A stretch of 64,000 nt of DNA, taken from assembly GCA_009663185.1 (NCBI GenBank), contig VJZX01000005.1, forward strand, positions 35,698-99,697, read 5' to 3'. The translations under genes and the position numbers were made by a program. This stretch comes from Isoptericola halalbus. GTDB lineage: Bacteria; Actinomycetota; Actinomycetes; Actinomycetales; Cellulomonadaceae. Every line of letters begins with the position of its first letter. The first letter of the stretch is position 1. Below, one piece after another: positions 1 to 64,000 of this stretch. Under the pieces are notes generated by a model that was not told the DNA's origin, made no database searches, and saw only the letters and a list, made by a program, of their open reading frames with translations.

Positions 1-82
1 TCGCGATGCGAAAGTGGGCCAAAAGTCCGCTCACAACCCAGACGGGCAGGCGGGGTCGGCGACGGCCGGACAGACTGCCGCC

Positions 83-424
83 ATGGGGACCCACCACGCG
101 GAGCGCCGCCTGCAGGCACGGCTCGCCGAGGTCGAGGCGCGCATCGCCGCCCAGCGCCGTCTTGTCGACGGCATCGTCGAGTCCGCCCGGGACGCCAACG
201 TCGACGACGAGCACGACCCTGAGGGCGCGACCCTCGCCTGGGAGCGCCAGCAGGCGGCGGCGCTCGCGGCCGAGGCCGAGACCGAGCGCGCCGGGCTCCT
301 CGCCGCGCTCGAGCGCGTCGCGGCCGGCACCTACGGCGTCTGCGAGGTGTGCGGCCGGCCCATCCCGGCCGCGCGGCTCGAGGTGCGCCCCGGGGCGACC
401 CGCTGCGTCGTGCACGCCCGCTGA
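83..424 (+). CDS. DksA/TraR-type zinc-finger protein
   Basis: A 113-residue protein of the TraR/DksA family, whose members act at the RNA polymerase secondary channel. The first ~75 residues are charged and helical (expected coiled coil). The C-terminal finger has Cys87, Cys90 and Cys108, but the fourth ligand is His111 (RCVVHAR), so this is a C3H variant of the usual C4 finger. The ATG at 83 gives the normal family length. A GTG at 14 is in frame and the frame stays open to the window edge, so the start is uncertain. The tip acidic residues of true DksA were not identified, so a role in the stringent response is not claimed. Family is fairly sure; function is not. Confidence 0.75.
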   Translation: MGTHHAERRLQARLAEVEARIAAQRRLVDGIVESARDANVDDEHDPEGATLAWERQQAAALAAEAETERAGLLAALERVAAGTYGVCEVCGRPIPAARLEVRPGATRCVVHAR

Positions 425-468
425 GGGCACCGCCGCGCGACCCGTCGGCCCGGTGGCAGCATGTCCGG

Positions 469-1089
469 GTGCGCGTGGAGCCGACGACCCCCGACGGTGT
501 TGTCGCGCACGTCGTCGAGCGGGTTCTCGCGCGGCCCGGCGTAGCGCCGGTCCGGGTCGCCGTCGACGGCCACCCCTCGACCCGGCCGGAGGAGCTCGCG
601 GACGCGCTCGTCGCCCCGCTCGAGGCCGCCGGGCGACCCGTGGCACGCGTGCGCACGCGCGACTTCCTGCGGTCGCGGTCGCTGCGGCTCGAGCAGGGCC
701 GGCGCAACCCGGACGCGCTGCTCGACGCCTGGCTCGACGTCGGGGCGCTCAACCGCGAGGTGCTGCGGGCCGTCACCACCGACGGGCGCTACCTGCCCAG
801 CCTGCGGGACCCGGACACGGATCGGGCTACGCGCGCACCGTACGCCGACGCGCCCGCGGGCACCGTCGTCGTGCTCGACGGCTCGCTCGTGCTCGGTCGC
901 GGGCTCGACGTCGACCTGACCGTCCACCTGGCGCTGCGCCCGGACACCGAGACGCGGCGTACGCCGCTCGACGACGCGTGGACGCTCGGCGCGTACACCC
1001 GCTACCGGCGCGAGGTCGCACCCGAGCGGCGGGCCGACGTCGTCGTGCGCGTCGACCACGCCGACCGGCCGGCGCTCGTGGTGCGTTGA
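469..1089 (+). CDS. Uridine-kinase-like protein with degenerate P-loop
   Basis: About 206 residues with the layout of the actinobacterial uridine kinase-like P-loop family: an opening strand VRVAVDG, a central VVVLDGSLVL strand typical of these kinases, and an RRYxxR-like stretch (YTRYRREVAPE) near the end. The Walker A lysine and serine/threonine are absent: after VAVDG the sequence runs HPSTRPEELADAL where GxxGxGKT/S is expected. It may no longer bind ATP in the usual way. The GTG at 469 is chosen because homologous sequence starts there. It lies 44 bp after the DksA-like gene and may be co-transcribed. Fold assignment is by pattern only. Confidence 0.6.
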   Translation: MRVEPTTPDGVVAHVVERVLARPGVAPVRVAVDGHPSTRPEELADALVAPLEAAGRPVARVRTRDFLRSRSLRLEQGRRNPDALLDAWLDVGALNREVLRAVTTDGRYLPSLRDPDTDRATRAPYADAPAGTVVVLDGSLVLGRGLDVDLTVHLALRPDTETRRTPLDDAWTLGAYTRYRREVAPERRADVVVRVDHADRPALVVR

Positions 1090-1117
1090 GCGGTCGAGGC
1101 CAGCCGCGCAGTCAGGT

Positions 1118-1864
1118 TCAGCCGAGCAGGCAGAACGGGTGCCCGGCGGGGTCGGCGAACACCCGGAAGGTGTCGCCGCCGCCCGGCAGCCGCGTCGCGC
1201 CGGCCTCGAGCGCCGCGGTCTCGGCGTCGTCGATCGACCGCTCACCCGTCCACAGGTCCAGGTGGAGCTGCTGCGGGAAGGCGGGGTCGGGCCAGCGGGG
1301 TGCGTTGTACCCCTCGACCTGCTGGAACAGCAGCGGCTTGTCGCCACCGAGCATCGCCCTGCCGTCAGCGTCGTAGACCACTGCCTCGCCCAGGATGCGC
1401 GACCAGAACGCCGCGGCCGCCGAGGCGTCCGGGACGTCGAACGTGACGCCCATGATCGTCACGCCCGGGTTGTCCTCCGCGAAGCACAGGTCGAACGGGT
1501 GCCCGGCCGGGTCGGCGAGCGTGGTCCACGACTCGTTCTCGCGAAGCACTCGCGCTCCCAGCGCCACGGCACGCTCGACCGCGGCACCGACGTCGGGCAC
1601 CTGCAGGTCGAGGTGGACCTGCTGCGGGTGCTCCTGCCCGGGCCACTCGGCCCGCACCAGGTCGGGGGCCGGCTGGAAGGCGACGCTCCAGCCGTCCGGG
1701 GTCTCGATCGTGACCCACTTGTCCTCATCCTCCACGACTTTCTCTGCGCCGGTGAGCTCTCGCCAGAAGGCCGCCGACACCGCGGTCTCGGGGGCGTCCA
1801 TCACCACCGCGTCGAGCGTGCCGATCGGTACGGGCGCCTTCGCCCCGGTCGTTCCGTCGGTCAT
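1118..1864 (-). CDS. Two-domain VOC (glyoxalase-fold) protein
   Basis: A 248-residue protein made of two tandem vicinal-oxygen-chelate modules. Each ends in the same motif, DPAGHPFDLC (about residue 120) and DPAGHPFCLLG (C-terminus), and each has a HLDL strand (QVHLDLQVPD and QLHLDLWTGE), as in glyoxalase/dioxygenase-like proteins of actinomycetes. The substrate cannot be read from the sequence; such proteins include resistance enzymes and small-molecule binders. The ATG at 1864 is preceded by a strong GGAGGAGG ribosome site about 7 bases upstream. It converges on the kinase-like gene with a 28-bp gap. Confidence 0.8.
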   Translation of the reverse strand: MTDGTTGAKAPVPIGTLDAVVMDAPETAVSAAFWRELTGAEKVVEDEDKWVTIETPDGWSVAFQPAPDLVRAEWPGQEHPQQVHLDLQVPDVGAAVERAVALGARVLRENESWTTLADPAGHPFDLCFAEDNPGVTIMGVTFDVPDASAAAAFWSRILGEAVVYDADGRAMLGGDKPLLFQQVEGYNAPRWPDPAFPQQLHLDLWTGERSIDDAETAALEAGATRLPGGGDTFRVFADPAGHPFCLLG

Positions 1865-1923
1865 GGCGGCCTCCTCCGTCGCGTCCCTCCGCCGTGATTG
1901 AGCACCAGCATGGGCCGGGGCGC

Positions 1924-1979
1924 CGGCACTCACCCGTCCGTGCCGCCCTCGGCGGCCCGGGCCGCGGATGTGAGTGCCG
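1924..1979. repeat. Inverted repeat in the 1865-2120 gap
   Basis: The 256-bp gap between the divergent VOC and membrane-protein genes contains a perfect 10-bp inverted repeat, CGGCACTCAC at 1924-1933 and GTGAGTGCCG at 1970-1979, separated by 36 bases. It could be a regulator site or a long hairpin. No clear promoter hexamers were seen in this gap. Confidence 0.4.
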
Positions 1980-2120
1980 TGAGCCTGGGGCATGGTCGAA
2001 GAAGGTCATGAAGCGCCGACCGGGACGGCAGTCGTCCCGGCGGTGCCTCACGTGAGCGGGTCGGTCCGCCGATCCCGCCCTCGCCCGCGTCCGCGGGCTC
2101 ACGGACTGGAGGAGACCCTG

Positions 2121-2729
2121 ATGAGCGACACGCCGTTCCCGCCACAGGAACCGCGGTTCGCGGACGAGCCGGGACGCGTGCGCGACCGCGCCGCGGATGC
2201 GGCCTCCCAGGCCGGAGACGTCGCGCACGAGGCCCGGCTGCGAGCACGCAACTTCGTGGACCAGGCGCGCTACGAGGTCAACCAGCAGGCGGCCACGCAG
2301 CAGCGGCGCCTCGCCGCCGGTCTGCGCCATCTGGGCGTCGAGCTGACCCAGATGAGCCGCTCGAGCGACGACCCCGGGTACGCGACCGAGCTCGCCGACC
2401 GGGGCTCGGCGACGGCTGAACGCCTCGCGGACTGGTTCGAGCGGCGCGAGCCTGGCGAGGTCGTGCGTGAGGTGCAGGACTTCGCCCGACGCCGGCCCGG
2501 TACGTTCCTCGCGATCGCCGCGGGTGCGGGCTTCGTCGTCGGGCGCATGCTCCGCGGCGCGAGGCAGGACCGCGACACGACGCCCGCGCGGGACACGCCC
2601 ACCACGCCGCCCGCACCGCCGCCGCCCGTGATGAGCACCGCGGACGTGCCGACGGCATACCCGACGACCGCCATGGGCACGTCGGTTCCCCCGACCACGG
2701 GAGATGCGAGCCATGTCCACAGGTCCTGA
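2121..2729 (+). CDS. Helical envelope protein with one membrane segment
   Basis: 202 residues. The first ~120 are charged and helical, with Ala/Arg/Glu-rich heptad-like stretches. A hydrophobic segment (about 128-144, FLAIAAGAGFVV) follows, then a disordered Pro/Thr-rich tail. This matches the actinobacterial envelope protein usually found upstream of phage-holin-like, DUF3618 and YihY genes. The start is supported by GGAGGAG nine bases before the ATG. Here the next genes of the usual cluster are missing except for a DUF3618 stub, and YihY follows. The molecular role is unknown; it resembles ribosome- or membrane-tethered ElaB/DUF883-type helical proteins only in general shape. Confidence 0.65.
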   Translation: MSDTPFPPQEPRFADEPGRVRDRAADAASQAGDVAHEARLRARNFVDQARYEVNQQAATQQRRLAAGLRHLGVELTQMSRSSDDPGYATELADRGSATAERLADWFERREPGEVVREVQDFARRRPGTFLAIAAGAGFVVGRMLRGARQDRDTTPARDTPTTPPAPPPPVMSTADVPTAYPTTAMGTSVPPTTGDASHVHRS

Positions 2730-2820
2730 CGCGCTCGCCGCCGGTCTGGTCGCGTTCGGCGTCGGCTGCCTGACAGCCTCGCCGCTCCCCGCGACCCCGA
2801 ATGAGGGAGGACCCCGATGA
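2713..2820 (+). pseudogene. Stub of a DUF3618-type gene
   Basis: A 35-codon frame starting with ATG inside the tail of the previous gene and ending at TGA 2818-2820, overlapping the YihY start as ATGA. Its core, ALAAGLVAFGVG, matches the hydrophobic C-terminal helix typical of DUF3618 proteins (PLAAGLIAFGxGWL). The long N-terminal part of that family and the phage-holin gene normally present are absent. I read this as a deletion that joined a start region to a DUF3618 tail. The ATGA overlap means it may still be translated and could couple YihY translation. The family identification rests on memory of the motif. Confidence 0.5.
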
Positions 2821-3971
2821 CGGACGCCAACACCTCCGCGGAGCGACGCGACGCCCCGCTCCCGGACGAGGGCCGCAAGCCCGACTCGCCCACCGACCTG
2901 AGCAAGCGCTCGTGGAAGTACGTCGGGCGCACGACGTTCCACGAGTTCTCACGGGACGAGTGCCTCGACCAGGCGGCCGCGCTGACCTTCTTCGCCGTGC
3001 TCGCGGCCGCGCCCGCGCTGCTGGCTATGGTGTCGCTGCTGGGGCTGCTCGGCAACGCCCAGGGCATGGTCCTGCAGGTGCTCGACTCGCTCGAGGGGGT
3101 CCTGCCCGACGACGCGCACGGCATGATCGTGACGGTCGTCGAGGGTGCGGCCGACAACGGCCAGGGTGCGGGCCTGGCGCTGATCGGCGGTGCCGCGCTG
3201 GCGCTGTGGTCGGCCTCGGGATACGTCGGGGCCTTCGGCCGTGTGATGAACCGCATCTACGAGATCGACGAGGGGCGGCCGTTCTGGTGGCTGCGGCCGG
3301 TCCAGCTCCTCGTCACCCTCGTGCTCGTCGTCGTCGCGGCGCTCGTCGTCGTGGCGTTCGTGCTGAGCGGCTCGGTGGCGCGGGCCGTCGGCGACGCGGT
3401 CGGGCTCGGCTCGTTCGCGGTCACCGTGTGGGACATCGCCAAGTGGCCCGTGGTGGTGCTGCTCGTGGCGTTCCTGATCGCGATCCTGTACCAGGCGACG
3501 CCGAACGTGCGGCAGCCGAAGTTCCGCTGGCTCAGCATCGGCGCGGCCCTCGCGATCGTGGTCTGGGCGATCGCGTCGGTCGGCTTCGGGATCTACGTGG
3601 CCACCTTCGCCAGCTACGACAGCACGTACGGGTCGCTGGCCGGCATGATCGTCTTCCTGCTGTGGCTGTGGATCACCAACGCCGCGCTGCTCTTCGGGGC
3701 GGAGCTCGACTCCGAGCTCGAGCGGAGTCGCGAGCTCCAGGGCGGCATCGCCGCCGAGGAGACGATCCAGCTGCCGCCGCGCGCCACCCGACGCAGCGAC
3801 AAGCTGCTGACGAAGTACCGCGAGGACGTCGCCCGGGGCCGGGCTCTGCGCGAGGAGGCGGTCCGGCACGGCCAGCTGACCGGCGTCGCGCCCGTCCGGG
3901 GCAATCACCAGCCGGCGCACCGCGCCGACGACGTGCCCGAGAGCCGAAGGGGGCCGGGCCGCAGCATGTGA
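2817..3971 (+). CDS. YihY/BrkB-family inner membrane protein
   Basis: 384 residues with about six membrane segments from residue ~50 to ~300. The family signatures DQAAALTFFAVLAAAP near residue 45, YQATPN mid-protein and LLWLWITNAALLFGAELDSE near the C-terminal end are all present. The C-terminal ~80 residues are cytoplasmic, basic and proline-rich. YihY was once called RNase BN, an assignment since withdrawn; function is unknown, possibly lipid or solute transport. It starts in an ATGA overlap with the DUF3618 stub, so the two are coupled. A GGGAGGA ribosome site precedes the ATG. Confidence 0.85.
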   Translation: MTDANTSAERRDAPLPDEGRKPDSPTDLSKRSWKYVGRTTFHEFSRDECLDQAAALTFFAVLAAAPALLAMVSLLGLLGNAQGMVLQVLDSLEGVLPDDAHGMIVTVVEGAADNGQGAGLALIGGAALALWSASGYVGAFGRVMNRIYEIDEGRPFWWLRPVQLLVTLVLVVVAALVVVAFVLSGSVARAVGDAVGLGSFAVTVWDIAKWPVVVLLVAFLIAILYQATPNVRQPKFRWLSIGAALAIVVWAIASVGFGIYVATFASYDSTYGSLAGMIVFLLWLWITNAALLFGAELDSELERSRELQGGIAAEETIQLPPRATRRSDKLLTKYREDVARGRALREEAVRHGQLTGVAPVRGNHQPAHRADDVPESRRGPGRSM

Positions 3972-4073
3972 CGTCCGCACGCTGGGACGAAGGTCGCCGG
4001 TGCGTGCATCGGCGGCCTTCGTCGCGACATGATGCGCAGGACGGTGCTCGCGCCGGGAGACAGGAGGACCGCC

Positions 4074-5471
4074 ATGATCGTCGCCCCGTTCGGCCGGTTC
4101 ACGGAGGGTCGCGTGCCCGACCCGGGCATCGCGCGGCTGTTCACGCGGGAGAACCGGTGGCAGACGAGGCTCGACGTCGAGGCGGCGCTCGCGCTCGCGG
4201 AGGCCGACGTCGGCCTCATCCCCAAGGAGTCCGCCCGGGCGATCGCGCTCACCGCGCGTATCGAGAAGCTCGACGTCAAGCGCGTGCTGGCCGCGACGGC
4301 GGAGGCGAGCCACCCCCTCGTCCCACTCATCGAGGAGTTCGCCCGCGCCGTCGGCTCCAAGCACGGCGGGTGGGTGCACTGGGGCGCGACGACGCAGAAC
4401 ATCACACAGACCGCGGACGTGCTCGTACTGCGCGACGCGCACCGCGCGCTGCTGCGGCTGCTCGGGCGGGTGCTGCGCTCGGCGGGTGCGCTCGCCGACC
4501 GCGCGGCGGAGCTGCCCATGGCAGGGCGCACCCACAGCCAGCACGCCGTGCCCGTCACGTTCGGCTTCAAGGTCGCCGTGTGGATCGACCAGCTCATGGC
4601 GCACGCCGACCGGCTCGAGCGGCTCGACGACCGCCTGTTCTGCGTGCTCATGGGCGGTGCGGCCGGGACGTTCGCGTCGTTCGGCGAGGCCGGCCGCGAG
4701 ATCGAGGCCGGCGTCGCGCGGCGCCTCGGGCTGCACCCGATGCGCGTGCCGTCACGAGCGGTCAACGACGGCATCGTCGAGCTCGTGCTGGTCCTGGCGC
4801 AGCTCGCCGGCACGATCGGCAAGATCGGCAAGGACGTCTACTCCCTCATGCAGCCGGAGTTCGCCGAGGCGTTCGAGCCCGTCCCCGAGGGGATCGTCGG
4901 CTCGTCGACCATGCCGCACAAGCGCAACCCGCAGCTCGCGCTCGACATGATGACCATGTCGGCCGAGCTGCGCGCGCTCGCGGCACCCGCGCTCGAGTCG
5001 ATGCTCCACGACCAGGAGGCCAACGGCGCGATGACCGCCCTGCTCGAGGACGTCTCGGCGTCGGCGGCCGTGCTCGCGGGGGACATGCTCGCGCGGCTCG
5101 ACGTCGTCATGGACGGCCTCGAGCTCGACCCCGTCCGCATGCGCGACAACATCCGCCTGTCCGAGGGGATGATCGGCTCGGAGTCGCTCATGCTCGCGCT
5201 CGGGGAGAAGATCGGCCGGCAGAAGGCGCACGACGTCGTGTTCGAGGTGGCGCAGGCCGCCGCGACGGGCGGGACGCCGTTCGTCGAGCTGCTGCGGCGT
5301 GACGCGGTGGTCGGCGCGACGTTCGACGTCGACGAGCTGAGCGCCCTGCTCGACCCGGCGCAGTACCTCGGCATGAGCGTCGAGATCGCCCGCTCGCTCG
5401 CGGGCTCCGCCGCGGCGACCGCCGACCGGCTCGAGGCGCTGCCCGAGCGAGAACCCCTGGCGACGAGGTAG
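4074..5471 (+). CDS. Aspartase/fumarase-superfamily lyase (adenylosuccinate lyase-like)
   Basis: 465 residues with the superfamily signature SSTMPHKRNP around residues 277-286 (catalytic Ser loop), the GRTHSQHAVP block with the catalytic His, and WGATTQNI near residue 105. The C-terminal ADSL-like domain suggests either a 3-carboxy-cis,cis-muconate cycloisomerase-type or an orphan adenylosuccinate lyase-type enzyme. No other protocatechuate genes lie nearby, and a separate purB is at 43880, so a non-purine substrate is likely but unproven. The ATG at 4074 is chosen over 4029 because of the CAGGAGGACC site just upstream. The gene ends with Arg AGG and stop TAG inside the GCGAGGTAG repeat described separately. 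Confidence 0.75.
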   Translation: MIVAPFGRFTEGRVPDPGIARLFTRENRWQTRLDVEAALALAEADVGLIPKESARAIALTARIEKLDVKRVLAATAEASHPLVPLIEEFARAVGSKHGGWVHWGATTQNITQTADVLVLRDAHRALLRLLGRVLRSAGALADRAAELPMAGRTHSQHAVPVTFGFKVAVWIDQLMAHADRLERLDDRLFCVLMGGAAGTFASFGEAGREIEAGVARRLGLHPMRVPSRAVNDGIVELVLVLAQLAGTIGKIGKDVYSLMQPEFAEAFEPVPEGIVGSSTMPHKRNPQLALDMMTMSAELRALAAPALESMLHDQEANGAMTALLEDVSASAAVLAGDMLARLDVVMDGLELDPVRMRDNIRLSEGMIGSESLMLALGEKIGRQKAHDVVFEVAQAAATGGTPFVELLRRDAVVGATFDVDELSALLDPAQYLGMSVEIARSLAGSAAATADRLEALPEREPLATR

Positions 5472-5540
5472 CACGTTCTCTCGCGAGGTAGTGCGTCGCG
5501 CGGCGAGGTAGCGCGTTCTACGGCGAGCGCGGCTACCTCG
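5461..5540. repeat. Four 20-bp tandem units carrying GAGGTAG
   Basis: Four units begin at 5461, 5481, 5501 and 5521, exactly 20 bp apart. The first three share CGAGGTAG plus a C/TGCG-rich tail; the fourth shares CGGCGAG and then holds the inverted form CTACCTCG. The stop codon of the lyase gene (TAG 5469-5471) lies in unit 1 and that of arsR (minus strand, 5535-5533) in unit 4. The exact 13-mer GCGAGGTAGCGCG at 5503-5515 recurs at two other gene ends in this window. Confidence 0.7.
5504..5540. terminator. Bidirectional terminator-like hairpin
   Basis: CGAGGTAGCGCG at 5504-5515 pairs with CGCGGCTACCTCG at 5528-5540, a 12-bp stem with one bulged base and a 12-base loop. It sits between the convergent lyase and arsR genes. 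There is no U-tract, as is common in GC-rich actinomycetes, so termination is inferred from stem strength and placement. Confidence 0.55.
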
Positions 5541-5910
5541 GCGCGGGCGCGACGTCGGACAGCCCGTCCGCGAGTCGCGTGAGCGCGCCGGGGACGAGCG
5601 AGTAGTACGCCCACCGTCCGCGCTGCTCGCGCGTGAGCAGGCCGGCGTCGACCAGGATCTTGAGGTGGTGGCTCACGGTCGGCTGGCTCAGCCCGACCGG
5701 GTCGGTGAGGTCGCAGACGCACGCCTCGCCGCCGTCGTGCGCGGCGATGATCGACAGCAGCTGCACGCGCGTGGGGTCGCCCAGCGCCTTGAAGACGTGA
5801 GCGAGGTCGCGCGCCACCTCGGGGTCGGTTGCGGCCTCGCGCACGAGGGGCGGGCAGCAGGCCGCCTCCGTCTCGGGGGCGACCACGGGGAGCATGCTGG
5901 TCGCAGTCAT
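5533..5910 (-). CDS. arsR: ArsR-family arsenite-responsive repressor
   Basis: A 125-residue winged-helix repressor with the recognition helix region LSQPTVSHHLKIL. Candidate As(III) thiols are Cys18-Cys19 near the N-terminus and Cys64/Cys66 (ACVCDL). This is the arrangement known from Corynebacterium ArsR, where an N-terminal Cys pair works with a Cys in the DNA-binding region. The ATG at 5910 has GGAGGG six bases upstream, so it is preferred over the in-frame ATGs at 5919 and 5931. It is divergent from a ruined flavoprotein gene. Matching operators here and at 10168 suggest that it controls itself and the intact flavoprotein-MFS pair in trans. Confidence 0.85.
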   Translation of the reverse strand: MTATSMLPVVAPETEAACCPPLVREAATDPEVARDLAHVFKALGDPTRVQLLSIIAAHDGGEACVCDLTDPVGLSQPTVSHHLKILVDAGLLTREQRGRWAYYSLVPGALTRLADGLSDVAPAPR

Positions 5911-5920
5911 GCCCTCCATC

Positions 5921-5981
5921 TTGCCACGCATCGAAGTTTATGGATACGTGCTGCTCCAGCGACGCATCGGCAGACTTCGAT
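5921..5981 (+). promoter_or_regulatory. ars-type promoter/operator, copy 1
   Basis: Consensus-like TTGCCA at 5921-5926 and a weak -10 (TACGTG) 18 bases further, followed by ATCGGCAGACTTCGAT at 5966-5981, an inverted repeat with a damaged left half. The whole stretch, including a downstream CTGAGGAGTGGG ribosome site, aligns with the region at 10124-10195. It now drives only a pseudogene, but lies in the arsR divergent promoter region and may still serve arsR. Confidence 0.6.
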
Positions 5982-5994
5982 CTGAGGAGTGGGC

Positions 5995-6242
5995 ATGGGC
6001 ACGATGACGGACCACTGGTCGTGGTGATCGGCGCCGAGCTCGTCCGCGACTACCTCGCGCCGCTCGCGGCGACCCCCGCGCTGCGCGAGCGCGTCGTGCA
6101 CGGCACGCGTGTGACCGCCGTCGCGCGCGACGGCGTGCTCGACCTGACCGTGGACCGGATCGTCAACCCGACCGGCTTCCGTCCCGACCTCGACATATTC
6201 CGTGGACCGGTCGTCGCCCGGGCACGACGATGCGGCGCATGA
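5995..6242 (+). pseudogene. Remnant of an ArsO-like flavoprotein gene
   Basis: Three pieces of the gene intact at 10197 survive in order. First is its start (ATG, then GTGGTGATCGGCGC, matching the first ~17 codons, now frameshifted). Second is a block reading GAELVRDYLAPLAATPALR (intact copy: GAELVQDYVAPLAATPALR). Third is VDRIVNPTGFRPDL (intact copy: VDQIVNATGFRPDL). The intervening FAD/NAD-binding parts are deleted; only ~250 of ~1400 bp remain. The residual frame is not expected to make a functional enzyme. Confidence 0.8.
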
Positions 6243-7087
6243 ACCCGCTGGAGATCAAGAACATCGACGGCACGGCTCCGCACGGGCACGGCGTCGTCTG
6301 GATGAACGTCCCTTACGCAGAGGCCTCGGGTCGCCCGTTACGCCTGCAGGTCGTCTGGCCGCCCATGCCGGACTGGTCGAGCCCCGTCACCTACCCCACG
6401 GTCGTGTTCGTCCAGGGGTCCGGATGGGGTGAGCAGATGCTCGGTCAGTGGCTCCTGGCGCTGGCCGAGTTCGCCCGGCGGGGGTACGTCGTCGCGATCG
6501 TCGAGCACCGGCCGAGCGACGTCGCCCCGTTCCCTGCCCAGGTGGAGGACCTCCGGTCCGCGGTGCGGTTCCTGCGCGAGAACGCCGGCCGGTACCGGGT
6601 CGACGCGGACCGCATCGCTGTGTGGGGTGACTCCTCCGGCGGGCACCTCGTGGTGCTGGCAATGGTGACGGACGGCGTGGCCGGGGCTCCCGGCGTGCAC
6701 GACGACGAGCCTCTGGGCGTTCGCGCGGTGATCGACTTCTACGGGCCGAGCGACCTCTCCCTGATGCCTGAGGACCCCGCCTGCAGTCAGCTCCTCGGCG
6801 GGGTCGACCCCCGGCAGCACGCCGACGTGGCCGCGCCCGCCGCAGCGGCCACCCACATCCGACCCGCGACGGAGCAGGCGCTGCCGCCGCTGCTCGTCAT
6901 GCATGGCAGCGACGACGACGTCGTGCCGTTCGACCAGAGCGTCGTCCTCGGCGACGCCCTGGTGGCGGCAGGTCACCGGATCGAGCTCTACCGGCTCGAC
7001 GGCGCCGGCCACGGCGGAGGCGCGTTCTTCCGCGAGCCCGTCATGGACATCGTCGACCGGTTCCTCCGGGAGAGCTTCGAGCCGTGA
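6239..7087 (+). CDS. Alpha/beta-hydrolase (BD-FAE/esterase-lipase type)
   Basis: A 282-residue hydrolase of the carboxylesterase/BD-FAE type. The oxyanion-loop strand TVVFVQGSGWG replaces the usual HGGGW. The nucleophile elbow is GDSSGG near residue 131. The Asp (GSDDDVVP) and His (GAGHGGG) of the triad are near the C-terminus. There is no signal peptide, so it is probably cytoplasmic; it likely cleaves small carboxylic esters, but the substrate is unknown. An alternative ATG lies three codons upstream at 6230, inside the pseudogene end. It follows the decayed flavoprotein and overlaps the antisense tail of the MerR gene by 100 bp. Confidence 0.8.
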   Translation: MNPLEIKNIDGTAPHGHGVVWMNVPYAEASGRPLRLQVVWPPMPDWSSPVTYPTVVFVQGSGWGEQMLGQWLLALAEFARRGYVVAIVEHRPSDVAPFPAQVEDLRSAVRFLRENAGRYRVDADRIAVWGDSSGGHLVVLAMVTDGVAGAPGVHDDEPLGVRAVIDFYGPSDLSLMPEDPACSQLLGGVDPRQHADVAAPAAAATHIRPATEQALPPLLVMHGSDDDVVPFDQSVVLGDALVAAGHRIELYRLDGAGHGGGAFFREPVMDIVDRFLRESFEP

Positions 7088-7872
7088 CCGCGACGCACGA
7101 GCCGCGATGTCCGGGCAGGGTGTGCGCCTGCTGAAAGGGTGTGTCGGCGCGGTGGCTCGGCCTCACGCACCGCGTCGAACGCGCGCAGGATCGTGGGGAA
7201 CTGGACCTCGCCGTACGGCACGTCGACGAAGAGCTCCGACCCGGCAGGTTCGACCCCGTCTGCGGCGGACGCTTCGTCGAGGACCGGGACGCGCACTTCG
7301 ATCGGCCCGTCCGACTCCCAGCTCACCTCGCCGTGGTACACGACGACAAGGGGCTGAGTCCGGTCGATCGCGGCGGCGGCTCGCTGCGCCAGGAGGGCGG
7401 TGACCCGCTCGATGTGTGCGGGGAGGTCCGGGGCGGTCGTGCGGACTGTGCGCGACACGAACGTCTGCGTCGGTACCTCGCGACTCGACACCCGAGGTGC
7501 GTCGACCATGGCCGACACCCGATCCTTCCGATCCTCGGCGAGACCGGACGCGAGGCTGTCGAGCAGCGCGACGGTGCGCTCGTGCGCGCGGACCGCCTCG
7601 GCTCGGTAGGCGTCGAGAAGCTGACGTCGCTCGCCCGGCGGGGCGTCGAGGACCGCGCCGATGCGCTCGAGCGGCATGTCCACCCGGCGCAGCAGCGCGA
7701 TCATGCGCGCGCGTTCCGCCTGCGTCGGGCGGTAGTAGCGGTACCCCGTGTACTCGTCGACGAGATCGGGCAGCAGCAGCCCGCGCCGCTCGTACAGACG
7801 CAGCGCCTTCGGGGACAGCCAGGTGACGCGACCGAACTCGCCGATCGACAACCTCGCGCCGGCGTCGCTCAC
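6988..7872 (-). CDS. MerR-family regulator with altered C-terminus
   Basis: About 294 residues. The N-terminal MerR winged helix includes LSIGEFGRVTWLSPKALRLY, the wing YTGYRYYRP, and helices to about residue 110. A GyrI-like effector domain follows, with VVVYHGEVSW, then VDVPYGEVQF. Homology stops soon after ILRAFDAVRE; the last ~60 residues are Arg/Ser-rich and antisense to the esterase gene end, so the natural C-terminus appears to have been replaced by a deletion. The GTG start at 7872 overlaps the stop of the upstream gene as GTGA, indicating coupling. It may regulate the linked GyrI-like gene. Confidence 0.65.
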   Translation of the reverse strand: MSDAGARLSIGEFGRVTWLSPKALRLYERRGLLLPDLVDEYTGYRYYRPTQAERARMIALLRRVDMPLERIGAVLDAPPGERRQLLDAYRAEAVRAHERTVALLDSLASGLAEDRKDRVSAMVDAPRVSSREVPTQTFVSRTVRTTAPDLPAHIERVTALLAQRAAAAIDRTQPLVVVYHGEVSWESDGPIEVRVPVLDEASAADGVEPAGSELFVDVPYGEVQFPTILRAFDAVREAEPPRRHTLSAGAHPARTSRLVRRGHGSKLSRRNRSTMSMTGSRKNAPPPWPAPSSR

Positions 7873-8358
7873 CTCAGCAAGTATGCGACCTCGACGGCCC
7901 ACCTGCTGGGGTCCGGCTCCGACTGGGGATCGGTCAGGAACTGCTCCGTGCGCGCGTGCCAGTGGATCCCGTCGGCCCGCTCGTCGATCGCGAGCTCGAG
8001 ACCCTGCACGTCGGCCCACTCCCACATCTCCCGGTGGGTCTGTCCGAGCACGTCCGGACCGCCCTCCGGGCGCGCGACGAGATAGCGGCCGGCGGGGATC
8101 GTGCCCGACTCGAACCCGTCCCCGATCTCGATGCACGCCGGGACGGGACCGAGACGTGATGTCCATCGGGTCCGCGGCGGTCTGCAGGCGGCGGTACTGG
8201 TAGATCGGGCCGCCCCGTGGTGTCCCGCCCGCCGCGGCGAGGGCGGCGTAGACCTGCGGGACGTGTGCGTTCACGCGATCCCAGTGAGCGAGGTCGGCTC
8301 TCATCGAGACACCGACCCACGGCCGCTCGGCGCGCTGCTCGACGGTGAAGGTCGTCAT
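7869..8358 (-). pseudogene. Frameshifted GyrI-like small-molecule-binding protein
   Basis: It starts at ATG 8358 with an AGGAGGAA ribosome site and reads MTTFTVEQRAERPWVGV through RRLQTAADPMDIT. The reading frame then shifts by one near 8150-8160, after which the family continues as IEIGDGFESGTIPAGRY and MWEWADVQGLEL to the stop at 7869. Total length is 490 bp, close to the ~160 codons of GyrI/AraC-effector-binding proteins plus one base. It is either a real frameshift or a sequencing error in a C/G run. Its stop overlaps the MerR start, so the two form one unit. Confidence 0.7.
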
Positions 8359-8441
8359 GGATTCCTCCTGGTCGCCACCCGCATCTCGGATGGGCCACCG
8401 CCCAGCAGACCCCTTCCCCCAGGGACAAGGTCAACTCACGG

Positions 8442-8738
8442 TCAGCGCCCCATGCGGCGAGCGCCGAACGGTCCGCCGAACACGATCGAGATTCCGAGCA
8501 CGAACCCGAAGTCGTACCAGTTGCCGGTGTTGTGCACCTCGTACACCGAGACGCTGTCGGTGAACAGCGACACGACGAACGTCACCGGCAGGATGAACCC
8601 GTGCCAGAGGCCGTACCAGAATCCGGCCACCGGTTCGCCCGCGCCCAGCTCAGGGTTGGGTCCGGCCGCGCACGCGGCCGACGCGAGCAGGACGACGACG
8701 GCGAGCACCGCCGTCGTACCGCGTGTGCGGGGCGTCAT
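8442..8738 (-). CDS. Small lipoprotein/membrane protein of unknown function
   Basis: 98 residues. The N-terminal hydrophobic segment ends in a lipobox-like LASAAC (Cys about residue 23), followed by a short linker and two hydrophobic stretches, GFWYGLWHGFILPVTFVV and the C-terminal FGFVLGISIVFGG. Aromatic-rich proteins of this type with the YEVHNTGNWYDFGF core are recurrent hypotheticals in actinobacteria. Function is unknown. It lies downstream of the APC permease on the same strand with a 45-bp gap, so co-transcription is possible. Confidence 0.65.
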   Translation of the reverse strand: MTPRTRGTTAVLAVVVLLASAACAAGPNPELGAGEPVAGFWYGLWHGFILPVTFVVSLFTDSVSVYEVHNTGNWYDFGFVLGISIVFGGPFGARRMGR

Positions 8739-8767
8739 GCCGCCACTGTGGCACCCCTGCCCCGGGG

Positions 8768-8792
8768 CGCGCTACCTCGCGCGCTATCTCGC
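8768..8792 (-). repeat. GCGAGGTAGCGCG motif, two copies
   Basis: On the minus strand, GCGAGATAGCGCG (8792-8780) is followed directly by GCGAGGTAGCGCG (8780-8768), overlapping by one base. The stop codon TAG of the permease gene (8786-8784) lies in the first copy, preceded by the rare Arg codon AGA. This is the same motif as at 5461-5540 and 24238-24250. Confidence 0.65.
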
Positions 8793-10067
8793 CGCGGTGC
8801 GGAGGCGCACGGCGCGCAGCACCAGCCCGACGGCGAAGACCCCGGTCCCGGCGAGCACGGCCTGCACGGGCAGGGTCACCACGAGGACGAGGCACGCGAC
8901 GAGCCCGAGCACCTGAAGCCACCGCGGGTAGAGGCGGTGCTCCCCGCCCTGCGTCCGCGCGGACGCGTTCGCCACGGCGTAGTACAGCAGCACGCCGAAC
9001 GACGAGAAGCCGATCGCGCCGCGCAGGTCGACGGTCGCCACGAGCGCGCACACGACGACGGCGAGCGCGACCTCGGCGCGGTGCGGAACCCTGAACAGCG
9101 GGTGGACGGCGGCCAGCCACCGAGGCAGGTCGCCCTCGCGCGCCATGGCCAGGGTCGTGCGTCCGACGCCCGCGATCAGCGCGAGCAACGCCCCGAGCGA
9201 GGCCGCGGCCGCACCCACGCGCACCACGACCCCCGCCCCCGGCGAGCCTTCGACCGCGGCGGCGAGCGGCGTCGTCGACGCGCCGATCCCGGACAGCCCG
9301 AGCACCGCGAGCAGCGTGACCGCCACGAACGCGTACACGACGACCGTCCCGCCGAGCGCGCCGACGATCGCGCGCGGGATGGTCTGACGCGGCTCGCGCA
9401 CCTCCTCGCCCATCGTGGCGATGCGCGCGAACCCCGCGAACGCGAAGAACAGCAGGCCCGCGGCCTGCAGCACGCCGTACCACCCGGCCGGCCCGCCGAG
9501 GAACCCGCCGGCCGGGCCCGCGCCGGAGGGTCCCCAGATCCCGGCCCCGTCGGGTGAGGAGCCGCCGAGCGCCACGGCCACCGTCACGGCGAGGGCGAAC
9601 AGCACCACGGCGACGATCCAGCGGGCCGCGCGCGCGGTCCGCGTGACGCCCCGGTAGTTCACGGTGGCCAGCGCGACGACCGCGGCGATCGCGACCGGCC
9701 GCTCCCACCCCGGCGGCGCGGTGTACGTCCCGAACGTCAGCGCCATCGCCGCGCAGCTCGCCGTCTTGCCGACCACGAACCCCCAGCCGGCGAGGTAGCC
9801 CCACCAGTCGCCGAGGCGCTCGCGGCCGTACACGTACGTACCGCCCGACGTCGGGTACTGCGCCGCGAGCTGGGCCGACGACGTCGCGTTGCAGTAGGCG
9901 ACCACGGCCGCGAGAGCCAGCGCGAGGAGCAGCGCGGCTCCCGTGCCCGTGGGCTCGACGGCACGGGCGGCGGGCGCGAATGCGGCGAAGACGCCGGCGC
10001 CGATCATCGAACCCAGGCCGATGATCACGGCGTCCGAGGTCCCGAGCCGGCGGGCGAGCTGGGTCAC
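8784..10067 (-). CDS. APC-family amino acid/polyamine permease
   Basis: A 427-residue permease with about twelve membrane helices. The first helix holds the family substrate-binding signature IIGLGSMIGAGVFAAF. A Pro-free GGTYVYGRERLGDWWGYLAGW block follows at TM3, as in basic amino acid/cationic transporters, and a further conserved stretch is LLFFAFAGFARIATMGEEVR. The GTG at 10067 is chosen because GGAAGGAG lies five bases upstream. It is divergent from the flavoprotein gene and shares its promoter gap, but the ars operator faces the other way. The substrate is not determinable. Confidence 0.85.
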   Translation of the reverse strand: MTQLARRLGTSDAVIIGLGSMIGAGVFAAFAPAARAVEPTGTGAALLLALALAAVVAYCNATSSAQLAAQYPTSGGTYVYGRERLGDWWGYLAGWGFVVGKTASCAAMALTFGTYTAPPGWERPVAIAAVVALATVNYRGVTRTARAARWIVAVVLFALAVTVAVALGGSSPDGAGIWGPSGAGPAGGFLGGPAGWYGVLQAAGLLFFAFAGFARIATMGEEVREPRQTIPRAIVGALGGTVVVYAFVAVTLLAVLGLSGIGASTTPLAAAVEGSPGAGVVVRVGAAAASLGALLALIAGVGRTTLAMAREGDLPRWLAAVHPLFRVPHRAEVALAVVVCALVATVDLRGAIGFSSFGVLLYYAVANASARTQGGEHRLYPRWLQVLGLVACLVLVVTLPVQAVLAGTGVFAVGLVLRAVRLRTAAR

Positions 10068-10123
10068 GGCGCTCCTTCCACGCACGTTCTCACGCCGACC
10101 TCAGCGTGGCCGGCCCTGACATC

Positions 10124-10183
10124 TTGCCATCCATCGAAGATTGTGGATATGTTGCGCTGGTCGATACATCGAAGAACTTCGAT
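10124..10183 (+). promoter_or_regulatory. ars-type promoter/operator, copy 2
   Basis: TTGCCA (10124-10129), 18-base spacer, TATGTT (10148-10153), then a perfect palindrome ATCGAAGAACTTCGAT (10168-10183) just before the CTGAGGAG ribosome site of the flavoprotein gene. The palindrome lies downstream of the -10, so a bound repressor would block elongation or initiation. A second CATCGAAG half-type site overlaps the spacer at 10132-10139. ArsR (5533) is the likely binder, because the same layout adjoins its own gene. Confidence 0.65.
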
Positions 10184-10196
10184 CTGAGGAGCGGGA

Positions 10197-11600
10197 ATGA
10201 GCACGACGACGGCGGACGACCTGCCCGTGGTGGTCATCGGCGCTGGGCCGGTCGGCCTCGCCGCCGCGGCACACCTGCACGAGCGCGGCCTCGAACCACT
10301 GGTGCTGGAGGCAGGCGACGGTCCCGGGGCGGCCGTGGCCGGCTGGGGCCACATCCGGCTGTTCTCACCGTGGCGGTACGACGTCGACGCCGCCGCCCGG
10401 CGTCTCCTCGAGGCGACCGGCACCTGGTCCGCCCCCGACCCCGACCGCCTGCCGACGGGCGCGGAGCTCGTCCAGGACTACGTGGCGCCACTGGCGGCGA
10501 CGCCGGCACTGCGCGACCGCGTCCGGTACAAGACCCGGGTCTCCGCCGTCTCACGCGACGGGGCCGACCGCACCCGCTCGACGGGTCGCGAGCGACGGCC
10601 CTACCTGGTCCGCACGGTCGGACCCGACGGCGAGGTCCGCGACCTGCTGGCGCGGGCGGTCGTCGACGCGTCCGGAACCTTCGGTCAGCCGAACCCGGTC
10701 GGCGCGAGCGGGCTGCCGGCCCCCGGCGAGGACGAGGCGGCGGCCTTCCTCGCCGGGCCGCTGCCGGACGTCCTGGGCGTCGAGCGCGAGCGGTTCGCGG
10801 GGCGCCACACGCTGGTCGTCGGGATGGGGCACTCCGCGGCGAACACGCTGCTGTCGCTGGCGCAGCTCGCAGAGAGCTCACCGGGGACCCGGATCACGTG
10901 GGTCATCCGAGGGGGGACGCCGCGGCGGCTCTACGGCGGTGGGCAGGCGGACGAGCTGCCTGCGCGCGGCGAGCTGGGTGAGCGCCTGCGCGCCGCCGTC
11001 GAGACGGGCCGGCTGGAGCTGATCACGCGCGTGACGATCGAGCGGCTCGAGCCGGGCGCAGAGCAGGTGCGCGTGCTCGGCACCGGGCGGCGGGCCGGTG
11101 TCGACGGCGTCCTCGACCTGCACGTGGACCAGATCGTGAACGCCACGGGCTTCCGGCCGGACCTGAGCATGCTTCGCGAGGTCCGGCTCGACCTCGACCC
11201 GGTGGTCGAGGCGCCGACCGAGCTCGCCCCGCTCATCGACCCCAACCTGCACTCGTGCGGCACCGTGCCGCCGCACGGCGAGCCCGTGCTCGCGCACCGG
11301 GACGCGGGGTTCTACCTCGTCGGCATGAAGTCGTACGGCCGGGCGCCGACGTTCCTGCTGGCAACCGGGTACGAGCAGATCCGGTCGGTCGCAGCGGCGC
11401 TCGCCGGCGACCGTGCGGCCGCCGAGACGGTCGAGCTGAACCTGCCCGCCACCGGCGTGTGCTCCTCGGACCTCGCGCTCGCGTCCGACGACGCAGGCTC
11501 CTCGGGTTGCTGCGGTACCACGACGGCGGGGCCGCAGCCGGTGGAGATCGGGTTTGCGACGGGCCTGGCGCACGGGCGCGCGGGTGACCCGGTCGCCTGA
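10197..11600 (+). CDS. ArsO-like FAD/NAD(P)-dependent oxidoreductase
   Basis: 467 residues. FAD-binding Rossmann motif VIGAGPVGLAAAAHL is at residues 13-27, a second dinucleotide motif VVGMGHSAANTLL near residue 205, and the flavin-monooxygenase-type ATGFRPDLS near residue 320. The C-terminus is cysteine-rich (VCSSDL, GSSGCCG), which could bind metalloid or metal. This architecture matches the flavin-binding monooxygenase-like protein ArsO seen in actinobacterial ars clusters. Role in arsenic handling is inferred from the ArsR-type operator and the paralogous remnant beside arsR. The MFS gene downstream overlaps its end by 17 bp. Confidence 0.75.
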   Translation: MSTTTADDLPVVVIGAGPVGLAAAAHLHERGLEPLVLEAGDGPGAAVAGWGHIRLFSPWRYDVDAAARRLLEATGTWSAPDPDRLPTGAELVQDYVAPLAATPALRDRVRYKTRVSAVSRDGADRTRSTGRERRPYLVRTVGPDGEVRDLLARAVVDASGTFGQPNPVGASGLPAPGEDEAAAFLAGPLPDVLGVERERFAGRHTLVVGMGHSAANTLLSLAQLAESSPGTRITWVIRGGTPRRLYGGGQADELPARGELGERLRAAVETGRLELITRVTIERLEPGAEQVRVLGTGRRAGVDGVLDLHVDQIVNATGFRPDLSMLREVRLDLDPVVEAPTELAPLIDPNLHSCGTVPPHGEPVLAHRDAGFYLVGMKSYGRAPTFLLATGYEQIRSVAAALAGDRAAAETVELNLPATGVCSSDLALASDDAGSSGCCGTTTAGPQPVEIGFATGLAHGRAGDPVA

Positions 11601-12765
11601 CTCCGAGCGCCGCACGGTGCTGGTCCTGGCCGTCACGCAGACCGTCGGGTACGGCGTCCTCTACTACGCCTTCCCCGTGCTGCTGGTCCCGGTCTCGGCC
11701 GCGCTGCACGTCCCCACCGTCGTGACCGCCGGGGCCGCGACCACCTCGCTGGTGGTCGCGGCCCTCGCGGCGATCCCGGTCGGACGGTGGCTCGACGGCC
11801 GGGGCGGCCGCGGGCTCATGACCGCAGGGTCCGTGCTCGGTGTCGTCGCCGTGGTCGCCTGGTCCCAGGTGACCGCGCCCTGGCAGCTGTACCTCGCGCT
11901 CGGCCTCGTCGGCCTGGCGCTCGCGGCCTCGACGTACGAGGCGGCGTTCGCGGTCCTCGTGTCCTCGATCGGCGATCCCGCGAGCCGACGCCGAGCGATG
12001 CTCGCCGTCACGCTCGTCGCCGGCTTCGCGTCGAGCATCTTCTTCCCGCTCACGGGACTGCTCGTGGACCGTCTCGGCTGGCGCACGGCCTTGGTGTGCC
12101 TCGCCGGTCTTCTCGCGGCGACCGCCGTACCGGGGCACGCGCTCGCCGTTCCCCGGGACCGTCCGCGCCGGCCGAGCACCGGCCGCTCGGGCGCCGGCGT
12201 GCCCGAGGCGTTGCACGACCCCGGCTTCTGGCTGGCCACGACCGCCTTCCTCGCCCAGGCGGTCGCCGTCTCCGCCGTCGGCACGCTGCTCGTGTCGCAC
12301 CTGATCACCGCGGGCTTCGCGGCGACCGCCGCGGCGAGCGTGTCGGGGCTGCTCGGAGTGCTCTCGGTGGTGGGGCGACTCCTGTTCACCGGCGTCTCGA
12401 CGCGGTTCGGCGTCACGACGGTCACGGCGGTCGTCTTTGCCGTCCAGGCGGCGGGCGTTGTCGCCCTCCCGCACGCGGGCACGATGACCGGCGTGGTGGC
12501 GTGCGTGATCACGTTCGGGATCGGGTTCGGGGTCGCGACGATCGCCCGACCCGCGATCCTGCTCGACCGGTACGGCACCTTACGCTTCGCCACGATCGCC
12601 GCGGTGATGTCCGTGCCGATGGCGCTGGCTCGCGCCGGTGCACCCGTCGGGGCCGCCGCGCTCGGCGACCCCGAGTTCCTGGCCTGGGCCGGTGGGGCAT
12701 GCCTCCTCGCGGCGGGTCTTCTGGTCGTGCTGCCACGTGTGCGACGCGGCGTCGACAGACGGTGA
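11584..12765 (+). CDS. MFS transporter linked to the ars-type flavoprotein
   Basis: About 393 residues and twelve predicted membrane helices. It begins VLVLAVTQTVGYGVLYYAF; the loop between helices 2 and 3 has GRWLDGRGGR, a recognisable motif A variant (GxLaDrxGrr). The GTG at 11584 overlaps the end of the flavoprotein gene, implying one transcript and coupling. A reasonable proposal is export of the flavoprotein product or of a metalloid species. That rests on operon context only; MFS sequence does not reveal substrate. Confidence 0.8.
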   Translation: MTRSPDSERRTVLVLAVTQTVGYGVLYYAFPVLLVPVSAALHVPTVVTAGAATTSLVVAALAAIPVGRWLDGRGGRGLMTAGSVLGVVAVVAWSQVTAPWQLYLALGLVGLALAASTYEAAFAVLVSSIGDPASRRRAMLAVTLVAGFASSIFFPLTGLLVDRLGWRTALVCLAGLLAATAVPGHALAVPRDRPRRPSTGRSGAGVPEALHDPGFWLATTAFLAQAVAVSAVGTLLVSHLITAGFAATAAASVSGLLGVLSVVGRLLFTGVSTRFGVTTVTAVVFAVQAAGVVALPHAGTMTGVVACVITFGIGFGVATIARPAILLDRYGTLRFATIAAVMSVPMALARAGAPVGAAALGDPEFLAWAGGACLLAAGLLVVLPRVRRGVDRR

Positions 12766-12793
12766 TCCACTCGTCATCCCGGCGTCCGGCGCT

Positions 12794-12815
12794 GTTCACC
12801 CGGCATTCACCCAGG
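12794..12815 (+). promoter_or_regulatory. PHO box upstream of pstS
   Basis: Two direct repeats, GTTCACCCGGC (12794-12804) and ATTCACCCAGG (12805-12815), exactly 11 bp apart. This is the form known for PhoP binding sites in actinomycetes (GTTCACC-type 11-bp units). It lies 75 bp before the pstS start and would activate the operon at low phosphate. Confidence 0.8.
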
Positions 12816-12889
12816 CCGAGTTCTATCGAGACGTCCGACAGGAAACCGGGCGGGAAGACGTCCTGCCTGCAGCAGACGGGATCATTCAC

Positions 12890-13855
12890 GTGCTCAAGAC
12901 TTCGAAGCGTGCCGCCGCCCTGGTCGGCGCCGCCGGGCTCGCGCTCAGCCTCGCCGCCTGTGGCGGCGGGCAGCAGAACGCTGCCGGCGCCAACGGCGAC
13001 GGCGCGACCGGGACGGTCGCGGTCGACGGCTCCTCGACGGTCGCCCCGCTGACGTCCGCCGCCGCAACCCTCTTCCGCGACGTCGAGCCCGGGGTCAACG
13101 TCACGGTGGCCACGTCCGGGACCGGTGGCGGTTTCGAGGCGTTCTGCGCCGGGGAGACGGACATCTCCGACGCCTCCCGCCCGATCAAGGACGAGGAGGC
13201 GCAGGCATGCGCCGACGCCGGGATCGAGTACACCGAGATCGTCATCGCGAACGACGGACTGTCCGTCGTCGTCAACCCGGAGAACGACTGGGCGCAGTGC
13301 CTCACGATCGAGCAGCTCAACACGATCTGGGGGCCCGAGGCCGAGGGCACCATCACGAGCTGGAACCAGGTCGACCCGTCCTTCCCGGACGAGCCGCTCG
13401 ACCTCTACGGCGCGGGCACGGACTCCGGAACCTTCGACTACTTCACCGACGCGATCAACGGTGAGGAGGGCGCGATCCGCGCCGACTACACCCCCTCGGA
13501 GGACGACAACGTCACCGTCCAGGGTGTCTCCGGGTCGGCCGGGGCGATGGGCTTCTTCGGCCTGAGCTACGCCGAGGAGAACGCCGGCCTCGTCAAGATC
13601 GTCGAGATCGACGGCGGAGACGGCTGCGTGACGCCGTCCAAGGAGACCGTCCAGGACGGCACCTACACCCCGCTCGGCCGCCCGCTGTTCATCTACGTCA
13701 ACAACGCCAACTACGCCGAGAACGCGGCGCTGCAGTCGTTCGTCGACTTCTACCTCGAGAACGAGGAGCAGGTCGCCGCCGAGGCGCTGTTCATCGATCT
13801 CACCGACGAGCAGGCCGAGACCGCGCGTACCGAGCTGGACAGCCTGAAGGGCTGA
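12890..13855 (+). CDS. pstS: Phosphate-binding lipoprotein PstS
   Basis: 321 residues. A signal peptide with lipobox LSLAAC puts the mature lipid-anchored Cys near residue 23. Phosphate-binding signatures are present: VDGSSTVAPLTSA, TSGTGGGFEAFCAGETDISDA and GAGTDSGTFDY. It captures phosphate outside the membrane for PstCAB. The GTG at 12890 is the start that gives a normal lipoprotein signal; the ribosome site is weak. It is first gene of pstSCAB, with a PHO box 75 bp upstream. Confidence 0.95.
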   Translation: MLKTSKRAAALVGAAGLALSLAACGGGQQNAAGANGDGATGTVAVDGSSTVAPLTSAAATLFRDVEPGVNVTVATSGTGGGFEAFCAGETDISDASRPIKDEEAQACADAGIEYTEIVIANDGLSVVVNPENDWAQCLTIEQLNTIWGPEAEGTITSWNQVDPSFPDEPLDLYGAGTDSGTFDYFTDAINGEEGAIRADYTPSEDDNVTVQGVSGSAGAMGFFGLSYAEENAGLVKIVEIDGGDGCVTPSKETVQDGTYTPLGRPLFIYVNNANYAENAALQSFVDFYLENEEQVAAEALFIDLTDEQAETARTELDSLKG

Positions 13856-13857
13856 CC

Positions 13858-14829
13858 GTGAGCTCCACGTCCACGACGGCGGCCGGCCGGGCAGCAGTGC
13901 CCGGCCGGCTGGCCGCGCCTGCACCCGGGACGAGGATCCTGCGGTCCGGGAACCGGCCCGGCGAGGCAGTCGTCCGGGTTCTTCTGCGGCTCGCGGCGTT
14001 CCTCAGCGTCGCGATCACGGTCGGAATCGTCCTGTCGCTCCTGGGCCCGGCGCTCGACTTCTTCAGCGAGGTCTCGGTCGTCGAGTTCCTCACGGGCACC
14101 CGGTGGACCCCACGGTTCGCCGACGCGTCGTACGGGGTGCTGCCGCTGGTGACCGCGACGGCATGGACGACCCTGATCGCGATCGCCGTCGCGGTGCCGT
14201 TCGGCCTCGGCTCCGCGATCTACCTGTCCGAGTACGCTCCCGACCGGGTGCGCCGGATCCTCAAGCCGGTCCTCGAGCTCCTCGCCGGGGTGCCCACCGT
14301 CGTCTTCGGCTACTTCGCTCTGACCTGGTTCGCGCCGACCGTCCTGCAGCGGTTCCTCTCGCTGGAGGTCGGACCGTTCTCGATCTTGTCCGCCGGGGCC
14401 GTGATGGGGGTGATGATCATCCCGACGGTCGCCTCGCTCTCCGAAGACGCCATGTCAGCGGTGCCGAACGCGCTGCGGCAGGGTTCGGCGGCGCTCGGCG
14501 CCAACCGGATGCAGACCTCGCTGCGGGTCGTCTTCCCGGCGGCGTTCTCGGGAATCGTCGCGGCGATCGTGCTCGGCATCTCGCGTGCCGTCGGCGAGAC
14601 GATGATCGTCACCATCGCCGGCGGTCAGCTCGTCCAGATGGTGAGCTCGCCTCTCCAGCAGGGCGCGACGATGACGACGTTCATCGCGAACGCCGCGCTC
14701 GGCGACTCGCGCGTCGGTTCGCTGGAGTACAACACGCTCTTCGCCGTGGGCCTTCTCCTCTTCTTCCTGACGCTGATCGTCAACCTCGTCGCGATCCAGC
14801 TCGTCCGACGTTTCCGCCAGGAGTACTGA
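13858..14829 (+). CDS. pstC: Phosphate ABC transporter permease PstC
   Basis: 323 residues with six membrane helices and the ABC permease EAA-like loop ALRQGSAALGANRMQT in the cytoplasmic coupling segment. The segment GLGSAIYLSEYAP is characteristic of PstC. It forms the membrane channel with PstA. It starts at GTG two bases after the pstS stop; its own stop overlaps the pstA ATG (TGATG), so the operon is tightly coupled. Confidence 0.95.
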   Translation: MSSTSTTAAGRAAVPGRLAAPAPGTRILRSGNRPGEAVVRVLLRLAAFLSVAITVGIVLSLLGPALDFFSEVSVVEFLTGTRWTPRFADASYGVLPLVTATAWTTLIAIAVAVPFGLGSAIYLSEYAPDRVRRILKPVLELLAGVPTVVFGYFALTWFAPTVLQRFLSLEVGPFSILSAGAVMGVMIIPTVASLSEDAMSAVPNALRQGSAALGANRMQTSLRVVFPAAFSGIVAAIVLGISRAVGETMIVTIAGGQLVQMVSSPLQQGATMTTFIANAALGDSRVGSLEYNTLFAVGLLLFFLTLIVNLVAIQLVRRFRQEY

Positions 14830-15746
14830 TGGCTCTCTACACCCCGCAGGCCGCGGCGGCCGACGCGCGTCGCACCGTCCTGACCACCTCCGGACGGTCC
14901 AGGGAGCGCACACCGCGGTCCCTGGTCTTCGTCGTCCTCCTGTGGTTCAGCCTGCTCGTCGCGTTCGCCACCCTGGTGGCGCTGCTGGTGCACACGCTCG
15001 TCGACGGCCTGCCGCGCCTCGACGGGCGGCTGTTCAGCGAGTACCCCTCGTCCCGCCCGGAAGAGGCTGGCGCGCGCCCTGCCGTGCTCGGCTCGCTCTG
15101 GGTCATCGGTACGACCGCGGTGCTGGCGGTTCCGCTCGGCGTCGCCGCCGCCGTGCACCTCGAGGAGTTCGCCGACCGGGACAAGTGGTGGAACCGGCTC
15201 ATCGAGGTGAACATCTCCAACCTCTCCGCGGTTCCCGCGATCATCTACGGCATGCTTGCGCTCGGGTCGCTCGCGCTGCTCGGCGTGACGCAGAAGAACA
15301 TCGTCGTCGGCGGCGCCGTCGCGCTCGGGATGCTCATCCTGCCCGTGATCATCATCTCGACACGGGAAGCCTTGCGTGCCGTCCCACGTGAGCTGCGCGA
15401 CGGATCGCTCGCCGTGGGCGCCAGCGACCTCCAGACCACCTGGCGCATCACTCTGCCGGCCGCTCTTCCCGGGATCGCGACCGGCACCATCCTCGCGCTG
15501 TCCCGCGCGCTCGGCGAAGCCGCACCGCTCTTGCTGCTCGGGGGGCTCGTCTTCTTGTCCTTCGACCCGAACGGGCTGCTCAGCCAGTTCACCACGATGC
15601 CGATCCAGATCTTCAGCTGGACGAGCCAGCCGCAGGCCGAGTTCCACACGCTCGCCGCGGCGGCGTCGATCCTGCTCATGGGGATCCTGCTGCTCATGAA
15701 CGGCACCGCAATCTACATCCGCAACCGATCCCAGAAGCGCTGGTGA
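14829..15746 (+). CDS. pstA: Phosphate ABC transporter permease PstA
   Basis: 305 residues with six membrane helices and the coupling loop [16 protein letters not shown]. The PstA-typical segment [18 protein letters not shown] lies mid-protein, and the conserved [12 protein letters not shown] before the last helices. It pairs with PstC. The ATG at 14829 overlaps the pstC stop codon; pstB begins one base after its stop. Confidence 0.95.
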
Positions 15747-15747
15747 C

Positions 15748-16614
15748 ATGACGACCGAACCCACCGTTCACGACGCCATCGAGATGGAGCTCGTCCAGAA
15801 GCACGCGAGCCGACCCGAGGTTCCGGAGACCCCGACCCCGGTGATCCAGGTCGAGGACGTGAGCGTGTTCTACGACGACTACCAGGCGGTCCGAGACGTG
15901 ACCCTGGACATCGGTCACAACGAGATCACCGCGCTCATCGGACCGTCGGGCTGCGGCAAGTCGACCATCCTGCGGTCCCTCAACAGGATGAACGACCTCA
16001 TCCGGGGGGCACGGGTGACCGGGGCGATCCGGTACTGGGGACAGGACATGTACGAGCCGGGCGTCGACCCGATCGAGGTCCGCCGCCGGATCGGGATGGT
16101 CTTCCAGAAGCCCAACCCGTTCCCGAAGTCGATCTACGACAACATCGCGTACGGCCCTCGCGTCACCGGGATGAAGGTCGACGACATGGATGCCCACGTG
16201 GAGCGGGCGCTCACCCGGGCAGCCCTGTGGGACGAGGTCAAGGACAAGCTCAAGCAGTCCGCCTACGGACTCTCGGGCGGCCAGCAGCAGCGTCTGTGCA
16301 TCGCGCGGACGATCGCCGTGGAGCCCGACGTCATCCTCATGGACGAGCCGTGTGCCTCGCTCGACCCGATCGCGACGCTCCGCATCGAGGAGCTCATGGC
16401 CGAGCTGCGGGACCTCTACACGATCGTCATCGTGACGCACAACATGCAGCAGGCAGCTCGTGTCGCCGACCGCACCGCCTTCTTCACCGCGGCGATCGAC
16501 CCGCAGACCGGTGAGCGGCACGGCGAGCTCGTGGAGTTCGACAAGACCACGACGATCTTCGAGCGACCGGCCGACCCCCGTACGGAGGGGTACATCAGCG
16601 GGCGCTTCGGGTGA
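15748..16614 (+). CDS. pstB: Phosphate ABC transporter ATPase PstB
   Basis: 288 residues. Walker [10 protein letters not shown] lies near residue 67, signature LSGGQQQR near 176, Walker [14 protein letters not shown], and an H-loop His in [14 protein letters not shown]. PstB-specific [14 protein letters not shown] follows Walker A. It drives phosphate uptake and, in other bacteria, takes part in PhoR signalling. It carries a longer N-terminus than E. coli PstB (about 25 extra residues). Confidence 0.95.
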
Positions 16615-16645
16615 CGAAGCTGACCGGGCTGTGCACAGACATGCG

Positions 16646-17317
16646 ATGACCGCGATCGTGCTGGTCGACCCTGAGGTGGAGGAGTGCGAACTGCTCGAGG
16701 CGCGCCTGCGCGAGCTGGGCGTGTCTCTGGAGACGTACGCCGAGCCGCTGCGCGCGCTCGCACGGCTCGGTCGGCACGGGGCCGATGCCGTCGTGCTGGC
16801 CGCGCGTCTCGGTACGACGACGTCGGCCCGGATCGCCGAGGTGGTCCACGACGAGCTGTCCCTGCCGGTCCTGCTCGCGCACGACGCGGCCGACGTCGAC
16901 CTCATCGGACCCGCGGTGCTCGCGGGCGCCCGCCCGCTCGTGCACATCCCGTACGACCCCGAGGAGATCGTCGAGGCGTTCCGGCAGGTCCGGCCCGCGC
17001 CGAGCCGTCCCGCCGTGGTGCGGGTCGGGGAGCTCGTCCTCGACCCGGCCGGCTACGACGCCCAGCTCGCGGGTCGAGGCGTCGACCTGAGCATGCTCGA
17101 GTTCGAGGTCCTGCTCGAGCTAGCGGTGCATCACGACCACGTGGTGCAACGCTCGGCCCTGCTTCGGCGCTGGACGACGTCGGCCGACCCGGAGGAGAAG
17201 CTGATCGGCATCATCGGGCGCCTCCGGCGCAAGCTCGAGGCGTTCGGTCGGTCCCAGGCGATCCACACCGTGCGGGGCGTGGGCTACCGGCTCGAGTCGC
17301 ACGCCCTGGGTGCCTGA
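16646..17317 (+). CDS. OmpR-like regulator with a non-phosphorylatable receiver
   Basis: 223 residues. The N-terminal ~115 residues have the length and pattern of a receiver domain, but its active site is missing. The acidic pair is reduced (IVLVDPEVEE), the phospho-acceptor position reads AVVLAARLGT with Ala in place of Asp, and the conserved Lys before Pro is Ile (LVHIPYDPEEIVEAF). The C-terminal ~100 residues are an intact winged helix ending with HTVRGVGYRLE, diagnostic of the OmpR/PhoB class. It starts 31 bp after pstB and is probably in the pst transcript. It likely acts without phosphorylation; linkage suggests phosphate control, but targets are unknown. Confidence 0.8.
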   Translation: MTAIVLVDPEVEECELLEARLRELGVSLETYAEPLRALARLGRHGADAVVLAARLGTTTSARIAEVVHDELSLPVLLAHDAADVDLIGPAVLAGARPLVHIPYDPEEIVEAFRQVRPAPSRPAVVRVGELVLDPAGYDAQLAGRGVDLSMLEFEVLLELAVHHDHVVQRSALLRRWTTSADPEEKLIGIIGRLRRKLEAFGRSQAIHTVRGVGYRLESHALGA

Positions 17318-17358
17318 GCCGGCCCGGGACGGCGTCGATCAGCTCCGGCCCGTCAGGC
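17312..17358. terminator. Inverted repeat between convergent genes
   Basis: GCCTGA (17312-17317) and TCAGGC (17353-17358), with further GCCGG/CCGGC pairing inside. The arms contain the stop codons of the regulator gene and of arsC. Placement between convergent operons suggests a shared terminator; the stem is imperfect. Confidence 0.4.
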
Positions 17359-17757
17359 GACCGCCTCGACGCCCAGCTCGTCGAGCAGAGCGCGCACGCG
17401 GCCCTCGATCTCGTCGCGGATGGGGCGCACGGCCTCGATGCCCTGGCCGGCCGGGTCCTTCAGCGCCCAGTCCTCGTACCGCTTGCCGGGGAAGATCGGG
17501 CAGGCGTCGCCGCAGCCCATCGTGATGACGACGTCGGACGCCTGGACCGCCTCGGTCGTGAGGATCTTGGGCTTCTCGGCGCGGATGTCGATGCCCTTCT
17601 CGAGCATGGCGTCGACGGCGACCGGGTTGATCTGCTCGGCGGGCATCGAGCCGGCCGAGCGGACCTCGACGGCGCCGCCGGACAGCTCGCGCAGGAAGCC
17701 CGCGGCCATCTGGGAGCGGCCGGCGTTGTGGACGCAGACGAACAGGGCGGAGGGCAT
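17353..17757 (-). CDS. arsC: Arsenate reductase, low-molecular-weight phosphatase type
   Basis: 134 residues with the P-loop CVHNAGRSQ at residues 8-16 (CX5R), a second redox-type motif TMGCGDACP near residue 87, and the PGKRYEDWALKDP block with the general-acid Asp. These are hallmarks of thioredoxin- or mycothiol-linked arsenate reductases of the LMW phosphatase fold. It reduces As(V) to As(III) for export by Acr3. It is last of the acr3-arsRC-arsC operon, 20 bp after the fusion gene, with a GAGAGGAA ribosome site. Whether it uses thioredoxin or mycothiol is not settled here. Confidence 0.9.
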   Translation of the reverse strand: MPSALFVCVHNAGRSQMAAGFLRELSGGAVEVRSAGSMPAEQINPVAVDAMLEKGIDIRAEKPKILTTEAVQASDVVITMGCGDACPIFPGKRYEDWALKDPAGQGIEAVRPIRDEIEGRVRALLDELGVEAVA

Positions 17758-17777
17758 GGCGTTCCTCTCGGGTGGGG

Positions 17778-18824
17778 TCATTCGGGGAGGGGGAGATCGG
17801 GCAGGAGGTCGCGCAGCAGGGCGTGGACGCGTGCGTCGAGCTCGTCGCGGATCGCGCGGACGCCGGTGGGTGAGGCGAGCGCCGGGTCGCCGACCACCCA
17901 GTCCTCGTACCGCTTGCCGGGCAGCACGGGGCACACGTCCCCGCACCCCATGGTCACGACGACGTCGGCGGCGCGCACGGCGTCGTCGGTCAGCGGCTTG
18001 GGGAAGACGTCGGCGCCGGTGTCGCCGCCGAGATCGACCAGCAGCGGCTTGACGGACGCGTGCACGTCGCCCGCGGGGACCGACCCGGCCGAGCGCACGA
18101 CGACGCGGTCGCCCGCGTAGTGCTGCAGCAGCGCGGCCGCGAGCTGTGATCGGCCCGCGTTCGCGACGCAGACGAAGAGCACCTGCGGCGGGTGCTCCGC
18201 CGTCGTGCCCGCCTCGGAGGCGCGGGCCAGCGCGGCGTCGGCAAGCCGCTGCCCCGCGAAGTGCTCGGTCAGCGCGACGAGGTGGACGGGGATGCCGCCG
18301 CGGCGCGCGAGCGCGGTGTAGGACTCGCGGACCACGCGCAGCGCATCGTCCGGGGTCGTGGCGGGCACGCGCGCGGCGAGCGAGGCAGCGACCCGCGCGA
18401 GCTCGTGCTCGACGTCCCAGAGCCCGTGCATCGCGGAGTCGCGGCCCGTCGTGAGGCGGCTCTCGAGCGCCGCGGGCGCGAAGCGGTCGAGCAGCATGGT
18501 GACCGCGCCGCGGTAGCCGGGGGCCACGCGGTACCAGACCCACGTGCCGCGCCGCTCGGACGCGAGCACCCCGACGTCGCGCAGCACCTTGAGGTGGTGG
18601 GACACGGTCGGCTGCGAGACCTCGGCGAGCTCGGCGAGGTCGCACACGCACGCCTCGCCGTCGGGCGCGGTGGCGATGGCCGAGAGCATGCGCAGGCGCA
18701 GCGGGTCGGCGAGCGCCTTGAGCGTGGTCGCGACGGCGTCCGCGACGTCGCTCCCGATCGCGCGGTCGGCGACCGGGGCGGCGGGAGAGCACTCGGAGGC
18801 GCGCTCCGGGGCGGTGGTGGTCAT
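17778..18824 (-). CDS. ArsR-ArsC fusion: arsenic repressor joined to arsenate reductase
   Basis: 348 residues in three parts. Residues ~25-110 are an ArsR winged helix (VSQPTVSHHLKVL) with ACVCDL cysteines 59 and 61 and an extra N-terminal Cys12. Residues ~115-205 are an all-helical linker (ALESRLTTGRDSAMHGLWD onward) of the kind found between the domains in such fusions. Residues ~212-348 form an LMW-phosphatase ArsC with CVANAGRSQ, TMGCGDVCP and PGKRYEDWVVGDP. Such fusions are known in actinobacteria. It probably represses its own operon and reduces arsenate. The ATG has GGAGGAGG upstream and overlaps the acr3 stop as ATGA. Confidence 0.92.
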   Translation of the reverse strand: MTTTAPERASECSPAAPVADRAIGSDVADAVATTLKALADPLRLRMLSAIATAPDGEACVCDLAELAEVSQPTVSHHLKVLRDVGVLASERRGTWVWYRVAPGYRGAVTMLLDRFAPAALESRLTTGRDSAMHGLWDVEHELARVAASLAARVPATTPDDALRVVRESYTALARRGGIPVHLVALTEHFAGQRLADAALARASEAGTTAEHPPQVLFVCVANAGRSQLAAALLQHYAGDRVVVRSAGSVPAGDVHASVKPLLVDLGGDTGADVFPKPLTDDAVRAADVVVTMGCGDVCPVLPGKRYEDWVVGDPALASPTGVRAIRDELDARVHALLRDLLPDLPLPE

Positions 18825-19960
18825 GTCCGGACCTCCTCCACGAGGACCTGCGGCGCGGGCGCGGCCGCGCCGGGTCCCGCTGCACCGTGTGCCGGCGGGC
18901 CGGGTGCCGCCGGGTCCACGCCGAACCAGCGACGCCCGGCCCACAGCGACACGTACACGAGGCCCACGAGCACGGGGACCTCGATGAGGGGCCCCACCAC
19001 GCCGGCCAGGGCCTGGCCGGAGGCGGCGCCGAACGTGGCGATCGCGACGGCGATCGCGAGCTCGAAGTTGTTGCCCGCCGCGGTGAACGCGAGCGTCGTC
19101 GAGCGTGCGTAGCCCAGGCCGAGCGCGTACCCGAGGGCCATGCCGAGCGCCCACTGCACGGCGAAGTACACGAGCAGGGGAACGGCGATGCGCGCGACGT
19201 CGAGCGGCCTGGCGGCGATGGCGTCGCCCTGCAGGGCGAACAGCAGCGCGATGGTGAACAGCAGGCCGTACAGCGCCCAGGGCCCGACGCGCGGGACGAA
19301 GGCCTGCTCGTACCAGGCGCGGCCACGTGTGCGCTCGCCCACGGCGCGCGACGCGAAGCCCGCCGCGAGCGGTACGCCCAGGAACACGAGCACGTTGAGC
19401 GCGATCTGGCCGATCGAGACGTCGAGCCCCTGGGTGTCGAGGCCCAGCCAGCCGGGCAGCACCGTCAGGTAGAACCAGCCGAGCAGCGAGAAGGCGAGGA
19501 CCTGGAACACCGAGTTGAGCGCGACGAGCACCGCGGCCGCCTCACGGTCACCGCAGGCCAGGTCGTTCCAGATGACCACCATCGCGATGCAGCGCGCGAG
19601 CCCGACGACGATGAGGCCGGTGCGGTACTCCGGCAGGTCGGGCAGGAGGAGCCACGCGAGCGCGAACATGAGCGCGGGGCCGAGGAGCCAGTTGAGCACG
19701 AGCGAGCTGACGAGCAGCCGCCGGTCTCCCGTGACGGCCGCGACACGGTCGTACCGGACCTTGGCGAGCACCGGGTACATCATCACGAGCAGCCCGAGCG
19801 CGATCGGCAGCGAGACGCCGCCGACCTCGAGAGCCTCGAGCGCGTCCCCCACGCCGGGGAGCCATCGGCCCAGCAGCAGGCCCGCGACCATCGCGAGGCC
19901 GATCCACAGGGGAAGCCAGCGGTCCAGGGTGGACAGGCGGCGGGTGACGGGTGTGCTCAC
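18821..19960 (-). CDS. acr3: Arsenite efflux transporter, ACR3 family
   Basis: 379 residues with about ten membrane helices. ACR3 hallmarks: the conserved Cys in LARCIAMVVIWNDLACGD (translocation thiol), NWLLGPALMFALAWL, ALNSVFQVLAFSLL, and FTAAGNNFELAIAVAIA. It exports arsenite using the proton gradient. The GTG at 19960 is chosen because GCGAGGAG lies nine bases upstream and the protein then starts at the normal place. It is first gene of the three-gene ars operon; the C-terminal 40 residues are a low-complexity Ala/Pro tail. An ArsR-type operator overlaps its -10. Confidence 0.93.
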   Translation of the reverse strand: MSTPVTRRLSTLDRWLPLWIGLAMVAGLLLGRWLPGVGDALEALEVGGVSLPIALGLLVMMYPVLAKVRYDRVAAVTGDRRLLVSSLVLNWLLGPALMFALAWLLLPDLPEYRTGLIVVGLARCIAMVVIWNDLACGDREAAAVLVALNSVFQVLAFSLLGWFYLTVLPGWLGLDTQGLDVSIGQIALNVLVFLGVPLAAGFASRAVGERTRGRAWYEQAFVPRVGPWALYGLLFTIALLFALQGDAIAARPLDVARIAVPLLVYFAVQWALGMALGYALGLGYARSTTLAFTAAGNNFELAIAVAIATFGAASGQALAGVVGPLIEVPVLVGLVYVSLWAGRRWFGVDPAAPGPPAHGAAGPGAAAPAPQVLVEEVRT

Positions 19961-19993
19961 GGAACGGGGCTCCTCGCTGATTCGACTCCCGTC

Positions 19994-20012
19994 AATATAG
20001 ACGAAAGTCGAT
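19994..20012 (-). promoter_or_regulatory. acr3 operon -10 and ArsR-type operator
   Basis: Read on the minus strand, TATATT (19999-19994) is a good -10. ATAGAC-GAAA-GTCGAT (plus strand 19997-20012) is a near-perfect inverted repeat overlapping it. The half sites resemble the ATCGA-type sites at 10168 and 5966. The likely binder is the ArsR-ArsC fusion protein encoded in the same operon. Confidence 0.6.
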
Positions 20013-20046
20013 GCAAGCCGCGACCGGCCGCCGTCGGGCACATCTC

Positions 20047-20091
20047 TTGCCAGCCGCTGAACGTGTGTTTAGGCTTATGAACGTGCGTTCA
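20047..20091 (+). promoter_or_regulatory. Leaderless tetR promoter with two 20-bp-phased operators
   Basis: TTGCCA (20047-20052), 17-base spacer, TAGGCT (20070-20075), directly followed by the ATG at 20077, so the transcript probably starts at or near the ATG. TGAACGTGTGTTTA (20058-20071) and TGAACGTGCGTTCA (20078-20091) are palindromic copies of TGAACG-NN-CGTTCA spaced exactly 20 bp, one overlapping the -10 and one the start codon. This is a self-repression site for the TetR protein. Confidence 0.75.
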
Positions 20092-20772
20092 GCAGACGAC
20101 CTCACCACGCGGGCCCGGATCCGCGACGCCGCCGTGCTGCGGTTCGCGCGCTCGGGCTTCGGCGCGACCGTGCGCACGATCGCGGCCGACGCCGGGGTGA
20201 GCCCCGCGCTCGTGATCCACCACTTCGGCTCGAAGGACACGCTGCACGCCGCGTGCGACGAGCACGTGCTGGCCTGGATCGCGGAGACGAAGCGGCAGAA
20301 CATGGGCCGCGCGACATCGGGCGGGCTCCTCGAGGTCCTCGCCCAGCAGGACGAGCTCGCACCTCTCATGGGCTATGTACTGCGTTCCCTGCAGGCCGGG
20401 GGATCGGTCGGCAAGGCGTTCGTCGAGCACATGATCGACGACGCCGAGAAGTACACGGCCGAGGCGGTCGAGCAGGGCATCGCCAAGCCGAGCCGCGACG
20501 AGCGGGCACGCGTGCGCTACCTCGTCATGGCCTCGCTCGGCTCGCTGCTGCTCTCGGTCACGCTCGACCCGCCCGAGGACCCCGAAGACGTGAACGCCAC
20601 GGTCCGCCGGTACACCGCCGACTTCTACCTGCCCATGCTCGAGCTGTTCACCGAGGGCTTCCTCACGTCCCGCCGCATGCTCGACGACTACCTCCTCTAC
20701 GTCGGTGACCCGCCGTCGGCCCACCGCGCCGACGGCGAGGAAGCCCCCAGCGCGGACGACCCCGCCGCCTGA
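20077..20772 (+). CDS. TetR-family repressor of the adjacent ABC exporter
   Basis: 231 residues. The N-terminal TetR helix-turn-helix spans residues ~10-55 ([34 protein letters not shown]). The C-terminal ligand domain includes [15 protein letters not shown] and a long helical tail. The ATG at 20077 lies within its own operator, and the promoter spacing implies a leaderless mRNA. The next two genes, an ABC ATPase and its permease, follow after 40 bp, so it most likely controls drug or metabolite export through them. Confidence 0.88.
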
Positions 20773-20812
20773 CGCGTGTGCGAACACACCAGAAGACACA
20801 CGAAGGGGAACC

Positions 20813-21826
20813 ATGTCCACCACGTCCATGGGCGCCACGGCCGCGCCCGCGATCGAGATCCACGACCTGCACAAGTCCTTCGGCACGGTCAAGGCCCTGG
20901 ACGGCCTCGACCTGACCGTCCGTCCCGGCGAGGTCGCCGGCTTCCTGGGCCCCAACGGCGCCGGGAAGTCGACGACCATCCGCGTCCTGCTGGGGCTGCT
21001 GCGCTCCGACTCGGGCCAGGTCCGCCTGCTCGGCGGTGACCCCTGGTCCGACGTCGTCGCGCTGCACCGCCGCCTGGCCTACGTGCCCGGGGAGGTCAGC
21101 CTGTGGCCCAACCTCACGGGCGGCGAGGCGATCGACCTCATCACCCGGCTGCGCGGCGACGGCCGGAGCAAGGCCGCGCGCCAGCGCCGTCAGGAGCTGC
21201 TCGAGCGCTTCGAGCTCGACCCCACCAAGAAGACCCGCACCTACTCGAAGGGAAACCGGCAGAAGGTTGCCCTCGTCGCGGCTCTCGCCTCCGACGTCGA
21301 CCTCCTCGTCCTCGACGAGCCGACGGCGGGCCTCGACCCGCTCATGGAGGCCGTGTTCACCGAGTACGTGCGCGAGGCCCGCTCCCAGGGCACGTCCGTC
21401 CTGCTCAGCAGCCACATCCTCCACGAGGTCGAGAAGGTCTGCGACACCGTCACGATCATCCGCAACGGCCGCTCCGTGGAGTCGGGCACGCTCGACGAGC
21501 TGCGCCACCTCACCAGGTCGAACGTGGCCGCGGTCGTCGCGGGCGACCCCTCCGCCGTCGGCGTCCTGCCGGGCGTCCACGACATGGTCGCCGTACCCGC
21601 CGACGGCGGTACGCGCGTCACGTTCGACGTGGACAACGAGCACGTCGGGGGCGTCCTGTCCGCCCTCGGCGCCCTCGGGGTGCACAGCTTCACGGCGGCA
21701 CCGCCGTCGCTCGAGGAGCTCTTCCTGCGCCACTACGGCGACGAGCTGCCCGACGCCGGCAGCGCGCTGTCCGCGAACGGGTCGCCCGCCGGAGCGGTCG
21801 TCTCGGGCGAGGGGAGCGTGCGATGA
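20813..21826 (+). CDS. ABC exporter ATPase
   Basis: 337 residues. Walker [10 protein letters not shown] is near residue 48; the signature is the atypical [10 protein letters not shown] in place of LSGGQ; Walker B is [13 protein letters not shown]; the H-loop follows in [13 protein letters not shown]. The SKGNRQK variant is usual for the actinobacterial antibiotic/polyketide exporter group. A ~90-residue C-terminal extension is present as in DrrA-like proteins. It ends in an ATGA overlap with the permease gene, forming a two-component exporter under the TetR upstream. Confidence 0.9.
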
Positions 21827-23475
21827 CCGCCGCGGCGGAGGCGACCCTGGCGCCGTCGGTGCCCACTGCCTTCGGGTCCACGCTGACCGGCACGTGGCGG
21901 CTGGTGCGGTTCATGCTGCGTCGCGACCGGGTGCGGTTGACCGTATGGGTGCTGGGCGTCACGGCGCTGTACGCGGCGCAGCTCGGCGAGTACCTCGTGC
22001 TGGCGGACAGCCCGACCGCGCTCGAGGCGCGAGCCGTCATCATGCGGACCCCCGCCATGATCTCGATGACCGGGCCCGGGTACGGGCTGGACGACTACAC
22101 GGTCGGCGCGGCCCTCGCGAACGAGCTCGTGCTCTGGATCGTCCTCACGGTGGCCACCATGAGCATTCTCCAGGTGGTCCGGCACACCCGGGCGGAGGAG
22201 GAGAGCGGGCGGTCCGAGCTCGTCCGGGCCGGCGTCGTCGGCCGGCACGCTCCGTCCGTCGCCGCGCTGATCACCGTCCTTCTCCCGAACGCCGTGATCG
22301 CGGTCCTCACGGGTGCCATGCTCGTGTCCGGAGGCCTTGATGCGACCGACTCCTTCGCGATGACCGCCGGGATCGGGCTGGCTTCGCTCGTGTTCGGTGC
22401 CGCCGCGCTCGTCGCCTGCCAGGTCACGGAGCACGCCCGGGGCGCGTCCGGGCTCGGCCTCGCGGTGCTCGGCGCCGCGTTCGTCCTGCGTGCGGTCGGC
22501 GACATCCAGGAGGAGCACGGGGGCGCCCTGTCGTGGCTGTCGCCCATCGGGTGGGTCCAGCAGACCCGGGCGTTCGTCGACCTGCGCTGGTGGCCGCTCC
22601 TGCTCTGCGTGGTCGCGGTCGCGCTGCTCCTCATGCTCGGGGCGTTCCTCGCGTCGCGGCGGGACTTCGGCGGCGGCCTCGTGGCGACGCGCCGGGGCCG
22701 CGCGGACGCGAACGCCGCGCTGGACGGTCCGTTCGCCCTCGCGTGGACGCAGCAGCGCATCGGCCTGCTGTGGACATCGCTCGGGCTCGGCGTCATGTGG
22801 CTCCTGACGGGCAGCGTTCTCGGGGTGGTCCCCGACATGATGGAGACTGTGCGGGACAACCCGATCTACTCGACCCTGCTCGGCGAGGGCGACCTCACGA
22901 AGGCGTTCGTCGGCATCGTCGCGCTCTATGCGGCGTTCGGAGGGGCCGGTTACGCGATCGCCATGAGCCTGCGGGTCAAGGCCGAGGAGGAGTCCGGCCG
23001 AGCCGAGTACCTCCTTGCGACGCCGGTGTCCCGCGTGCGCTGGCTCGGCGCAAACCTCGCCGTCGCCGGGATCGGCACGGCGGTGGTGACGATGAGCGGT
23101 GTGCTGGCGACCTGGGTGGGTGCCGTCGCCAGCGGCGTCACGGATCCCGCGTTCGGCGACTTCGCCGGGCTGGGGGTGGTCTACCTGCCGGCGCTCGCCG
23201 TGCTCGTCGGCCTGGCGGCCGCGCTCTACGCCTGGGTGCCGCGGGCCACTCCCGTGCTGTGGGCGCTGTTCGCCTACATGTTCGTGGTGGGCCTGTTCGC
23301 CGAGCTGCTCGGCCTGCCCGACTGGGCGCGAGGCATCTCGCCGTTCTGGTGGGTCCCCAACACGCTCGTGGCTGACGTGGAGGCCGCCGACATCCTCGGG
23401 CTGTGCGCCGTCGCCGTCGTGCTGTTGGGGCTCGCGTTCGTCGGGTTCCGGCGTCGTGACGTCGTGAGCACCTGA
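21823..23475 (+). CDS. ABC exporter permease (tetronasin/polyketide exporter type)
   Basis: 550 residues with about twelve membrane segments in two homologous halves. Each half has an internal EEESGR motif ([19 protein letters not shown] near residue 125 and [19 protein letters not shown] near 385), the marker of the large-permease exporters next to SKGNRQK-type ATPases. It acts with the preceding ATPase to expel hydrophobic compounds. It starts inside the ATPase stop codon (ATGA). Confidence 0.88.
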
Positions 23476-23565
23476 TCCTCGTCACACACCGGCGCCGTTG
23501 CCCGCGGCTCCCGGTAGGCGCCGATACTGCGCGGGTCGCGAGCGGAGGTCTGCGAGCATGGGCCC

Positions 23566-24246
23566 ATGGGTGAGCTCCTCGCGGTCTGCCGGGTCCATCA
23601 GCTGCTCCCGGACAAGGGCGCGGTCGGGGTCACGGCCATCGACAAACGACCCGTCGACGGGCGCGTGAAGGCGGGGCGGCTCGGTCTGTACGCGGACGTC
23701 CAGGCCGACCGCGCGAACCACGGCGGCCTGGACCAGGCCGTCTACGCCTACGCGCAGGAGGACGCCGACGTCTGGGCCGCCGAGCTCGGCTACGAGGTCA
23801 CCCCGGGACTCTTCGGGGAGAACCTGCGGACGGGTGGCGTGGCGGTGAGCACGGCGCTGATCGGGGAGCGGTGGCGCGTCGGCACCGCGACGCTCGAGGT
23901 GACCCAGCCCCGCACGCCGTGCGCGACCTTCCAGCGGCGCCTCGGCGAGCCGCGCTGGGTCAAGCGGTTCACGCAGGCGAACCGCACGGGCGCGTACCTG
24001 CGCGTCGTCGAGCCGGGCGAGCTCGGCTCGGGTGACGCCGTCGACGTCGTGCACCGCCCGGTGCACGACGTGACGGTCGCCGACTGGTTCGCGGCGTGGA
24101 ACCGGCGGGGTGATGACGCCGCGGCGGCCGCGGCCCTCGCGCGTCGCCTGCTCGACGCCGCCGACCGCGGCGAGGTGCGTCTTAGTGTCGACATGCGTGA
24201 GCGCGCGCAGAAGGCCGTCGCCGCGCTCGACCCCGCCGCGAGGTAG
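23566..24246 (+). CDS. MOSC-domain protein (YiiM-like)
   Basis: 226 residues with the MOSC beta-barrel core: DRANHGGLDQAVYAYAQED, GLFGENLRTGG and the conserved Cys in QPRTPCATFQRRLG (about residue 124), proposed to handle molybdenum cofactor sulfur. A YiiM-type C-terminal helical extension follows. YiiM-like proteins detoxify N-hydroxylated bases; that activity is possible but unproven here. The final codons are Arg AGG then TAG within the GCGAGGTAGCGCG motif. Confidence 0.85.
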   Translation: MGELLAVCRVHQLLPDKGAVGVTAIDKRPVDGRVKAGRLGLYADVQADRANHGGLDQAVYAYAQEDADVWAAELGYEVTPGLFGENLRTGGVAVSTALIGERWRVGTATLEVTQPRTPCATFQRRLGEPRWVKRFTQANRTGAYLRVVEPGELGSGDAVDVVHRPVHDVTVADWFAAWNRRGDDAAAAAALARRLLDAADRGEVRLSVDMRERAQKAVAALDPAAR

Positions 24247-24250
24247 CGCG
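24238..24250 (+). repeat. GCGAGGTAGCGCG motif at a gene end
   Basis: Exact copy of the 13-mer found at 5503-5515 and, on the other strand, at 8780-8768. It again contains the TAG stop codon (24244-24246) of the gene it ends. Confidence 0.65.
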
Positions 24251-24258
24251 TCCGCAGG

Positions 24259-24660
24259 TCAGCCGGCGTACTGCGGGTCGGGTGGGGCGACCCACTGCAC
24301 GAGCTGGTAGATCACCCCGTTGGGGTCGGACATCTGGAAGAAGCGCTCGCCCCACGGCTCGGTCTCGATCGAGGTGACGATCTCGGCGCCGGCGTCCTGC
24401 AGCCGCGCGTAGTCGGCGTCGATGTCCTCGACGGTGAAGACGACGAGCAGCCCGTCGGCGCGGCCGGCTGCCGACGCCGGCTTGAACGTCGGCAGCCCGG
24501 TGCGGAGGTAGATGAGGTTGACGCCGGACTCGGGGTGGGCCAGCGAGCAGAAACCGTCGGCGGCCATCGCCTCGGTGAACCCGAGGTGCCTCTGGACCCA
24601 CGAGGCCGAGGCCTCGACGTCGGGGACGTTGAGCGAGATGGCGGTCTCGGTGATGCGCAT
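24259..24660 (-). CDS. Single-domain VOC protein
   Basis: 133 residues with one glyoxalase-fold module: SLNVPDVEASASWVQRHLGF at the start, the ADGLLVVFTVEDID strand, and the closing WGERFFQMSDPNGVIYQLVQW with Glu/Gln metal-site candidates. This is the general bleomycin-resistance-like/glyoxalase class; substrate unknown. The ATG at 24660 follows AGCAGGAGA. It is divergent from a TetR gene across a large palindrome, so its expression is probably TetR-controlled. Confidence 0.82.
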   Translation of the reverse strand: MRITETAISLNVPDVEASASWVQRHLGFTEAMAADGFCSLAHPESGVNLIYLRTGLPTFKPASAAGRADGLLVVFTVEDIDADYARLQDAGAEIVTSIETEPWGERFFQMSDPNGVIYQLVQWVAPPDPQYAG

Positions 24661-24698
24661 GGGGTGGTCTCCTGCTCTCGTGGGGACGAAGGCTTTCA

Positions 24699-24727
24699 TT
24701 GTACGCTGTACGTCGTACGGTGTACAA
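24699..24727. promoter_or_regulatory. 29-bp palindromic operator between VOC and tetR
   Basis: TTGTACGCTGTACG followed by TCGTACGGTGTACAA reads nearly the same on both strands; GTAC is repeated at four regular positions. Long palindromes of this kind bind TetR dimers or dimer pairs. Its location between divergent start codons implies control of both genes. Confidence 0.7.
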
Positions 24728-24751
24728 CGTTCTTGTGGCAGAGTTGTTCCC

Positions 24752-25540
24752 GTGACCGCGAACAGCACCGGATCAGGTGAGCCCAGTCGCACTCTCGCGC
24801 TGCTGTGGGGGGTGCCGGACGCCTCGTCGAGCCGCAAGGGGCCGGCCAGATCGGTGACCGTCGCGCAGGTCGTCGACGCCGCGCTCGCCCTGGCCGACGA
24901 GCAGGGTCTTGCTGCCGTCACCATGCGGGCGGTGGCCGAGCGGGTCGGGGTCTCGGCGATGTCGGTGTACACCTACGTGCCAGGCAAGCCCGAGCTGCTC
25001 GACCTGATGGTGGACGCGTGTTATGCCCGGATGGCCCGCACGCCGTGGCTCGCGCAGCCGTGGCGGGAACGGCTCACCGCGGTGGCCGAGTCGAACCGGG
25101 CGCTGCTCAGCGCCCATCCCTGGCTGACCGAGGTCGCCGCGCTGAGCCGCCCCCCGCTCGGACCGGGCGTGATGGCCAAGTACGAGCACGAGCTCGCGGC
25201 GTTCGACGACACCGGCCTGTCCGACGTCGACATCGACGCCGCGTTGACCTACCTGCTCGGCTTCGTGCAGTCCCACTGTCGCTCCGCACACGACTCCGCG
25301 CGGGCCACGACGGACACGGCGATGAGCGACGCCGAGTGGTGGGCGGCCAACCAGACCGTCCTCGCCAGGGCCTTCGACCCGAACACCTACCCCCGCGCTG
25401 TCCGGATCGGCTCTGCCGCCGGCGAGGCGCAGGGCAGCGCGTGGAACGCCGCCCGGGCCTGGGAGTTCGGCCTGGCGCGCACGCTCGACGGCCTGGCAGC
25501 GCTGATCCCGGGACCGCCTGCGACGAAGACCCGAGGCTAG
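24752..25540 (+). CDS. TetR-family regulator with TetR_C-type ligand domain
   Basis: 262 residues. A ~30-residue leader precedes the helix-turn-helix (VVDAALALADEQGL, AVAERVGVSAMSVYTYVPGK). The C-terminal domain (ALLSAHPWLTEVAALSRPPLGP, YLLGFVQSH) matches the tetracycline-repressor-like class with VYTYV recognition helix, often regulating transporters or VOC enzymes. GTG start at 24752; no strong ribosome site. It is divergent from the VOC gene and likely binds the 29-bp palindrome. Confidence 0.85.
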   Translation: MTANSTGSGEPSRTLALLWGVPDASSSRKGPARSVTVAQVVDAALALADEQGLAAVTMRAVAERVGVSAMSVYTYVPGKPELLDLMVDACYARMARTPWLAQPWRERLTAVAESNRALLSAHPWLTEVAALSRPPLGPGVMAKYEHELAAFDDTGLSDVDIDAALTYLLGFVQSHCRSAHDSARATTDTAMSDAEWWAANQTVLARAFDPNTYPRAVRIGSAAGEAQGSAWNAARAWEFGLARTLDGLAALIPGPPATKTRG

Positions 25541-25669
25541 GGTGCGTCGGGTGCGCGTGCGACTGCTGCCCTGCCGACGGCGACGAGGAGTCGTGCATCC
25601 TGATGCAGGACGTCGAGGCAACGAGTTCTGTCTCGACTCGAGGGCGGCGACACAGTGCGTCGCACACCC

Positions 25670-26203
25670 CTAGCGCCGGCGCCGCCGCCGCGGCTCGGTG
25701 GGTGGCCACTCGCCGACGTCGGACCCGTCGTCGGCGGAGTGGAGCAGGTCTTGGAGCCGCACGTGCACCTGGTCGACGTTCGGGACGTCGTGCAGCTCCA
25801 TGCCCTGCTTCTCCGTGGCGTCGGAGACAACGAGGGTGCCGCAGCCGAAGACCCGGTCGATCAGGTCCTTCTCGAGCGCGACGTCGTTGATCCGGTAGAG
25901 CGGGATGTCGCGCCCGATGCGCGTCAGGATCCCGGACCGCTCGGCGATGCGATGCGTCGTGACGGAGTACGACGTCGTTCGCCAGCGCAGCCAGGGCAGG
26001 AACACCCAGGCGATCGCCGCCACCGCGGCGAGCCCGAGCACGACCCAGACCAGCACGTCGCTGGTCGCCAGCACCGCGGTCGCGACGCAGATCGCGACGA
26101 GCAGGAGCAGCAGCACGAACGGCCAGAGCAGCGTCTTCGCATGCTCGCGCAGCTCCATGACCACCGTCTCGCCGTCGGTCAGGTCCTTCTCGCGCAGCGC
26201 CAT
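25670..26203 (-). CDS. PH-domain membrane protein (bPH2/YdbS-like)
   Basis: 177 residues. A short cytoplasmic start is followed by two membrane helices (about 27-46 and 52-72), then a bacterial PH domain with WRTTSYSVTTHRIAERSG, IPLYRINDVALEKDLIDRVFGCGTLVV and a C-terminal VDQVHVRLQDLL helix. The last residues are a run of arginines. Function of these proteins is unknown, with some evidence in other species for envelope-stress or lipid roles. It converges with the TetR gene; the 129-bp gap between them (25541-25669) holds only weak inverted repeats. Confidence 0.85.
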   Translation of the reverse strand: MALREKDLTDGETVVMELREHAKTLLWPFVLLLLLVAICVATAVLATSDVLVWVVLGLAAVAAIAWVFLPWLRWRTTSYSVTTHRIAERSGILTRIGRDIPLYRINDVALEKDLIDRVFGCGTLVVSDATEKQGMELHDVPNVDQVHVRLQDLLHSADDGSDVGEWPPTEPRRRRRR

Positions 26204-26222
26204 GCTCAGATGGTGCCAGACC

Positions 26223-26363
26223 TCAGGACGCCGCGGGCAGGTTCCACGCCTCGATGGTGCGCAGGTGCTGCACGTACCCGAGCAGGCAGCTGGCCGCCGC
26301 GCGCAGCGCCTTGCTCGTGCGCCCGTCGACGCCCCCGAGCATGACACGGGCAGACTCCTCCAC
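26223..26363 (-). CDS. Possible 46-residue hypothetical protein
   Basis: A short frame from GTG 26363 (or ATG 26342, giving 39 residues) to TGA 26225-26223, just upstream of the PH-domain gene on the same strand. It reads as an amphipathic helix with SKALRAAASCLLGYVQHLRT at its centre. It has codon bias like the neighbours and no overlap with other genes, but no recognised family. It may be spurious. Confidence 0.3.
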   Translation of the reverse strand: MEESARVMLGGVDGRTSKALRAAASCLLGYVQHLRTIEAWNLPAAS

Positions 26364-26449
26364 AGACCTGCCCAAACCTGTGCGTTCTACGCGCTATGGT
26401 GTGCCCGGCCATCACAGAGTCATCACATCTCTGCCACTCGGAGCGCACG

Positions 26450-26920
26450 TTGATCGTCTTCGTCCTCATCGGCTCCGCCGGTCTGGTCCTCCTCCTGCTG
26501 TCCCTCTTCATCGGCGAGATGTTCGAGCTGGGGGACGGCGCCCTGTCGGGCGCGTCGCTCGGCGTCGGCGGAGTGGTCTTCGGGGGCGTGGGCGCGATCG
26601 TCGTCGCCAACGGGCTCGACGCGTGGGTCGCGTATGCGGCCTCCGTCGTGGTCGGGCTCCTCGCCGCCGCGCTGGCGCAGCTCATGATCCGCCGGCTGAG
26701 CGCGGGAGACGACGACGCCGCGGTGTCGCTCGTCGGGGTCCAGGGCACCGCGACGACGGCGATCACGGCAGGCTCCGGCGAGGTCGCGCTCGACGCCGTC
26801 AGCGAGCTCGAGCGGCGCCTCGCCTGGTCGGACGAGCCGATCGCCGAGGGCGCGCGCGTCGTCGTCGTCGAGCACTCGGGCAGCAGGGTGCGCGTGCAGG
26901 CGCACACGGCCGCCGACTGA
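26450..26920 (+). CDS. NfeD-like membrane protein, flotillin partner
   Basis: About 156 residues. Two or three membrane segments (IVFVLIGSAGLVLLLLSL; ASLGVGGVVFGGVGAIVV; WVAYAASVVVGLLAAAL) precede an OB-fold soluble domain (SLVGVQGTATTAITAGSGEV, ending VVVVEHSGSRVRVQA). This is the layout of short NfeD proteins encoded beside flotillins. The proposed start is TTG 26450 with GGAGCG upstream; an ATG at 26396 is in frame but would put a poor sequence ahead of the first helix. The flotillin gene follows after 43 bp. Confidence 0.75.
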   Translation: MIVFVLIGSAGLVLLLLSLFIGEMFELGDGALSGASLGVGGVVFGGVGAIVVANGLDAWVAYAASVVVGLLAAALAQLMIRRLSAGDDDAAVSLVGVQGTATTAITAGSGEVALDAVSELERRLAWSDEPIAEGARVVVVEHSGSRVRVQAHTAAD

Positions 26921-26963
26921 CATCACACCCTACCGGAAGGCGCCGCGCCGCTCGGCGCGCACC

Positions 26964-28439
26964 ATGAACGAGTCCAGCAGTCTGATCACCACGATCAGCG
27001 TCGCCGCGATCGTCCTCGCCTTCTTCGGCGTCGGCGTCTTCGTCGCCCAGCGCATCCGGCGGGTCCCGCCGAACCAGGCGCTCGTCATCGTCGGTCGCGG
27101 CGCCGGCCGGAAGGAGGCGTCCGGCACCGGGCAGAAGGTCGTCATCGGCGGCCGCACGTTCGTGTGGCCCATCCTCCAGCAGGGCTTCGCGATCTCGCTC
27201 GAGCAGCGGCAGATCGGCATCACGGTCGAGGGCGTCGACTCCAAGCGCATCAAGATCGCCATCAATGCGTCGATCAACTTCAAGGTGCGGGGTGACGAGG
27301 AGGGCGTGCGTCGCGCGGCCCAGCGCTTCCTGTCCCAGCAGGGGCTCCTGACCGAGATCATCGCGGAGTCGCTCGAGGGCTCGTTGCGCTCCATCGTCGG
27401 CGACATGACGATCGAGGAGATCATCTCGGACCGCAAGGGGCTGTCGGACCGCGTCGTCGCTTCGACCAAGACCGACCTCGCGGAGCAGGGCCTGCAGGTC
27501 GACCTGCTCAACATCTCCGACATCTCGACGCCGGGCTCGGACTACCTCGCCAACCTCGGTCGCGCCGAGGCCGCGCGCGCCCGGCAGGTCGCCGAGGTGT
27601 CCGAGGCCGAGGCGCGCCGCGCCTCGGAGTTCGCGGTCATCGAGGCCGCCGAGCAGATCGCGGAGCGGCAGAAGGCTCTCGACCTCAAGAAGGCCGCGAT
27701 CAAGGCCGAGACCGACCGTGCGTCCGCCGAGGCCGACGCCGCCGGGCAGCTCGCCCGCGCCGAGCAGGACCGGCTCGTGGCCCAGCAGGAGCGCGAGGCG
27801 ATGGCCGAGAAGGCGCGCGTCGAGCAGGAGCGCCTCGACATCGAGGTCCGCAAGCCCGCCGAGGCCAGCGCCTATGCGCAGGTCCAGGAGGCGACCGCCC
27901 GGCGTGACGCGAGCAACGCGGCGACGGAGGCGGAGGCGTTCAAGCGCACCACGATCGCCGAGGCGAACAAGAAGGCGGCGATCCAGGACGCCGAGGCCGC
28001 GGCCGAGGCCGTCCGACGCGCGGGCGAGGCCGACCGTGACCGGCAGGTCGCGCACGCCACGGGCATCAAGGCCGAGGGCGAGGCTCGCGCGGCGGCGATC
28101 GAGGCCGAGGGCCGGGCCGAGGCCGCGGCGACGGACGCCAAGGCCGAGGCGCTCAAGAAGTACGGCGAGGCCGCGCTCGTCCAGGAGCTCATCGAGCGTC
28201 TGCCGGAGATCGTCCGGGCGGCGGCTGAGCCCATCGCGTCGATCCAGGGCATGACGGTCGTGTCCACCGACGGCGCGTCGTCGGTCACGAAGACGGTCGC
28301 GTCGGTGCTCGGCGAGGGCCAGGGTGTCGTCAAGCAGCTCACCGGCGTCGACATCAACCAGCTCATCGCGGGTATCGCCGCCGGCCAGCTCGGCGGCGAG
28401 CAGCCGGCGTCGACCAACGGCACGACGACCTTGAGCTGA
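26964..28439 (+). CDS. Flotillin (SPFH-domain membrane scaffold)
   Basis: 491 residues. One N-terminal membrane helix (about 6-28) and RRVPPNQALVIVGRGAG precede the SPFH domain (~40-200), with a long Ala/Glu/Lys/Arg coiled coil (~205-410) of repeated EA motifs, then a Gly-rich C-terminal tail (LIAGIAAGQLGGEQ). Flotillins organise membrane microdomains. The upstream NfeD gene supports the assignment. No strong ribosome site is visible next to the ATG; a GC-rich hairpin-capable stretch lies just before it. A 62-bp perfect palindrome follows the stop. Confidence 0.92.
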   Translation: MNESSSLITTISVAAIVLAFFGVGVFVAQRIRRVPPNQALVIVGRGAGRKEASGTGQKVVIGGRTFVWPILQQGFAISLEQRQIGITVEGVDSKRIKIAINASINFKVRGDEEGVRRAAQRFLSQQGLLTEIIAESLEGSLRSIVGDMTIEEIISDRKGLSDRVVASTKTDLAEQGLQVDLLNISDISTPGSDYLANLGRAEAARARQVAEVSEAEARRASEFAVIEAAEQIAERQKALDLKKAAIKAETDRASAEADAAGQLARAEQDRLVAQQEREAMAEKARVEQERLDIEVRKPAEASAYAQVQEATARRDASNAATEAEAFKRTTIAEANKKAAIQDAEAAAEAVRRAGEADRDRQVAHATGIKAEGEARAAAIEAEGRAEAAATDAKAEALKKYGEAALVQELIERLPEIVRAAAEPIASIQGMTVVSTDGASSVTKTVASVLGEGQGVVKQLTGVDINQLIAGIAAGQLGGEQPASTNGTTTLS

Positions 28440-28445
28440 CCACCC

Positions 28446-28507
28446 CTTCGAGAACGCCATCGGTGGCGCTACCGGGCCCGGTAGCGCCACCGATGGCGTT
28501 CTCGAAG
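28446..28507. terminator. Perfect 62-bp palindrome
   Basis: The 31 bases from 28446 to 28476 (CTTCGAGAACGCCATCGG through to GCTACCGGG) are followed by their exact reverse complement to 28507, centred on GGGCCC with no spacer. It begins seven bases after the flotillin stop. As RNA it would form a ~29-bp stem, so a rho-independent-like terminator without a U-tract is likely. Its exactness also fits a mobile palindromic element. Confidence 0.75.
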
Positions 28508-28557
28508 ATGCGTTGTCGCCCCGGAATCTCTGCGACGCCTCGGCTGTTGGGGCCAGC

Positions 28558-29274
28558 GTGACGAGCAGCGAGAAGCAACCCCTGAAGATCGACGTCTGGT
28601 CGGACGTCGCGTGCCCCTGGTGCTACATCGGCAAGCGCCGGTTCGCGAGCGCCCTTGACCGGATCGCCGAGCGCGACGGCGCGGCACCCGAGGTCGAGAT
28701 CGAGTACCACTCGTTCGAGCTCTCGCCCGACACGCCCGTCGACTTCGAGGGCACGTCGACGGAGTTCCTCGCGCGGCACAAGGGCATCCCGCTCGCGCAG
28801 GCGCAGCAGATGAACGACCACGTGACGCAGCTCGCGGCGGCCGAGGGCCTCGACTACCGCATGGACGACGTCCAGCACACCAAGACCCTCAAGGCGCACG
28901 AGCTGCTCCACCTCGCCAAGGCACACGGCCGGCAGGAGCAGATGAAGGAGCGCCTGCTGCGCGCCTACTTCACCGAGGGACGCCACGTCGGGCGGGCAGC
29001 CGACCTCGCGGACCTCGCGGCCGAGGTAGGGCTCGACCGCGACGAGGTCCTGGCCGCGCTCGAGTCCGGACGCTACGCCGACGACGTCGCCGCCGACATG
29101 GCTCAGGCCCGCGCCTTCGGGATCAACGGCGTCCCGTTCTACGTGATCGACGGCCGGTACGGCGTCTCCGGGGCCCAGGATCCGGCGATCTTCGTCCAGG
29201 TGCTCGACCAGATCCTCGCCGAGCAGCGCGGTGAGGCGGAACTCACACCGTCCGGGGGCCGTTCCAACGCGTGA
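28558..29274 (+). CDS. DsbA-family oxidoreductase (FrnE-like)
   Basis: 238 residues with a thioredoxin-fold active site CPWC at Cys19-Cys22 (DVACPWCYIGKRRF), a helical insertion, and GINGVPFYVIDGRYGVSGAQ with the cis-Pro loop near residue 185. This is the FrnE/2-hydroxychromene-2-carboxylate isomerase-like subgroup of cytosolic DsbA proteins, generally linked to oxidative-stress tolerance. GTG start at 28558. It stands alone, after the palindrome. Confidence 0.88.
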   Translation: MTSSEKQPLKIDVWSDVACPWCYIGKRRFASALDRIAERDGAAPEVEIEYHSFELSPDTPVDFEGTSTEFLARHKGIPLAQAQQMNDHVTQLAAAEGLDYRMDDVQHTKTLKAHELLHLAKAHGRQEQMKERLLRAYFTEGRHVGRAADLADLAAEVGLDRDEVLAALESGRYADDVAADMAQARAFGINGVPFYVIDGRYGVSGAQDPAIFVQVLDQILAEQRGEAELTPSGGRSNA

Positions 29275-29376
29275 AAACCCCGGAGACGCGGTATCACTGG
29301 GTGAGACCGCGTCCGTGAGGGCGTCGTCCGCGAAGGAACACGAGCATCGGCGCCCGTGCGCCCGCAAGGAGGATCC

Positions 29377-29541
29377 ATGACCGACGACACGTACCGTTCG
29401 ATCGCCAACCCGCGTCGCACGACGCTCGTAGGGGCGAGTGCCGCCGAGGCCGCCGCCCCGCGTCGCGACGAGAAGCCGCTGCAGCTGCTCGCCGACGACG
29501 GCGCCACCTGCGTCGACGGCGCGTGCTCGCTGAGCGACTGA
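29377..29541 (+). CDS. 54-residue protein ending in a two-cysteine motif
   Basis: Starts at ATG with an AAGGAGGATCC ribosome site, among the strongest in the window, so it is very likely translated. The sequence is hydrophilic, TTLVGASAAEAAAPRRDEK, then LQLLADDGATCVDGACSLSD at the extreme C-terminus, with two Cys five residues apart. No known family was recognised. A leader-plus-Cys-core layout recalls modified peptides or a small redox/metal protein, but no modification enzyme is adjacent. It converges with the AlkA-like gene (4-bp gap). Confidence 0.7.
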   Translation: MTDDTYRSIANPRRTTLVGASAAEAAAPRRDEKPLQLLADDGATCVDGACSLSD

Positions 29542-29545
29542 GCCG

Positions 29546-30472
29546 TCAGAACGCCCGGTAGTCGGCGATCGGGAGCTTCGGCCCGCGGCGCGGCGCTCTC
29601 GCTCTCCCACCGAGGAACAGCAACCGCACCACGCGGTGCCGGTGGGGGGCGTAGGGCGCCAGCAGCCGAAGCATCCCGGCGTCGTCGGTGCGTTCGCCCG
29701 TGAGCGCCCAGCCGACGGCGGCGGCCAGGTGGTAGTCGCCCACGGACACGGCGTCGGCGTCGCCGAGCGCGCGCTGCGCGACCTCGGCAGAGGTCCACAC
29801 CGCGACCCCGGGGACCTTCTCCAGCCGCTCGCGCGCGTCGGCGGGCGCCATCGTCGCCGCCTCCTCGAGCCGTGCCGCGACGCGGGCACACGCCGTCACG
29901 GTCCGCGCGCGCTGCGGGTCGACCCCGGCGCGGTGCCACTCCCACACGGGCACGGACACCCACGTCCGGGCGTCGGGCACCACACGCATGCCCGACGGCG
30001 CGGGTCCGGGAGCCGGCGTCCCGTGCCGTGTGACGAGGTACCGCCACGCCCGGTGCGCGGTGACGACCTGAACCCTCTGCTCGAGGACGGCCGGCACCAG
30101 GGCTTCCATGACCCGCTCGCTGCGGGTCATGCGCAGGCCTGGCGTCCGGCGGTGGGCGTCGGCAGCCTGAGCGGGCGGGGCGAACCCGGTCGCGTCGTCG
30201 TGCTCCCCGAGCAGGCCGGGCAGGCCCTCGGCGGACTCACGCGCGCCGGGACCCCACAGGTGCACGACGACGGAGCCGTCGGCGCCGGGTGCGAGGCGCT
30301 GTGTCACGGGACCGGTCCGCAGCAGGCTCGTGCGCCACACGGCACCGTCGGGCGTGGTCCGGAACGTGGGGTCGCCCGCGCCGTGGCGCAGCGGGGCGAG
30401 CGTCAGCCCCAGGTCGAGCGGGCGGTCGGAGACGTGCCGCACGGTGAGGCGCTCGCGACGGACGGTCAGCAC
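29546..30472 (-). CDS. DNA-3-methyladenine glycosylase, AlkA-type
   Basis: 308 residues. The N-terminal beta domain is followed by a helix-hairpin-helix glycosylase domain: VMEALVPAVLEQRVQV, the hairpin LEKVPGVAVWTSAEVAQRA, then ADAVSVGDYHLAAAVGWAL with the catalytic Asp. It removes alkylated bases in base-excision repair. The C-terminal RRGPKLPIADYRAF is typical of actinobacterial members. No Ada regulator is adjacent, so regulation cannot be inferred. Confidence 0.85.
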   Translation of the reverse strand: MLTVRRERLTVRHVSDRPLDLGLTLAPLRHGAGDPTFRTTPDGAVWRTSLLRTGPVTQRLAPGADGSVVVHLWGPGARESAEGLPGLLGEHDDATGFAPPAQAADAHRRTPGLRMTRSERVMEALVPAVLEQRVQVVTAHRAWRYLVTRHGTPAPGPAPSGMRVVPDARTWVSVPVWEWHRAGVDPQRARTVTACARVAARLEEAATMAPADARERLEKVPGVAVWTSAEVAQRALGDADAVSVGDYHLAAAVGWALTGERTDDAGMLRLLAPYAPHRHRVVRLLFLGGRARAPRRGPKLPIADYRAF

Positions 30473-30500
30473 GGACCCACGCTACGCCGCCGCGGGCCGG

Positions 30501-31112
30501 TCAATCGAAGAGCGTGTCGAGCTCCCATGCGGGCTCGGTCGGCGTCGCGCCCGTCGCGCCACGGCCGGTGCCCGCCCGGGCACCGACGGCCTCGCGGCCG
30601 GCGTCCGTCGGGACCGCCTCACCGTCGAGACCGCCCTCCGTGCGCGCGTCGACCAGCAGGCCCTCGACCTCGCCGCGGCCGGCCGCCCAGTCCTGCGCGG
30701 CGAGCCCGGCGAGCTGGTCGGCCCGCTCGTTGAACTGGTTGCCGACGTGGCCACGCACCCAGCGGAACCGCACCGGTCCGGGACGCTCGGCGATCGCGCG
30801 GTCGATCGCCTGGATGAGCTCGAGGTTCTTGACGGCACCTCCGGACGCCGTCCGCCAGCCCTTGCGCTTCCAGCCGTCGACCCACTCGGAGGCGCACCGG
30901 ATGGCGTACTGCGAGTCGGACTCGATGAGCAGAGGCTCGTCACCGGGGTGCGCCTCGATCGCGCGCAGGAGCGCGGTGAGCTCGGCGATCTGGTTCGTCC
31001 CCGTCGCAGCGCCGCCCGAGTCGAAGCGGCCACTCTCGTGAGCGATCCACGCCCATCCGATCGCGCCGCCCGGGTTGCGCAGGCAGGAGCCGTCGGTGCT
31101 GACAATGATCAC
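30501..31112 (-). CDS. rnhA: Ribonuclease HI
   Basis: 203 residues. Catalytic carboxylates: Asp in STDGSCLRNPGG (near residue 7), Glu in NQIAELTALLRAI, Asp in LLIESDSQYAIRC, and Asp in NERADQLAGLAA after the conserved RWVRGHVGNQFNE. It degrades RNA in RNA-DNA hybrids. About 55 extra residues at the C-terminus are Gly/Ala-rich and have no assigned role. GTG start at 31112, with GAGAGGAA upstream. Confidence 0.93.
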   Translation of the reverse strand: MIIVSTDGSCLRNPGGAIGWAWIAHESGRFDSGGAATGTNQIAELTALLRAIEAHPGDEPLLIESDSQYAIRCASEWVDGWKRKGWRTASGGAVKNLELIQAIDRAIAERPGPVRFRWVRGHVGNQFNERADQLAGLAAQDWAAGRGEVEGLLVDARTEGGLDGEAVPTDAGREAVGARAGTGRGATGATPTEPAWELDTLFD

Positions 31113-31289
31113 GCCGTCGTTCCTCTCGCCGTCCGGCCTCCCGGACGTCGGACACATTGTGCCCTGAGCCGGTGACATGCACGTGAACCTCGGACGGCGA
31201 TCCCGAGTGCCGGACGAGTGCGGACGCCCGAATCCGGCGGCCCGAGCGGCCGGAACCCACCACGACGTCTCGGCGGCGATCATGTGGCC

Positions 31290-32426
31290 ATGGCCCCACC
31301 GACCCCCGCCGAGCGCTCGGCCGGGCAGCACCCGGCGCAGCCACGGTCGTCCGCGGACGTCCGCCGCTGGCGCCGCTACCTCGCAGCCGAGCGCGCCGAG
31401 GCCGCGGTCTACCGCGACCTCGCGAGCCGACGCGCGGGGGAGGAGCGCGCGATCCTGCTGGCGCTCGCTGAGGCCGAGAAGCGGCACGAGCAGCACTGGC
31501 TCAGCCTCCTGGGCGACGACGTCGGCAAGCCGCTCAAGGGTGACTGGCGCACGCGGATGCTCGGCTTCCTCGCCCGGCGCCTCGGCGGCGTCTTCGTGCT
31601 CGCGCTGGCGCAGCGAGCAGAGGCGCGCTCGGCGTACGGCGGCGAGAAGTTCGCGACGGCGACCATGGCCGCGGACGAGCAGATCCACGAAGAGGTCGTG
31701 CGCGGCCTCGCGACGCGGGGGCGCAACCGGCTGTCGGGGACCTTCCGCGCCGCGGTGTTCGGGGCGAACGACGGGCTCGTGTCCAACCTCGCGCTCGTGC
31801 TCGGCATCGGTGCGTCCGGCGTCTCGACCGTGACGATCCTGCTGACGGGACTCGCGGGTCTCCTCGCCGGCGCTCTGTCGATGGGCGCGGGCGAGTACGT
31901 CTCGGTGCGCTCGCAGCGTGAGCTGCTCGAGGCGTCCACACCCGACCCGGACGCCGACCGGGCCCTGCCGCACCTCGACGTCGACACGAACGAGCTCGCG
32001 CTGGTCTACCGGGCCCGCGGGATGGCCGCCGACGAGGCGCAGGCCCATGCGGACGAGGTTCTGACCCGGCTCGCGGCCGCCGGACCGGCGTCGGTGTCGG
32101 ACGACGTCGGCACTGCCGCGCGCGCCGAGGTCGACGAGCACGAGACCCACGGCACCGCGTGGGGCGCCGCGATCTCGAGCTTCCTCTTCTTCGCCTCGGG
32201 CGCGATCGTCCCCGTGCTTCCGTACCTCTTCGGCCTCTCGGGCGGCCAGGCGGTGCTCGTGGCCGGCGCACTCGTCGGCGTCGCGCTCCTCGTGACCGGT
32301 GCAATCACCGGCCTGCTCTCCGGGACGTCGCCCCTGACGCGCGCGCTGAGGCAGCTCGGGATCGGCTTCGGAGCGGCGGGGATCACGTACCTGCTCGGTC
32401 TGCTCTTCGGCACGACGGTCGCCTGA
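31290..32426 (+). CDS. Ferritin-like/VIT1-CCC1 family iron-manganese transporter
   Basis: 378 residues. Residues ~20-150 are a ferritin-like rubrerythrin domain with carboxylate/His ligands (AAERAEAAVYRDLA, EAEKRHEQHW, ADEQIHEEVVRGL). Residues ~155-378 are a VIT1-type membrane domain with about five helices, including FGANDGLVSNLALVLGIG and GALSMGAGEYVSVRSQRELL. The family moves Fe(II)/Mn(II) across membranes; the ferritin-like part may sense or deliver iron. ATG at 31290. It is divergent from rnhA; the 177-bp gap (31113-31289) shows no recognised operator. Confidence 0.88.
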   Translation: MAPPTPAERSAGQHPAQPRSSADVRRWRRYLAAERAEAAVYRDLASRRAGEERAILLALAEAEKRHEQHWLSLLGDDVGKPLKGDWRTRMLGFLARRLGGVFVLALAQRAEARSAYGGEKFATATMAADEQIHEEVVRGLATRGRNRLSGTFRAAVFGANDGLVSNLALVLGIGASGVSTVTILLTGLAGLLAGALSMGAGEYVSVRSQRELLEASTPDPDADRALPHLDVDTNELALVYRARGMAADEAQAHADEVLTRLAAAGPASVSDDVGTAARAEVDEHETHGTAWGAAISSFLFFASGAIVPVLPYLFGLSGGQAVLVAGALVGVALLVTGAITGLLSGTSPLTRALRQLGIGFGAAGITYLLGLLFGTTVA

Positions 32427-32550
32427 GCGGTCGCACGACTCGCCCCGACCGGGTGAAAAATCTGTGCGTGCTGTTGCGGCGAGCAGCAGCAGCGAGCATC
32501 GTGTGAAGCAACGCGACCGAGCCCGGGCAGCCGGGCCGCAGGGGGGCTGG

Positions 32551-33486
32551 ATGACGCGCCGCGCAGAACAGCGGGTGGGGGCCACGCGCTTCCGCCGTTG
32601 GCTGCTGCGCGCCGCCGGCGTCACCCTCGCGAGCGCAGGCGCCGTCTGCATGAGCGCCGCCGTCGCGTCGGCCGACGACTCCGACGGGCCGCTGGCGCCG
32701 CTCACCTCCACCGTCGAGAAGGCCTCCACGACCGCCGTCGAGCCCGTGGCCGACACGGTGGCACAGGTGTCTCGGAGGGCGGCCGAGCCCGTCGCGAAGC
32801 CGGTCGAGAAGGTGACGGAGAAGGTCGTCGAGCCGGTCGCGACGAGCGTGACCCCTGTCGCTGACCCGGTGGTCGACGCCGTCGAGCCGGTGACCGCACC
32901 GGTCGCCGAGGCCGCCGAGCCCGTCCTGAAGCCCGCCGCCGACTCGCTGAAGCCGGCGAACGAGCTCGTGGAAGGTGTCGTCACACCGTTCGTGCCCGTC
33001 ATCGAGCCGATCGTCGACGTCGTCGCACCCGTGGTCGAGGGCATCGCCGAGGAGACCGGCGAGGTGCTGCCGCCGATCGGCCTTCTCCTCCCGGGCAGCG
33101 TTGACGCGGGTCCTGGCACGGCACCTCCGCCTGTCGCGCCGCCGTCCAGCCCGGGCACGCCGTACGACTCCTCTCTCGCCCCGCCCGAGGACACCGTTCC
33201 CGGCCCGGTGGCGCCCCCCGCCCCGACCTCAGGCGTGCCTCCGCACGTCCTGGACCACGCGACGACCGGGTCGCTGAGCACCCCGTTCACCGCTCTCGCC
33301 GCCGGAAGCCTGCCGCTCGGCATCGGCTCGGGTGGCGCCACGAACGGCGCCGCCGCGAGCGGCGACACTGTCGCGCTGCTCGCGAGCCTCCCCATCCAGT
33401 CGGCCGGCACGTGGCTCCTGCCCGCCGCCGACGCGTTCTCGTCACTTCCTTACCCCGCCTTCGAGATCCCTGTCTCTCCTGCCTGA
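32551..33486 (+). CDS. Exported Val/Pro-repeat protein
   Basis: 311 residues. The signal peptide (RRWLLRAAGVTLASAGAVCM, cleavage after VASA near residue 44) precedes about 110 residues of irregular EPV/KPV/DPV repeats (for example AEPVAKPVEKVTEKVVEPV). Next come a Pro-rich linker with APPSSPGTPYDS and a C-terminal Gly/Ala/Ser region. There is no sorting signal or second membrane segment, so it is probably released or wall-associated. The ATG has a GGGGGG-rich site upstream. The repetitive acidic surface protein gene follows after 81 bp, suggesting a surface-protein pair. The 124-bp gap before it contains GAGCAGCAGCAGCGAGC and no clear promoter. Confidence 0.65.
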   Translation: MTRRAEQRVGATRFRRWLLRAAGVTLASAGAVCMSAAVASADDSDGPLAPLTSTVEKASTTAVEPVADTVAQVSRRAAEPVAKPVEKVTEKVVEPVATSVTPVADPVVDAVEPVTAPVAEAAEPVLKPAADSLKPANELVEGVVTPFVPVIEPIVDVVAPVVEGIAEETGEVLPPIGLLLPGSVDAGPGTAPPPVAPPSSPGTPYDSSLAPPEDTVPGPVAPPAPTSGVPPHVLDHATTGSLSTPFTALAAGSLPLGIGSGGATNGAAASGDTVALLASLPIQSAGTWLLPAADAFSSLPYPAFEIPVSPA

Positions 33487-33567
33487 CGTGGGCCATGTCG
33501 CGCCTTGAGCGCGGCACGGCCCGGGCGGCGACCGCCGTCCGGAACGTCAGCGACAGGAGAGACAACC

Positions 33568-35904
33568 ATGCGTACTTACGTGCGACGTGCGCTGCGTACA
33601 GCGCTCGTCACGGGCGGCCTCGTGGTCGCCGGGGCCACGATGGCCCACGCCGCCGAGGGAGATGTCGACGTCTCGATCGGCGAGGACACGGCGGTCGACG
33701 TCAACCTCAGCCAGGTTTCGGGTGAGGTCGACGACGCCCAGCTCGAGGCGTCCGCCGGTGTCGAGCTCGAGACGTCCGCCGACGCCCAGCTCGAGACGTC
33801 GGTCGATCTTCCTGAGGTCGACACACAGCCCGTCGAGGACGCCGCGGGCGGACTCGCCGGTCAGGACGGTGTGGTCGACGACGTCGTGGCTCCGGACGAG
33901 CCTGAGGAGGGCGTGACCGACGACGTCGTGGACGCCGTGGTCGAGGATGTCGACGCCACGGTGGAGGACGCCGTCGCGGGTGACGCCGAGGCCGTGGTGG
34001 ATGACGTCGTGGCTGAGGACGGTGTTGTGGACGACGTCCTAGAGGACGGCGGTGTCGACGCTGCGGTCGAGGACGCGGTGGGTTCGGCCGGTGCAGTGGA
34101 TGACGCGCTCGGCACGGACTCGACCGTCGAGGACGCCGCGGGCGGACTCGCCGGTGAGGACGGTGTGGTCGACGACGTCGTGGGTCCGGACGAGCCTGAG
34201 GAGGGCATGACCGACGACGTCGTGGACGCCGTGGTCGAGGATGTCGACGCCACGGTGGAGGACGCCGTCGCGGGTGACGCCGAGGCCGTGGTGGATGACG
34301 TCGTGGCTGAGGACGGTGTTGTGGACGACGTCCTAGAGGACGGCGGTGTCGACGCTGCGGTCGAGGACGCGGTGGGTTCGGCCGGTGCAGTGGATGACGC
34401 GCTCGGCACGGACTCGACCGTCGAGGACGCCGCGGGCGGACTCGCCGGTGAGGACGGTGTGGTCGACGACGTCGTGGGTCCGGACGAGCCTGAGGAGGGC
34501 ACGACGGACGGTGTCGTGGAGGCCGTGGTCGAGGATGTCGACGCGACGGCGGACGACGCTCTGGCGGGTGACGCCTCGGCCGTGGTCGACGACGTGCTGG
34601 CCGAGGCCGGTGTCGTGGACGCCGTGGTCGAGGATGTCGACGCGCCGGCGGACGCCGCTCTGGCGGGTGACGCCGCGGCCGTGGTCGACGACGTCCTGGC
34701 CGAGGACGGTGTCGTGGACGACGGGCTGGAGGACGGCGGCGTCGGGAGCGTGAGCTCGGACGTCGTCGACACGGCCGGGACGGTCGATGACGCGCTCGGC
34801 ACGGACTCGGCCGTCGAGGACACCGCAGACGGGGTCGTCGGCGACGACGGCCTCGTGGACGACGTCGTGGGTCCGGACGCGCCTGAGGAGGGCACGACGG
34901 ACGGTGTCGTGGAGGCCGGGGTCGAGGACGTACGTCAGATCGCCCAGGCGTCCCTCGCGGGTGACCTGGACGGCGTCGTGGACGGCACGCTGGCCGAGGA
35001 CGGCGTGGTGGACGACGTCCTGGAGGACGGCGGCGTCGACGCCGTGATCGAGGCCGGGGTCGACACCTCCGCCACGGTCGACGACGCGCTGGCCGAGGAC
35101 GGCGGGGTGGACGACGTCCTGGAGGACGGCGGAGTCGACGCCGTGATCGAGGACGGGGTCGACACCTCCGGCACGGTCGACGACGCGCTGGCGGGCGTGA
35201 CCGTCGAGGGCACCGTCGACCAGCTCGCCGGTGATGACGGCCTCGTGGACGACGTCGTGGGTCCGGACGCGCCTGAGGAGGGCACGACGGACGGTGTCGT
35301 GGAGGCCGTGGTCGAGGACGTCGACGTCACGGTGGACGACGCTCTGGCGGGTGACACCGAGGCCGTCGTGGATGACGTCGTGGCCGAGGACGGAGTCGTG
35401 GACGACGTGCTCGAGGACGGCGGCGTCGAGAGCGTGATCTCGGAGATCGTCGACACGGCCGGTCTTCTTCCCGGCCCGCTGGGCACCTTCGACCTGCCCG
35501 AGGACGCCGCGGGCGGAGGGGGCCTGATCGAGGACCTGCTCGGTGGCGGCGACCCGGGTGACGGTGCCGACACCGGTGACGGTGACGGCACCGGTGACGG
35601 TGATGGCACCGGTGAGGGCCTTGGCGGTGACGGCGGCGGTGAAGGCCTCGGCACCGACGATGGCGCCGGCGCCGGCGACGGTGGCGACGGTTCGACCGGC
35701 GGCTCCGACGGCGGCCTGACCACCGGCCCGACGGGCGGTCTGCAGGCCGACGGCTCGGCCGACGTCGAGAGTGCGCTCGCCGAGACCGGTGGGGACGCCG
35801 GGCTGGCCGGCCTCGCGCTGCTGGTGGTCGCCCTCGGCGCGACGCTGCTCGGGCTGCGGCGCCGCTGGGAGCGGGCCGCTGTCACGGCCACCGTGGAGAG
35901 CTGA
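33568..35904 (+). CDS. Giant acidic Val-Asp repeat surface protein with LAETG signal
   Basis: 778 residues. A signal peptide (to about residue 29, MAHAAEG) precedes ~560 residues of repeats dominated by DDVV, EDGVVDDV and VDDAL, with very high Asp/Glu/Val and almost no Lys or aromatic residues. A Gly-Asp tract follows (DTGDGDGTGDGDG), then LAETGG, a membrane helix and RRRWERA: a cell-wall sorting signal of the class-E sortase type. Repeats are ~98 residues and near identical at DNA level. It is expected to be disordered and strongly cation-binding outside the cell; calcium or metal buffering, spacing or adhesion are guesses. AGGAG lies nine bases before the ATG. Confidence 0.75.
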   Translation: MRTYVRRALRTALVTGGLVVAGATMAHAAEGDVDVSIGEDTAVDVNLSQVSGEVDDAQLEASAGVELETSADAQLETSVDLPEVDTQPVEDAAGGLAGQDGVVDDVVAPDEPEEGVTDDVVDAVVEDVDATVEDAVAGDAEAVVDDVVAEDGVVDDVLEDGGVDAAVEDAVGSAGAVDDALGTDSTVEDAAGGLAGEDGVVDDVVGPDEPEEGMTDDVVDAVVEDVDATVEDAVAGDAEAVVDDVVAEDGVVDDVLEDGGVDAAVEDAVGSAGAVDDALGTDSTVEDAAGGLAGEDGVVDDVVGPDEPEEGTTDGVVEAVVEDVDATADDALAGDASAVVDDVLAEAGVVDAVVEDVDAPADAALAGDAAAVVDDVLAEDGVVDDGLEDGGVGSVSSDVVDTAGTVDDALGTDSAVEDTADGVVGDDGLVDDVVGPDAPEEGTTDGVVEAGVEDVRQIAQASLAGDLDGVVDGTLAEDGVVDDVLEDGGVDAVIEAGVDTSATVDDALAEDGGVDDVLEDGGVDAVIEDGVDTSGTVDDALAGVTVEGTVDQLAGDDGLVDDVVGPDAPEEGTTDGVVEAVVEDVDVTVDDALAGDTEAVVDDVVAEDGVVDDVLEDGGVESVISEIVDTAGLLPGPLGTFDLPEDAAGGGGLIEDLLGGGDPGDGADTGDGDGTGDGDGTGEGLGGDGGGEGLGTDDGAGAGDGGDGSTGGSDGGLTTGPTGGLQADGSADVESALAETGGDAGLAGLALLVVALGATLLGLRRRWERAAVTATVES
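33840..34427 (+). repeat. Two near-identical 294-bp tandem repeats
   Basis: The junction sequence GACGCCGCGGGCGGACTCGC recurs at 33838, 34132 and 34426, exactly 294 bp apart (98 codons). Units 1 and 2 differ by only a few bases that I can see (such as CAGGAC/GAGGAC and GTGGCTCCG/GTGGGTCCG). Further diverged copies continue to ~35460. Such repeats are prone to slippage and recombination. Confidence 0.85.
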
Positions 35905-35943
35905 TCCGAGCCCCGACGTGAACCGACCACGGTCGGCTCCCGT

Positions 35944-36000
35944 CGGGGAGGAGTGAGCGCGAGACATCGCTGGGGGATGGCTCGCGCTCACTCCTCCCCG
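35944..36000. terminator. 20-bp stem hairpin between convergent genes
   Basis: CGGGGAGGAGTGAGCGCGAG (35944-35963) is repeated inverted without mismatch at 35981-36000, with a 17-base loop. It lies 40 bp after the repeat-protein stop and serves the convergent MFS gene as well. The rest of the 272-bp gap (35905-36176) shows no gene or other clear signal. Confidence 0.65.
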
Positions 36001-36176
36001 CCGGGGGTCGGCCGCGGCGACAGAGCGCAGGGGGCTCGGTCGCCGGTCCCGGTCGTTCGCGCGGGAGTGGTGGCTGCCAGCCACGTCGCAGCCCCCGCCG
36101 TGTCGAGGTTGGTGTCCCCCTCCCTCGGCACGGCGGGTCTGCGCGCGGCACGGCGGCCGTCGTCGTGGACGGAGGC

Positions 36177-37448
36177 TCAGGCGGCGTCGGTCTGGGCTGG
36201 TGCCCGCTGCGCGGCGTACGGCGCCCGACGGCGCAGCGACGGCAGCGCGGCGACGGAAAGAGCCGCGCAGGCCCAGCCCGCGACGACGGTGACGAAAAAC
36301 CCGGCGTGTGCGTCGACGGCGTCGATCCGCGCACCGGCGAGCCAGGAGCCGATCGAGACGCCCACCCCGAGCGCCGTACCCATCCACGTGAGGCCCTCGG
36401 TGAGCTGCTGCGGCGCCACGAGTGCCTGGATGAGGGCGTTGCCGTTGATGAGGGTGGGCGCGACGGCGAAGCCGGCCGCAAACATCACGGCGGCGAGCGC
36501 CACGAGGTTGCCGACCAGGAGGAACAGGGACACCAGGGCGGAGAGGGCGCAGGCGCCGATGACGAACCGCCGCGAGAGCGGGGACAGCCAGTGCCGCGCC
36601 CCGTATCCCAACCCGGACACCATGGACCCGAGCGCGAAAGACGCGAGCACGAAGCCGGCCGCGCTCTTGGCGCCGACCTCCTCGGCGAACGCGACCGTCG
36701 CGACGTCGCTCGAGCCGAACAGGGCGCCCATCGCGACGAAGACCACGACGAGCACCGGGATGCCGGGCATGCGGAGGGCCGAGCGCGAGGCGGCCGGGTC
36801 GACCGGCACGTCGGGGTGCGCACGACCGACCGGCGGCTCGGTCGCGCGCTGCGCGAGGAACCACGCCGCCCCGAGCCCGCCCACGACCGTCGCGGCGAGG
36901 AGCCCCGCCGAGGGGGTCACGCCCGTCGCGAGCACCGTCGCGAGCACGGGCCCCACGATGTAGACGACCTCGTCGAGCGCCGACTCGAAGGAGTACGCCG
37001 TGTGCAAGCGCTTCGGGCCCGTGAGCAGGTACGACCAGCGGGCGCGGACCATCGACCCGTACGAGCCCTGGGCGCCGCCGCCGACCGCGGCGAGCAGCCA
37101 CAGCACCCACTCCGGCGCGCCGAGCACGGCCGCGGCGACCAGCCCGAGCAGGCCGGCCGTCGTCGTGACGAGCAGCGGCAGCATGACCCGGCGCTGGCCG
37201 GCGCGGTCGACGAGGCGTGCCACCTGGGGTGCCACGACCGACGCCGCGACGACGAGCACCGCCGCCACGCGGCCGGCCGTCGCGTAGGACCCGGTGAGCG
37301 TCTGCACCATGAGCACCGTGCCGATGCCGATCATCGACATCGGCATCCTGGCCACGAGGCCGGCTGCCGAGAAGCGCACGGAGCCCGGGGTGCTCAGGAC
37401 GTCCACGTAAGGGTTCCGCGCACGTTCGCGGGCAGGGGTACGGGTCAC
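36177..37448 (-). CDS. MFS transporter
   Basis: About 423 residues with twelve predicted membrane helices in two halves. The first helix region is AAGLVARMPMSMIGIGTVLM, followed by VARLVDRAGQRRVM as the motif-A-like loop. The C-terminal half includes FGSSDVATVAFAEEVGAKSA. The central linker (about 40 residues) is hydrophilic. GTG start at 37448. It resembles efflux-type MFS proteins of actinobacteria; substrate unknown. Confidence 0.82.
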   Translation of the reverse strand: MTRTPARERARNPYVDVLSTPGSVRFSAAGLVARMPMSMIGIGTVLMVQTLTGSYATAGRVAAVLVVAASVVAPQVARLVDRAGQRRVMLPLLVTTTAGLLGLVAAAVLGAPEWVLWLLAAVGGGAQGSYGSMVRARWSYLLTGPKRLHTAYSFESALDEVVYIVGPVLATVLATGVTPSAGLLAATVVGGLGAAWFLAQRATEPPVGRAHPDVPVDPAASRSALRMPGIPVLVVVFVAMGALFGSSDVATVAFAEEVGAKSAAGFVLASFALGSMVSGLGYGARHWLSPLSRRFVIGACALSALVSLFLLVGNLVALAAVMFAAGFAVAPTLINGNALIQALVAPQQLTEGLTWMGTALGVGVSIGSWLAGARIDAVDAHAGFFVTVVAGWACAALSVAALPSLRRRAPYAAQRAPAQTDAA

Positions 37449-37508
37449 GCACGGATTCTCCCACCCGCTCTCAGGCCGCGCGCAGGCGCGGGCGGTACCG
37501 TGCCCGGT

Positions 37509-37817
37509 ATGCCAGAGTTCCCCGTCTTCGACGTGGTTCACGACACGGAGAGCGGCCGGTACGAGGCGCGCGTGCGGGACGGTCAGCCCGAGGCGGGTCG
37601 TGTGATCGGGATGCTCCGCTACTCGCGCCTCGACGGCCTCGTCGTCATTCCGTCCACGATCACGGATCCTGCGTTCCGCGGGCACGGCGTCGCGGCGTCG
37701 CTCACGCGCCGAGCGCTCGACGACGTGCGCGACGCCGGCCTTCTCGTGCGGCCCGACTGCTGGTACGTCGCCGAGTGGATCGACCAGAACCCCGGGTACA
37801 CCGAGCTGCGTGCGTGA
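37509..37817 (+). CDS. Small GNAT-fold acetyltransferase (YjdJ type)
   Basis: 102 residues. It is a minimal GNAT domain: ITDPAFRGHGVAASLTRRAL carries the acetyl-CoA pyrophosphate loop (RGHGVA), and WYVAEWIDQNPGYTEL is the C-terminal segment typical of the YjdJ/YidJ group of unknown substrate. A similar short GNAT gene follows after 40 bp; the two look like an ancient tandem duplication. Confidence 0.85.
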   Translation: MPEFPVFDVVHDTESGRYEARVRDGQPEAGRVIGMLRYSRLDGLVVIPSTITDPAFRGHGVAASLTRRALDDVRDAGLLVRPDCWYVAEWIDQNPGYTELRA

Positions 37818-37857
37818 GCCGGTGGCGCGCCGGGCTGCCCCGGACGACGATGGGCTC

Positions 37858-38157
37858 ATGACCGACACCCGTCCGCACGTCACCGTCACGGACGACCCGG
37901 AGCGCCAGGTCTTCCTCGCCGTGCTCGACGACGGCACCGAGGCGGGCGCGGCGTACTACGACCGGAGCGAGCAGGTCGTGACCTTTACGCGCACCGAGGT
38001 CGACCCGGCGTTCCAGGGTCAGGGGATCGGCTCGCGGCTCGCCGCGGCCGCGCTGGAGATGGTGCGCGACCGCGGCGAGCGGTTCGTCTGGGAGTGCCCG
38101 TTCATCCGGTCTTACGTCGAGCGGCACCCCGAGTACGCCGATCTGAGGGCCGACTGA
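37858..38157 (+). CDS. Small GNAT-fold acetyltransferase (YjdJ type), second copy
   Basis: 99 residues. Acetyl-CoA loop QGQGIGSRLAAAALE, then CPFIRSYVERHPEYADL at the C-terminus, the family-conserved CP(F/Y)xxxYxxxHPEY box that the first copy has only in changed form (DCWYVAEWIDQNPGY). The ATG at 37858 is chosen because homology begins there. It converges with pgm, with a 4-bp gap. Confidence 0.87.
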   Translation: MTDTRPHVTVTDDPERQVFLAVLDDGTEAGAAYYDRSEQVVTFTRTEVDPAFQGQGIGSRLAAAALEMVRDRGERFVWECPFIRSYVERHPEYADLRAD

Positions 38158-38161
38158 CCGA

Positions 38162-39844
<1,683 letters not shown>

Positions 39845-39984
39845 AGGTCCGATAGTGCCAGCACCTGCCCGCCCGTGCCTCTACCTGGTCAGGGTGTCCG
39901 GGTCCGCGTCTCTGTCTGTGGTCGTCCGGCGGTTGGCCAAGGAGCTTGACCAATGTTGCCGTTGCCGGCGGAGGAGCTCGCTGC

Positions 39985-40380
39985 GTGGGAGTGACCTACC
40001 TGCTCGACACCCACGTTCTCCTGTGGCTGCTGGGGGAACCGGATCGCCTGCCACAGGAGATTCTCGACGAGCTCGAGGACGACCAGACGCGCCTCCTGGT
40101 GTCGGCGGCCTCCGCGATGGGGATCGCCACGAAGGTACGCATCGGCAGGCTTCCCGGGGGAAACGCCGTCGTCGCGGGTTGGGCCGAGCGGCTTGCCGAG
40201 CTCGACGCTGCGGAGATCCCGGTCTCCTCAGGGCACGCCCTGGTCGCAGGGTCGCTCGACTGGGCGCATCGTGACCCGGTAGATCGGCTGCTGGTTGCGC
40301 AGAGCATCGTCGAGAACGTCCCGCTCCTGACCGCCGACCCGGCCCTGACGTCGCTACCAGGACTGGCGACCCGCTGGTAA
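39985..40380 (+). CDS. PIN-domain (VapC-like) toxin, probably inactive
   Basis: About 131 residues. The N-terminal YLLDTHVLLWLL carries the first catalytic Asp, and DWAHRDPVDRLLVAQ and LLTADPAL carry later acidic residues. The usual WEIAxK block with the second catalytic Glu reads AMGIATKVRIG, so that residue is lost. GTG 39985 has GGAGGAG eight bases upstream. No intact antitoxin gene precedes it: the ~140 bp upstream (39845-39984) only has a short open stretch reading RRLAKELDQ and, in another frame, LPLPAEELAAWE ending in GTGA with the alternative GTG at 39991. Probably a remnant of a toxin-antitoxin pair. Confidence 0.7.
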   Translation: MGVTYLLDTHVLLWLLGEPDRLPQEILDELEDDQTRLLVSAASAMGIATKVRIGRLPGGNAVVAGWAERLAELDAAEIPVSSGHALVAGSLDWAHRDPVDRLLVAQSIVENVPLLTADPALTSLPGLATRW

Positions 40381-40414
40381 CGGCGCTCGCCGCGCCGCCT
40401 CTTACGCTGGTCCC

Positions 40415-40750
40415 ATGTTCCCGCCCATGCAGCCCGACATCCCGACGCGTGACGTGCGCGACCTCGACCCGAGCACCCCGCTTCCCGACGGTGCCACGCT
40501 GCTCGACGTTCGCGAGCAGGACGAGTGGGACGCCGGGCACGCGCCCGGCGCGGTCCACATCCCGCTCGCCGAGCTGCCGGTCCGCTTCGGAGAGCTCGAC
40601 CCCGACACCGAGATCTTCGTCATCTGCCACTCGGGCGGCCGCTCTGCCCAGGCGACCCAGTTCCTCGTGGACGGAGTCGGGTACGACGCCGTCAACCTGG
40701 ACGGCGGCATGGTGATGTGGACCTACCTGGGCATGCCCGTCGAAGCGTGA
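40415..40750 (+). CDS. Rhodanese-like sulfurtransferase
   Basis: 111 residues, one rhodanese domain. It has ATLLDVREQDEWDAGHAPGA, the active loop CHSGGRSA with the persulfide Cys, and a C-terminal VNLDGGMVMW. It accepts and passes sulfane sulfur; the acceptor is unknown. Single-domain size is normal. It stands between the PIN gene and an opposing small gene. Confidence 0.9.
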   Translation: MFPPMQPDIPTRDVRDLDPSTPLPDGATLLDVREQDEWDAGHAPGAVHIPLAELPVRFGELDPDTEIFVICHSGGRSAQATQFLVDGVGYDAVNLDGGMVMWTYLGMPVEA

Positions 40751-40765
40751 CTCGACGGGGCAAGG

Positions 40766-40993
40766 TCAGCCGGCGTCGAAGCGCTCGCCCTCGTCGTCGC
40801 CGTGGTTCGGGCCTTGGGCGGCGTCGTCGTGCGCCATCCGTTCCACGTCGTCCCGGAGGTCAGGAGGAAGCTCCGGCATCTCGGGGAGCGAGGGGTCGTG
40901 CGCGAGCAGCTCGCGCGCGAACTCGTTCGGCGCCAGGTGCGGCCGCGCCTCGGCGTCGTCGGTGCGGGCCGGGCCCTGGTCCTGCGTAGTCAT
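40766..40993 (-). CDS. 75-residue acidic hypothetical protein
   Basis: Strong ribosome site (GGAGG five bases before the ATG). The protein is hydrophilic, rich in Asp, Glu and Pro (HDPSLPEMPELPPDLRDDVE), with no membrane segment and no cysteine. Probably a small disordered cytoplasmic protein. It follows the GHL10-type gene on the same strand with a 66-bp gap. No family recognised. Confidence 0.55.
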   Translation of the reverse strand: MTTQDQGPARTDDAEARPHLAPNEFARELLAHDPSLPEMPELPPDLRDDVERMAHDDAAQGPNHGDDEGERFDAG

Positions 40994-41059
40994 GTGGCCT
41001 CCTTCGACGGTGGGCTCCACGGTAGGCACGACGCCGACGGCACGCACGGCCGACCCGGG

Positions 41060-42700
41060 TCAGACGCGCTTGGGCCTGCTCGCCCCCGACTCGTTCCAGA
41101 GCCGGTCGAGCGCGCTGATGGCGTAGGTGTACGCGGCGCCCGGCGCCGCCGTCGTGTCGGTGAACGCCTGCTCGACGGCGCCGCTCGAGCGGACGGTCGC
41201 CACCAGCTGTGTCGCGTCGTCGACGTCGACGACGCCGTGACCCGGAGCCCGGTAGACCGCGAACGACGTGGCCGCGTGGCCGTGCGGTCCGGCGTCGAGC
41301 CACTTGAGCGACACACCCCCGACGCTCCGCACCGCCTCCGCGAGCACCGGCACGTGCACGCCGGTGGCGGGCAGGTGCGGCATGGTCGGCACGAGCGCGG
41401 GATGCCGGTAGTGCTCCGCGCGCACGCGCGACATGGCCCCGTTCACGTCCCGGGGGATGTGGTTCGCCGAGAACCAGACGTTGCCGTGCACCGGTGTGCC
41501 CGACGCCGCGACCTCCTTGCAGTAGGTGAGGTGGTTCGACATCTCGGCCGGGTCGGTGAACACGCCCGACGTGACCTTGTAGAGCGCCTCGCCCACGTAC
41601 AGGTGCGTGCCCGACTGCGTCGCGACGTCAGCCCACCACGGTACGAGCGTGAGGTAGTCCGCGACGGCGAGGCCGAGCTGCCAGTAGATCTGCGGGTTGA
41701 TGTAGTCGAGCCACCCCTCGAGCACCCACCGGCGGGTGTCGGCGTAGAGCTGGTCGTACGCCTGGAAGCCGCCCGTGTCCGAGCCGCGCGGGTCGGTCGA
41801 GGCGTTGCGCCAGATGCCGAACGGCGAGATGCCGAACTTGACCCAGGGCTTGGTGGCCTTGATGCGCTCGCTGATCGTCTGCACGAAGGTGTCGACGTTG
41901 TGCCGCCGCCAGTCCGCGACGGAGTCGAAGCCGGCGCCGTACCTGGCGTAGGTGTCGCCGTCGGGCAGCGGCAGCGTGCCCGACGGGTACGGGTAGAAGT
42001 AGTCGTCGAAGTGCACGCCGTCGAGGTCGTAGTGCTCGACCGAGTGCAGGATCGCCGCGGAGATGTGCTCGCGCGCGGCGGGGATGCCGGGGTCGAAGTA
42101 GAGCTTGCCGCCGTACGCCCACACCCACTCGCGGTGCTGCCGGGCCGGGTGCTCGGGCACGAGCGCTTCGAGGTTCGCCTGCATCGACACGCGGTAGGGG
42201 TTGTACCAGCCGTGCAGCTCGAGGTTGCGCGCGTGCGCCTGCTCCACCATGAACGCGAGCGGGTCGAAGCCCGGGTCGCCGCCCTGGCGGCCCGTGAGGT
42301 ACTGCGACCACGGCTCGAGCGGGCTGGGCCAGAACGCGTCCGCTGTCGGGCGGATCTGCACGAACACGGCGTTGAGGTTGTAGGAGACTGCGACGTCGAA
42401 CCAACGGACGAGCTCGGCCTGGAGCGCCTCGGCGCTCAGGCCGGTGCGCGACGGCCAGTCGATGTTGACGACCGAGGCGATCCACATGGCGCGCAGCTCG
42501 CGCTTGCGCGGGATGGGCAGCGCCAGGCTGCCCGACGTCGCCACCCCGGCCGGAGCGGTCGTCGCGCCGTGCGCGGGCGTCGTCGAGCCGATGGTGACGG
42601 TCAGGGCGGAGCCCGCGACGCCGGCGGTGGCGAGCGTGAGGAAGCTGCGCCGGTCGAACGGGCGGTCGAGCGGCCGGGACAGGTCGGGGCGGTGCGTCAT
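41060..42700 (-). CDS. Exported family-10-like glycosyl hydrolase (GHL10/DUF187)
   Basis: 546 residues. A twin-arginine signal DRRSFLTLATAGVAG at residues 16-30 indicates Tat export. The GHL10 barrel follows: RELRAMWIASVVNIDWPSR, AVFVQIRPTADAFWPS, GWYNPYRVS, and DLDGVHFDDYFYPYP with two Asp at the expected catalytic region. A C-terminal fibronectin-like module (residues ~460-546, VSLKWLDAGPHGHAAT) probably binds surfaces. Substrate is unknown; relatives are associated with envelope polysaccharide. It is divergent from an exported M23 peptidase, which supports a wall-related role. The 147-bp gap between them has no clear operator. Confidence 0.85.
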   Translation of the reverse strand: MTHRPDLSRPLDRPFDRRSFLTLATAGVAGSALTVTIGSTTPAHGATTAPAGVATSGSLALPIPRKRELRAMWIASVVNIDWPSRTGLSAEALQAELVRWFDVAVSYNLNAVFVQIRPTADAFWPSPLEPWSQYLTGRQGGDPGFDPLAFMVEQAHARNLELHGWYNPYRVSMQANLEALVPEHPARQHREWVWAYGGKLYFDPGIPAAREHISAAILHSVEHYDLDGVHFDDYFYPYPSGTLPLPDGDTYARYGAGFDSVADWRRHNVDTFVQTISERIKATKPWVKFGISPFGIWRNASTDPRGSDTGGFQAYDQLYADTRRWVLEGWLDYINPQIYWQLGLAVADYLTLVPWWADVATQSGTHLYVGEALYKVTSGVFTDPAEMSNHLTYCKEVAASGTPVHGNVWFSANHIPRDVNGAMSRVRAEHYRHPALVPTMPHLPATGVHVPVLAEAVRSVGGVSLKWLDAGPHGHAATSFAVYRAPGHGVVDVDDATQLVATVRSSGAVEQAFTDTTAAPGAAYTYAISALDRLWNESGASRPKRV

Positions 42701-42847
42701 TGCGGGTCCTCCGGGAGTCGAACGGCTGGGTTGTGTCGCCGAGACCACCGCGTGCGGTTGCCGTGGGCACGTGCTTATGGTGCACGGGGCCGCGCGGTCG
42801 AGCCGGCAGGGGGTCCGGCGCGCGCGGTCCGGACAGGGGGCACGGCG

Positions 42848-43837
42848 ATGGTGGGCGTCCGGCGGAGGATCGCAGCAGCACTCCTGGGCGCCGTGGCGGC
42901 GTCCGGTCTCGTGGCACCGGGCAGCGCGGCCGCGTCATCCGGCGCGACGGCCCAGGCCGTGCCGGGCGTGGTCCGCCCGCTGCCGGACGGCAGCTACGGC
43001 CTGTCGTCGTACTACGGCCCACGGTGCATGCCGGTGCGTTCGGCCTCGGTATGGCATCTCGGCCAGGACATGGGAGCGTCGAAGTCCACGCCCGTGCGCT
43101 CGATCGCCAAGGGCACGGTGGTCAAGGCGGGTGCGGCCCCGGGCTTCGGCCAGGTCGTCGTGGTCCGTCACCGCATCGACGGGGTGCGCGTGTTCTCCGT
43201 CTACGGGCACGTCGTCGACGGAGACCGCTGGGTGCGCGCCGGGGACTCGGTCACGCGGGGCCAGCGGATCGCCGGCGTCGGCTCCTCGGGCACCTCCAGC
43301 GGCCCCCACCTGCACCTGGAGATCTGGCGCAGGGCGTACAAGGGCGCGGGCTGGACGCGTGACCCGCTCACCTGGATGCGCAACCACGACGCGTCGCTCA
43401 GGACCGGGGCTGCCTGGAGCTACAACCGCGTCGTGCCGACGTCGTGCACCTACTGGACCACGACCAAGGTCAACCTGCGGTCCGGGCCGGGCACCGACCA
43501 CCCCGTGATCAAGTCCGTGCCCGTCAACCGCAAGCTCACCGCCAGGCCGGGAGACGGCGAGGGCGTGTGGCGGCGGGTGACGAATGCCGGCACGACGGGG
43601 TGGATGCACGCCGCCTACGTCTCGCCCAGCCTCACGCCGCTCGGCAAGCTCTTCGTCCAGGAAGACGGCCTGCGGCTGCGCTCCAAGCCGAGCACGAGCG
43701 CGAACGTCAAGGCGGTGCTGGGCCGCGGCTCGGCCGTGCAGCAGATCTGGCCGAGCGCCGGCGGGTGGACCAAGGTCTACGTCGGTGGGATGCAGGGGTA
43801 CGTCATGACCCGCTACGTCGACTCGAGCCGTCCGTAG
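42848..43837 (+). CDS. Secreted M23 peptidase with two SH3 domains
   Basis: 329 residues. A signal peptide ends at ~APGSAAAS. The LytM/M23 metallopeptidase domain spans ~40-180, with zinc ligands from HLGQDMG (His, Asp) and HLHLE (His-x-His), and SVYGHV. Two bacterial SH3 modules follow, beginning at TTKVNLRSGPGTDHPV and FVQEDGLRLRSKPS, which typically bind wall peptides. It likely cuts peptidoglycan cross-links or activates amidases. The ATG at 42848 precedes an intact signal sequence. Confidence 0.9.
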   Translation: MVGVRRRIAAALLGAVAASGLVAPGSAAASSGATAQAVPGVVRPLPDGSYGLSSYYGPRCMPVRSASVWHLGQDMGASKSTPVRSIAKGTVVKAGAAPGFGQVVVVRHRIDGVRVFSVYGHVVDGDRWVRAGDSVTRGQRIAGVGSSGTSSGPHLHLEIWRRAYKGAGWTRDPLTWMRNHDASLRTGAAWSYNRVVPTSCTYWTTTKVNLRSGPGTDHPVIKSVPVNRKLTARPGDGEGVWRRVTNAGTTGWMHAAYVSPSLTPLGKLFVQEDGLRLRSKPSTSANVKAVLGRGSAVQQIWPSAGGWTKVYVGGMQGYVMTRYVDSSRP

Positions 43838-43879
43838 CCGATCCGTCCGTCCCGCCGGACCCGGCAGGGGCCGCCGTCG

Positions 43880-45352
43880 TCAGGCGAGGTAGTCCGCGAC
43901 GAGCTTCTCGGCGAGCCCGGTGTACGTGGCCGGGGTCAGCTCCGCGAGGCGCTGCGCGACGTCGTCGGGCAGGCCGAGACCCGCGACGAACTCCCGCATG
44001 CGCTCGGCGTCGACGCGCCGGCCGCGCGTGAGGTCCTTGAGGCGCTCGTACGGGTTCTCCATCCCCGGCACGCCCGCGACCGACGCCGCGCGCATCGCGG
44101 ACTGGACGGGCTCGCCGAGCACCTCCCAGTTCTCGTCGAGGTCGGTGGCCATGAGCGCGGCGTTGACCGCGAGGGCCTTCATGCCACGGCGTACGTTGTC
44201 GATCGCGAGCAGCGAGTGGCCGAACGCGGGGCCGACGTTGCGCTGCGTCGTCGAGTCGGTGAGGTCGCGCTGCAGCCGGCTCGTGACGAGCGTGGCGCCC
44301 AGGGTGTCGAGCAGCGAGCACGAGATCTCGAGGTTCGCCTCGGCGTTCTCGAACCGGATCGGGTTGACCTTGTGCGGCATCGTCGAGCTCCCCGTCGCGC
44401 CCGCGACGGGGATCTGCGTGAAGAAGCCGAGCGAGATGTAGGTCCACACGTCGGTCGCGAGGTTGTGCAGGATGCGGTTGAACCGCGCGATGTCGGCGTA
44501 GACCTCGGCCTGCCAGTCGTGCGACTCGATCTGCGTGGTGAGCGGGTTCCACGTCAGGCCCAGGTGCTCGACGAACGCCTGCGACACGGCCGGCCAGTCA
44601 GCGCCCGGCACCGCGACCGTGTGTGCGCCGTAGGTTCCCGTCGCGCCGTTGAGCTTGCCGAGGAACTCGGCTCCCTCGACGCGGCGCAGCTGGCGGCGCA
44701 GGCGGTGTGCGAGCACCGCGAGCTCCTTGCCCATCGTGGTCGGGGTGGCCGGCTGACCGTGCGTGCGGCTGAGCATCGGGACGCCGGCGTGCTCGCGGGC
44801 CATGTCGGCGAGCTGATCCGCCAGGGCGGTCGCGGCTGGCAGCCAGACCTGCTGGATCGCGCCCTGCACCATGAGCGCGTAGGAGAGATTGTTGATGTCC
44901 TCCGAGGTGCACGCGAAGTGTACGAGCTCGCTCGCGGCGGGCAGCGACGTCGTGCCGAGCGCGGCCTCGGCCACAGCGGTGTCGAGGCGGCGCTTGATGA
45001 AGTACTCGACGGCCTTGACGTCGTGGACCGTCTCGCGCTCGATCGCGGCGAGCTCGGCGATCTCCTCGGCGCCGAACGTCGCCGGGATCTGACGCAGGTA
45101 GGCGATCTCGGCCTCGGACAGCGTCGGGGCACCCGGCACGACGGCGCCGTCGGTCACGCCCGGAACGCCGTTGCACAGCGTGACCAGCCACTCGACCTCG
45201 ACGTGGATGCGCGCCCGGTTGAGCGCGGCTTCGCTCAGGTGGTCGACGAGGGGCGCGACCGCGCCACGGTAGCGGCCGTCGAGCGGGCCGAGCGCGATCG
45301 GCGGGGTGACGTCGGCAAGGTTCACACGGGTCTGCTGCGTGGGGGAGGTCAC
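43880..45352 (-). CDS. purB: Adenylosuccinate lyase
   Basis: 490 residues. The superfamily signature GSSTMPHKVNPIRFENAEAN, SRTHGQPATPTTMGKE with catalytic His, and FACTSEDINNLSYAL are as in the E. coli-type PurB, including its C-terminal YERLKDLTRGRRVDAE. It acts twice in purine synthesis. The GTG at 45352 is favoured because GGGAGA lies five bases upstream; the ATG at 45361 would have no spacing to that site. Confidence 0.95.
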   Translation of the reverse strand: MTSPTQQTRVNLADVTPPIALGPLDGRYRGAVAPLVDHLSEAALNRARIHVEVEWLVTLCNGVPGVTDGAVVPGAPTLSEAEIAYLRQIPATFGAEEIAELAAIERETVHDVKAVEYFIKRRLDTAVAEAALGTTSLPAASELVHFACTSEDINNLSYALMVQGAIQQVWLPAATALADQLADMAREHAGVPMLSRTHGQPATPTTMGKELAVLAHRLRRQLRRVEGAEFLGKLNGATGTYGAHTVAVPGADWPAVSQAFVEHLGLTWNPLTTQIESHDWQAEVYADIARFNRILHNLATDVWTYISLGFFTQIPVAGATGSSTMPHKVNPIRFENAEANLEISCSLLDTLGATLVTSRLQRDLTDSTTQRNVGPAFGHSLLAIDNVRRGMKALAVNAALMATDLDENWEVLGEPVQSAMRAASVAGVPGMENPYERLKDLTRGRRVDAERMREFVAGLGLPDDVAQRLAELTPATYTGLAEKLVADYLA

Positions 45353-45397
45353 GGCAGGCATTCTCCCACGCACGCCCGCGACGCCGGCCGGGCGGTC

Positions 45398-45643
45398 TCA
45401 GGCGGTGGGCTGCGGGTGCGCCCGGCGGACGAGCCACCGCACGCCCTGGATCACGGCCACGCCCACGGCGGCGTTCGCGACGGCGAGCAGCGCGCCGACC
45501 GCGAGGGGCGCGAGGCCGTCCGTCGTGAGCAGCACCGCGCCGGAGAGCACGAGCATGATGGGCCAGATCACGGCCGCGACGACGAGGGCGGTCCGCCACC
45601 ACCAGCCGAGCACGAGACCGAGAGCGAGCATCGTCGGGATCAT
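45398..45643 (-). CDS. Small hydrophobic membrane protein
   Basis: 81 residues with three likely membrane segments (MLALGLVLGWWWRTALVV; IWPIMLVLSGAVLLT; LAVGALLAVANAAVGVAVI) and a basic C-terminus (RWLVRRAHPQP). GAGGAGGAG lies just before the ATG, so it is expressed. No family or function recognised. It lies upstream of purB on the same strand with a 45-bp gap. Confidence 0.65.
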   Translation of the reverse strand: MIPTMLALGLVLGWWWRTALVVAAVIWPIMLVLSGAVLLTTDGLAPLAVGALLAVANAAVGVAVIQGVRWLVRRAHPQPTA

Positions 45644-45806
45644 GGCTCCTCCTCGTCGGCGCGCCTCCAGTCTCCCACCGCGCTGCGGCGTCGGACGTCG
45701 TGGGCGCCGGGTGCGACGCCGCCGACGCCGCCCCCAGGCCGGGCTCGTGCACAGGGGTCCGTGGATGCCCGACGGCGGCACGCGGCTGCGACCTACCGTC
45801 GCGGCC

Positions 45807-46034
45807 ATGTCGTTCCCCGATCTCGCACCCGACCTGGCGGGCCTCGACGCCGCGGGCCACCTCCTGCAGGCCCGCCGCCACCTCGACGACGCGGACGCCT
45901 CGGTGCGGCTCGCGCTCGCCGTGCCGTGGGAGTCGCCCGCCGCGGACGAGCTTCGCGCGACGCTCGGCGTCCTGCGCGCGCTGCTCGACGACGACCGGGC
46001 GGCGCTCGACGAGCTGCGGCGGATCGCCGGGTGA
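45807..46034 (+). CDS. WXG100-like small helical protein
   Basis: 75 residues, all helical, with a central VPWESPAADELRATLGVL. The Trp-x-Ser turn between two helices followed by AADxxR is the pattern of WXG100/ESAT-6 proteins (usually ~100 residues, here shorter at the N-terminus). Its stop overlaps the next start as GTGA, so the pair is coupled. Such small partners are typically exported with or chaperone a type VII secretion substrate. No ESX/T7 machinery gene is in the window, so the assignment is tentative. Confidence 0.45.
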   Translation: MSFPDLAPDLAGLDAAGHLLQARRHLDDADASVRLALAVPWESPAADELRATLGVLRALLDDDRAALDELRRIAG

Positions 46035-47695
46035 CGGCTCACGTGACGGGGAGCCAGGGTGGCCGCCTCGCCGGTGACCGCACCGACCCGCGCGACACGC
46101 TCGTCGTGATCGGCGGCAGGCCGCTCGACCGTGTCGACGCGGACGACATCGCGCGCGCCGCCGTCCGCCTCGGCGACGCGGCCGCGTCGCTCCGCGTGGC
46201 CTGGGCCGGGTGCTCGACCGCGTCCGGCGCGCTCGAGCGGTCCGCATGGGCTCCGGCGGCCTTCGACCCCCCGAGCCCCGCCCAGCTCGCGGTCCGTCGG
46301 CAGGCCGCCTGGCTGGCCGCCGACGCCGCCCGGCGCCTGCACGAGCGCGCCGCCGTCTGCGACCGCACCGCGGAGCGGCTGCTGCGGGCCGCGGGCCTCT
46401 ACGCGCATGCGGAATCGGCGGCCGAACGGCTCGTGGCGGGAGCGGTCGGTGTGGGCTCGGCAGGTGGGGCCTTCGGCGTGACGGTCCTGGCGCAGGCGCC
46501 GACCTTCGCGCCGTGGGCAGCGCTCGCGGGCCGCGTGGGCCTCCTGCTCGCCGCGAGCACGGGGGCCTCGGCAGACACACCACCGCCTCCTGCCGCCGGG
46601 CGGGTCGAGGCACCGCCCGTATGCACACCGGCACCGGCCGGGCTGGGTGCGGCCGCGACGCGGCTGCTCGCCCCGTACACGGACGAGGCGGTGGCCGGCC
46701 TGGGGTTCGGCGTGAGTGCGGGCGCTCCCGGCCGCTCCCGGCTCGACCTCAGCGTCTCGGGCGGGGCCCGGGTGCTGAGCTCGGTCGTGCACGAGCTGCT
46801 GCCACGCGCGCGGGTCCGTGTGCTCGAGCTGCCCGACTCCGGCTTCGCGGCGGGGCGTCCCGCCTGGGCCGACGAGCCGTCCCGAACGGTCGCCGAGGCT
46901 CTTGCGCGCACCGCCGACCTCTACCCGTGGGGCAGCGACGTGCCCGGCAGGGCGTCGTCAGGGACACCCGCCGGCACGGTCGCGGTCGAGCGCGTCGAGC
47001 ACGCCGACGGCAGCCTCTCGTGGACGGTGCTGGTGCCGGGCACGCAAGGCCTCGTGTCGCTGCAGCACCCGTTCGACGGCGTCACCGACCTCGACCTCAT
47101 GGCAAGGACAGCCGCAGAGGTCACGGTCGCGGTCGCCGACGCGCTGGAGCACGCCGGCGCCCGGCGCGAGGAGCCCGTGGTGCTGGTCGGCCACAGCCTC
47201 GGCGGTATCGCGGCGATGGCGCTGGCCTCCTCGCCACGGTTCCTCGAGGAGCACCGGCTCGGGGGAGTCGTCACCGCGGGGGCGCCCACCGCGACGTTCA
47301 CGCCGCCGCCCGGCGTCCCGGTACTGCACCTGGAGAACGACGAGGAGCTCGTCTCGCCGCTCGACGGCCGGTCCACCGCGGAGAACCCGGCCACGGCCGA
47401 CCGCGTCACGGTCGGTCGCGCGCTGCGGGAGTCGGCCGACGCGGCCGACATCGCGGCGTCGGGCGGCGTGGCCGCGGCCCACTCCGTCGCGACCCACCTG
47501 CGGACGCTCGATCTCGCGCGGACCTCGGGCAGCGCGCAGGTGGCCGAAGTCGTCGGCCGCGTCGACCGGCTGCTCGCGGGCGAGCGGAGCACGACGCGGT
47601 TCTACACCGGGCGCCGCGAGACCGGCGTCGAACCCGTCGTCATGGCGCCCGGCGCCGGGCCGGTCAGCTCTTCTTCGGGGCGAACACTCCTATGA
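46031..47695 (+). CDS. Two-domain protein: WXG-like helical N-terminus and lipase-type hydrolase
   Basis: 554 residues. Residues ~30-150 are helical with AAASLRVAWAGCSTASGAL (a WAG turn) and ARRLHERAAVCDRTAERLL, reminiscent of WXG100/T7-effector heads. Residues ~330-500 form an alpha/beta-hydrolase with WTVLVPGTQG, the nucleophile elbow VVLVGHSLGGIAAMAL (Ser about 389), VLHLENDEELVSPLDG with candidate Asp, and AAHSVATHL with candidate His. No classical signal peptide. I infer a possible secreted lipase/esterase coupled to the WXG-like partner. It is equally possible that it is a cytoplasmic hydrolase. The GTG start lies in the stop of the upstream gene. Confidence 0.6.
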   Translation: MTAHVTGSQGGRLAGDRTDPRDTLVVIGGRPLDRVDADDIARAAVRLGDAAASLRVAWAGCSTASGALERSAWAPAAFDPPSPAQLAVRRQAAWLAADAARRLHERAAVCDRTAERLLRAAGLYAHAESAAERLVAGAVGVGSAGGAFGVTVLAQAPTFAPWAALAGRVGLLLAASTGASADTPPPPAAGRVEAPPVCTPAPAGLGAAATRLLAPYTDEAVAGLGFGVSAGAPGRSRLDLSVSGGARVLSSVVHELLPRARVRVLELPDSGFAAGRPAWADEPSRTVAEALARTADLYPWGSDVPGRASSGTPAGTVAVERVEHADGSLSWTVLVPGTQGLVSLQHPFDGVTDLDLMARTAAEVTVAVADALEHAGARREEPVVLVGHSLGGIAAMALASSPRFLEEHRLGGVVTAGAPTATFTPPPGVPVLHLENDEELVSPLDGRSTAENPATADRVTVGRALRESADAADIAASGGVAAAHSVATHLRTLDLARTSGSAQVAEVVGRVDRLLAGERSTTRFYTGRRETGVEPVVMAPGAGPVSSSSGRTLL

Positions 47696-48056
47696 CGAGC
47701 TGCAGGATCGCGACGATCAGCGCGATCCACACATACCACCAGAAGCCGCCCTGCACCTCCAGGCCCCACTCGCCGAAGAACTCCTGGCCCGTCAGCCACG
47801 TGGTGAGCCAGAGCATGAGCGCGTTGATGACGAGGTAGAAGAGGCCGAGAGTGAGGATGAGCAGCGGCAACGAGAGCATGCTGACGATCGGCTTCACGAT
47901 CATCCCCACGAGCGAGTACACGACCGCGACGATGATGACGGCGAGCACCCGGCCGCCCACCGAGCTGCCGCCCATGATGTCGAGGTGATTCGGCACGATC
48001 AGGCTGGTCAACCACAGCGCCAGCGCCGTGACGAGGATGCGCACGATGAGATTCAT
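47664..48056 (-). CDS. Phage-holin-like four-helix membrane protein
   Basis: 130 residues with four membrane helices: LIVRILVTALALWLTSLIV, VLAVIIVAVVYSLVGMIV, LLILTLGLFYLVINALMLWL and YVWIALIVAILQLVIGV. It resembles the widespread PF04020-type (mycobacterial 4-TM) protein named for holin similarity; function unknown, not phage-derived here. It converges with the lipase-like gene, overlapping its end by 32 bp. Confidence 0.82.
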   Translation of the reverse strand: MNLIVRILVTALALWLTSLIVPNHLDIMGGSSVGGRVLAVIIVAVVYSLVGMIVKPIVSMLSLPLLILTLGLFYLVINALMLWLTTWLTGQEFFGEWGLEVQGGFWWYVWIALIVAILQLVIGVFAPKKS

Positions 48057-48121
48057 GGCTCGCATCCTTCCACCGCGGTCCGGCGGCGACACGGAACCAC
48101 GCGCAGTGGCATCCTGAGCCG

Positions 48122-49213
48122 GTGCCGAACACGACCTCCCCCGAGAGCACCGTCCCCCTGCGCGCCGCCGTCGCCGCGCTGCCCGCCTACGTCCCCGGTG
48201 CGAGCGGTTCCGCGGGCCAGGTCTGGAAGCTGTCGTCCAACGAGAACCCGTACTCGCCGCTGCCGTCGGTGCTGTCGGCGATCGTCGAGGCCGCGGGCGA
48301 CGTGAACCGGTACCCGGACATGTACGCGACCGAGCTGGTCGACGCGCTCGCGGGGCATGTCGGCGTGGAGACCGAGCGGGTCGTAGTCGGGAACGGGTCG
48401 GTCGCGGTCCTGCAGCACGTGCTCCAGGCGGTCGTGGAGCCTGGCGACGAGGTCGTGTTCCCGTGGCGCTCGTTCGAGGCCTACCCGATCGCCGTGGCCG
48501 TCGCGGGCGGCCGCGCGGTGACCGTCCCCGTGACGCAGGACGGCCGCCTCGACCTGCCGGCGATGGCGGCGGCGCTCACGCCGCGCACCCGCGTCGTGCT
48601 CGTGTGCACGCCGAACAACCCGACCGGCCCAGCGGTGCGCGCCGACGAGCTCGAGACCTTCCTCGCCGTAGTCCCCCGCGACGTGCTGGTCGTCCTCGAC
48701 GAGGCGTACCTCGAGTTCGTGCGCGACCCGCAGGTGCCCGACGGCGTCGACGTGCTGCGCCGGAACCCCAACGTCGTGCTGCTGCGCACGCTGTCCAAGG
48801 CCTACGGCCTCGCGGGCCTGCGCGTCGGGTACGCGGTCGCCGAGCCGCGCCTCGCGGCGGGCATCCGCGCGGTCTCGACGCCCTTCGGCGTCTCGCACGT
48901 CGCGCAGCGCGCGGCTCTCGCCTCGCTCGCGCCGACGGCACAGGCCGAGCTGCTCGAGCGTGTCGACGCGCTCGTCGCCGAGCGCACTCGCGTCGCGGAC
49001 GCCCTGCGCGAGCAGGGCTGGGACCTGCCGGAGACCCAGGCCAACTTCGTCTGGTTCGGCCTCGGGGACGCGACGACGGCGTGCGCCGCCCAGGCGACCG
49101 CCGCAGGCGTGCTCGTGCGGCCCTTCGCCGGGGACGGGCTGCGGGTGAGCATCGGCGAGGTCGAGGCCAACGACGCGTTCCTCGCCGTCGCGCGCTCCTG
49201 GCGCCGCGGCTGA
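48122..49213 (+). CDS. PLP aminotransferase, HisC/aromatic type
   Basis: 363 residues, fold type I. Substrate-side SSNENPYSPLPSV near residue 37, GNGSVAVLQHVL cofactor phosphate loop, CTPNNPTGPA, DEAYLEF, the PLP-lysine motif LRTLSKAYGLAGLRVGYA (Lys about 225), and RVSIGEVEANDAF with the carboxylate-binding Arg. It is either histidinol-phosphate or aromatic amino acid transaminase; a his operon is not adjacent, so the aromatic (Pat-like) type is favoured. GTG start at 48122. Confidence 0.85.
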   Translation: MPNTTSPESTVPLRAAVAALPAYVPGASGSAGQVWKLSSNENPYSPLPSVLSAIVEAAGDVNRYPDMYATELVDALAGHVGVETERVVVGNGSVAVLQHVLQAVVEPGDEVVFPWRSFEAYPIAVAVAGGRAVTVPVTQDGRLDLPAMAAALTPRTRVVLVCTPNNPTGPAVRADELETFLAVVPRDVLVVLDEAYLEFVRDPQVPDGVDVLRRNPNVVLLRTLSKAYGLAGLRVGYAVAEPRLAAGIRAVSTPFGVSHVAQRAALASLAPTAQAELLERVDALVAERTRVADALREQGWDLPETQANFVWFGLGDATTACAAQATAAGVLVRPFAGDGLRVSIGEVEANDAFLAVARSWRRG

Positions 49214-49222
49214 GTCCCGCGG

Positions 49223-49879
49223 TCAGGCGCGAACGGCTTCGGCGGCGGGCACGTTGCCCGCGGTGAACCGCAGGAACCGGCCGACGCTCGCCGGATCGGC
49301 GAGCGCCGCCGCGACAACCAGCGCGACGTCGGCCCGGGAGACTCGGGCGTCCCGCGGTCGCGGCTCGACCTCGCCGAGCACGGCGACGGTGCCTGTGGGC
49401 GGGTCGTCGGTCAGCGTGCCCGGTCCCAGGATCGTCCAGTCCAGGTCGGTGCCGCGCAGGTGGTCGTCAGCGGCGAGCTTGGCTTCGGCGTAGGGGAAGA
49501 AGCCCGAGCCCTGGGGAACGCCGTGGTCCGGCGTCGAGCCGATCCACGACACCATGACGTAACGGCGTACCCCGGCGGCGCTCGCGGCGTCCATGGACCG
49601 GATCGCCGCGTCACGGTCGACGGCGTAGGTGCGCGCCGGGTTGCCACCACCGGCGCCCGCCGACCACACCACGGCGTCGGCGCCCGCGAGCACGGTGGCG
49701 ATCTCGGCCGCCGACGCGTGCTCGACGTCGAGCAGCGCCGGGTCGGCGCCGAGGTCCGCCACGCGGTCGATCTGCTCGGGACTGCGCACGATGCCGACGA
49801 CGTCGTCTCCTCTGTCCTCCAGGAGTGGGACGAGCTGTTGTGCGACCTTGCCGAGCGCGCCGACGACGACCACCTTCAT
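49223..49879 (-). CDS. NAD(P)-binding protein (YwnB/atypical SDR)
   Basis: 218 residues. The Rossmann start VVVVGALGKVAQQL, ADAVVWSAGAG and the YMVSWIG segment, then PYAEAKLAADDHL in which the SDR Tyr-x3-Lys is present as YAEAK. This is the NmrA/YwnB-like group of small reductases or regulators. GGAGG lies five bases before the ATG. A fragment of a soxR-like 3' end lies just upstream, hinting that it was once next to a redox regulator. Confidence 0.82.
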   Translation of the reverse strand: MKVVVVGALGKVAQQLVPLLEDRGDDVVGIVRSPEQIDRVADLGADPALLDVEHASAAEIATVLAGADAVVWSAGAGGGNPARTYAVDRDAAIRSMDAASAAGVRRYVMVSWIGSTPDHGVPQGSGFFPYAEAKLAADDHLRGTDLDWTILGPGTLTDDPPTGTVAVLGEVEPRPRDARVSRADVALVVAAALADPASVGRFLRFTAGNVPAAEAVRA

Positions 49880-49952
49880 CAGGACCTCCGGGTCGTGGGT
49901 GACCGTCCTACGGTCGCCCACCAGCCTCCGCGCCGCCACCGCGTCCGACGAC

Positions 49953-49991
49953 GGCGTGCTCGGCGTCGTCCGGGGAGTCGCCCTGGAGGTA
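49953..49991 (-). pseudogene. Fragment of a soxR-like gene 3' end
   Basis: The minus strand reads YLQGDSPDDAEHA, matching the C-terminal YLEGDSPGDAERA of the intact SoxR at 51576. The DNA is the same at all but about five of 39 positions (compare 51586-51624). No SoxR helix or iron-sulfur part remains nearby. The 175-bp gap 49880-50054 holds nothing else recognisable. Confidence 0.55.
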
Positions 49992-50054
49992 TGTTCCTTG
50001 CCGCCGCAGCCTCGTGGCGCGCGTGACCCTTGTCGGCCTCCGCCCCGTCGCCCC

Positions 50055-50774
50055 TCAGCCCTGGAAGAGGTCGATGCGGTTGCCGCTGGGGTCTGCCACG
50101 CAGGACGAACGTGGTTTCCAGGGCCTGTCTACGGGCGCCTCCATCTCGGCCGCCCTCGCGTCGAGGGCCCGCTGGTGCGTCGCGTCGACGTCGGCCACAA
50201 GAAGCCCGAACCGAGACGTGCCCGCGGGGCCGGGATGATCCGGCTGATGGGCGATCCAGCAGGAAGAACTCGTCCCCGGGCCACGTTCCGAGGGAGAAGG
50301 ACGAGATCTCCTCGTTGTACTCCGCCCCGAACACTCCCTCGTAGAACGTCCTCGCGTCGTCCACGTCGCGGACGTTGACGGTCACCTGGACGATGCGCGG
50401 GCTCGTCATGTGTGGAATGCCGACTCCATGTTCGATGCAGCGGTCCACCGTGCGGACCATGCGGGACAGGGAGTGAGCACGGTCCGACAGCTCCTGACGG
50501 TGCCGGGCGAGGACGGCCACGCGCCGGACGGCATCCCGGTCGCCCAGGACTTCGTGCACCTCGTCGAGCGGCAGGTCGATCTTGCGGAGGGCGCAGATCA
50601 GCCGGCGCGCCGAACCTGCTCCGGCCGGTACCGGCGGTAGCCCGTGGCCGGGTCGCCCACGGCAGGCCGCAGGAGACCGACCTCGTCGTAGTGCCGCAGG
50701 GCGTGGACGGACAGGCCGGTCAGGATCGCGAAGCCGCCGATGCCCAGGAGATTGCCGACAACGGCGGGTACTGG
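50055..50774 (-). pseudogene. Broken MerR-VOC fusion gene
   Basis: The upstream part encodes a MerR DNA-binding region, GGFAILTGLSVHALRHYDEV and TGYRRYRPEQVRRA, but lacks a usable start codon. One base is missing near 50607 (after RRA a TGA appears, while the next frame continues RLICALRKIDLPLDEVHEV). It runs in frame into a VOC domain beginning TSPRIVQVTVNVRDVDDAR. A second shift near 50252, after DEFFLLD, moves the rest (TSRFGLLVADVDATHQRAL to DPSGNRIDLFQG) into another frame. It was once a MerR-VOC regulator of roughly 235 residues, and is now non-functional unless both shifts are sequence errors. Confidence 0.7.
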
Positions 50775-51524
50775 CTAGCGGCGAGCCTCGATGAGGTGTC
50801 GAGTCGAGTGCGCGACCAACGGTCCTTTCGTGCGGAGGCGGGTGTCGAGCTCCACGAGCTTGTCGTGGTACCGCCCGACGCTGAAGTCAGGCACCCACCA
50901 GACACACTTGCGCAAGATCCACACCACCGCGCCGATGTCGAAGAACTCCATCCGGCACCGTGCAGTCCGGAGGTCCGTCACAGTGAGGCCGGAATTCTCG
51001 GCGGCGGCGGCTTCGTGCCTCGGGTCCCTGCCCTGTCGGTGATCGGGCAGAGAGCCGAGGAAGAACTCGATGAGCTCGAAGGCTGATGCGGGGCCGACGT
51101 GCTGGGCGAAGTAGTGACCACCAGGCACCAGCACGCGATGGACCTCCTCCCAGGGCGGACTGACGGGGTGCCGGGAGGTCACCAGATCGAACGACTCGCC
51201 GGGGAATGGCAGGCCCTCGCGGGCATCTGCTTCGTAGACCTCACAACCTCGTGGCACCAAGAGCTCGCGTGCGCGTGCCGCGTTCGGCGGCCAGGCCTCG
51301 GTGACGCACATCCGCGCCGGCAGCCTCGGCGCCTGGGCGATCAGCTCTCCGCCGCCGGTGTCGATGTCGAGCGCAGACCGGGCCGTTGCCAGCCGCGCTG
51401 CCAGCATTCGGGCGTACCCCCACGGAGGCCGCTCCTCAGTGGCACGCCCGCCGAGCCAGCCGAAATCCCACCCGGTCATGCCGGCGGTCCCGGCCTCGTC
51501 CACCAGGTCGTCGAAGGAGCGCAT
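50775..51524 (-). CDS. Class I SAM-dependent methyltransferase
   Basis: 249 residues. Motif I ALDIDTGGGELI near residue 52 (SAM-binding glycine loop), acidic motif MCVTEAWPPN, LPFPGESFDLVTSRHPV as motif IV, and VLVPGGHYFAQHVGP as the following strand. This is a methyltransferase-11-like enzyme with unknown substrate. It is complete, although its neighbour downstream is a pseudogene in the same frame. No strong ribosome site before the ATG. Confidence 0.82.
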   Translation of the reverse strand: MRSFDDLVDEAGTAGMTGWDFGWLGGRATEERPPWGYARMLAARLATARSALDIDTGGGELIAQAPRLPARMCVTEAWPPNAARARELLVPRGCEVYEADAREGLPFPGESFDLVTSRHPVSPPWEEVHRVLVPGGHYFAQHVGPASAFELIEFFLGSLPDHRQGRDPRHEAAAAENSGLTVTDLRTARCRMEFFDIGAVVWILRKCVWWVPDFSVGRYHDKLVELDTRLRTKGPLVAHSTRHLIEARR

Positions 51525-51575
51525 GCCCGCGATTCTGCGGACTGCTCGACGAGAGGCGCCACGCTATATCCATCG

Positions 51576-52043
51576 CTAGCCGGCGGCGCGCTCGGCGTCG
51601 CCGGGGGAGTCGCCCTCGAGGTAGCGAGGGCCGGGGCCGAGCGCGGCCGCGCGGTCGTCGGGATTCTGCAGCCTGCAGCGCTGGAGCGACAGGCAGCCGC
51701 AGCCGATGCACGAGTCGAGGTCGTCGCGCAGCCGCTCGAGCTCGGCGATGCGCTCGTCGAGCAGCGGGCGCCAGGACCGCGACAGGCGGCTCCAGTCCTT
51801 CTTGGTGGGCGTGCGGCCCTCGGGCAGGGTCGCCAGCGCGTCAGCGATACGCTCGAGGGTGAGCCCGACGCGCGACGCCGTACGGATGAACGCGACGCGC
51901 CGCAGCATGCTGCGCGCGTACCGGCGCTGGTTGCCCGCGCTGCGCTCGGCCGCGATGAGCCCGAGCGACTCGTAGTAGCGCAGGCCCGACGGCGCGACGC
52001 CGCTGCGGCGCGCGAGCTCGCCGATCGTCAGGTGCGGTTCCAT
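51576..52043 (-). CDS. soxR: Redox-sensing regulator SoxR
   Basis: About 155 residues. MerR-type winged helix (TIGELARRSGVAPSGLRYYE, AGNQRRYARS), dimer helix, and the SoxR [2Fe-2S] motif CIGCGCLSLQRC (C-x2-C-x-C-x5-C). Oxidation of the cluster by redox-cycling compounds activates transcription. In actinomycetes SoxR controls small oxidoreductases and exporters; the methyltransferase and NAD(P)-binding gene nearby are possible targets. GTG at 52052 is an alternative start. A SoxR-like site lies 33 bp upstream. Confidence 0.92.
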   Translation of the reverse strand: MEPHLTIGELARRSGVAPSGLRYYESLGLIAAERSAGNQRRYARSMLRRVAFIRTASRVGLTLERIADALATLPEGRTPTKKDWSRLSRSWRPLLDERIAELERLRDDLDSCIGCGCLSLQRCRLQNPDDRAAALGPGPRYLEGDSPGDAERAAG

Positions 52044-52075
52044 GCGGGGCACGACCTCCGTCGCCGAGCGCTCGA

Positions 52076-52093
52076 CCTCGAGCGCACTTGAAC
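52076..52093 (-). promoter_or_regulatory. SoxR-box-like inverted repeat
   Basis: CCTCGAG-CGCA-CTTGAAC resembles the SoxR consensus CCTCAAG-N4-CTTGAGG, with three mismatches. It is upstream of soxR, and could provide autoregulation or serve a divergent transcript. Confidence 0.45.
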
Positions 52094-52269
52094 TTACAGG
52101 ATCGCGACATGGTGCCCGATGCCGCGGGCGTGCGCCGGCGGGTCAAGGATCCGCTGGGCTAGCGACCGGGCCCCCGGCAGGCCCGCCCCGTCTCCCTTTG
52201 GGCACACCTCTCCTTCGACGTCGTCATCCCTTCCGTCATCACGCCGGAGGGGAGTCGCGACAGTCGGGG

Positions 52270-52331
52270 TTGACAGGCCGGGTGGTCCGCGTCACGATTG
52301 CTCAATCGATTGAGCGCTCAAACGATTGAGC
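52270..52331 (+). promoter_or_regulatory. lacI promoter with two abutting palindromic operators
   Basis: TTGACA (52270-52275), 17-base spacer, CACGAT (52293-52298), then GCTCAATCGATTGAGC (52300-52315) and GCTCAAACGATTGAGC (52316-52331) side by side over the expected start of transcription. Both match LacI-family operator form (central CG, 16 bp). Repressor binding here would shut off lacI and the sugar genes downstream. The remaining gap 52094-52269 shows no gene. Confidence 0.8.
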
Positions 52332-52356
52332 ACACGACGGCGTGGAGGTGGTGGTG

Positions 52357-53424
52357 ATGGCGCGGGCGCGGATCTCCGACGTCGCTGCAGCCGCCGGCGT
52401 CTCCACGAGCACCGTCTCGCTCGTCATGAACGGTCGCGTGGCGCGCATCTCGCCCGCGACGCAGGACCGTGTCCGCGAGGCTGCCGCCTCGGTCGGCTAC
52501 ACCCCCAACTCGGTCGCCCGGGGGCTGCGCACGCAGCGCACCCGGACGATCGGCCTCATCTCCGACCAGATCGCCACGACGCCGTTCGCGGGTCGCATGC
52601 TCGCCGGTGCCCAGGACGCGGCGCGCGAGCACGGCCACCTGCTGATCCTCGTCGACACCGTCGGCGACCCGGACGTGGAGGCCGAGGCCTTGCGGGCCCT
52701 CGCGGGTCAGCAGGTCGACGGCATGATCTACGCCGCCATGTGGCACCGGGTGGTCCAGGCACCCGCGGGCCTGCCGGACGGCACGGTCTTCCTCGACTGC
52801 CGGCCTGCCGCGGGCGGGTTCCCCGCCGTCGTGCCCGACGACCGCGCCGGAGGCCGCGACGCGGTGCGCCTGCTCGTGGAGGCGGGGCACCGGCGCATCG
52901 CGTACGTCGACCTCGACGAGCCCGAACGACCGGTCGCGTCGGGGCTGCGCCACGAGGGATACCTCGAGGTGCTCGCCGAGGCCGGGATCGAGCCGGACCC
53001 GGCGCTGCACGTCTGCGGGGCGGAGTCATCCGCGGCAGGCGGCCGCGCGGCGGCTGCCCAGCTCTTCGACATGCCGGCCGACCGCCGCCCCACCGCGATC
53101 TTCTGCTTCAACGACCGGATGGCCGCCGGCGTCTACGTCGCGGCCCATCGCCGTGGCCTCGACATCCCGCGGGACCTGTCGATCGTCGGCTACGACGACC
53201 AGCAGCTCGTCGCCGGGGAGCTCGACCCTCCCCTGACGACCATCGCCCTGCCCCACTACGAGATGGGGCGCTGGGCCACCGAGGTCGCGCTCGGGGTGCG
53301 GGAGCCCCCCGACGACGGCCAGCCCTACCTCATGCCGTGCCCGATCGTTCGTCGGGACTCGGTCGGCCCGCCGCCGGCAGCAGCGCCAACTCCGGCCGGC
53401 GGCGAGCCTCTCACCACCCCGTGA
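52357..53424 (+). CDS. LacI-family repressor of the sugar-uptake operon
   Basis: 355 residues. The N-terminal helix-turn-helix and hinge read ISDVAAAAGVSTSTVSLVMN and GYTPNSVARGLRTQRT. The periplasmic-binding-like sensor domain follows (IGLISDQIATTPFAGRM, IFCFNDRMAAGVYVAAHRRG, LSIVGYDDQQLVAGEL). The ATG at 52357 has GGAGG eight bases upstream; the GTG at 52342 is too long for the family. It precedes, and probably controls, the ABC importer genes and itself through the paired operators. Confidence 0.92.
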   Translation: MARARISDVAAAAGVSTSTVSLVMNGRVARISPATQDRVREAAASVGYTPNSVARGLRTQRTRTIGLISDQIATTPFAGRMLAGAQDAAREHGHLLILVDTVGDPDVEAEALRALAGQQVDGMIYAAMWHRVVQAPAGLPDGTVFLDCRPAAGGFPAVVPDDRAGGRDAVRLLVEAGHRRIAYVDLDEPERPVASGLRHEGYLEVLAEAGIEPDPALHVCGAESSAAGGRAAAAQLFDMPADRRPTAIFCFNDRMAAGVYVAAHRRGLDIPRDLSIVGYDDQQLVAGELDPPLTTIALPHYEMGRWATEVALGVREPPDDGQPYLMPCPIVRRDSVGPPPAAAPTPAGGEPLTTP

Positions 53425-53473
53425 CCGCCCTCGGCGGTCACAGAGCAGGTGCCCGACGCGGACGTCGGGCACC
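53421..53473 (+). terminator. Two consecutive hairpins between lacI and the binding protein gene
   Basis: GTGACCGCC-CTC-GGCGGTCAC (53421-53441), overlapping the lacI stop, and GGTGCCCGACG-CGGA-CGTCGGGCACC (53448-53473). They may end part of the lacI transcript or protect the 5' end of the more abundant binding-protein mRNA. The next gene begins 17 bases later. Confidence 0.6.
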
Positions 53474-53489
53474 AAGAAAGGAACCTCGC

Positions 53490-54779
53490 ATGAACCGCAG
53501 ATCCCTCGCGACGATCGTATCCGCGTCGACCGCGTCGGCCCTCGTCCTGACCGGCTGCGGCCAGGCGGGCCAGGGCGACCAGGGCGGCGGTGACGGTCCT
53601 GTGCGGCTGACCATGTGGACCCACTCGGCTGGCAACCCCGCCGAGCTCGAGGTCTACGAACAGATCATCGCCGACTTCAACGAGTCCCAGGACGACTACG
53701 AAGTCGTCACCGAGGCGTTCCCGCAAGGCGCGTACAACGACGCGATCGTGGCCGCCGCCGCGGCGAACGACCTGCCGTGCCTGCTCGACATGGACGGCCC
53801 CATCGTCCCGAACTGGGCCTGGGCCGGGTACATCCAGCCGCTCGAGCTGCCCACGGAGATCACCGACGCCCTGCTGCCGACCGCCGTCGGGTCGTACCAG
53901 GACGAGATCTACAGCGCGGGCTACTGGGATGCCGCGCTCTCGATCTTCGCGCGGGAGTCGGTGCTCCAGGAGAACGGGATCCGCATCCCGACGGCCGACG
54001 ACCCGTGGACGATCGACGAGTTCGACTCGGCGCTCGCCACGCTCAAGGACGCGGGCTACGACACGCCCCTCGACATCGGTGCCGAGGACACCGGTGAGTG
54101 GTGGCCGTACGCCTACTCGCCCATGCTGCAGAGCGCGGGCGGCGACCTGATCAACCGCGACACGATGCTCTCCGCCGAGGGTGTGCTCAACGGCCCCGAG
54201 GCCGTGGAGTTCTTCACCTGGTTCCAGGACGCCTTCGCCAAGGGCTGGACCAGCAGCGGTGGCACGGTCGGCAACGAGGAGTTCAACAACGACGAGGTGG
54301 CCCTGAGCTACACGGGCGTGTGGAACGCGCTCGACTCGCTCGAGGCGGCGGGCGACGACCTGCTGATCCTCCCGCCGCCGGACTTCGGCAACGGGCCCAA
54401 GATCGGCGGCGCCTCCTGGCAGTGGGGCATCTCGTCGACGTGCAACTCCCCAGACGGTGCGCGCGCGTACCTGGAGTTCAGCTTCCAGGACGAGTACATC
54501 ACCGCGTTCAGCGACAAGCAGGTCGTCATCCCGGCGACCGAGGGCGCTGTCGAGGCCTCCGAGTACTTCGGTCCGGACGGCGATCTCCAGCCGTTCGTCG
54601 AGCTGTCGCAGCAGTTCGCCGTGCCGCGCCCGGAGACGCCGGCCTACCCGGTGATCTCATCGACGTTCGAGAAGGCGGCGAAGGACATCATGAACGGCGC
54701 CGACGTGCAGCAGGCGCTGGACAACGCCGTCGCCGAGATCGACGCGAACATCGAGTCCAACGACGGGTACGGCTTCTGA
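53490..54779 (+). CDS. Sugar-binding lipoprotein of an ABC importer
   Basis: 429 residues. Lipoprotein signal with VLTGCGQ (Cys about 23). Family 1 solute-binding features: LTMWTHSAGNPAELEVYEQI, FNESQDDYEV, VALSYTGVWNAL and GISSTCNSPDGARAYLEF. It binds an oligosaccharide outside the membrane and delivers it to the two permeases downstream. AAAGGAA ribosome site. The linked clan-J-like glycosidase suggests a fructan- or sucrose-type ligand, unproven. No ATPase gene is present; a shared MsiK-type ATPase elsewhere is expected. Confidence 0.92.
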   Translation: MNRRSLATIVSASTASALVLTGCGQAGQGDQGGGDGPVRLTMWTHSAGNPAELEVYEQIIADFNESQDDYEVVTEAFPQGAYNDAIVAAAAANDLPCLLDMDGPIVPNWAWAGYIQPLELPTEITDALLPTAVGSYQDEIYSAGYWDAALSIFARESVLQENGIRIPTADDPWTIDEFDSALATLKDAGYDTPLDIGAEDTGEWWPYAYSPMLQSAGGDLINRDTMLSAEGVLNGPEAVEFFTWFQDAFAKGWTSSGGTVGNEEFNNDEVALSYTGVWNALDSLEAAGDDLLILPPPDFGNGPKIGGASWQWGISSTCNSPDGARAYLEFSFQDEYITAFSDKQVVIPATEGAVEASEYFGPDGDLQPFVELSQQFAVPRPETPAYPVISSTFEKAAKDIMNGADVQQALDNAVAEIDANIESNDGYGF

Positions 54780-54852
54780 GCCGACCGTCCGACCAGGCGC
54801 GCGGGGCGGCCGAGACGAACGTCGCCCCGCGCGCGGACGGAGTCGATCCATC

Positions 54853-55821
54853 ATGACGACACCCATCTCCACGTCCCCCGCGGCGGGGCTGCCGGTCCCG
54901 GAAACGCCACGGCAGGCAGGCACGAGGCGGGCGACGCGCGGTGCGGCGCTGCGTCGTGAGCGCCGCACAGGCCTCACGATGGCCGCGCCCGCCCTGGTCC
55001 TCCTCCTGCTCTTCCTCATCCTCCCCGTGCTGCTCGCGTTCGGGCTCTCGTTCACGAACGCCCGCCTGATCTCGCCGAACCCACCGCGGTTCGTCGGGCT
55101 CGACAACTTCCTGCGCGCGTTCACCTCCGACCCTGTGTTCCTGCGCTCGACGATCAACACGTTCGTGTTCGCCGCCGTCGTGGTGCCCGTCCAGGCGGGG
55201 CTGGGGCTTCTGCTCGCGGTGCTCGTGAACCAGAAGATCCGCGGCGTCACCGCGTTCCGGGTCATCTACTTCATCCCGGTCGTGACCTCGATCGTCGTGG
55301 TCTCGATCCTGTGGCGGTTCATGTACCAGCCCGACGGCCTGGTCAACAACTTCATCGACACGATCACGTTCGGGGCCTTGCAGGGCACGGCGTGGCTCAA
55401 CAACCCGGACACAGCGCTCGGCGCCATCATCGTGCTGTCGATCTGGCAGGCCGTGGGCTTCCACATGCTCATCTGGCTCTCGGGGCTGCAGACCATCCCC
55501 GAGGAGCTGTACGAGGCCGCGCGCATGGACGGCGCGAGCGTCTGGCAGCAGTTCGTGAACGTGACGTGGCCGGGCCTGCGCTCGACGATGGTGTTCGTCC
55601 TCGTGACGATCACGATCGCGGCGCTCGGGCTCTTCGTACAGATCGACGTCATGACGCAGGGCGGGCCCGTGAACTCGACGACGACCCTCGTCTACCACGC
55701 CGTGCGCAAGGGCTACCGGGAGCAGGAGACGGGCTACGGAGCCACGATCTCGCTGATCTTCTTCGTGCTGGTGCTCCTCGTGGCGCTCGTCCAGCGCTAC
55801 CTGACCCGAGACAAGGACTGA
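54853..55821 (+). CDS. Sugar ABC transporter permease (MalF-like)
   Basis: 322 residues. A cytoplasmic N-terminal ~35 residues precede six membrane helices. The EAA coupling loop is EELYEAARMDGASVWQQF near residue 218. It is the first of two membrane subunits of a CUT1-type importer and lies 73 bp after the binding protein gene. Confidence 0.92.
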   Translation: MTTPISTSPAAGLPVPETPRQAGTRRATRGAALRRERRTGLTMAAPALVLLLLFLILPVLLAFGLSFTNARLISPNPPRFVGLDNFLRAFTSDPVFLRSTINTFVFAAVVVPVQAGLGLLLAVLVNQKIRGVTAFRVIYFIPVVTSIVVVSILWRFMYQPDGLVNNFIDTITFGALQGTAWLNNPDTALGAIIVLSIWQAVGFHMLIWLSGLQTIPEELYEAARMDGASVWQQFVNVTWPGLRSTMVFVLVTITIAALGLFVQIDVMTQGGPVNSTTTLVYHAVRKGYREQETGYGATISLIFFVLVLLVALVQRYLTRDKD

Positions 55822-55824
55822 CCC

Positions 55825-56724
55825 ATGACCGCCGCAACCCTCGGTGAGCGCGACGTCCGGCGCCGGCACAAGATCGGGTCGTACGTCGTGATGTCGGCCA
55901 TCGCCGTCATCTTCCTGTTCCCGCTCGTGTTCATGTTCGTCTCGAGCCTCAAGCCGGATGCGCAGATCCTGTCCGACGTCGGCTCGCCCCGTGCGTTCAT
56001 CCCCGTGGGCGACATCAGCCTCGAGAACTACTTCGGTGTCTTCGACCGCGTCCCGGTAGGCCGGTTCCTGTTCAACTCCATCCTCGTGACGGTGCTGACG
56101 GTGGGCCTGGGTCTCATCGTGAACTCGATGGCCGGGTTCGCGCTCTCGCGACTGCGCTGGCGGGGGCGGGTGCTCGTGCTGAGCGTCGTCATCGCGACCC
56201 TCATCGTCCCCTTCGAGACCATCGCGGTCCCGATGGTGTACTGGGTGTCGAAGCTGCCGACCCTGGTCGTGGAGGGCGGCGTGCTCAAGTACGACTTCGG
56301 GTGGCTGAACTCGTACCACGTGCAGATCGTGCCGTTCATCGCGAACGCCTTCTCGATCTTCCTGTTCACCCAGTACTTCTCGACGATCCCGAAGTCGCTC
56401 GACGAGGCGGCGCGGATCGACGGCGCGAGCTGGTTCACGATCTACCGCAGGATCGTGGCCCCGCTCGCCGGGCCGGCCTTCGCGACCGTCGCGATCCTGA
56501 CCTTCCTCCCGGCGTGGAACCAGTACCTGTGGCCCCTCATGGTGGTCCAGCAGGAGGAGCTGCGCCCGGTCATGGTCGGCATGCAGTACTTCTTCCAGCT
56601 CAACACCGCCTGGGGCGAGGTCATGGCCTACACGTCCCTCATCACGCTCCCCGTCCTCCTTGTCTTCCTGTCGTTCCAGCGTGCGTTCGTCTCGAGCGTC
56701 GCGGCGAGCGGCGTCAAGGGCTGA
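55825..56724 (+). CDS. Sugar ABC transporter permease (MalG-like)
   Basis: 299 residues with six membrane helices. The EAA loop is PKSLDEAARIDGASWFTIY near residue 190. The segment LFPLVFMFVSSLKPD after helix 1 is typical of MalG-type subunits. It starts three bases after the partner permease. Confidence 0.92.
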   Translation: MTAATLGERDVRRRHKIGSYVVMSAIAVIFLFPLVFMFVSSLKPDAQILSDVGSPRAFIPVGDISLENYFGVFDRVPVGRFLFNSILVTVLTVGLGLIVNSMAGFALSRLRWRGRVLVLSVVIATLIVPFETIAVPMVYWVSKLPTLVVEGGVLKYDFGWLNSYHVQIVPFIANAFSIFLFTQYFSTIPKSLDEAARIDGASWFTIYRRIVAPLAGPAFATVAILTFLPAWNQYLWPLMVVQQEELRPVMVGMQYFFQLNTAWGEVMAYTSLITLPVLLVFLSFQRAFVSSVAASGVKG

Positions 56725-56741
56725 ACCGAGAAAGGCCTGCT

Positions 56742-57686
56742 TTGTTCACGCTCCCCGAGTCCTGGGTCTGGGACTTCTGGTTCGCCGACGACGGCGAGCG
56801 TCACCACCTGTTCTTCCTGTACGCCTCGCGCGCGCTGCACGACCCGGACGCCCGGCACCACCGGGCCTCGATCGGCCACGCGGTGTCCGACGACCTCGTG
56901 CACTGGACCCGCGTGGAGGATGCGCTGGTCCGGTCGGACGCGCCGGCGTTCGACGATCTGGCCACGTGGACCGGTTCCGTCGTGCGGCACCCGGACGGCA
57001 CCTGGTTCCTGTTCTACACGGGGGCCACGCTCACCCCGGCCGGGAACGTGCAGCGCGTCGGCTACGCGACGTCGTCTGACCTGATGACGTGGCACAAGGC
57101 GCCCGAGAACCCGGTGCTGTCGGCCGACTCGCGCTGGTACGAGACGCTCGAGGACGGGAAGTGGCACGACGAGGCGTTCCGGGACCCGTGGGTGATGCCC
57201 GATCCCGTAGGCGACGGATGGCACATGCTGCTCACGGCGCGGGGTCGCACGGGCGTGGCCTACGAACGTGGCGTCGTCGGGCATGCCTGGTCGCCCGACC
57301 TGCGCACGTGGGAGCTGAGGCCCCCGCTGACCGAGACCGGCCAGGGCTTCGGCCAGCTCGAGGTCACGCAGGCCGAGGTCGTCGACGGCACGCCCGTGCT
57401 GCTCTTCTCGTGCCTCGCACAGGACCGCCCGGCACACGGCCGGGACACCACGGGCGGTGTGTGGGCGGTGCCTGCGAAGTCCGTGCTCGGCCCGTTCGAC
57501 GTCGCCGGCGCCTACCCGGTGACCGACTCACGCCTGTACAGCGGGCGGCTCGTGGAGGCGCGCGACGGTGCATGGCGCTTCCTCGCGTTCCACCACGACG
57601 GGCCGGACGGCTCGTTCGTGGGGAGCATCAGCGACCCGATGCCCGTGCGGTGGGTCGACGGGCGCCTCGTCGTCGACCAGCCCTGA
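56742..57686 (+). CDS. Beta-propeller glycosidase, GH32/GH68-like (clan J)
   Basis: 314 residues with a five-bladed propeller pattern. WVWDFWFADDGERHHLFFLY supplies the presumed nucleophile Asp, FRDPWVMPD the transition-state Asp (RDP box), and FGQLEVTQAEVVDG a candidate Glu acid/base. RDP is a GH32/GH68 mark; the WVWDFW start is closer to GH68/GH43-like divergent members than to WMNDPNG invertases. No signal peptide, so it probably cleaves sugar after uptake. Start is TTG 56742 with AAAGG upstream. Last gene of the LacI/ABC operon. Exact family needs a profile search. Confidence 0.75.
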   Translation: MFTLPESWVWDFWFADDGERHHLFFLYASRALHDPDARHHRASIGHAVSDDLVHWTRVEDALVRSDAPAFDDLATWTGSVVRHPDGTWFLFYTGATLTPAGNVQRVGYATSSDLMTWHKAPENPVLSADSRWYETLEDGKWHDEAFRDPWVMPDPVGDGWHMLLTARGRTGVAYERGVVGHAWSPDLRTWELRPPLTETGQGFGQLEVTQAEVVDGTPVLLFSCLAQDRPAHGRDTTGGVWAVPAKSVLGPFDVAGAYPVTDSRLYSGRLVEARDGAWRFLAFHHDGPDGSFVGSISDPMPVRWVDGRLVVDQP

Positions 57687-57694
57687 CCCGACCT

Positions 57695-57760
57695 CCCTTC
57701 GAGGTCGCCATCTCCTCCGGAAAGCCGTTGGAAACCGGAAAGGATGGTGACTTCGAAGGG
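57695..57760 (+). terminator. Long imperfect hairpin after the glycosidase gene
   Basis: CCCTTCGAGGTCGCCATC (57695-57712) pairs with GATGGTGACTTCGAAGGG (57743-57760) with two G-T-type mismatches; TCCGG/CCGGA pairs inside. It follows the operon end by eight bases and is likely its terminator. Confidence 0.65.
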
Positions 57761-57866
57761 GGTGTCCGAACGGGGGACCGCTGAGGGGCCGAGATTGGAG
57801 GATTCCTCCAAAACGCGGTGGTGAGCGTTGGGCGGCACACCGGCAGACCGCACCCTCGGGGTGCAA

Positions 57867-57897
57867 CCTACGCTTGCGTAGGCTACGAAGGCGTAGG
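57867..57897 (+). promoter_or_regulatory. Tandem CTACG-CGTAG palindromes upstream of the 2-oxoacid dehydrogenase operon
   Basis: CCTACGCTTGCGTAGG (57867-57882) is a perfect palindrome and is followed by CTACGAAGGCGTAG (57883-57896), a second palindrome with the same half sites. Lrp/AsnC-family regulators such as BkdR bind sites of this general form near branched-chain dehydrogenase operons. The 298-bp gap (57687-57984) otherwise holds the hairpin at 57695 and a small GGAGGATTCCTCC palindrome near 57796. Confidence 0.6.
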
Positions 57898-57984
57898 TTC
57901 GGGGGGCTCGGTCCACCGGTCCCGCCGGACCTGCCGATGCCACGCAGCCTGACCCGGACAGGGCCGTCAGCGAAGGGAGACCGC

Positions 57985-59145
57985 GTGAAGATCGACGCCA
58001 CCGGTGGGAACGACGTCGCAGCCGCGGACGTCACACCGCTCGTCCAGCTCGTCGCACCCGACGGGAGCCGCGTCGTCGACGACGCGGGCGCCGGGCTCCG
58101 TGAACGGGTCGCCCGCCTCACCACCGCCGACCTGCGCGCGATGTACCGCGACATGGTCCTCACCCGGCGGTTCGACGACGAGGCGACCGCGCTGCAGCGC
58201 CAGGGCGAGCTCGCCCTGTACGCCCAGAGCCGCGGACAGGAGGCGGCGCAGGTGGGCTCGGCCCACGCGCTCGCCCCGCAGGACTACGTCTTCCCCAGCT
58301 ACCGCGAGCACGGCGTGCTGCACGTGCGCGGCGTGGACCCCGTGGACCGGCTGCGGCTGTACCGCGGCGAGGACCACGGCGGCTGGGACCCGAACGAGCA
58401 CAACGTGCACCTGTACACGCTCGTCATCGGCTCGCACGCGCTGCACGCCACGGGGTACGCGATGGGCATCCAGCGCGATGGTCTGGTCGGGACCGGTGAC
58501 GCCGGGCGCGACGCCGCGGTCGTGACCTACTTCGGCGACGGCGCCACCAGCCAGGGCGACGTCAACGAGGCGCTCGTGTTCGCGGCGGTCAACAATGCAC
58601 CCGTGGTGTTCTTCTGCCAGAACAACCAGTGGGCGATCTCGGAGCCGACGACGAAGCAGTCGCGAGTGCCGATCTACAAGCGCGGCGAGGGCTTCGGCGT
58701 CCCGAGCGTGCGCGTCGACGGCAACGACGTCCTGGCCTGCTACGCCGTGGCGGCCGAGGCGCTCGAGCGGGCGCACAGCGGCGGTGGGCCGACGTTCGTC
58801 GAGGCGTACACGTACCGGATGGGCGCGCACACGACGTCGGACGACCCGTCGCGATATCGCGACCGCGCCGAGGAGGAGCACTGGCGCCGGCGGGACCCGG
58901 TCGAGCGGCTCGAGGCGCTGCTGCGGGCCGAGGACGGCTGGGACGAGACCTGGGCCGCGGACCTGCAGGCCGAGGCCGACGCCTACGGCGAGCGCCTGCG
59001 CGACGGCGTCCGGGCGCTCGGCGCCCCGCCCGCCGAGACGATGTTCGACCACGTCTACGGGACCGAGCACGCACAGGTCGCCGCGGAACAGAAGTGGTTC
59101 CGCGAGTACGAGGCCGCCACGGCCGGCGAGGAGGTCGCCCGGTGA
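57985..59145 (+). CDS. Branched-chain/pyruvate 2-oxoacid dehydrogenase E1 alpha
   Basis: 386 residues. ThDP-binding motif GDGATSQGDVNEALVF through to NN (about residues 180-208), SRGQEAAQVGSAHAL, FPSYREHGVL and YRMGAHTTSDDPSRYR, which holds the phosphorylation-loop region of this class. It decarboxylates the 2-oxoacid with E1 beta. The start is GTG 57985 with GAAGGGAGA upstream. The E1-E1-E2 layout and the operator favour the branched-chain (Bkd) complex, but pyruvate cannot be excluded. The stop overlaps the E1 beta start (GTGA). Confidence 0.9.
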   Translation: MKIDATGGNDVAAADVTPLVQLVAPDGSRVVDDAGAGLRERVARLTTADLRAMYRDMVLTRRFDDEATALQRQGELALYAQSRGQEAAQVGSAHALAPQDYVFPSYREHGVLHVRGVDPVDRLRLYRGEDHGGWDPNEHNVHLYTLVIGSHALHATGYAMGIQRDGLVGTGDAGRDAAVVTYFGDGATSQGDVNEALVFAAVNNAPVVFFCQNNQWAISEPTTKQSRVPIYKRGEGFGVPSVRVDGNDVLACYAVAAEALERAHSGGGPTFVEAYTYRMGAHTTSDDPSRYRDRAEEEHWRRRDPVERLEALLRAEDGWDETWAADLQAEADAYGERLRDGVRALGAPPAETMFDHVYGTEHAQVAAEQKWFREYEAATAGEEVAR

Positions 59146-60131
59146 GCAGCACCCAGACCCTCACGTTCGCGCGCGCCATCACCGAGGGCCTGCGCGCCTC
59201 CCTCGAGTCGGACGACAAGGTCATGCTCATGGGCGAGGACATCGGCCGCCTCGGCGGGGTGTTCCGCGTGACCGACGGGCTGCAGAAGGACTTCGGCGAG
59301 GCGCGCGTGGTCGACACGCCGCTCGCGGAGTCGGGCATCCTCGGCACGGCGATCGGCCTCGCGCTGCGCGGCTACCGGCCGGTGTGCGAGATCCAGTTCG
59401 ACGGGTTCGTGTTCCCCGCCTACGACCAGATCACGACCCAGCTCGCCAAGATGCGCTACCGCTCGCGCGGCCGCGTCGAGGTCCCCGTGGTCATCCGCAT
59501 CCCGTACGGCGGCGGCATCGGCGCGGTCGAGCACCACTCCGAGTCGCCCGAGGCGCTGTTCGCGCACACCGCCGGGCTGCGCGTCGTCTCGCCGGCCACG
59601 CCGCAGGACGCGTACGACATGATGCGCGCCGCGATCGCCTCGCCCGACCCGGTGCTGTTCTTCGAGCCCAAGGGTCGCTACTGGTCCAAGGCCGACGTCG
59701 CGCTCGGTGGGCCGGTGCCTGACGGCGTGCTGGACTCCGCCCGGGTCGCGCGGACCGGCGACGACGTCACGCTCGTCGCGTACGGCCCGACCGTGGCGAC
59801 CGCGCTCAAGGCAGCCGACGCGCTCGCCGCCGAGGGCACGAGCGCCGAGGTGGTCGACCTGCGCGCGATCTCGCCGATCGACGTGACGGCGGTGGCCGAG
59901 TCGGTGTGCCGGACCGGGCGCTGCGTCGTCGTGCACGAGGCGCCGTCGTTCCTCGGCGTGGGCGCGGAGATCGCCGCACGCGTGAGCGACGAGTGCTTCT
60001 ACGCGCTCGAGGCGCCCGTGCAGCGCGTGGCAGGCTTCCACGCGCCGTATCCCGTGGCGAAGCTCGAGCACGAGTACCTGCCGAGCGTGGACCGCGTGCT
60101 CGACGCCGTCGACCGCGCCCTGGCCTACTGA
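59142..60131 (+). CDS. Branched-chain/pyruvate 2-oxoacid dehydrogenase E1 beta
   Basis: 329 residues. Transketolase-like pyrimidine-binding domain (MLMGEDIGRLGGVFRVTDGL, PLAESGILGTAIGLALRG, EIQFDGFVFPAYDQI) and C-terminal domain (EVVDLRAISPIDVTAV, VVVHEAPSFLGVGAEIAA). It completes the E1 heterotetramer. GTG start in the E1 alpha stop; E2 begins nine bases after its stop. Confidence 0.92.
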   Translation: MSSTQTLTFARAITEGLRASLESDDKVMLMGEDIGRLGGVFRVTDGLQKDFGEARVVDTPLAESGILGTAIGLALRGYRPVCEIQFDGFVFPAYDQITTQLAKMRYRSRGRVEVPVVIRIPYGGGIGAVEHHSESPEALFAHTAGLRVVSPATPQDAYDMMRAAIASPDPVLFFEPKGRYWSKADVALGGPVPDGVLDSARVARTGDDVTLVAYGPTVATALKAADALAAEGTSAEVVDLRAISPIDVTAVAESVCRTGRCVVVHEAPSFLGVGAEIAARVSDECFYALEAPVQRVAGFHAPYPVAKLEHEYLPSVDRVLDAVDRALAY

Positions 60132-60139
60132 GGAGACCG

Positions 60140-61636
60140 ATGAGCACGCAGCGCTTCCCTCTGCCCGACGTCGGCGAGGGGCTCACCGAGGCCGAGATCG
60201 TCGAGTGGCGCGTCGCCGTGGGAGACACGGTGACGGTCAACCAGGTCCTCGTCGAGATCGAGACGGCCAAGTCGCTCGTCGAGCTCCCGTCGCCGTGGGC
60301 CGGGACCGTCACGGCCCTGCTCGCCGAGGAGGGCACGACCGTCGAGGTCGGCACGCCCATCATCGAGGTCTCGACGGGCGCCCCCGCCGAGCTGTCAGCA
60401 CCCGGTGAGTCTCACGGGTCACCGGCCGCTGACAGCTCCGACGGTGAGGGCTCCGGGTCGGTGCTCGTGGGCTACGGGACCGGCGACGGCGGCACCGGCC
60501 GCCGGCGCCGCCGTCGTGCGGGCTCCGCTCCCGTCGGCGAGCTGTCAGACGCCGGCACCCCTGGAGGGTCACGGGGTTCTGACAACTCCGCGAGGGCGAG
60601 CGCGCCTGAGCCTGCGGCGCCGGCACCCGCGCCGGCACCAGCGCCGCCACCGGCACCCGCGCCGGTGGGTCCGGCGATCGAGAAGGCGATGGCGAGCGTC
60701 CCGGTCGTGGAGGGTGCGGCGTCGGGCCGAGTCCGCGTGCTCGCCAAGCCGCCCGTGCGCAAGCTGGCCAAGGATCTCGGCGTCGACCTCGGCTCGGTGC
60801 ACCCGACCGGGCCGGGCGGCATCGTGACGCGCGAGGACGTCGTCGCGCGCGCCGAGGCGGCCAAGCCCCAGACACTCGCGACGTATCCCGAGGACGACCA
60901 GCCGTGGCTCGAGTCGGGCATGGTCAGCCAGGACGGGCGCCAGACGCGCGTGCCCGTGAAGTCGGTGCGCAAGCGCACGGCCGAGGCGATGGTCGCGAGC
61001 GCGTTCACCGCCCCGCACGTGACGGTCTTCCACACGGTCGACGTCACCAAGACGATGAAGCTCGTCGAGCGCCTCAAGGCCGACCGCGACTTCGCCGACG
61101 TTCGCGTGACGCCGCTCCTGATCGCGGCCAAGGCCGTGCTGCTCGCCGTGCGCCGGCACCCCGAGATCAACGCGAGCTGGGACGACGCCACACGCGAGAT
61201 CGTCTACAAGCACTACGTGAACCTCGGGATCGCCGCGGCGACACCCCGCGGCCTCGTGGTGCCGAACATCAAGGACGCTCACGCGCTCGACCTGCTGGGG
61301 CTCGCGAAGGCGATCGCGGGGCTCACCGCGACCGCGCGGGCCGGGCGGACCTCGCCCGCCGACATGTCCGACGGCACGATCACCATCACCAACGTGGGCG
61401 TCTTCGGCATCGACACCGGCACGCCGATCCTCAACCCCGGTGAGGCCGGCATCTTCGCGTTCGGCGCGATCCGGCAGCAGCCGTGGGTGCACAACGGCAA
61501 GGTCAAGCCGCGATGGGTGACGCAGCTCGCGCTGAGCTTCGACCACCGCCTGGTCGACGGCGAGCTCGGCGCGCGGTTCCTGTCCGACGTCGCGCGCGTG
61601 CTCGAGGATCCGGCACGCGGCCTCGTCTGGGGCTGA
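60140..61636 (+). CDS. Dihydrolipoamide acyltransferase (E2)
   Basis: 498 residues. One lipoyl domain (residues 1-80; Lys in EIETAKSLVELP), a linker (~80-195) rich in Ala/Pro and Arg, a peripheral-subunit-binding domain (PPVRKLAKDLGVDLGSVHPT), and the catalytic domain (~265-498) with LSFDHRLVDGELGARFL carrying the HxxxDG site. It transfers the acyl group to CoA. The linker contains two in-frame 50-bp palindromic units not expected in the family. No E3 gene is in the window. GAGGAGA precedes the ATG. Confidence 0.92.
   Translation: MSTQRFPLPDVGEGLTEAEIVEWRVAVGDTVTVNQVLVEIETAKSLVELPSPWAGTVTALLAEEGTTVEVGTPIIEVSTGAPAELSAPGESHGSPAADSSDGEGSGSVLVGYGTGDGGTGRRRRRRAGSAPVGELSDAGTPGGSRGSDNSARASAPEPAAPAPAPAPAPPPAPAPVGPAIEKAMASVPVVEGAASGRVRVLAKPPVRKLAKDLGVDLGSVHPTGPGGIVTREDVVARAEAAKPQTLATYPEDDQPWLESGMVSQDGRQTRVPVKSVRKRTAEAMVASAFTAPHVTVFHTVDVTKTMKLVERLKADRDFADVRVTPLLIAAKAVLLAVRRHPEINASWDDATREIVYKHYVNLGIAAATPRGLVVPNIKDAHALDLLGLAKAIAGLTATARAGRTSPADMSDGTITITNVGVFGIDTGTPILNPGEAGIFAFGAIRQQPWVHNGKVKPRWVTQLALSFDHRLVDGELGARFLSDVARVLEDPARGLVWG
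60389..60438 (+). repeat. 50-bp palindromic unit A inside the E2 gene
   Basis: Arms GAGCTGTCAG (60389-60398) and CTGACAGCTC (60429-60438), perfectly inverted, with a nested CCGGTGA/TCACCGG pair. In frame it encodes ELSAPGESHGSPAADS in the E2 linker. A related unit lies exactly 150 bp downstream. Confidence 0.7.
60539..60588 (+). repeat. 50-bp palindromic unit B inside the E2 gene
   Basis: Same length and ends as unit A: GAGCTGTCAG (60539-60548) and CTGACAACTC (60579-60588, one change). The middle differs, with GGCACCCCTGGAGGGTCACG. In frame it encodes ELSDAGTPGGSRGSDNS. Confidence 0.7.
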
Positions 61637-61683
61637 GGCCGCGCGCGGGCGGTGAGACCGAAGTCGGCGGCAGCGCGGCTTCC

Positions 61684-62637
61684 TCAGGCCCAGGCTGTGC
61701 TGAGCCGCTCGTGCTCGGCGGCGGTCACCGGCAGCACGACGCCGTGGCAGGGGTCGGGCGGCAGCCGGTAGTCGTGGACGGGAGTCCACTCACCACCGGC
61801 GAGGTCGGTCGTCTCGAAGGGGACGTACCGGCGTTCGGCCGTGAACTCGTCGATCCACAGGAACCACTTCTCCTCGGTGTTCGACCTGTACACCAACGGG
61901 CCCTCGCCCCGGCTGATCGCGCCCAGGCCGATCCCTTCGGCCAGCGGCACCCAACGGGCGGCGGTCAGGGAGACGGCCGTCTCGGAGAAGATCGACTTGC
62001 CGAGCGGTGCGCCCCCACCGCGGGCCCGTTCGTCCTTCAGGAACCGGTAGTAGACGCCCTCGTGCTCGATCACCGTGGCGTCGATCGTGTTCCATCCTCG
62101 ATCGACCCACACGCGCGGTTCGGAGAACTCGCGGAAGTCGCGCGTGGTCGCGTACAGGATCCGGTTATAGCTCTCGTCCTCGTGCTCGGGGTCGTCGTAG
62201 AGCTTCGAGGACCAGTGCACCACGTAGGCGTCCTGCTCCGGGTCCCAGACGGCCTCCGGAGCCCAGGTGTTGCCGGCCTTGGGCGGGGCGACCTCGACGA
62301 GCCGCCCCTCCCCCCAGCTCACCAGGTCGGTCGACTCCCAGACCACGATCGATCGGCTGCCCCGGCGCTGGTGCCCGTCCCAGTCGGTGCTGTCATGCAC
62401 GCGCAGGTCGGTCGCCACCAGGTAGAAGCGGTCGCCCTGCGGGGAGCGGACGATGTGCGGGTCACGGACGCCGCGCTCGCCCACCGTGGAGCGAAGGACC
62501 GGCTCACCGCCGTTGAGGTCGTCGAAGTGCAGCGGATCGTTGCCCGCGCTCAGCGCGAAGTAGATCTGCTCGCCGTCGACCGACTCGCGCTTGAAGTGCG
62601 CGTAGAGGTAGCCCGCGTACTCGCGGCTGGCAGTCAT
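61684..62637 (-). CDS. GH43-like glycosidase
   Basis: 317 residues with a five-bladed propeller pattern: AGYLYAHFKRESVDGEQIYFAL at the start, RGVRDPHIVRSPQGDRFYLV with the first acidic residue region, NTWAPEAVWDPEQDAYVVHW (conserved WAPE of GH43 with catalytic Glu candidate) and WNTIDATVIEHEGVYYRF. This is the GH43-type arabinosidase/xylosidase group without a signal peptide, so it acts in the cytoplasm. Start ATG 62637 with AGAAAGAG upstream. It lies after a GH31 gene on the same strand (150-bp gap), so both may serve plant-oligosaccharide use. The gap 62638-62787 is unusually AT-containing and may hold its own promoter. Confidence 0.82.
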   Translation of the reverse strand: MTASREYAGYLYAHFKRESVDGEQIYFALSAGNDPLHFDDLNGGEPVLRSTVGERGVRDPHIVRSPQGDRFYLVATDLRVHDSTDWDGHQRRGSRSIVVWESTDLVSWGEGRLVEVAPPKAGNTWAPEAVWDPEQDAYVVHWSSKLYDDPEHEDESYNRILYATTRDFREFSEPRVWVDRGWNTIDATVIEHEGVYYRFLKDERARGGGAPLGKSIFSETAVSLTAARWVPLAEGIGLGAISRGEGPLVYRSNTEEKWFLWIDEFTAERRYVPFETTDLAGGEWTPVHDYRLPPDPCHGVVLPVTAAEHERLSTAWA

Positions 62638-62787
62638 CGGTCTGGTCCACTCTTTCTGCTCAGGGCGTGAACAATATCGGGTCGGTCATGGCCACGGGGC
62701 CTCCGGTTCGGGCCGACAAATCGAATGTTCCGCTATATGCACCGATAGAAGTCGATGCGTCGGGTTGGCTCGATCGCCGTCACCGCG

Positions 62788-64000
62788 TCAGGGCACGAGG
62801 AACCCGCGGAGCTCGGGCAACGCGCCGTCACGGGTGAACACAGGAACCAGATGTCGCGGGGCTTCGGCCTCGATCCGCTGACCACCGGTGTACACGGCAC
62901 CCGTGTGCAGGTCGGTCCAGCGCGCGCCCGCGGGCAGGTATACAGACCGCGACGTCGCGCCGGGCTCGGTGACCGGCGCGACCAGCACGTCCGGTCCGTG
63001 CATGAACTGGTCGCCCACGTCCCATGCCTGCGGGTCCCGGGGGAAGTCGTGGAAGAGGCCCCGCATCACGGGCTGCCCGTCGTCGTGCGCGGAGCGCATC
63101 ACCGAACGCGTGTAGCCGCGCATGCGCTCACGAAGGTGCACGTAGCGGGCGAGGATCTCGTAGTTCTCGTCGCCGAGGCTCCACAGCTCGTTCCCGGCGC
63201 CCGACGGCATCCGACGGGTGCCGTCCGCCGCGACGACCGGCACCTGCGGGACACGGTCGCCGTGCAGGCGCATCACCGGCATGAACGTGCCCATCTGGAA
63301 CCAGCGGACCAGAAGCTCCTGGAACGCGGGGTCCTCGGTGCGCCCGCCGCCGAAGCCGCCGATGTCCGTGGTGAACCACGGCACGCCCGCGGCGCCCATG
63401 TGGATACCCGCGGGGATCTGCCGGCGCATCGCCGTCCACGACGAGTGGATGTCGCCCGACCAGACGAGCGCACCGTAGCGCTGGCTGCCTGCCCATGCGC
63501 AGCGCACCAGGTTGACGATGTCGGTCTCGCCGTCGCCCTGCTGGCCCTCGAAGACAGCACGGGAGAACATCTGCGGGTAGATGTTGCTCACCTCGAGCGC
63601 CTGGCCGGCGTGGTAGCGGTAGGCGCCGAAGTCGTAGAGCCCGAACTCGGGCTCGGCCTCGTCCAGCCAGAAGGTGCGGATGCCGTGCCGGCCGTACCCG
63701 GCCCGAAGCTTTTCCCACAGGTACGTCCGCGCCCTGGGGTTGGTCGCGTCGACGAATCGGCTCGGGCCCTCGAACCACATCTGGACGTCGATGCCCTGGT
63801 TGCTCTGCACCAGCAGACCGTGGCGGGACATCTCGTCGAAGTTCTCCGACGCGAGCGCGACCTGGGGCCACACGCTGACCATGAGCTCGACGCCCATCGC
63901 CCGCAGCTCGTCCACCATTCCGCTCGGGTCGGGCCAGAACTCCTCGTCGAACCGGAAGTCGCCCATCTGGGGCCAGTGGAAGAAGTCCGCGACGATGACG
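62788..64000 (-). CDS. GH31 alpha-xylosidase/alpha-glucosidase, 5' end outside the window
   Basis: Partial: the C-terminal ~404 residues are present and the frame is open past 64000. GH31 marks are FWLDEAEPEFG with the catalytic nucleophile Asp, WSGDIHSSW with the acid/base Asp, GVPWFTTDIGGFGGG, and RWFQMGTFMPVMRLHG. The C-terminal beta domain ends at FLVP. The AEPEFG form (in place of DMNE) is typical of the YicI-like/xylosidase groups. It probably trims alpha-linked xylose or glucose. An internal ATG at 63966 is not the start. Confidence 0.9.
   Translation of the reverse strand, partial: VIVADFFHWPQMGDFRFDEEFWPDPSGMVDELRAMGVELMVSVWPQVALASENFDEMSRHGLLVQSNQGIDVQMWFEGPSRFVDATNPRARTYLWEKLRAGYGRHGIRTFWLDEAEPEFGLYDFGAYRYHAGQALEVSNIYPQMFSRAVFEGQQGDGETDIVNLVRCAWAGSQRYGALVWSGDIHSSWTAMRRQIPAGIHMGAAGVPWFTTDIGGFGGGRTEDPAFQELLVRWFQMGTFMPVMRLHGDRVPQVPVVAADGTRRMPSGAGNELWSLGDENYEILARYVHLRERMRGYTRSVMRSAHDDGQPVMRGLFHDFPRDPQAWDVGDQFMHGPDVLVAPVTEPGATSRSVYLPAGARWTDLHTGAVYTGGQRIEAEAPRHLVPVFTRDGALPELRGFLVP

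Follow-up and report, generated by a model that had tools for sequence, protein, structure and literature searches.

Protein-coding palindromes are best known from Rickettsia, whose palindromic elements (RPEs) form units of about 150 bp, many of them fused in frame to genes (PMC10969869, in the part of that article available to us). The family described here resembles RPEs in consisting of dispersed palindromes that lie in frame in many unrelated conserved genes and are apparently translated, but it differs in length (50 bp, with a 42-bp core, as against about 150 bp), in host (GC-rich Actinomycetota rather than Rickettsia), in its ends, in the single phase adopted by all intragenic copies seen, and in its genome-specific cores. 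A first-pass annotation of the locus had proposed this likeness, and the proposal stands to the extent that, by our analysis, the family appears to work like RPEs; membership has not been demonstrated, as length, ends and phylum differ and no RPE sequence was compared. No mobiliser of RPEs is known to us. GTAG/CGTC REPs also include intragenic copies in several species, and CGTC REPs have no dedicated transposase, as far as the accessible part of PMC3733652 goes. Like them, the present family is made up of short palindromes that occur singly or in close pairs and are in part intragenic, but it lacks the tag and measures 50 bp instead of the 20-40 bp given for REPs in the same accessible part (PMC3733652); none of six actinobacterial names sought in the main text of that article was present. 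MITEs are likewise small, with terminal inverted repeats (here the whole unit is an inverted repeat) and a patchy copy number, but the present family shows no target-site duplication, and no parent transposon end was found in the host genome, to which that search was restricted. In yeast mitochondria, a GC cluster copy lies in frame in the VAR1 gene. GC clusters are also short mobile palindromic DNA (PMC4478555, partial text), but they belong to an organelle genome, and no sequence comparison was made with them. A literature search for actinobacterial protein-coding palindromes, with most subscription journals outside its scope, found none.

The locus lies in a 64,000-nt stretch of Isoptericola halalbus DNA (the window, i.e. 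the whole stretch analysed), within a plus-strand gene of 498 codons (positions 60140-61636) for a dihydrolipoamide acyltransferase (E2), which was assigned by the Pfam domains Biotin_lipoyl (residues 6-76), E3_binding (residues 200-234) and 2-oxoacid_dh (residues 267-493). Two 50-bp palindromes with the consensus GAGYTGTCAG-N30-CTGACARCTC, to which no strand is assigned, are placed in the linker between the lipoyl and E3-binding domains. Unit A (60389-60438; GAGCTGTCAG-N30-CTGACAGCTC) has perfect 10-bp arms, and in unit B (60539-60588; GAGCTGTCAG-N30-CTGACAACTC) the right arm is one change away from the exact inverse. Within the units, the TGTCAG...CTGACA core of 42 bp (60393-60434 in A, 60543-60584 in B) is common to the subfamilies seen. 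The first-pass annotation was correct in stating that A and B share their ends and the inverse of these, are equally long, lie 150 bp apart (start to start) and are read through in frame as linkers, namely as ELSAPGESHGSPAADSS and ELSDAGTPGGSRGSDNS, respectively. The pattern GAGCTGTCAG-N20-40-CTGACA matched three times in the window, twice at A (once per strand) and once at B, as against 0.00 in 100 shuffles. As plus-strand RNA, A and B were predicted to fold at -37.6 kcal/mol (z -5.6) and -29.9 kcal/mol (z -3.1), each more strongly than 200 of 200 shuffles, and both units belong to the family captured by a covariance model (see below). All four TCA serine codons of the E2 gene fall within the two units. 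No Rfam 15 covariance model matched window positions 60300-60700 at E≤1. Elsewhere in the window there is an intergenic inverted repeat (57865-57899; 17-nt arms, 1-nt loop, 88% complementary), which by its sequence lies outside the family.

When the host genome was searched with the arm pattern, allowing up to three mismatches, 18 sites were obtained, and none with the reversed control. The covariance model found 20 copies (best E per site ≤9.8e-8), not counting a weak 21st match that was excluded (C27:42655, E 0.1); because it scored only 150 of 6355 first-look candidates, this number is a lower bound. The arm-pattern count likewise gave 20 host arm pairs, all of exactly 50 bp, yet two of the model's 20 copies measure 47 and 51 bp, so that about two additional arm pairs, whose places were not listed, should be present. 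The units are thus not unique, and they are not confined to E2: 14 of the 20 copies are intragenic (A, B and 12 of the other 18, as judged by our own codon-usage gene caller, trained on 24 ORFs of the window), three are intergenic and three run across a called gene end. By Pfam, the carrier genes encode two E2s (the second identified by its match to the E2 query), the biotin carboxylase subunit of an acyl-CoA carboxylase, uroporphyrinogen decarboxylase (HemE), uroporphyrinogen-III synthase (HemD), a heavy-metal P-ATPase (CopA), a molybdopterin oxidoreductase, MoeA, an Fpg/Nei glycosylase, a CydD-like ABC transporter, an HrpA-type helicase, a thioredoxin/NHL protein and, with a match below cut-off, a PrmC-like methyltransferase; the names CopA, CydD and HrpA represent our reading of the domains and should be regarded as putative. 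If A and B were no more than an ordinary protein repeat specific to E2 linkers, alike at the peptide level, the variability and tolerance of such linkers would suit it well, but the same DNA recurs in HemE, CopA and HemD and, as DNA, between genes (98 copies in the wider set described below), which leaves that explanation with practically no room. The further copies, together with relatives that lack the units, instead support the proposal of the first-pass annotation that a small palindromic element inserts into coding sequence where the protein tolerates it.

Among 18 genomes of the genus, host included, the E2 units occur only in the host and in G001 (G002 was readable only in part), and the two nearest relatives of the host, G015 and G007, are empty at this site. 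Both are empty also at the HemD site (filled in 2 of 9) and at a CopA loop (filled in 8 of 30, one of which, G011, is decayed), and neither contains a single copy by arm pattern (assemblies 86% and 74% complete). The corresponding segment of HemE measures 129 nt in the host and 87 nt in these two relatives, i.e. a net difference of 42 nt, or 14 codons. A clean net length was obtained only from HemE: the E2 linkers measure 105 as against 99 and 75 nt, and for HemD the difference to G015 amounts to 39 nt. The HemE, E2-A and CopA sites of G015 and G007 already have a glutamate at their left boundary, as does the HemD site in one of these two relatives, which suggests either a GAG-like target or a remnant. 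Since no within-species pair with and without the element was available, insertion is inferred from congeners, which are 6-10% diverged in the E2 and HemE proteins.

Sites filled in more than one species comprise those of biotin carboxylase (5 of 8), CopA (a second CopA loop is filled in 4 of 30), HemD, HemE (2 of 18) and HrpA, the last by matching flanking peptide. Such shared homologous sites, as in biotin carboxylase, CopA and HemE, could be explained by old insertions inherited vertically, in which ancestral sites were filled, cores were later overwritten by gene conversion and the elements were lost from element-free species; the genome-specific cores described below would fit a later homogenisation of this kind. 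A tree of three proteins places the carriers in two clades, both separate from the G007/G015 pair; a third clade has G008 as its sole carrier. The CopA insert of G008 is absent from its sister G012 and from the next relative, G009, and lies two residues off; because the sisters lack it, at least one reuse of the CopA loop is most simply independent. Moreover, G024, which belongs to another genus, is filled at both CopA sites, and many precise excisions would be needed to empty G015 and G007. These points against vertical inheritance make it an unlikely explanation, albeit one that still deserves consideration.

Several other sequences were noticed at or near these sites. The AELSAEHRYADR extension in HemE of G003 was tried as a candidate element and rejected, its palindromicity of 0.60 over 40 bp indicating no palindrome; G014 has a similar extension. 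The second E2 linker of G001 (L143) holds two in-frame palindromes of 46-48 bp with the arms CGTGTCAG/CTGACACG, which have the TGTCAG/CTGACA arms and the phase in common with the family, and that of G004 (L144) holds a different palindrome, read VEPVET. As the VEPVET peptide is found also at the site in biotin carboxylase, landing sites may be common to unrelated palindromes. In the hemD loop of G007 (L135) the peptide PDAEQ is repeated, and in the copA loop of G011 (L316) ELSG is followed by PDG/QDG repeats; both are perhaps decayed elements.

Three further properties were not part of the first-pass annotation: the recurrence of the family across Actinomycetota, its intergenic location in many genomes and its restriction to a single frame. 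With up to two arm mismatches, 25 of 116 genomes (host included) carry the element, five of them as a single copy, and 91 are without it; with the reversed control, a single match was obtained (G072). Copy counts range from 0 to 66, the highest being those of Isoptericola luteus (G005, 66), Isoptericola sp. BMS4 (G014, 48) and G001 (47), compared with 20 in the host. A scan of one genome per species returned at least 114 stretches, and the 80 matches listed are all from Actinomycetota. The matches listed include the genera Isoptericola, Krasilnikoviella, Luteimicrobium, Oerskovia, Cellulosimicrobium, Antribacter, Cellulomonas, Microlunatus and Propionicimonas, as well as MAGs of Nocardioidaceae, Propionibacteriaceae, Frankiales/Frankiaceae, Geodermatophilaceae, Nanopelagicales and one unplaced actinomycetotan. 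An exact-arm search of viral contigs gave no match. Strong local clustering was seen in G024 (L160:3001-13780), where seven elements occupy four called genes of the same strand in a segment of 11 kb, and loose intergenic arrays with a spacing of 104-306 bp were seen in Microlunatus speluncae (L190, L237).

The reading frame was analysed in a wider set of units, filtered for a length of 50 bp, intact TGTC and GACA and at most two arm mismatches. This set has 174 rows (173 distinct copies) from 34 genome labels, with 66 intragenic rows (65 distinct; five of the 66 in weakly scored genes); three of the 20 host copies (C46, C67 and C17) fall outside it. The duplicate among the intragenic rows (L240/L336) means that the 34 labels stand for fewer genomes; judging by a 50-mer in common, G006 probably corresponds to Isoptericola sp. 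QY 916 and G019 to Antribacter gilvus. All 65 distinct intragenic copies are read in the phase NTG-TCN-NNN (ELS...), a number that overstates the evidence because copies at shared sites are not independent. When the 98 intergenic copies were read in both orientations, the ELS frame was open in 165 of 196 readings, a second frame in 116 and the third in none. As the second frame is open in 57 of the 66 intragenic copies as well, stops alone do not account for the single phase. By codon statistics, 3152 of 3757 GAG occurrences and 169 of 182 GAGYTG occurrences are in frame 0, so that a GAG-like target would bring most insertions into the ELS phase. The single phase may therefore reflect the target motif rather than the peptide, although this would be a partial explanation; both copies of a G001 subfamily whose outer arms are CCG are in this phase too, which hints at a role of the peptide as well. 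The third residue, serine, is encoded by TCA in all 66 intragenic rows, which is partly built in because the filter demands TGTC. Intragenic pairs are spaced 60 bp apart in 7 of 11 cases and by multiples of three in all 11, as follows from the single phase; of the intergenic pairs, four in I. luteus are 61 bp apart and the others 72 to 306 bp. Mitochondrial byp elements are segments that are skipped by the ribosome, and a strong hairpin within conserved genes could in principle be skipped too, in which case it would be absent from the protein. However, neither a constant stop-free frame nor a net length in HemE that is a multiple of three would be needed under skipping, and we find this explanation hardly credible.

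The 30-bp cores are specific to the genome, also where insertion sites are homologous, and the arms recur across Actinomycetota. For labels represented by four or more copies, mean core identity is 0.66 within as against 0.40 between genomes, which exceeds all of 1000 label shuffles. Where different genomes have a copy at one and the same site, the identity between these copies is 0.395, as against 0.655 with other sites of their own genome. The former value is close to the baseline obtained by comparing equally oriented intragenic copies between genomes (0.386 overall, 0.400 within genus), so that a shared site adds no core likeness. A 23-pair stem has 81.8% of its cells paired across 16 host copies, and no covariation of core pairs beyond shuffles was detected in the host genome alone, indicating that the hairpin is not visibly maintained there. 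Across genomes, 80% of core positions are paired in intergenic copies as against 52% in shuffles, and 69% as against 50% in intragenic ones, with shuffles that leave relatedness in place; when one copy per genome label is used, the paired share is 74%. Intergenic copies lie mostly just 3′ of genes, in a terminator-like position: of the 75 copies that lie no more than 60 bp from a gene boundary, 64 have a 3′ end as the nearest one, compared with a fraction of 0.37 for 242 element-free gaps (p=7e-18). Both the position and the pairing kept through core change would be expected of a functional hairpin, such as a terminator, a 3′-end stabiliser or a host-protein binding site, that was spread and kept by selection, with intragenic copies as by-products. 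However, counts swing between 0 and 47-66 among congeners, most of the host copies are intragenic, and palindromicity is lower in intragenic than in intergenic cores (0.607 vs 0.731, p=2e-6), as if the hairpin were unwanted in genes, even though among four single genomes compared only I. luteus reached p<0.05. A primarily functional hairpin is thus improbable in our judgement.

No target-site duplication could be detected for the 93 exact copies, in which exact flank duplication amounted to 5% at k=2 and 0 at k≥5; direct flank identity for k=2-12 was on average never more than 1 sd above shuffles. The flanks consist of a C-rich left and a G-rich right shoulder of about 14 bp. The motif GAGYTGTCAG, sought in the host genome only as a sign of an autonomous element with the same ends, occurs at 41 places, 35 in elements and 6 single, with 6 for the reversed control. 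A search for a mobiliser in a hand-picked subset of the gaps between nearby elements yielded, by Pfam, unrelated proteins or proteins of no family. Small palindromes, dimers at 60-61 bp spacing and some intragenic copies would all suit a REP element mobilised by a RAYT, an IS200/IS605-like transposase, as for GTAG/CGTC REPs (PMC3733652, accessible part), but the Y1_Tnp profile (PF01797, RAYT) matched none of the 25 element-bearing genomes, the three of 116 genomes that contain it are all element-free, and the GAGYTGTCAG ends carry neither a GTAG nor a CGTC tag. Movement by a RAYT is accordingly very unlikely.

What we observe, then, is a family whose dispersed copies occupy many unrelated genes in frame and in one phase only, whose sites are empty in the nearest relatives, and which shows neither a target-site duplication nor a RAYT gene. 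The most probable explanation, which we hold with good though not full confidence, is that A and B represent a small mobile element of Actinomycetota that forms a hairpin and is non-autonomous, its mobiliser being unidentified; copying in trans and translation are inferred. This element is about 50 bp long, with outer arms that are mostly GAGY/RCTC, inner arms TGTCAG/CTGACA over 42 bp and a genome-specific core. It would be copied in trans by an unidentified enzyme, probably on a folded single strand, and would insert beside GAG-like sites between a C-rich left and a G-rich right shoulder. Within genes, only insertions that keep the frame and fall into a loop or linker would survive, to be translated as a hydrophilic loop of 14-17 residues; between genes, survivors would gather right behind genes, where the hairpin may be harmless or act as a terminator. 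The core common to a genome could stem from a recent local master or from homogenisation. The mobiliser would presumably be a trans-acting enzyme of another kind than RAYT, working on the folded strand, an inference from the properties of the copies, since nothing here identifies such an enzyme.

Rickettsia are obligate intracellular bacteria that are hard to manipulate, and the Rickettsia-type phenomenon is now found in actinomycetes, several of which are named cultured strains. Genome-specific subfamilies, close relatives with zero copies and the repeated use of the same loops in textbook enzymes bring three questions within reach of tests: the agent that moves the elements, the neutrality or otherwise of the added loops, and the reason for the single frame. 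A more far-reaching version of the mobile-element reading, which is possible but which we can put forward only tentatively, is that of a phylum-wide hairpin with TGTCAG/CTGACA arms that is moved by an undescribed trans-acting enzyme without target-site duplication, repeatedly invades the same loops across genera and adds a loop of 14-17 residues in a fixed phase. If that were true, selfish DNA would be making protein insertions in actinomycetes.
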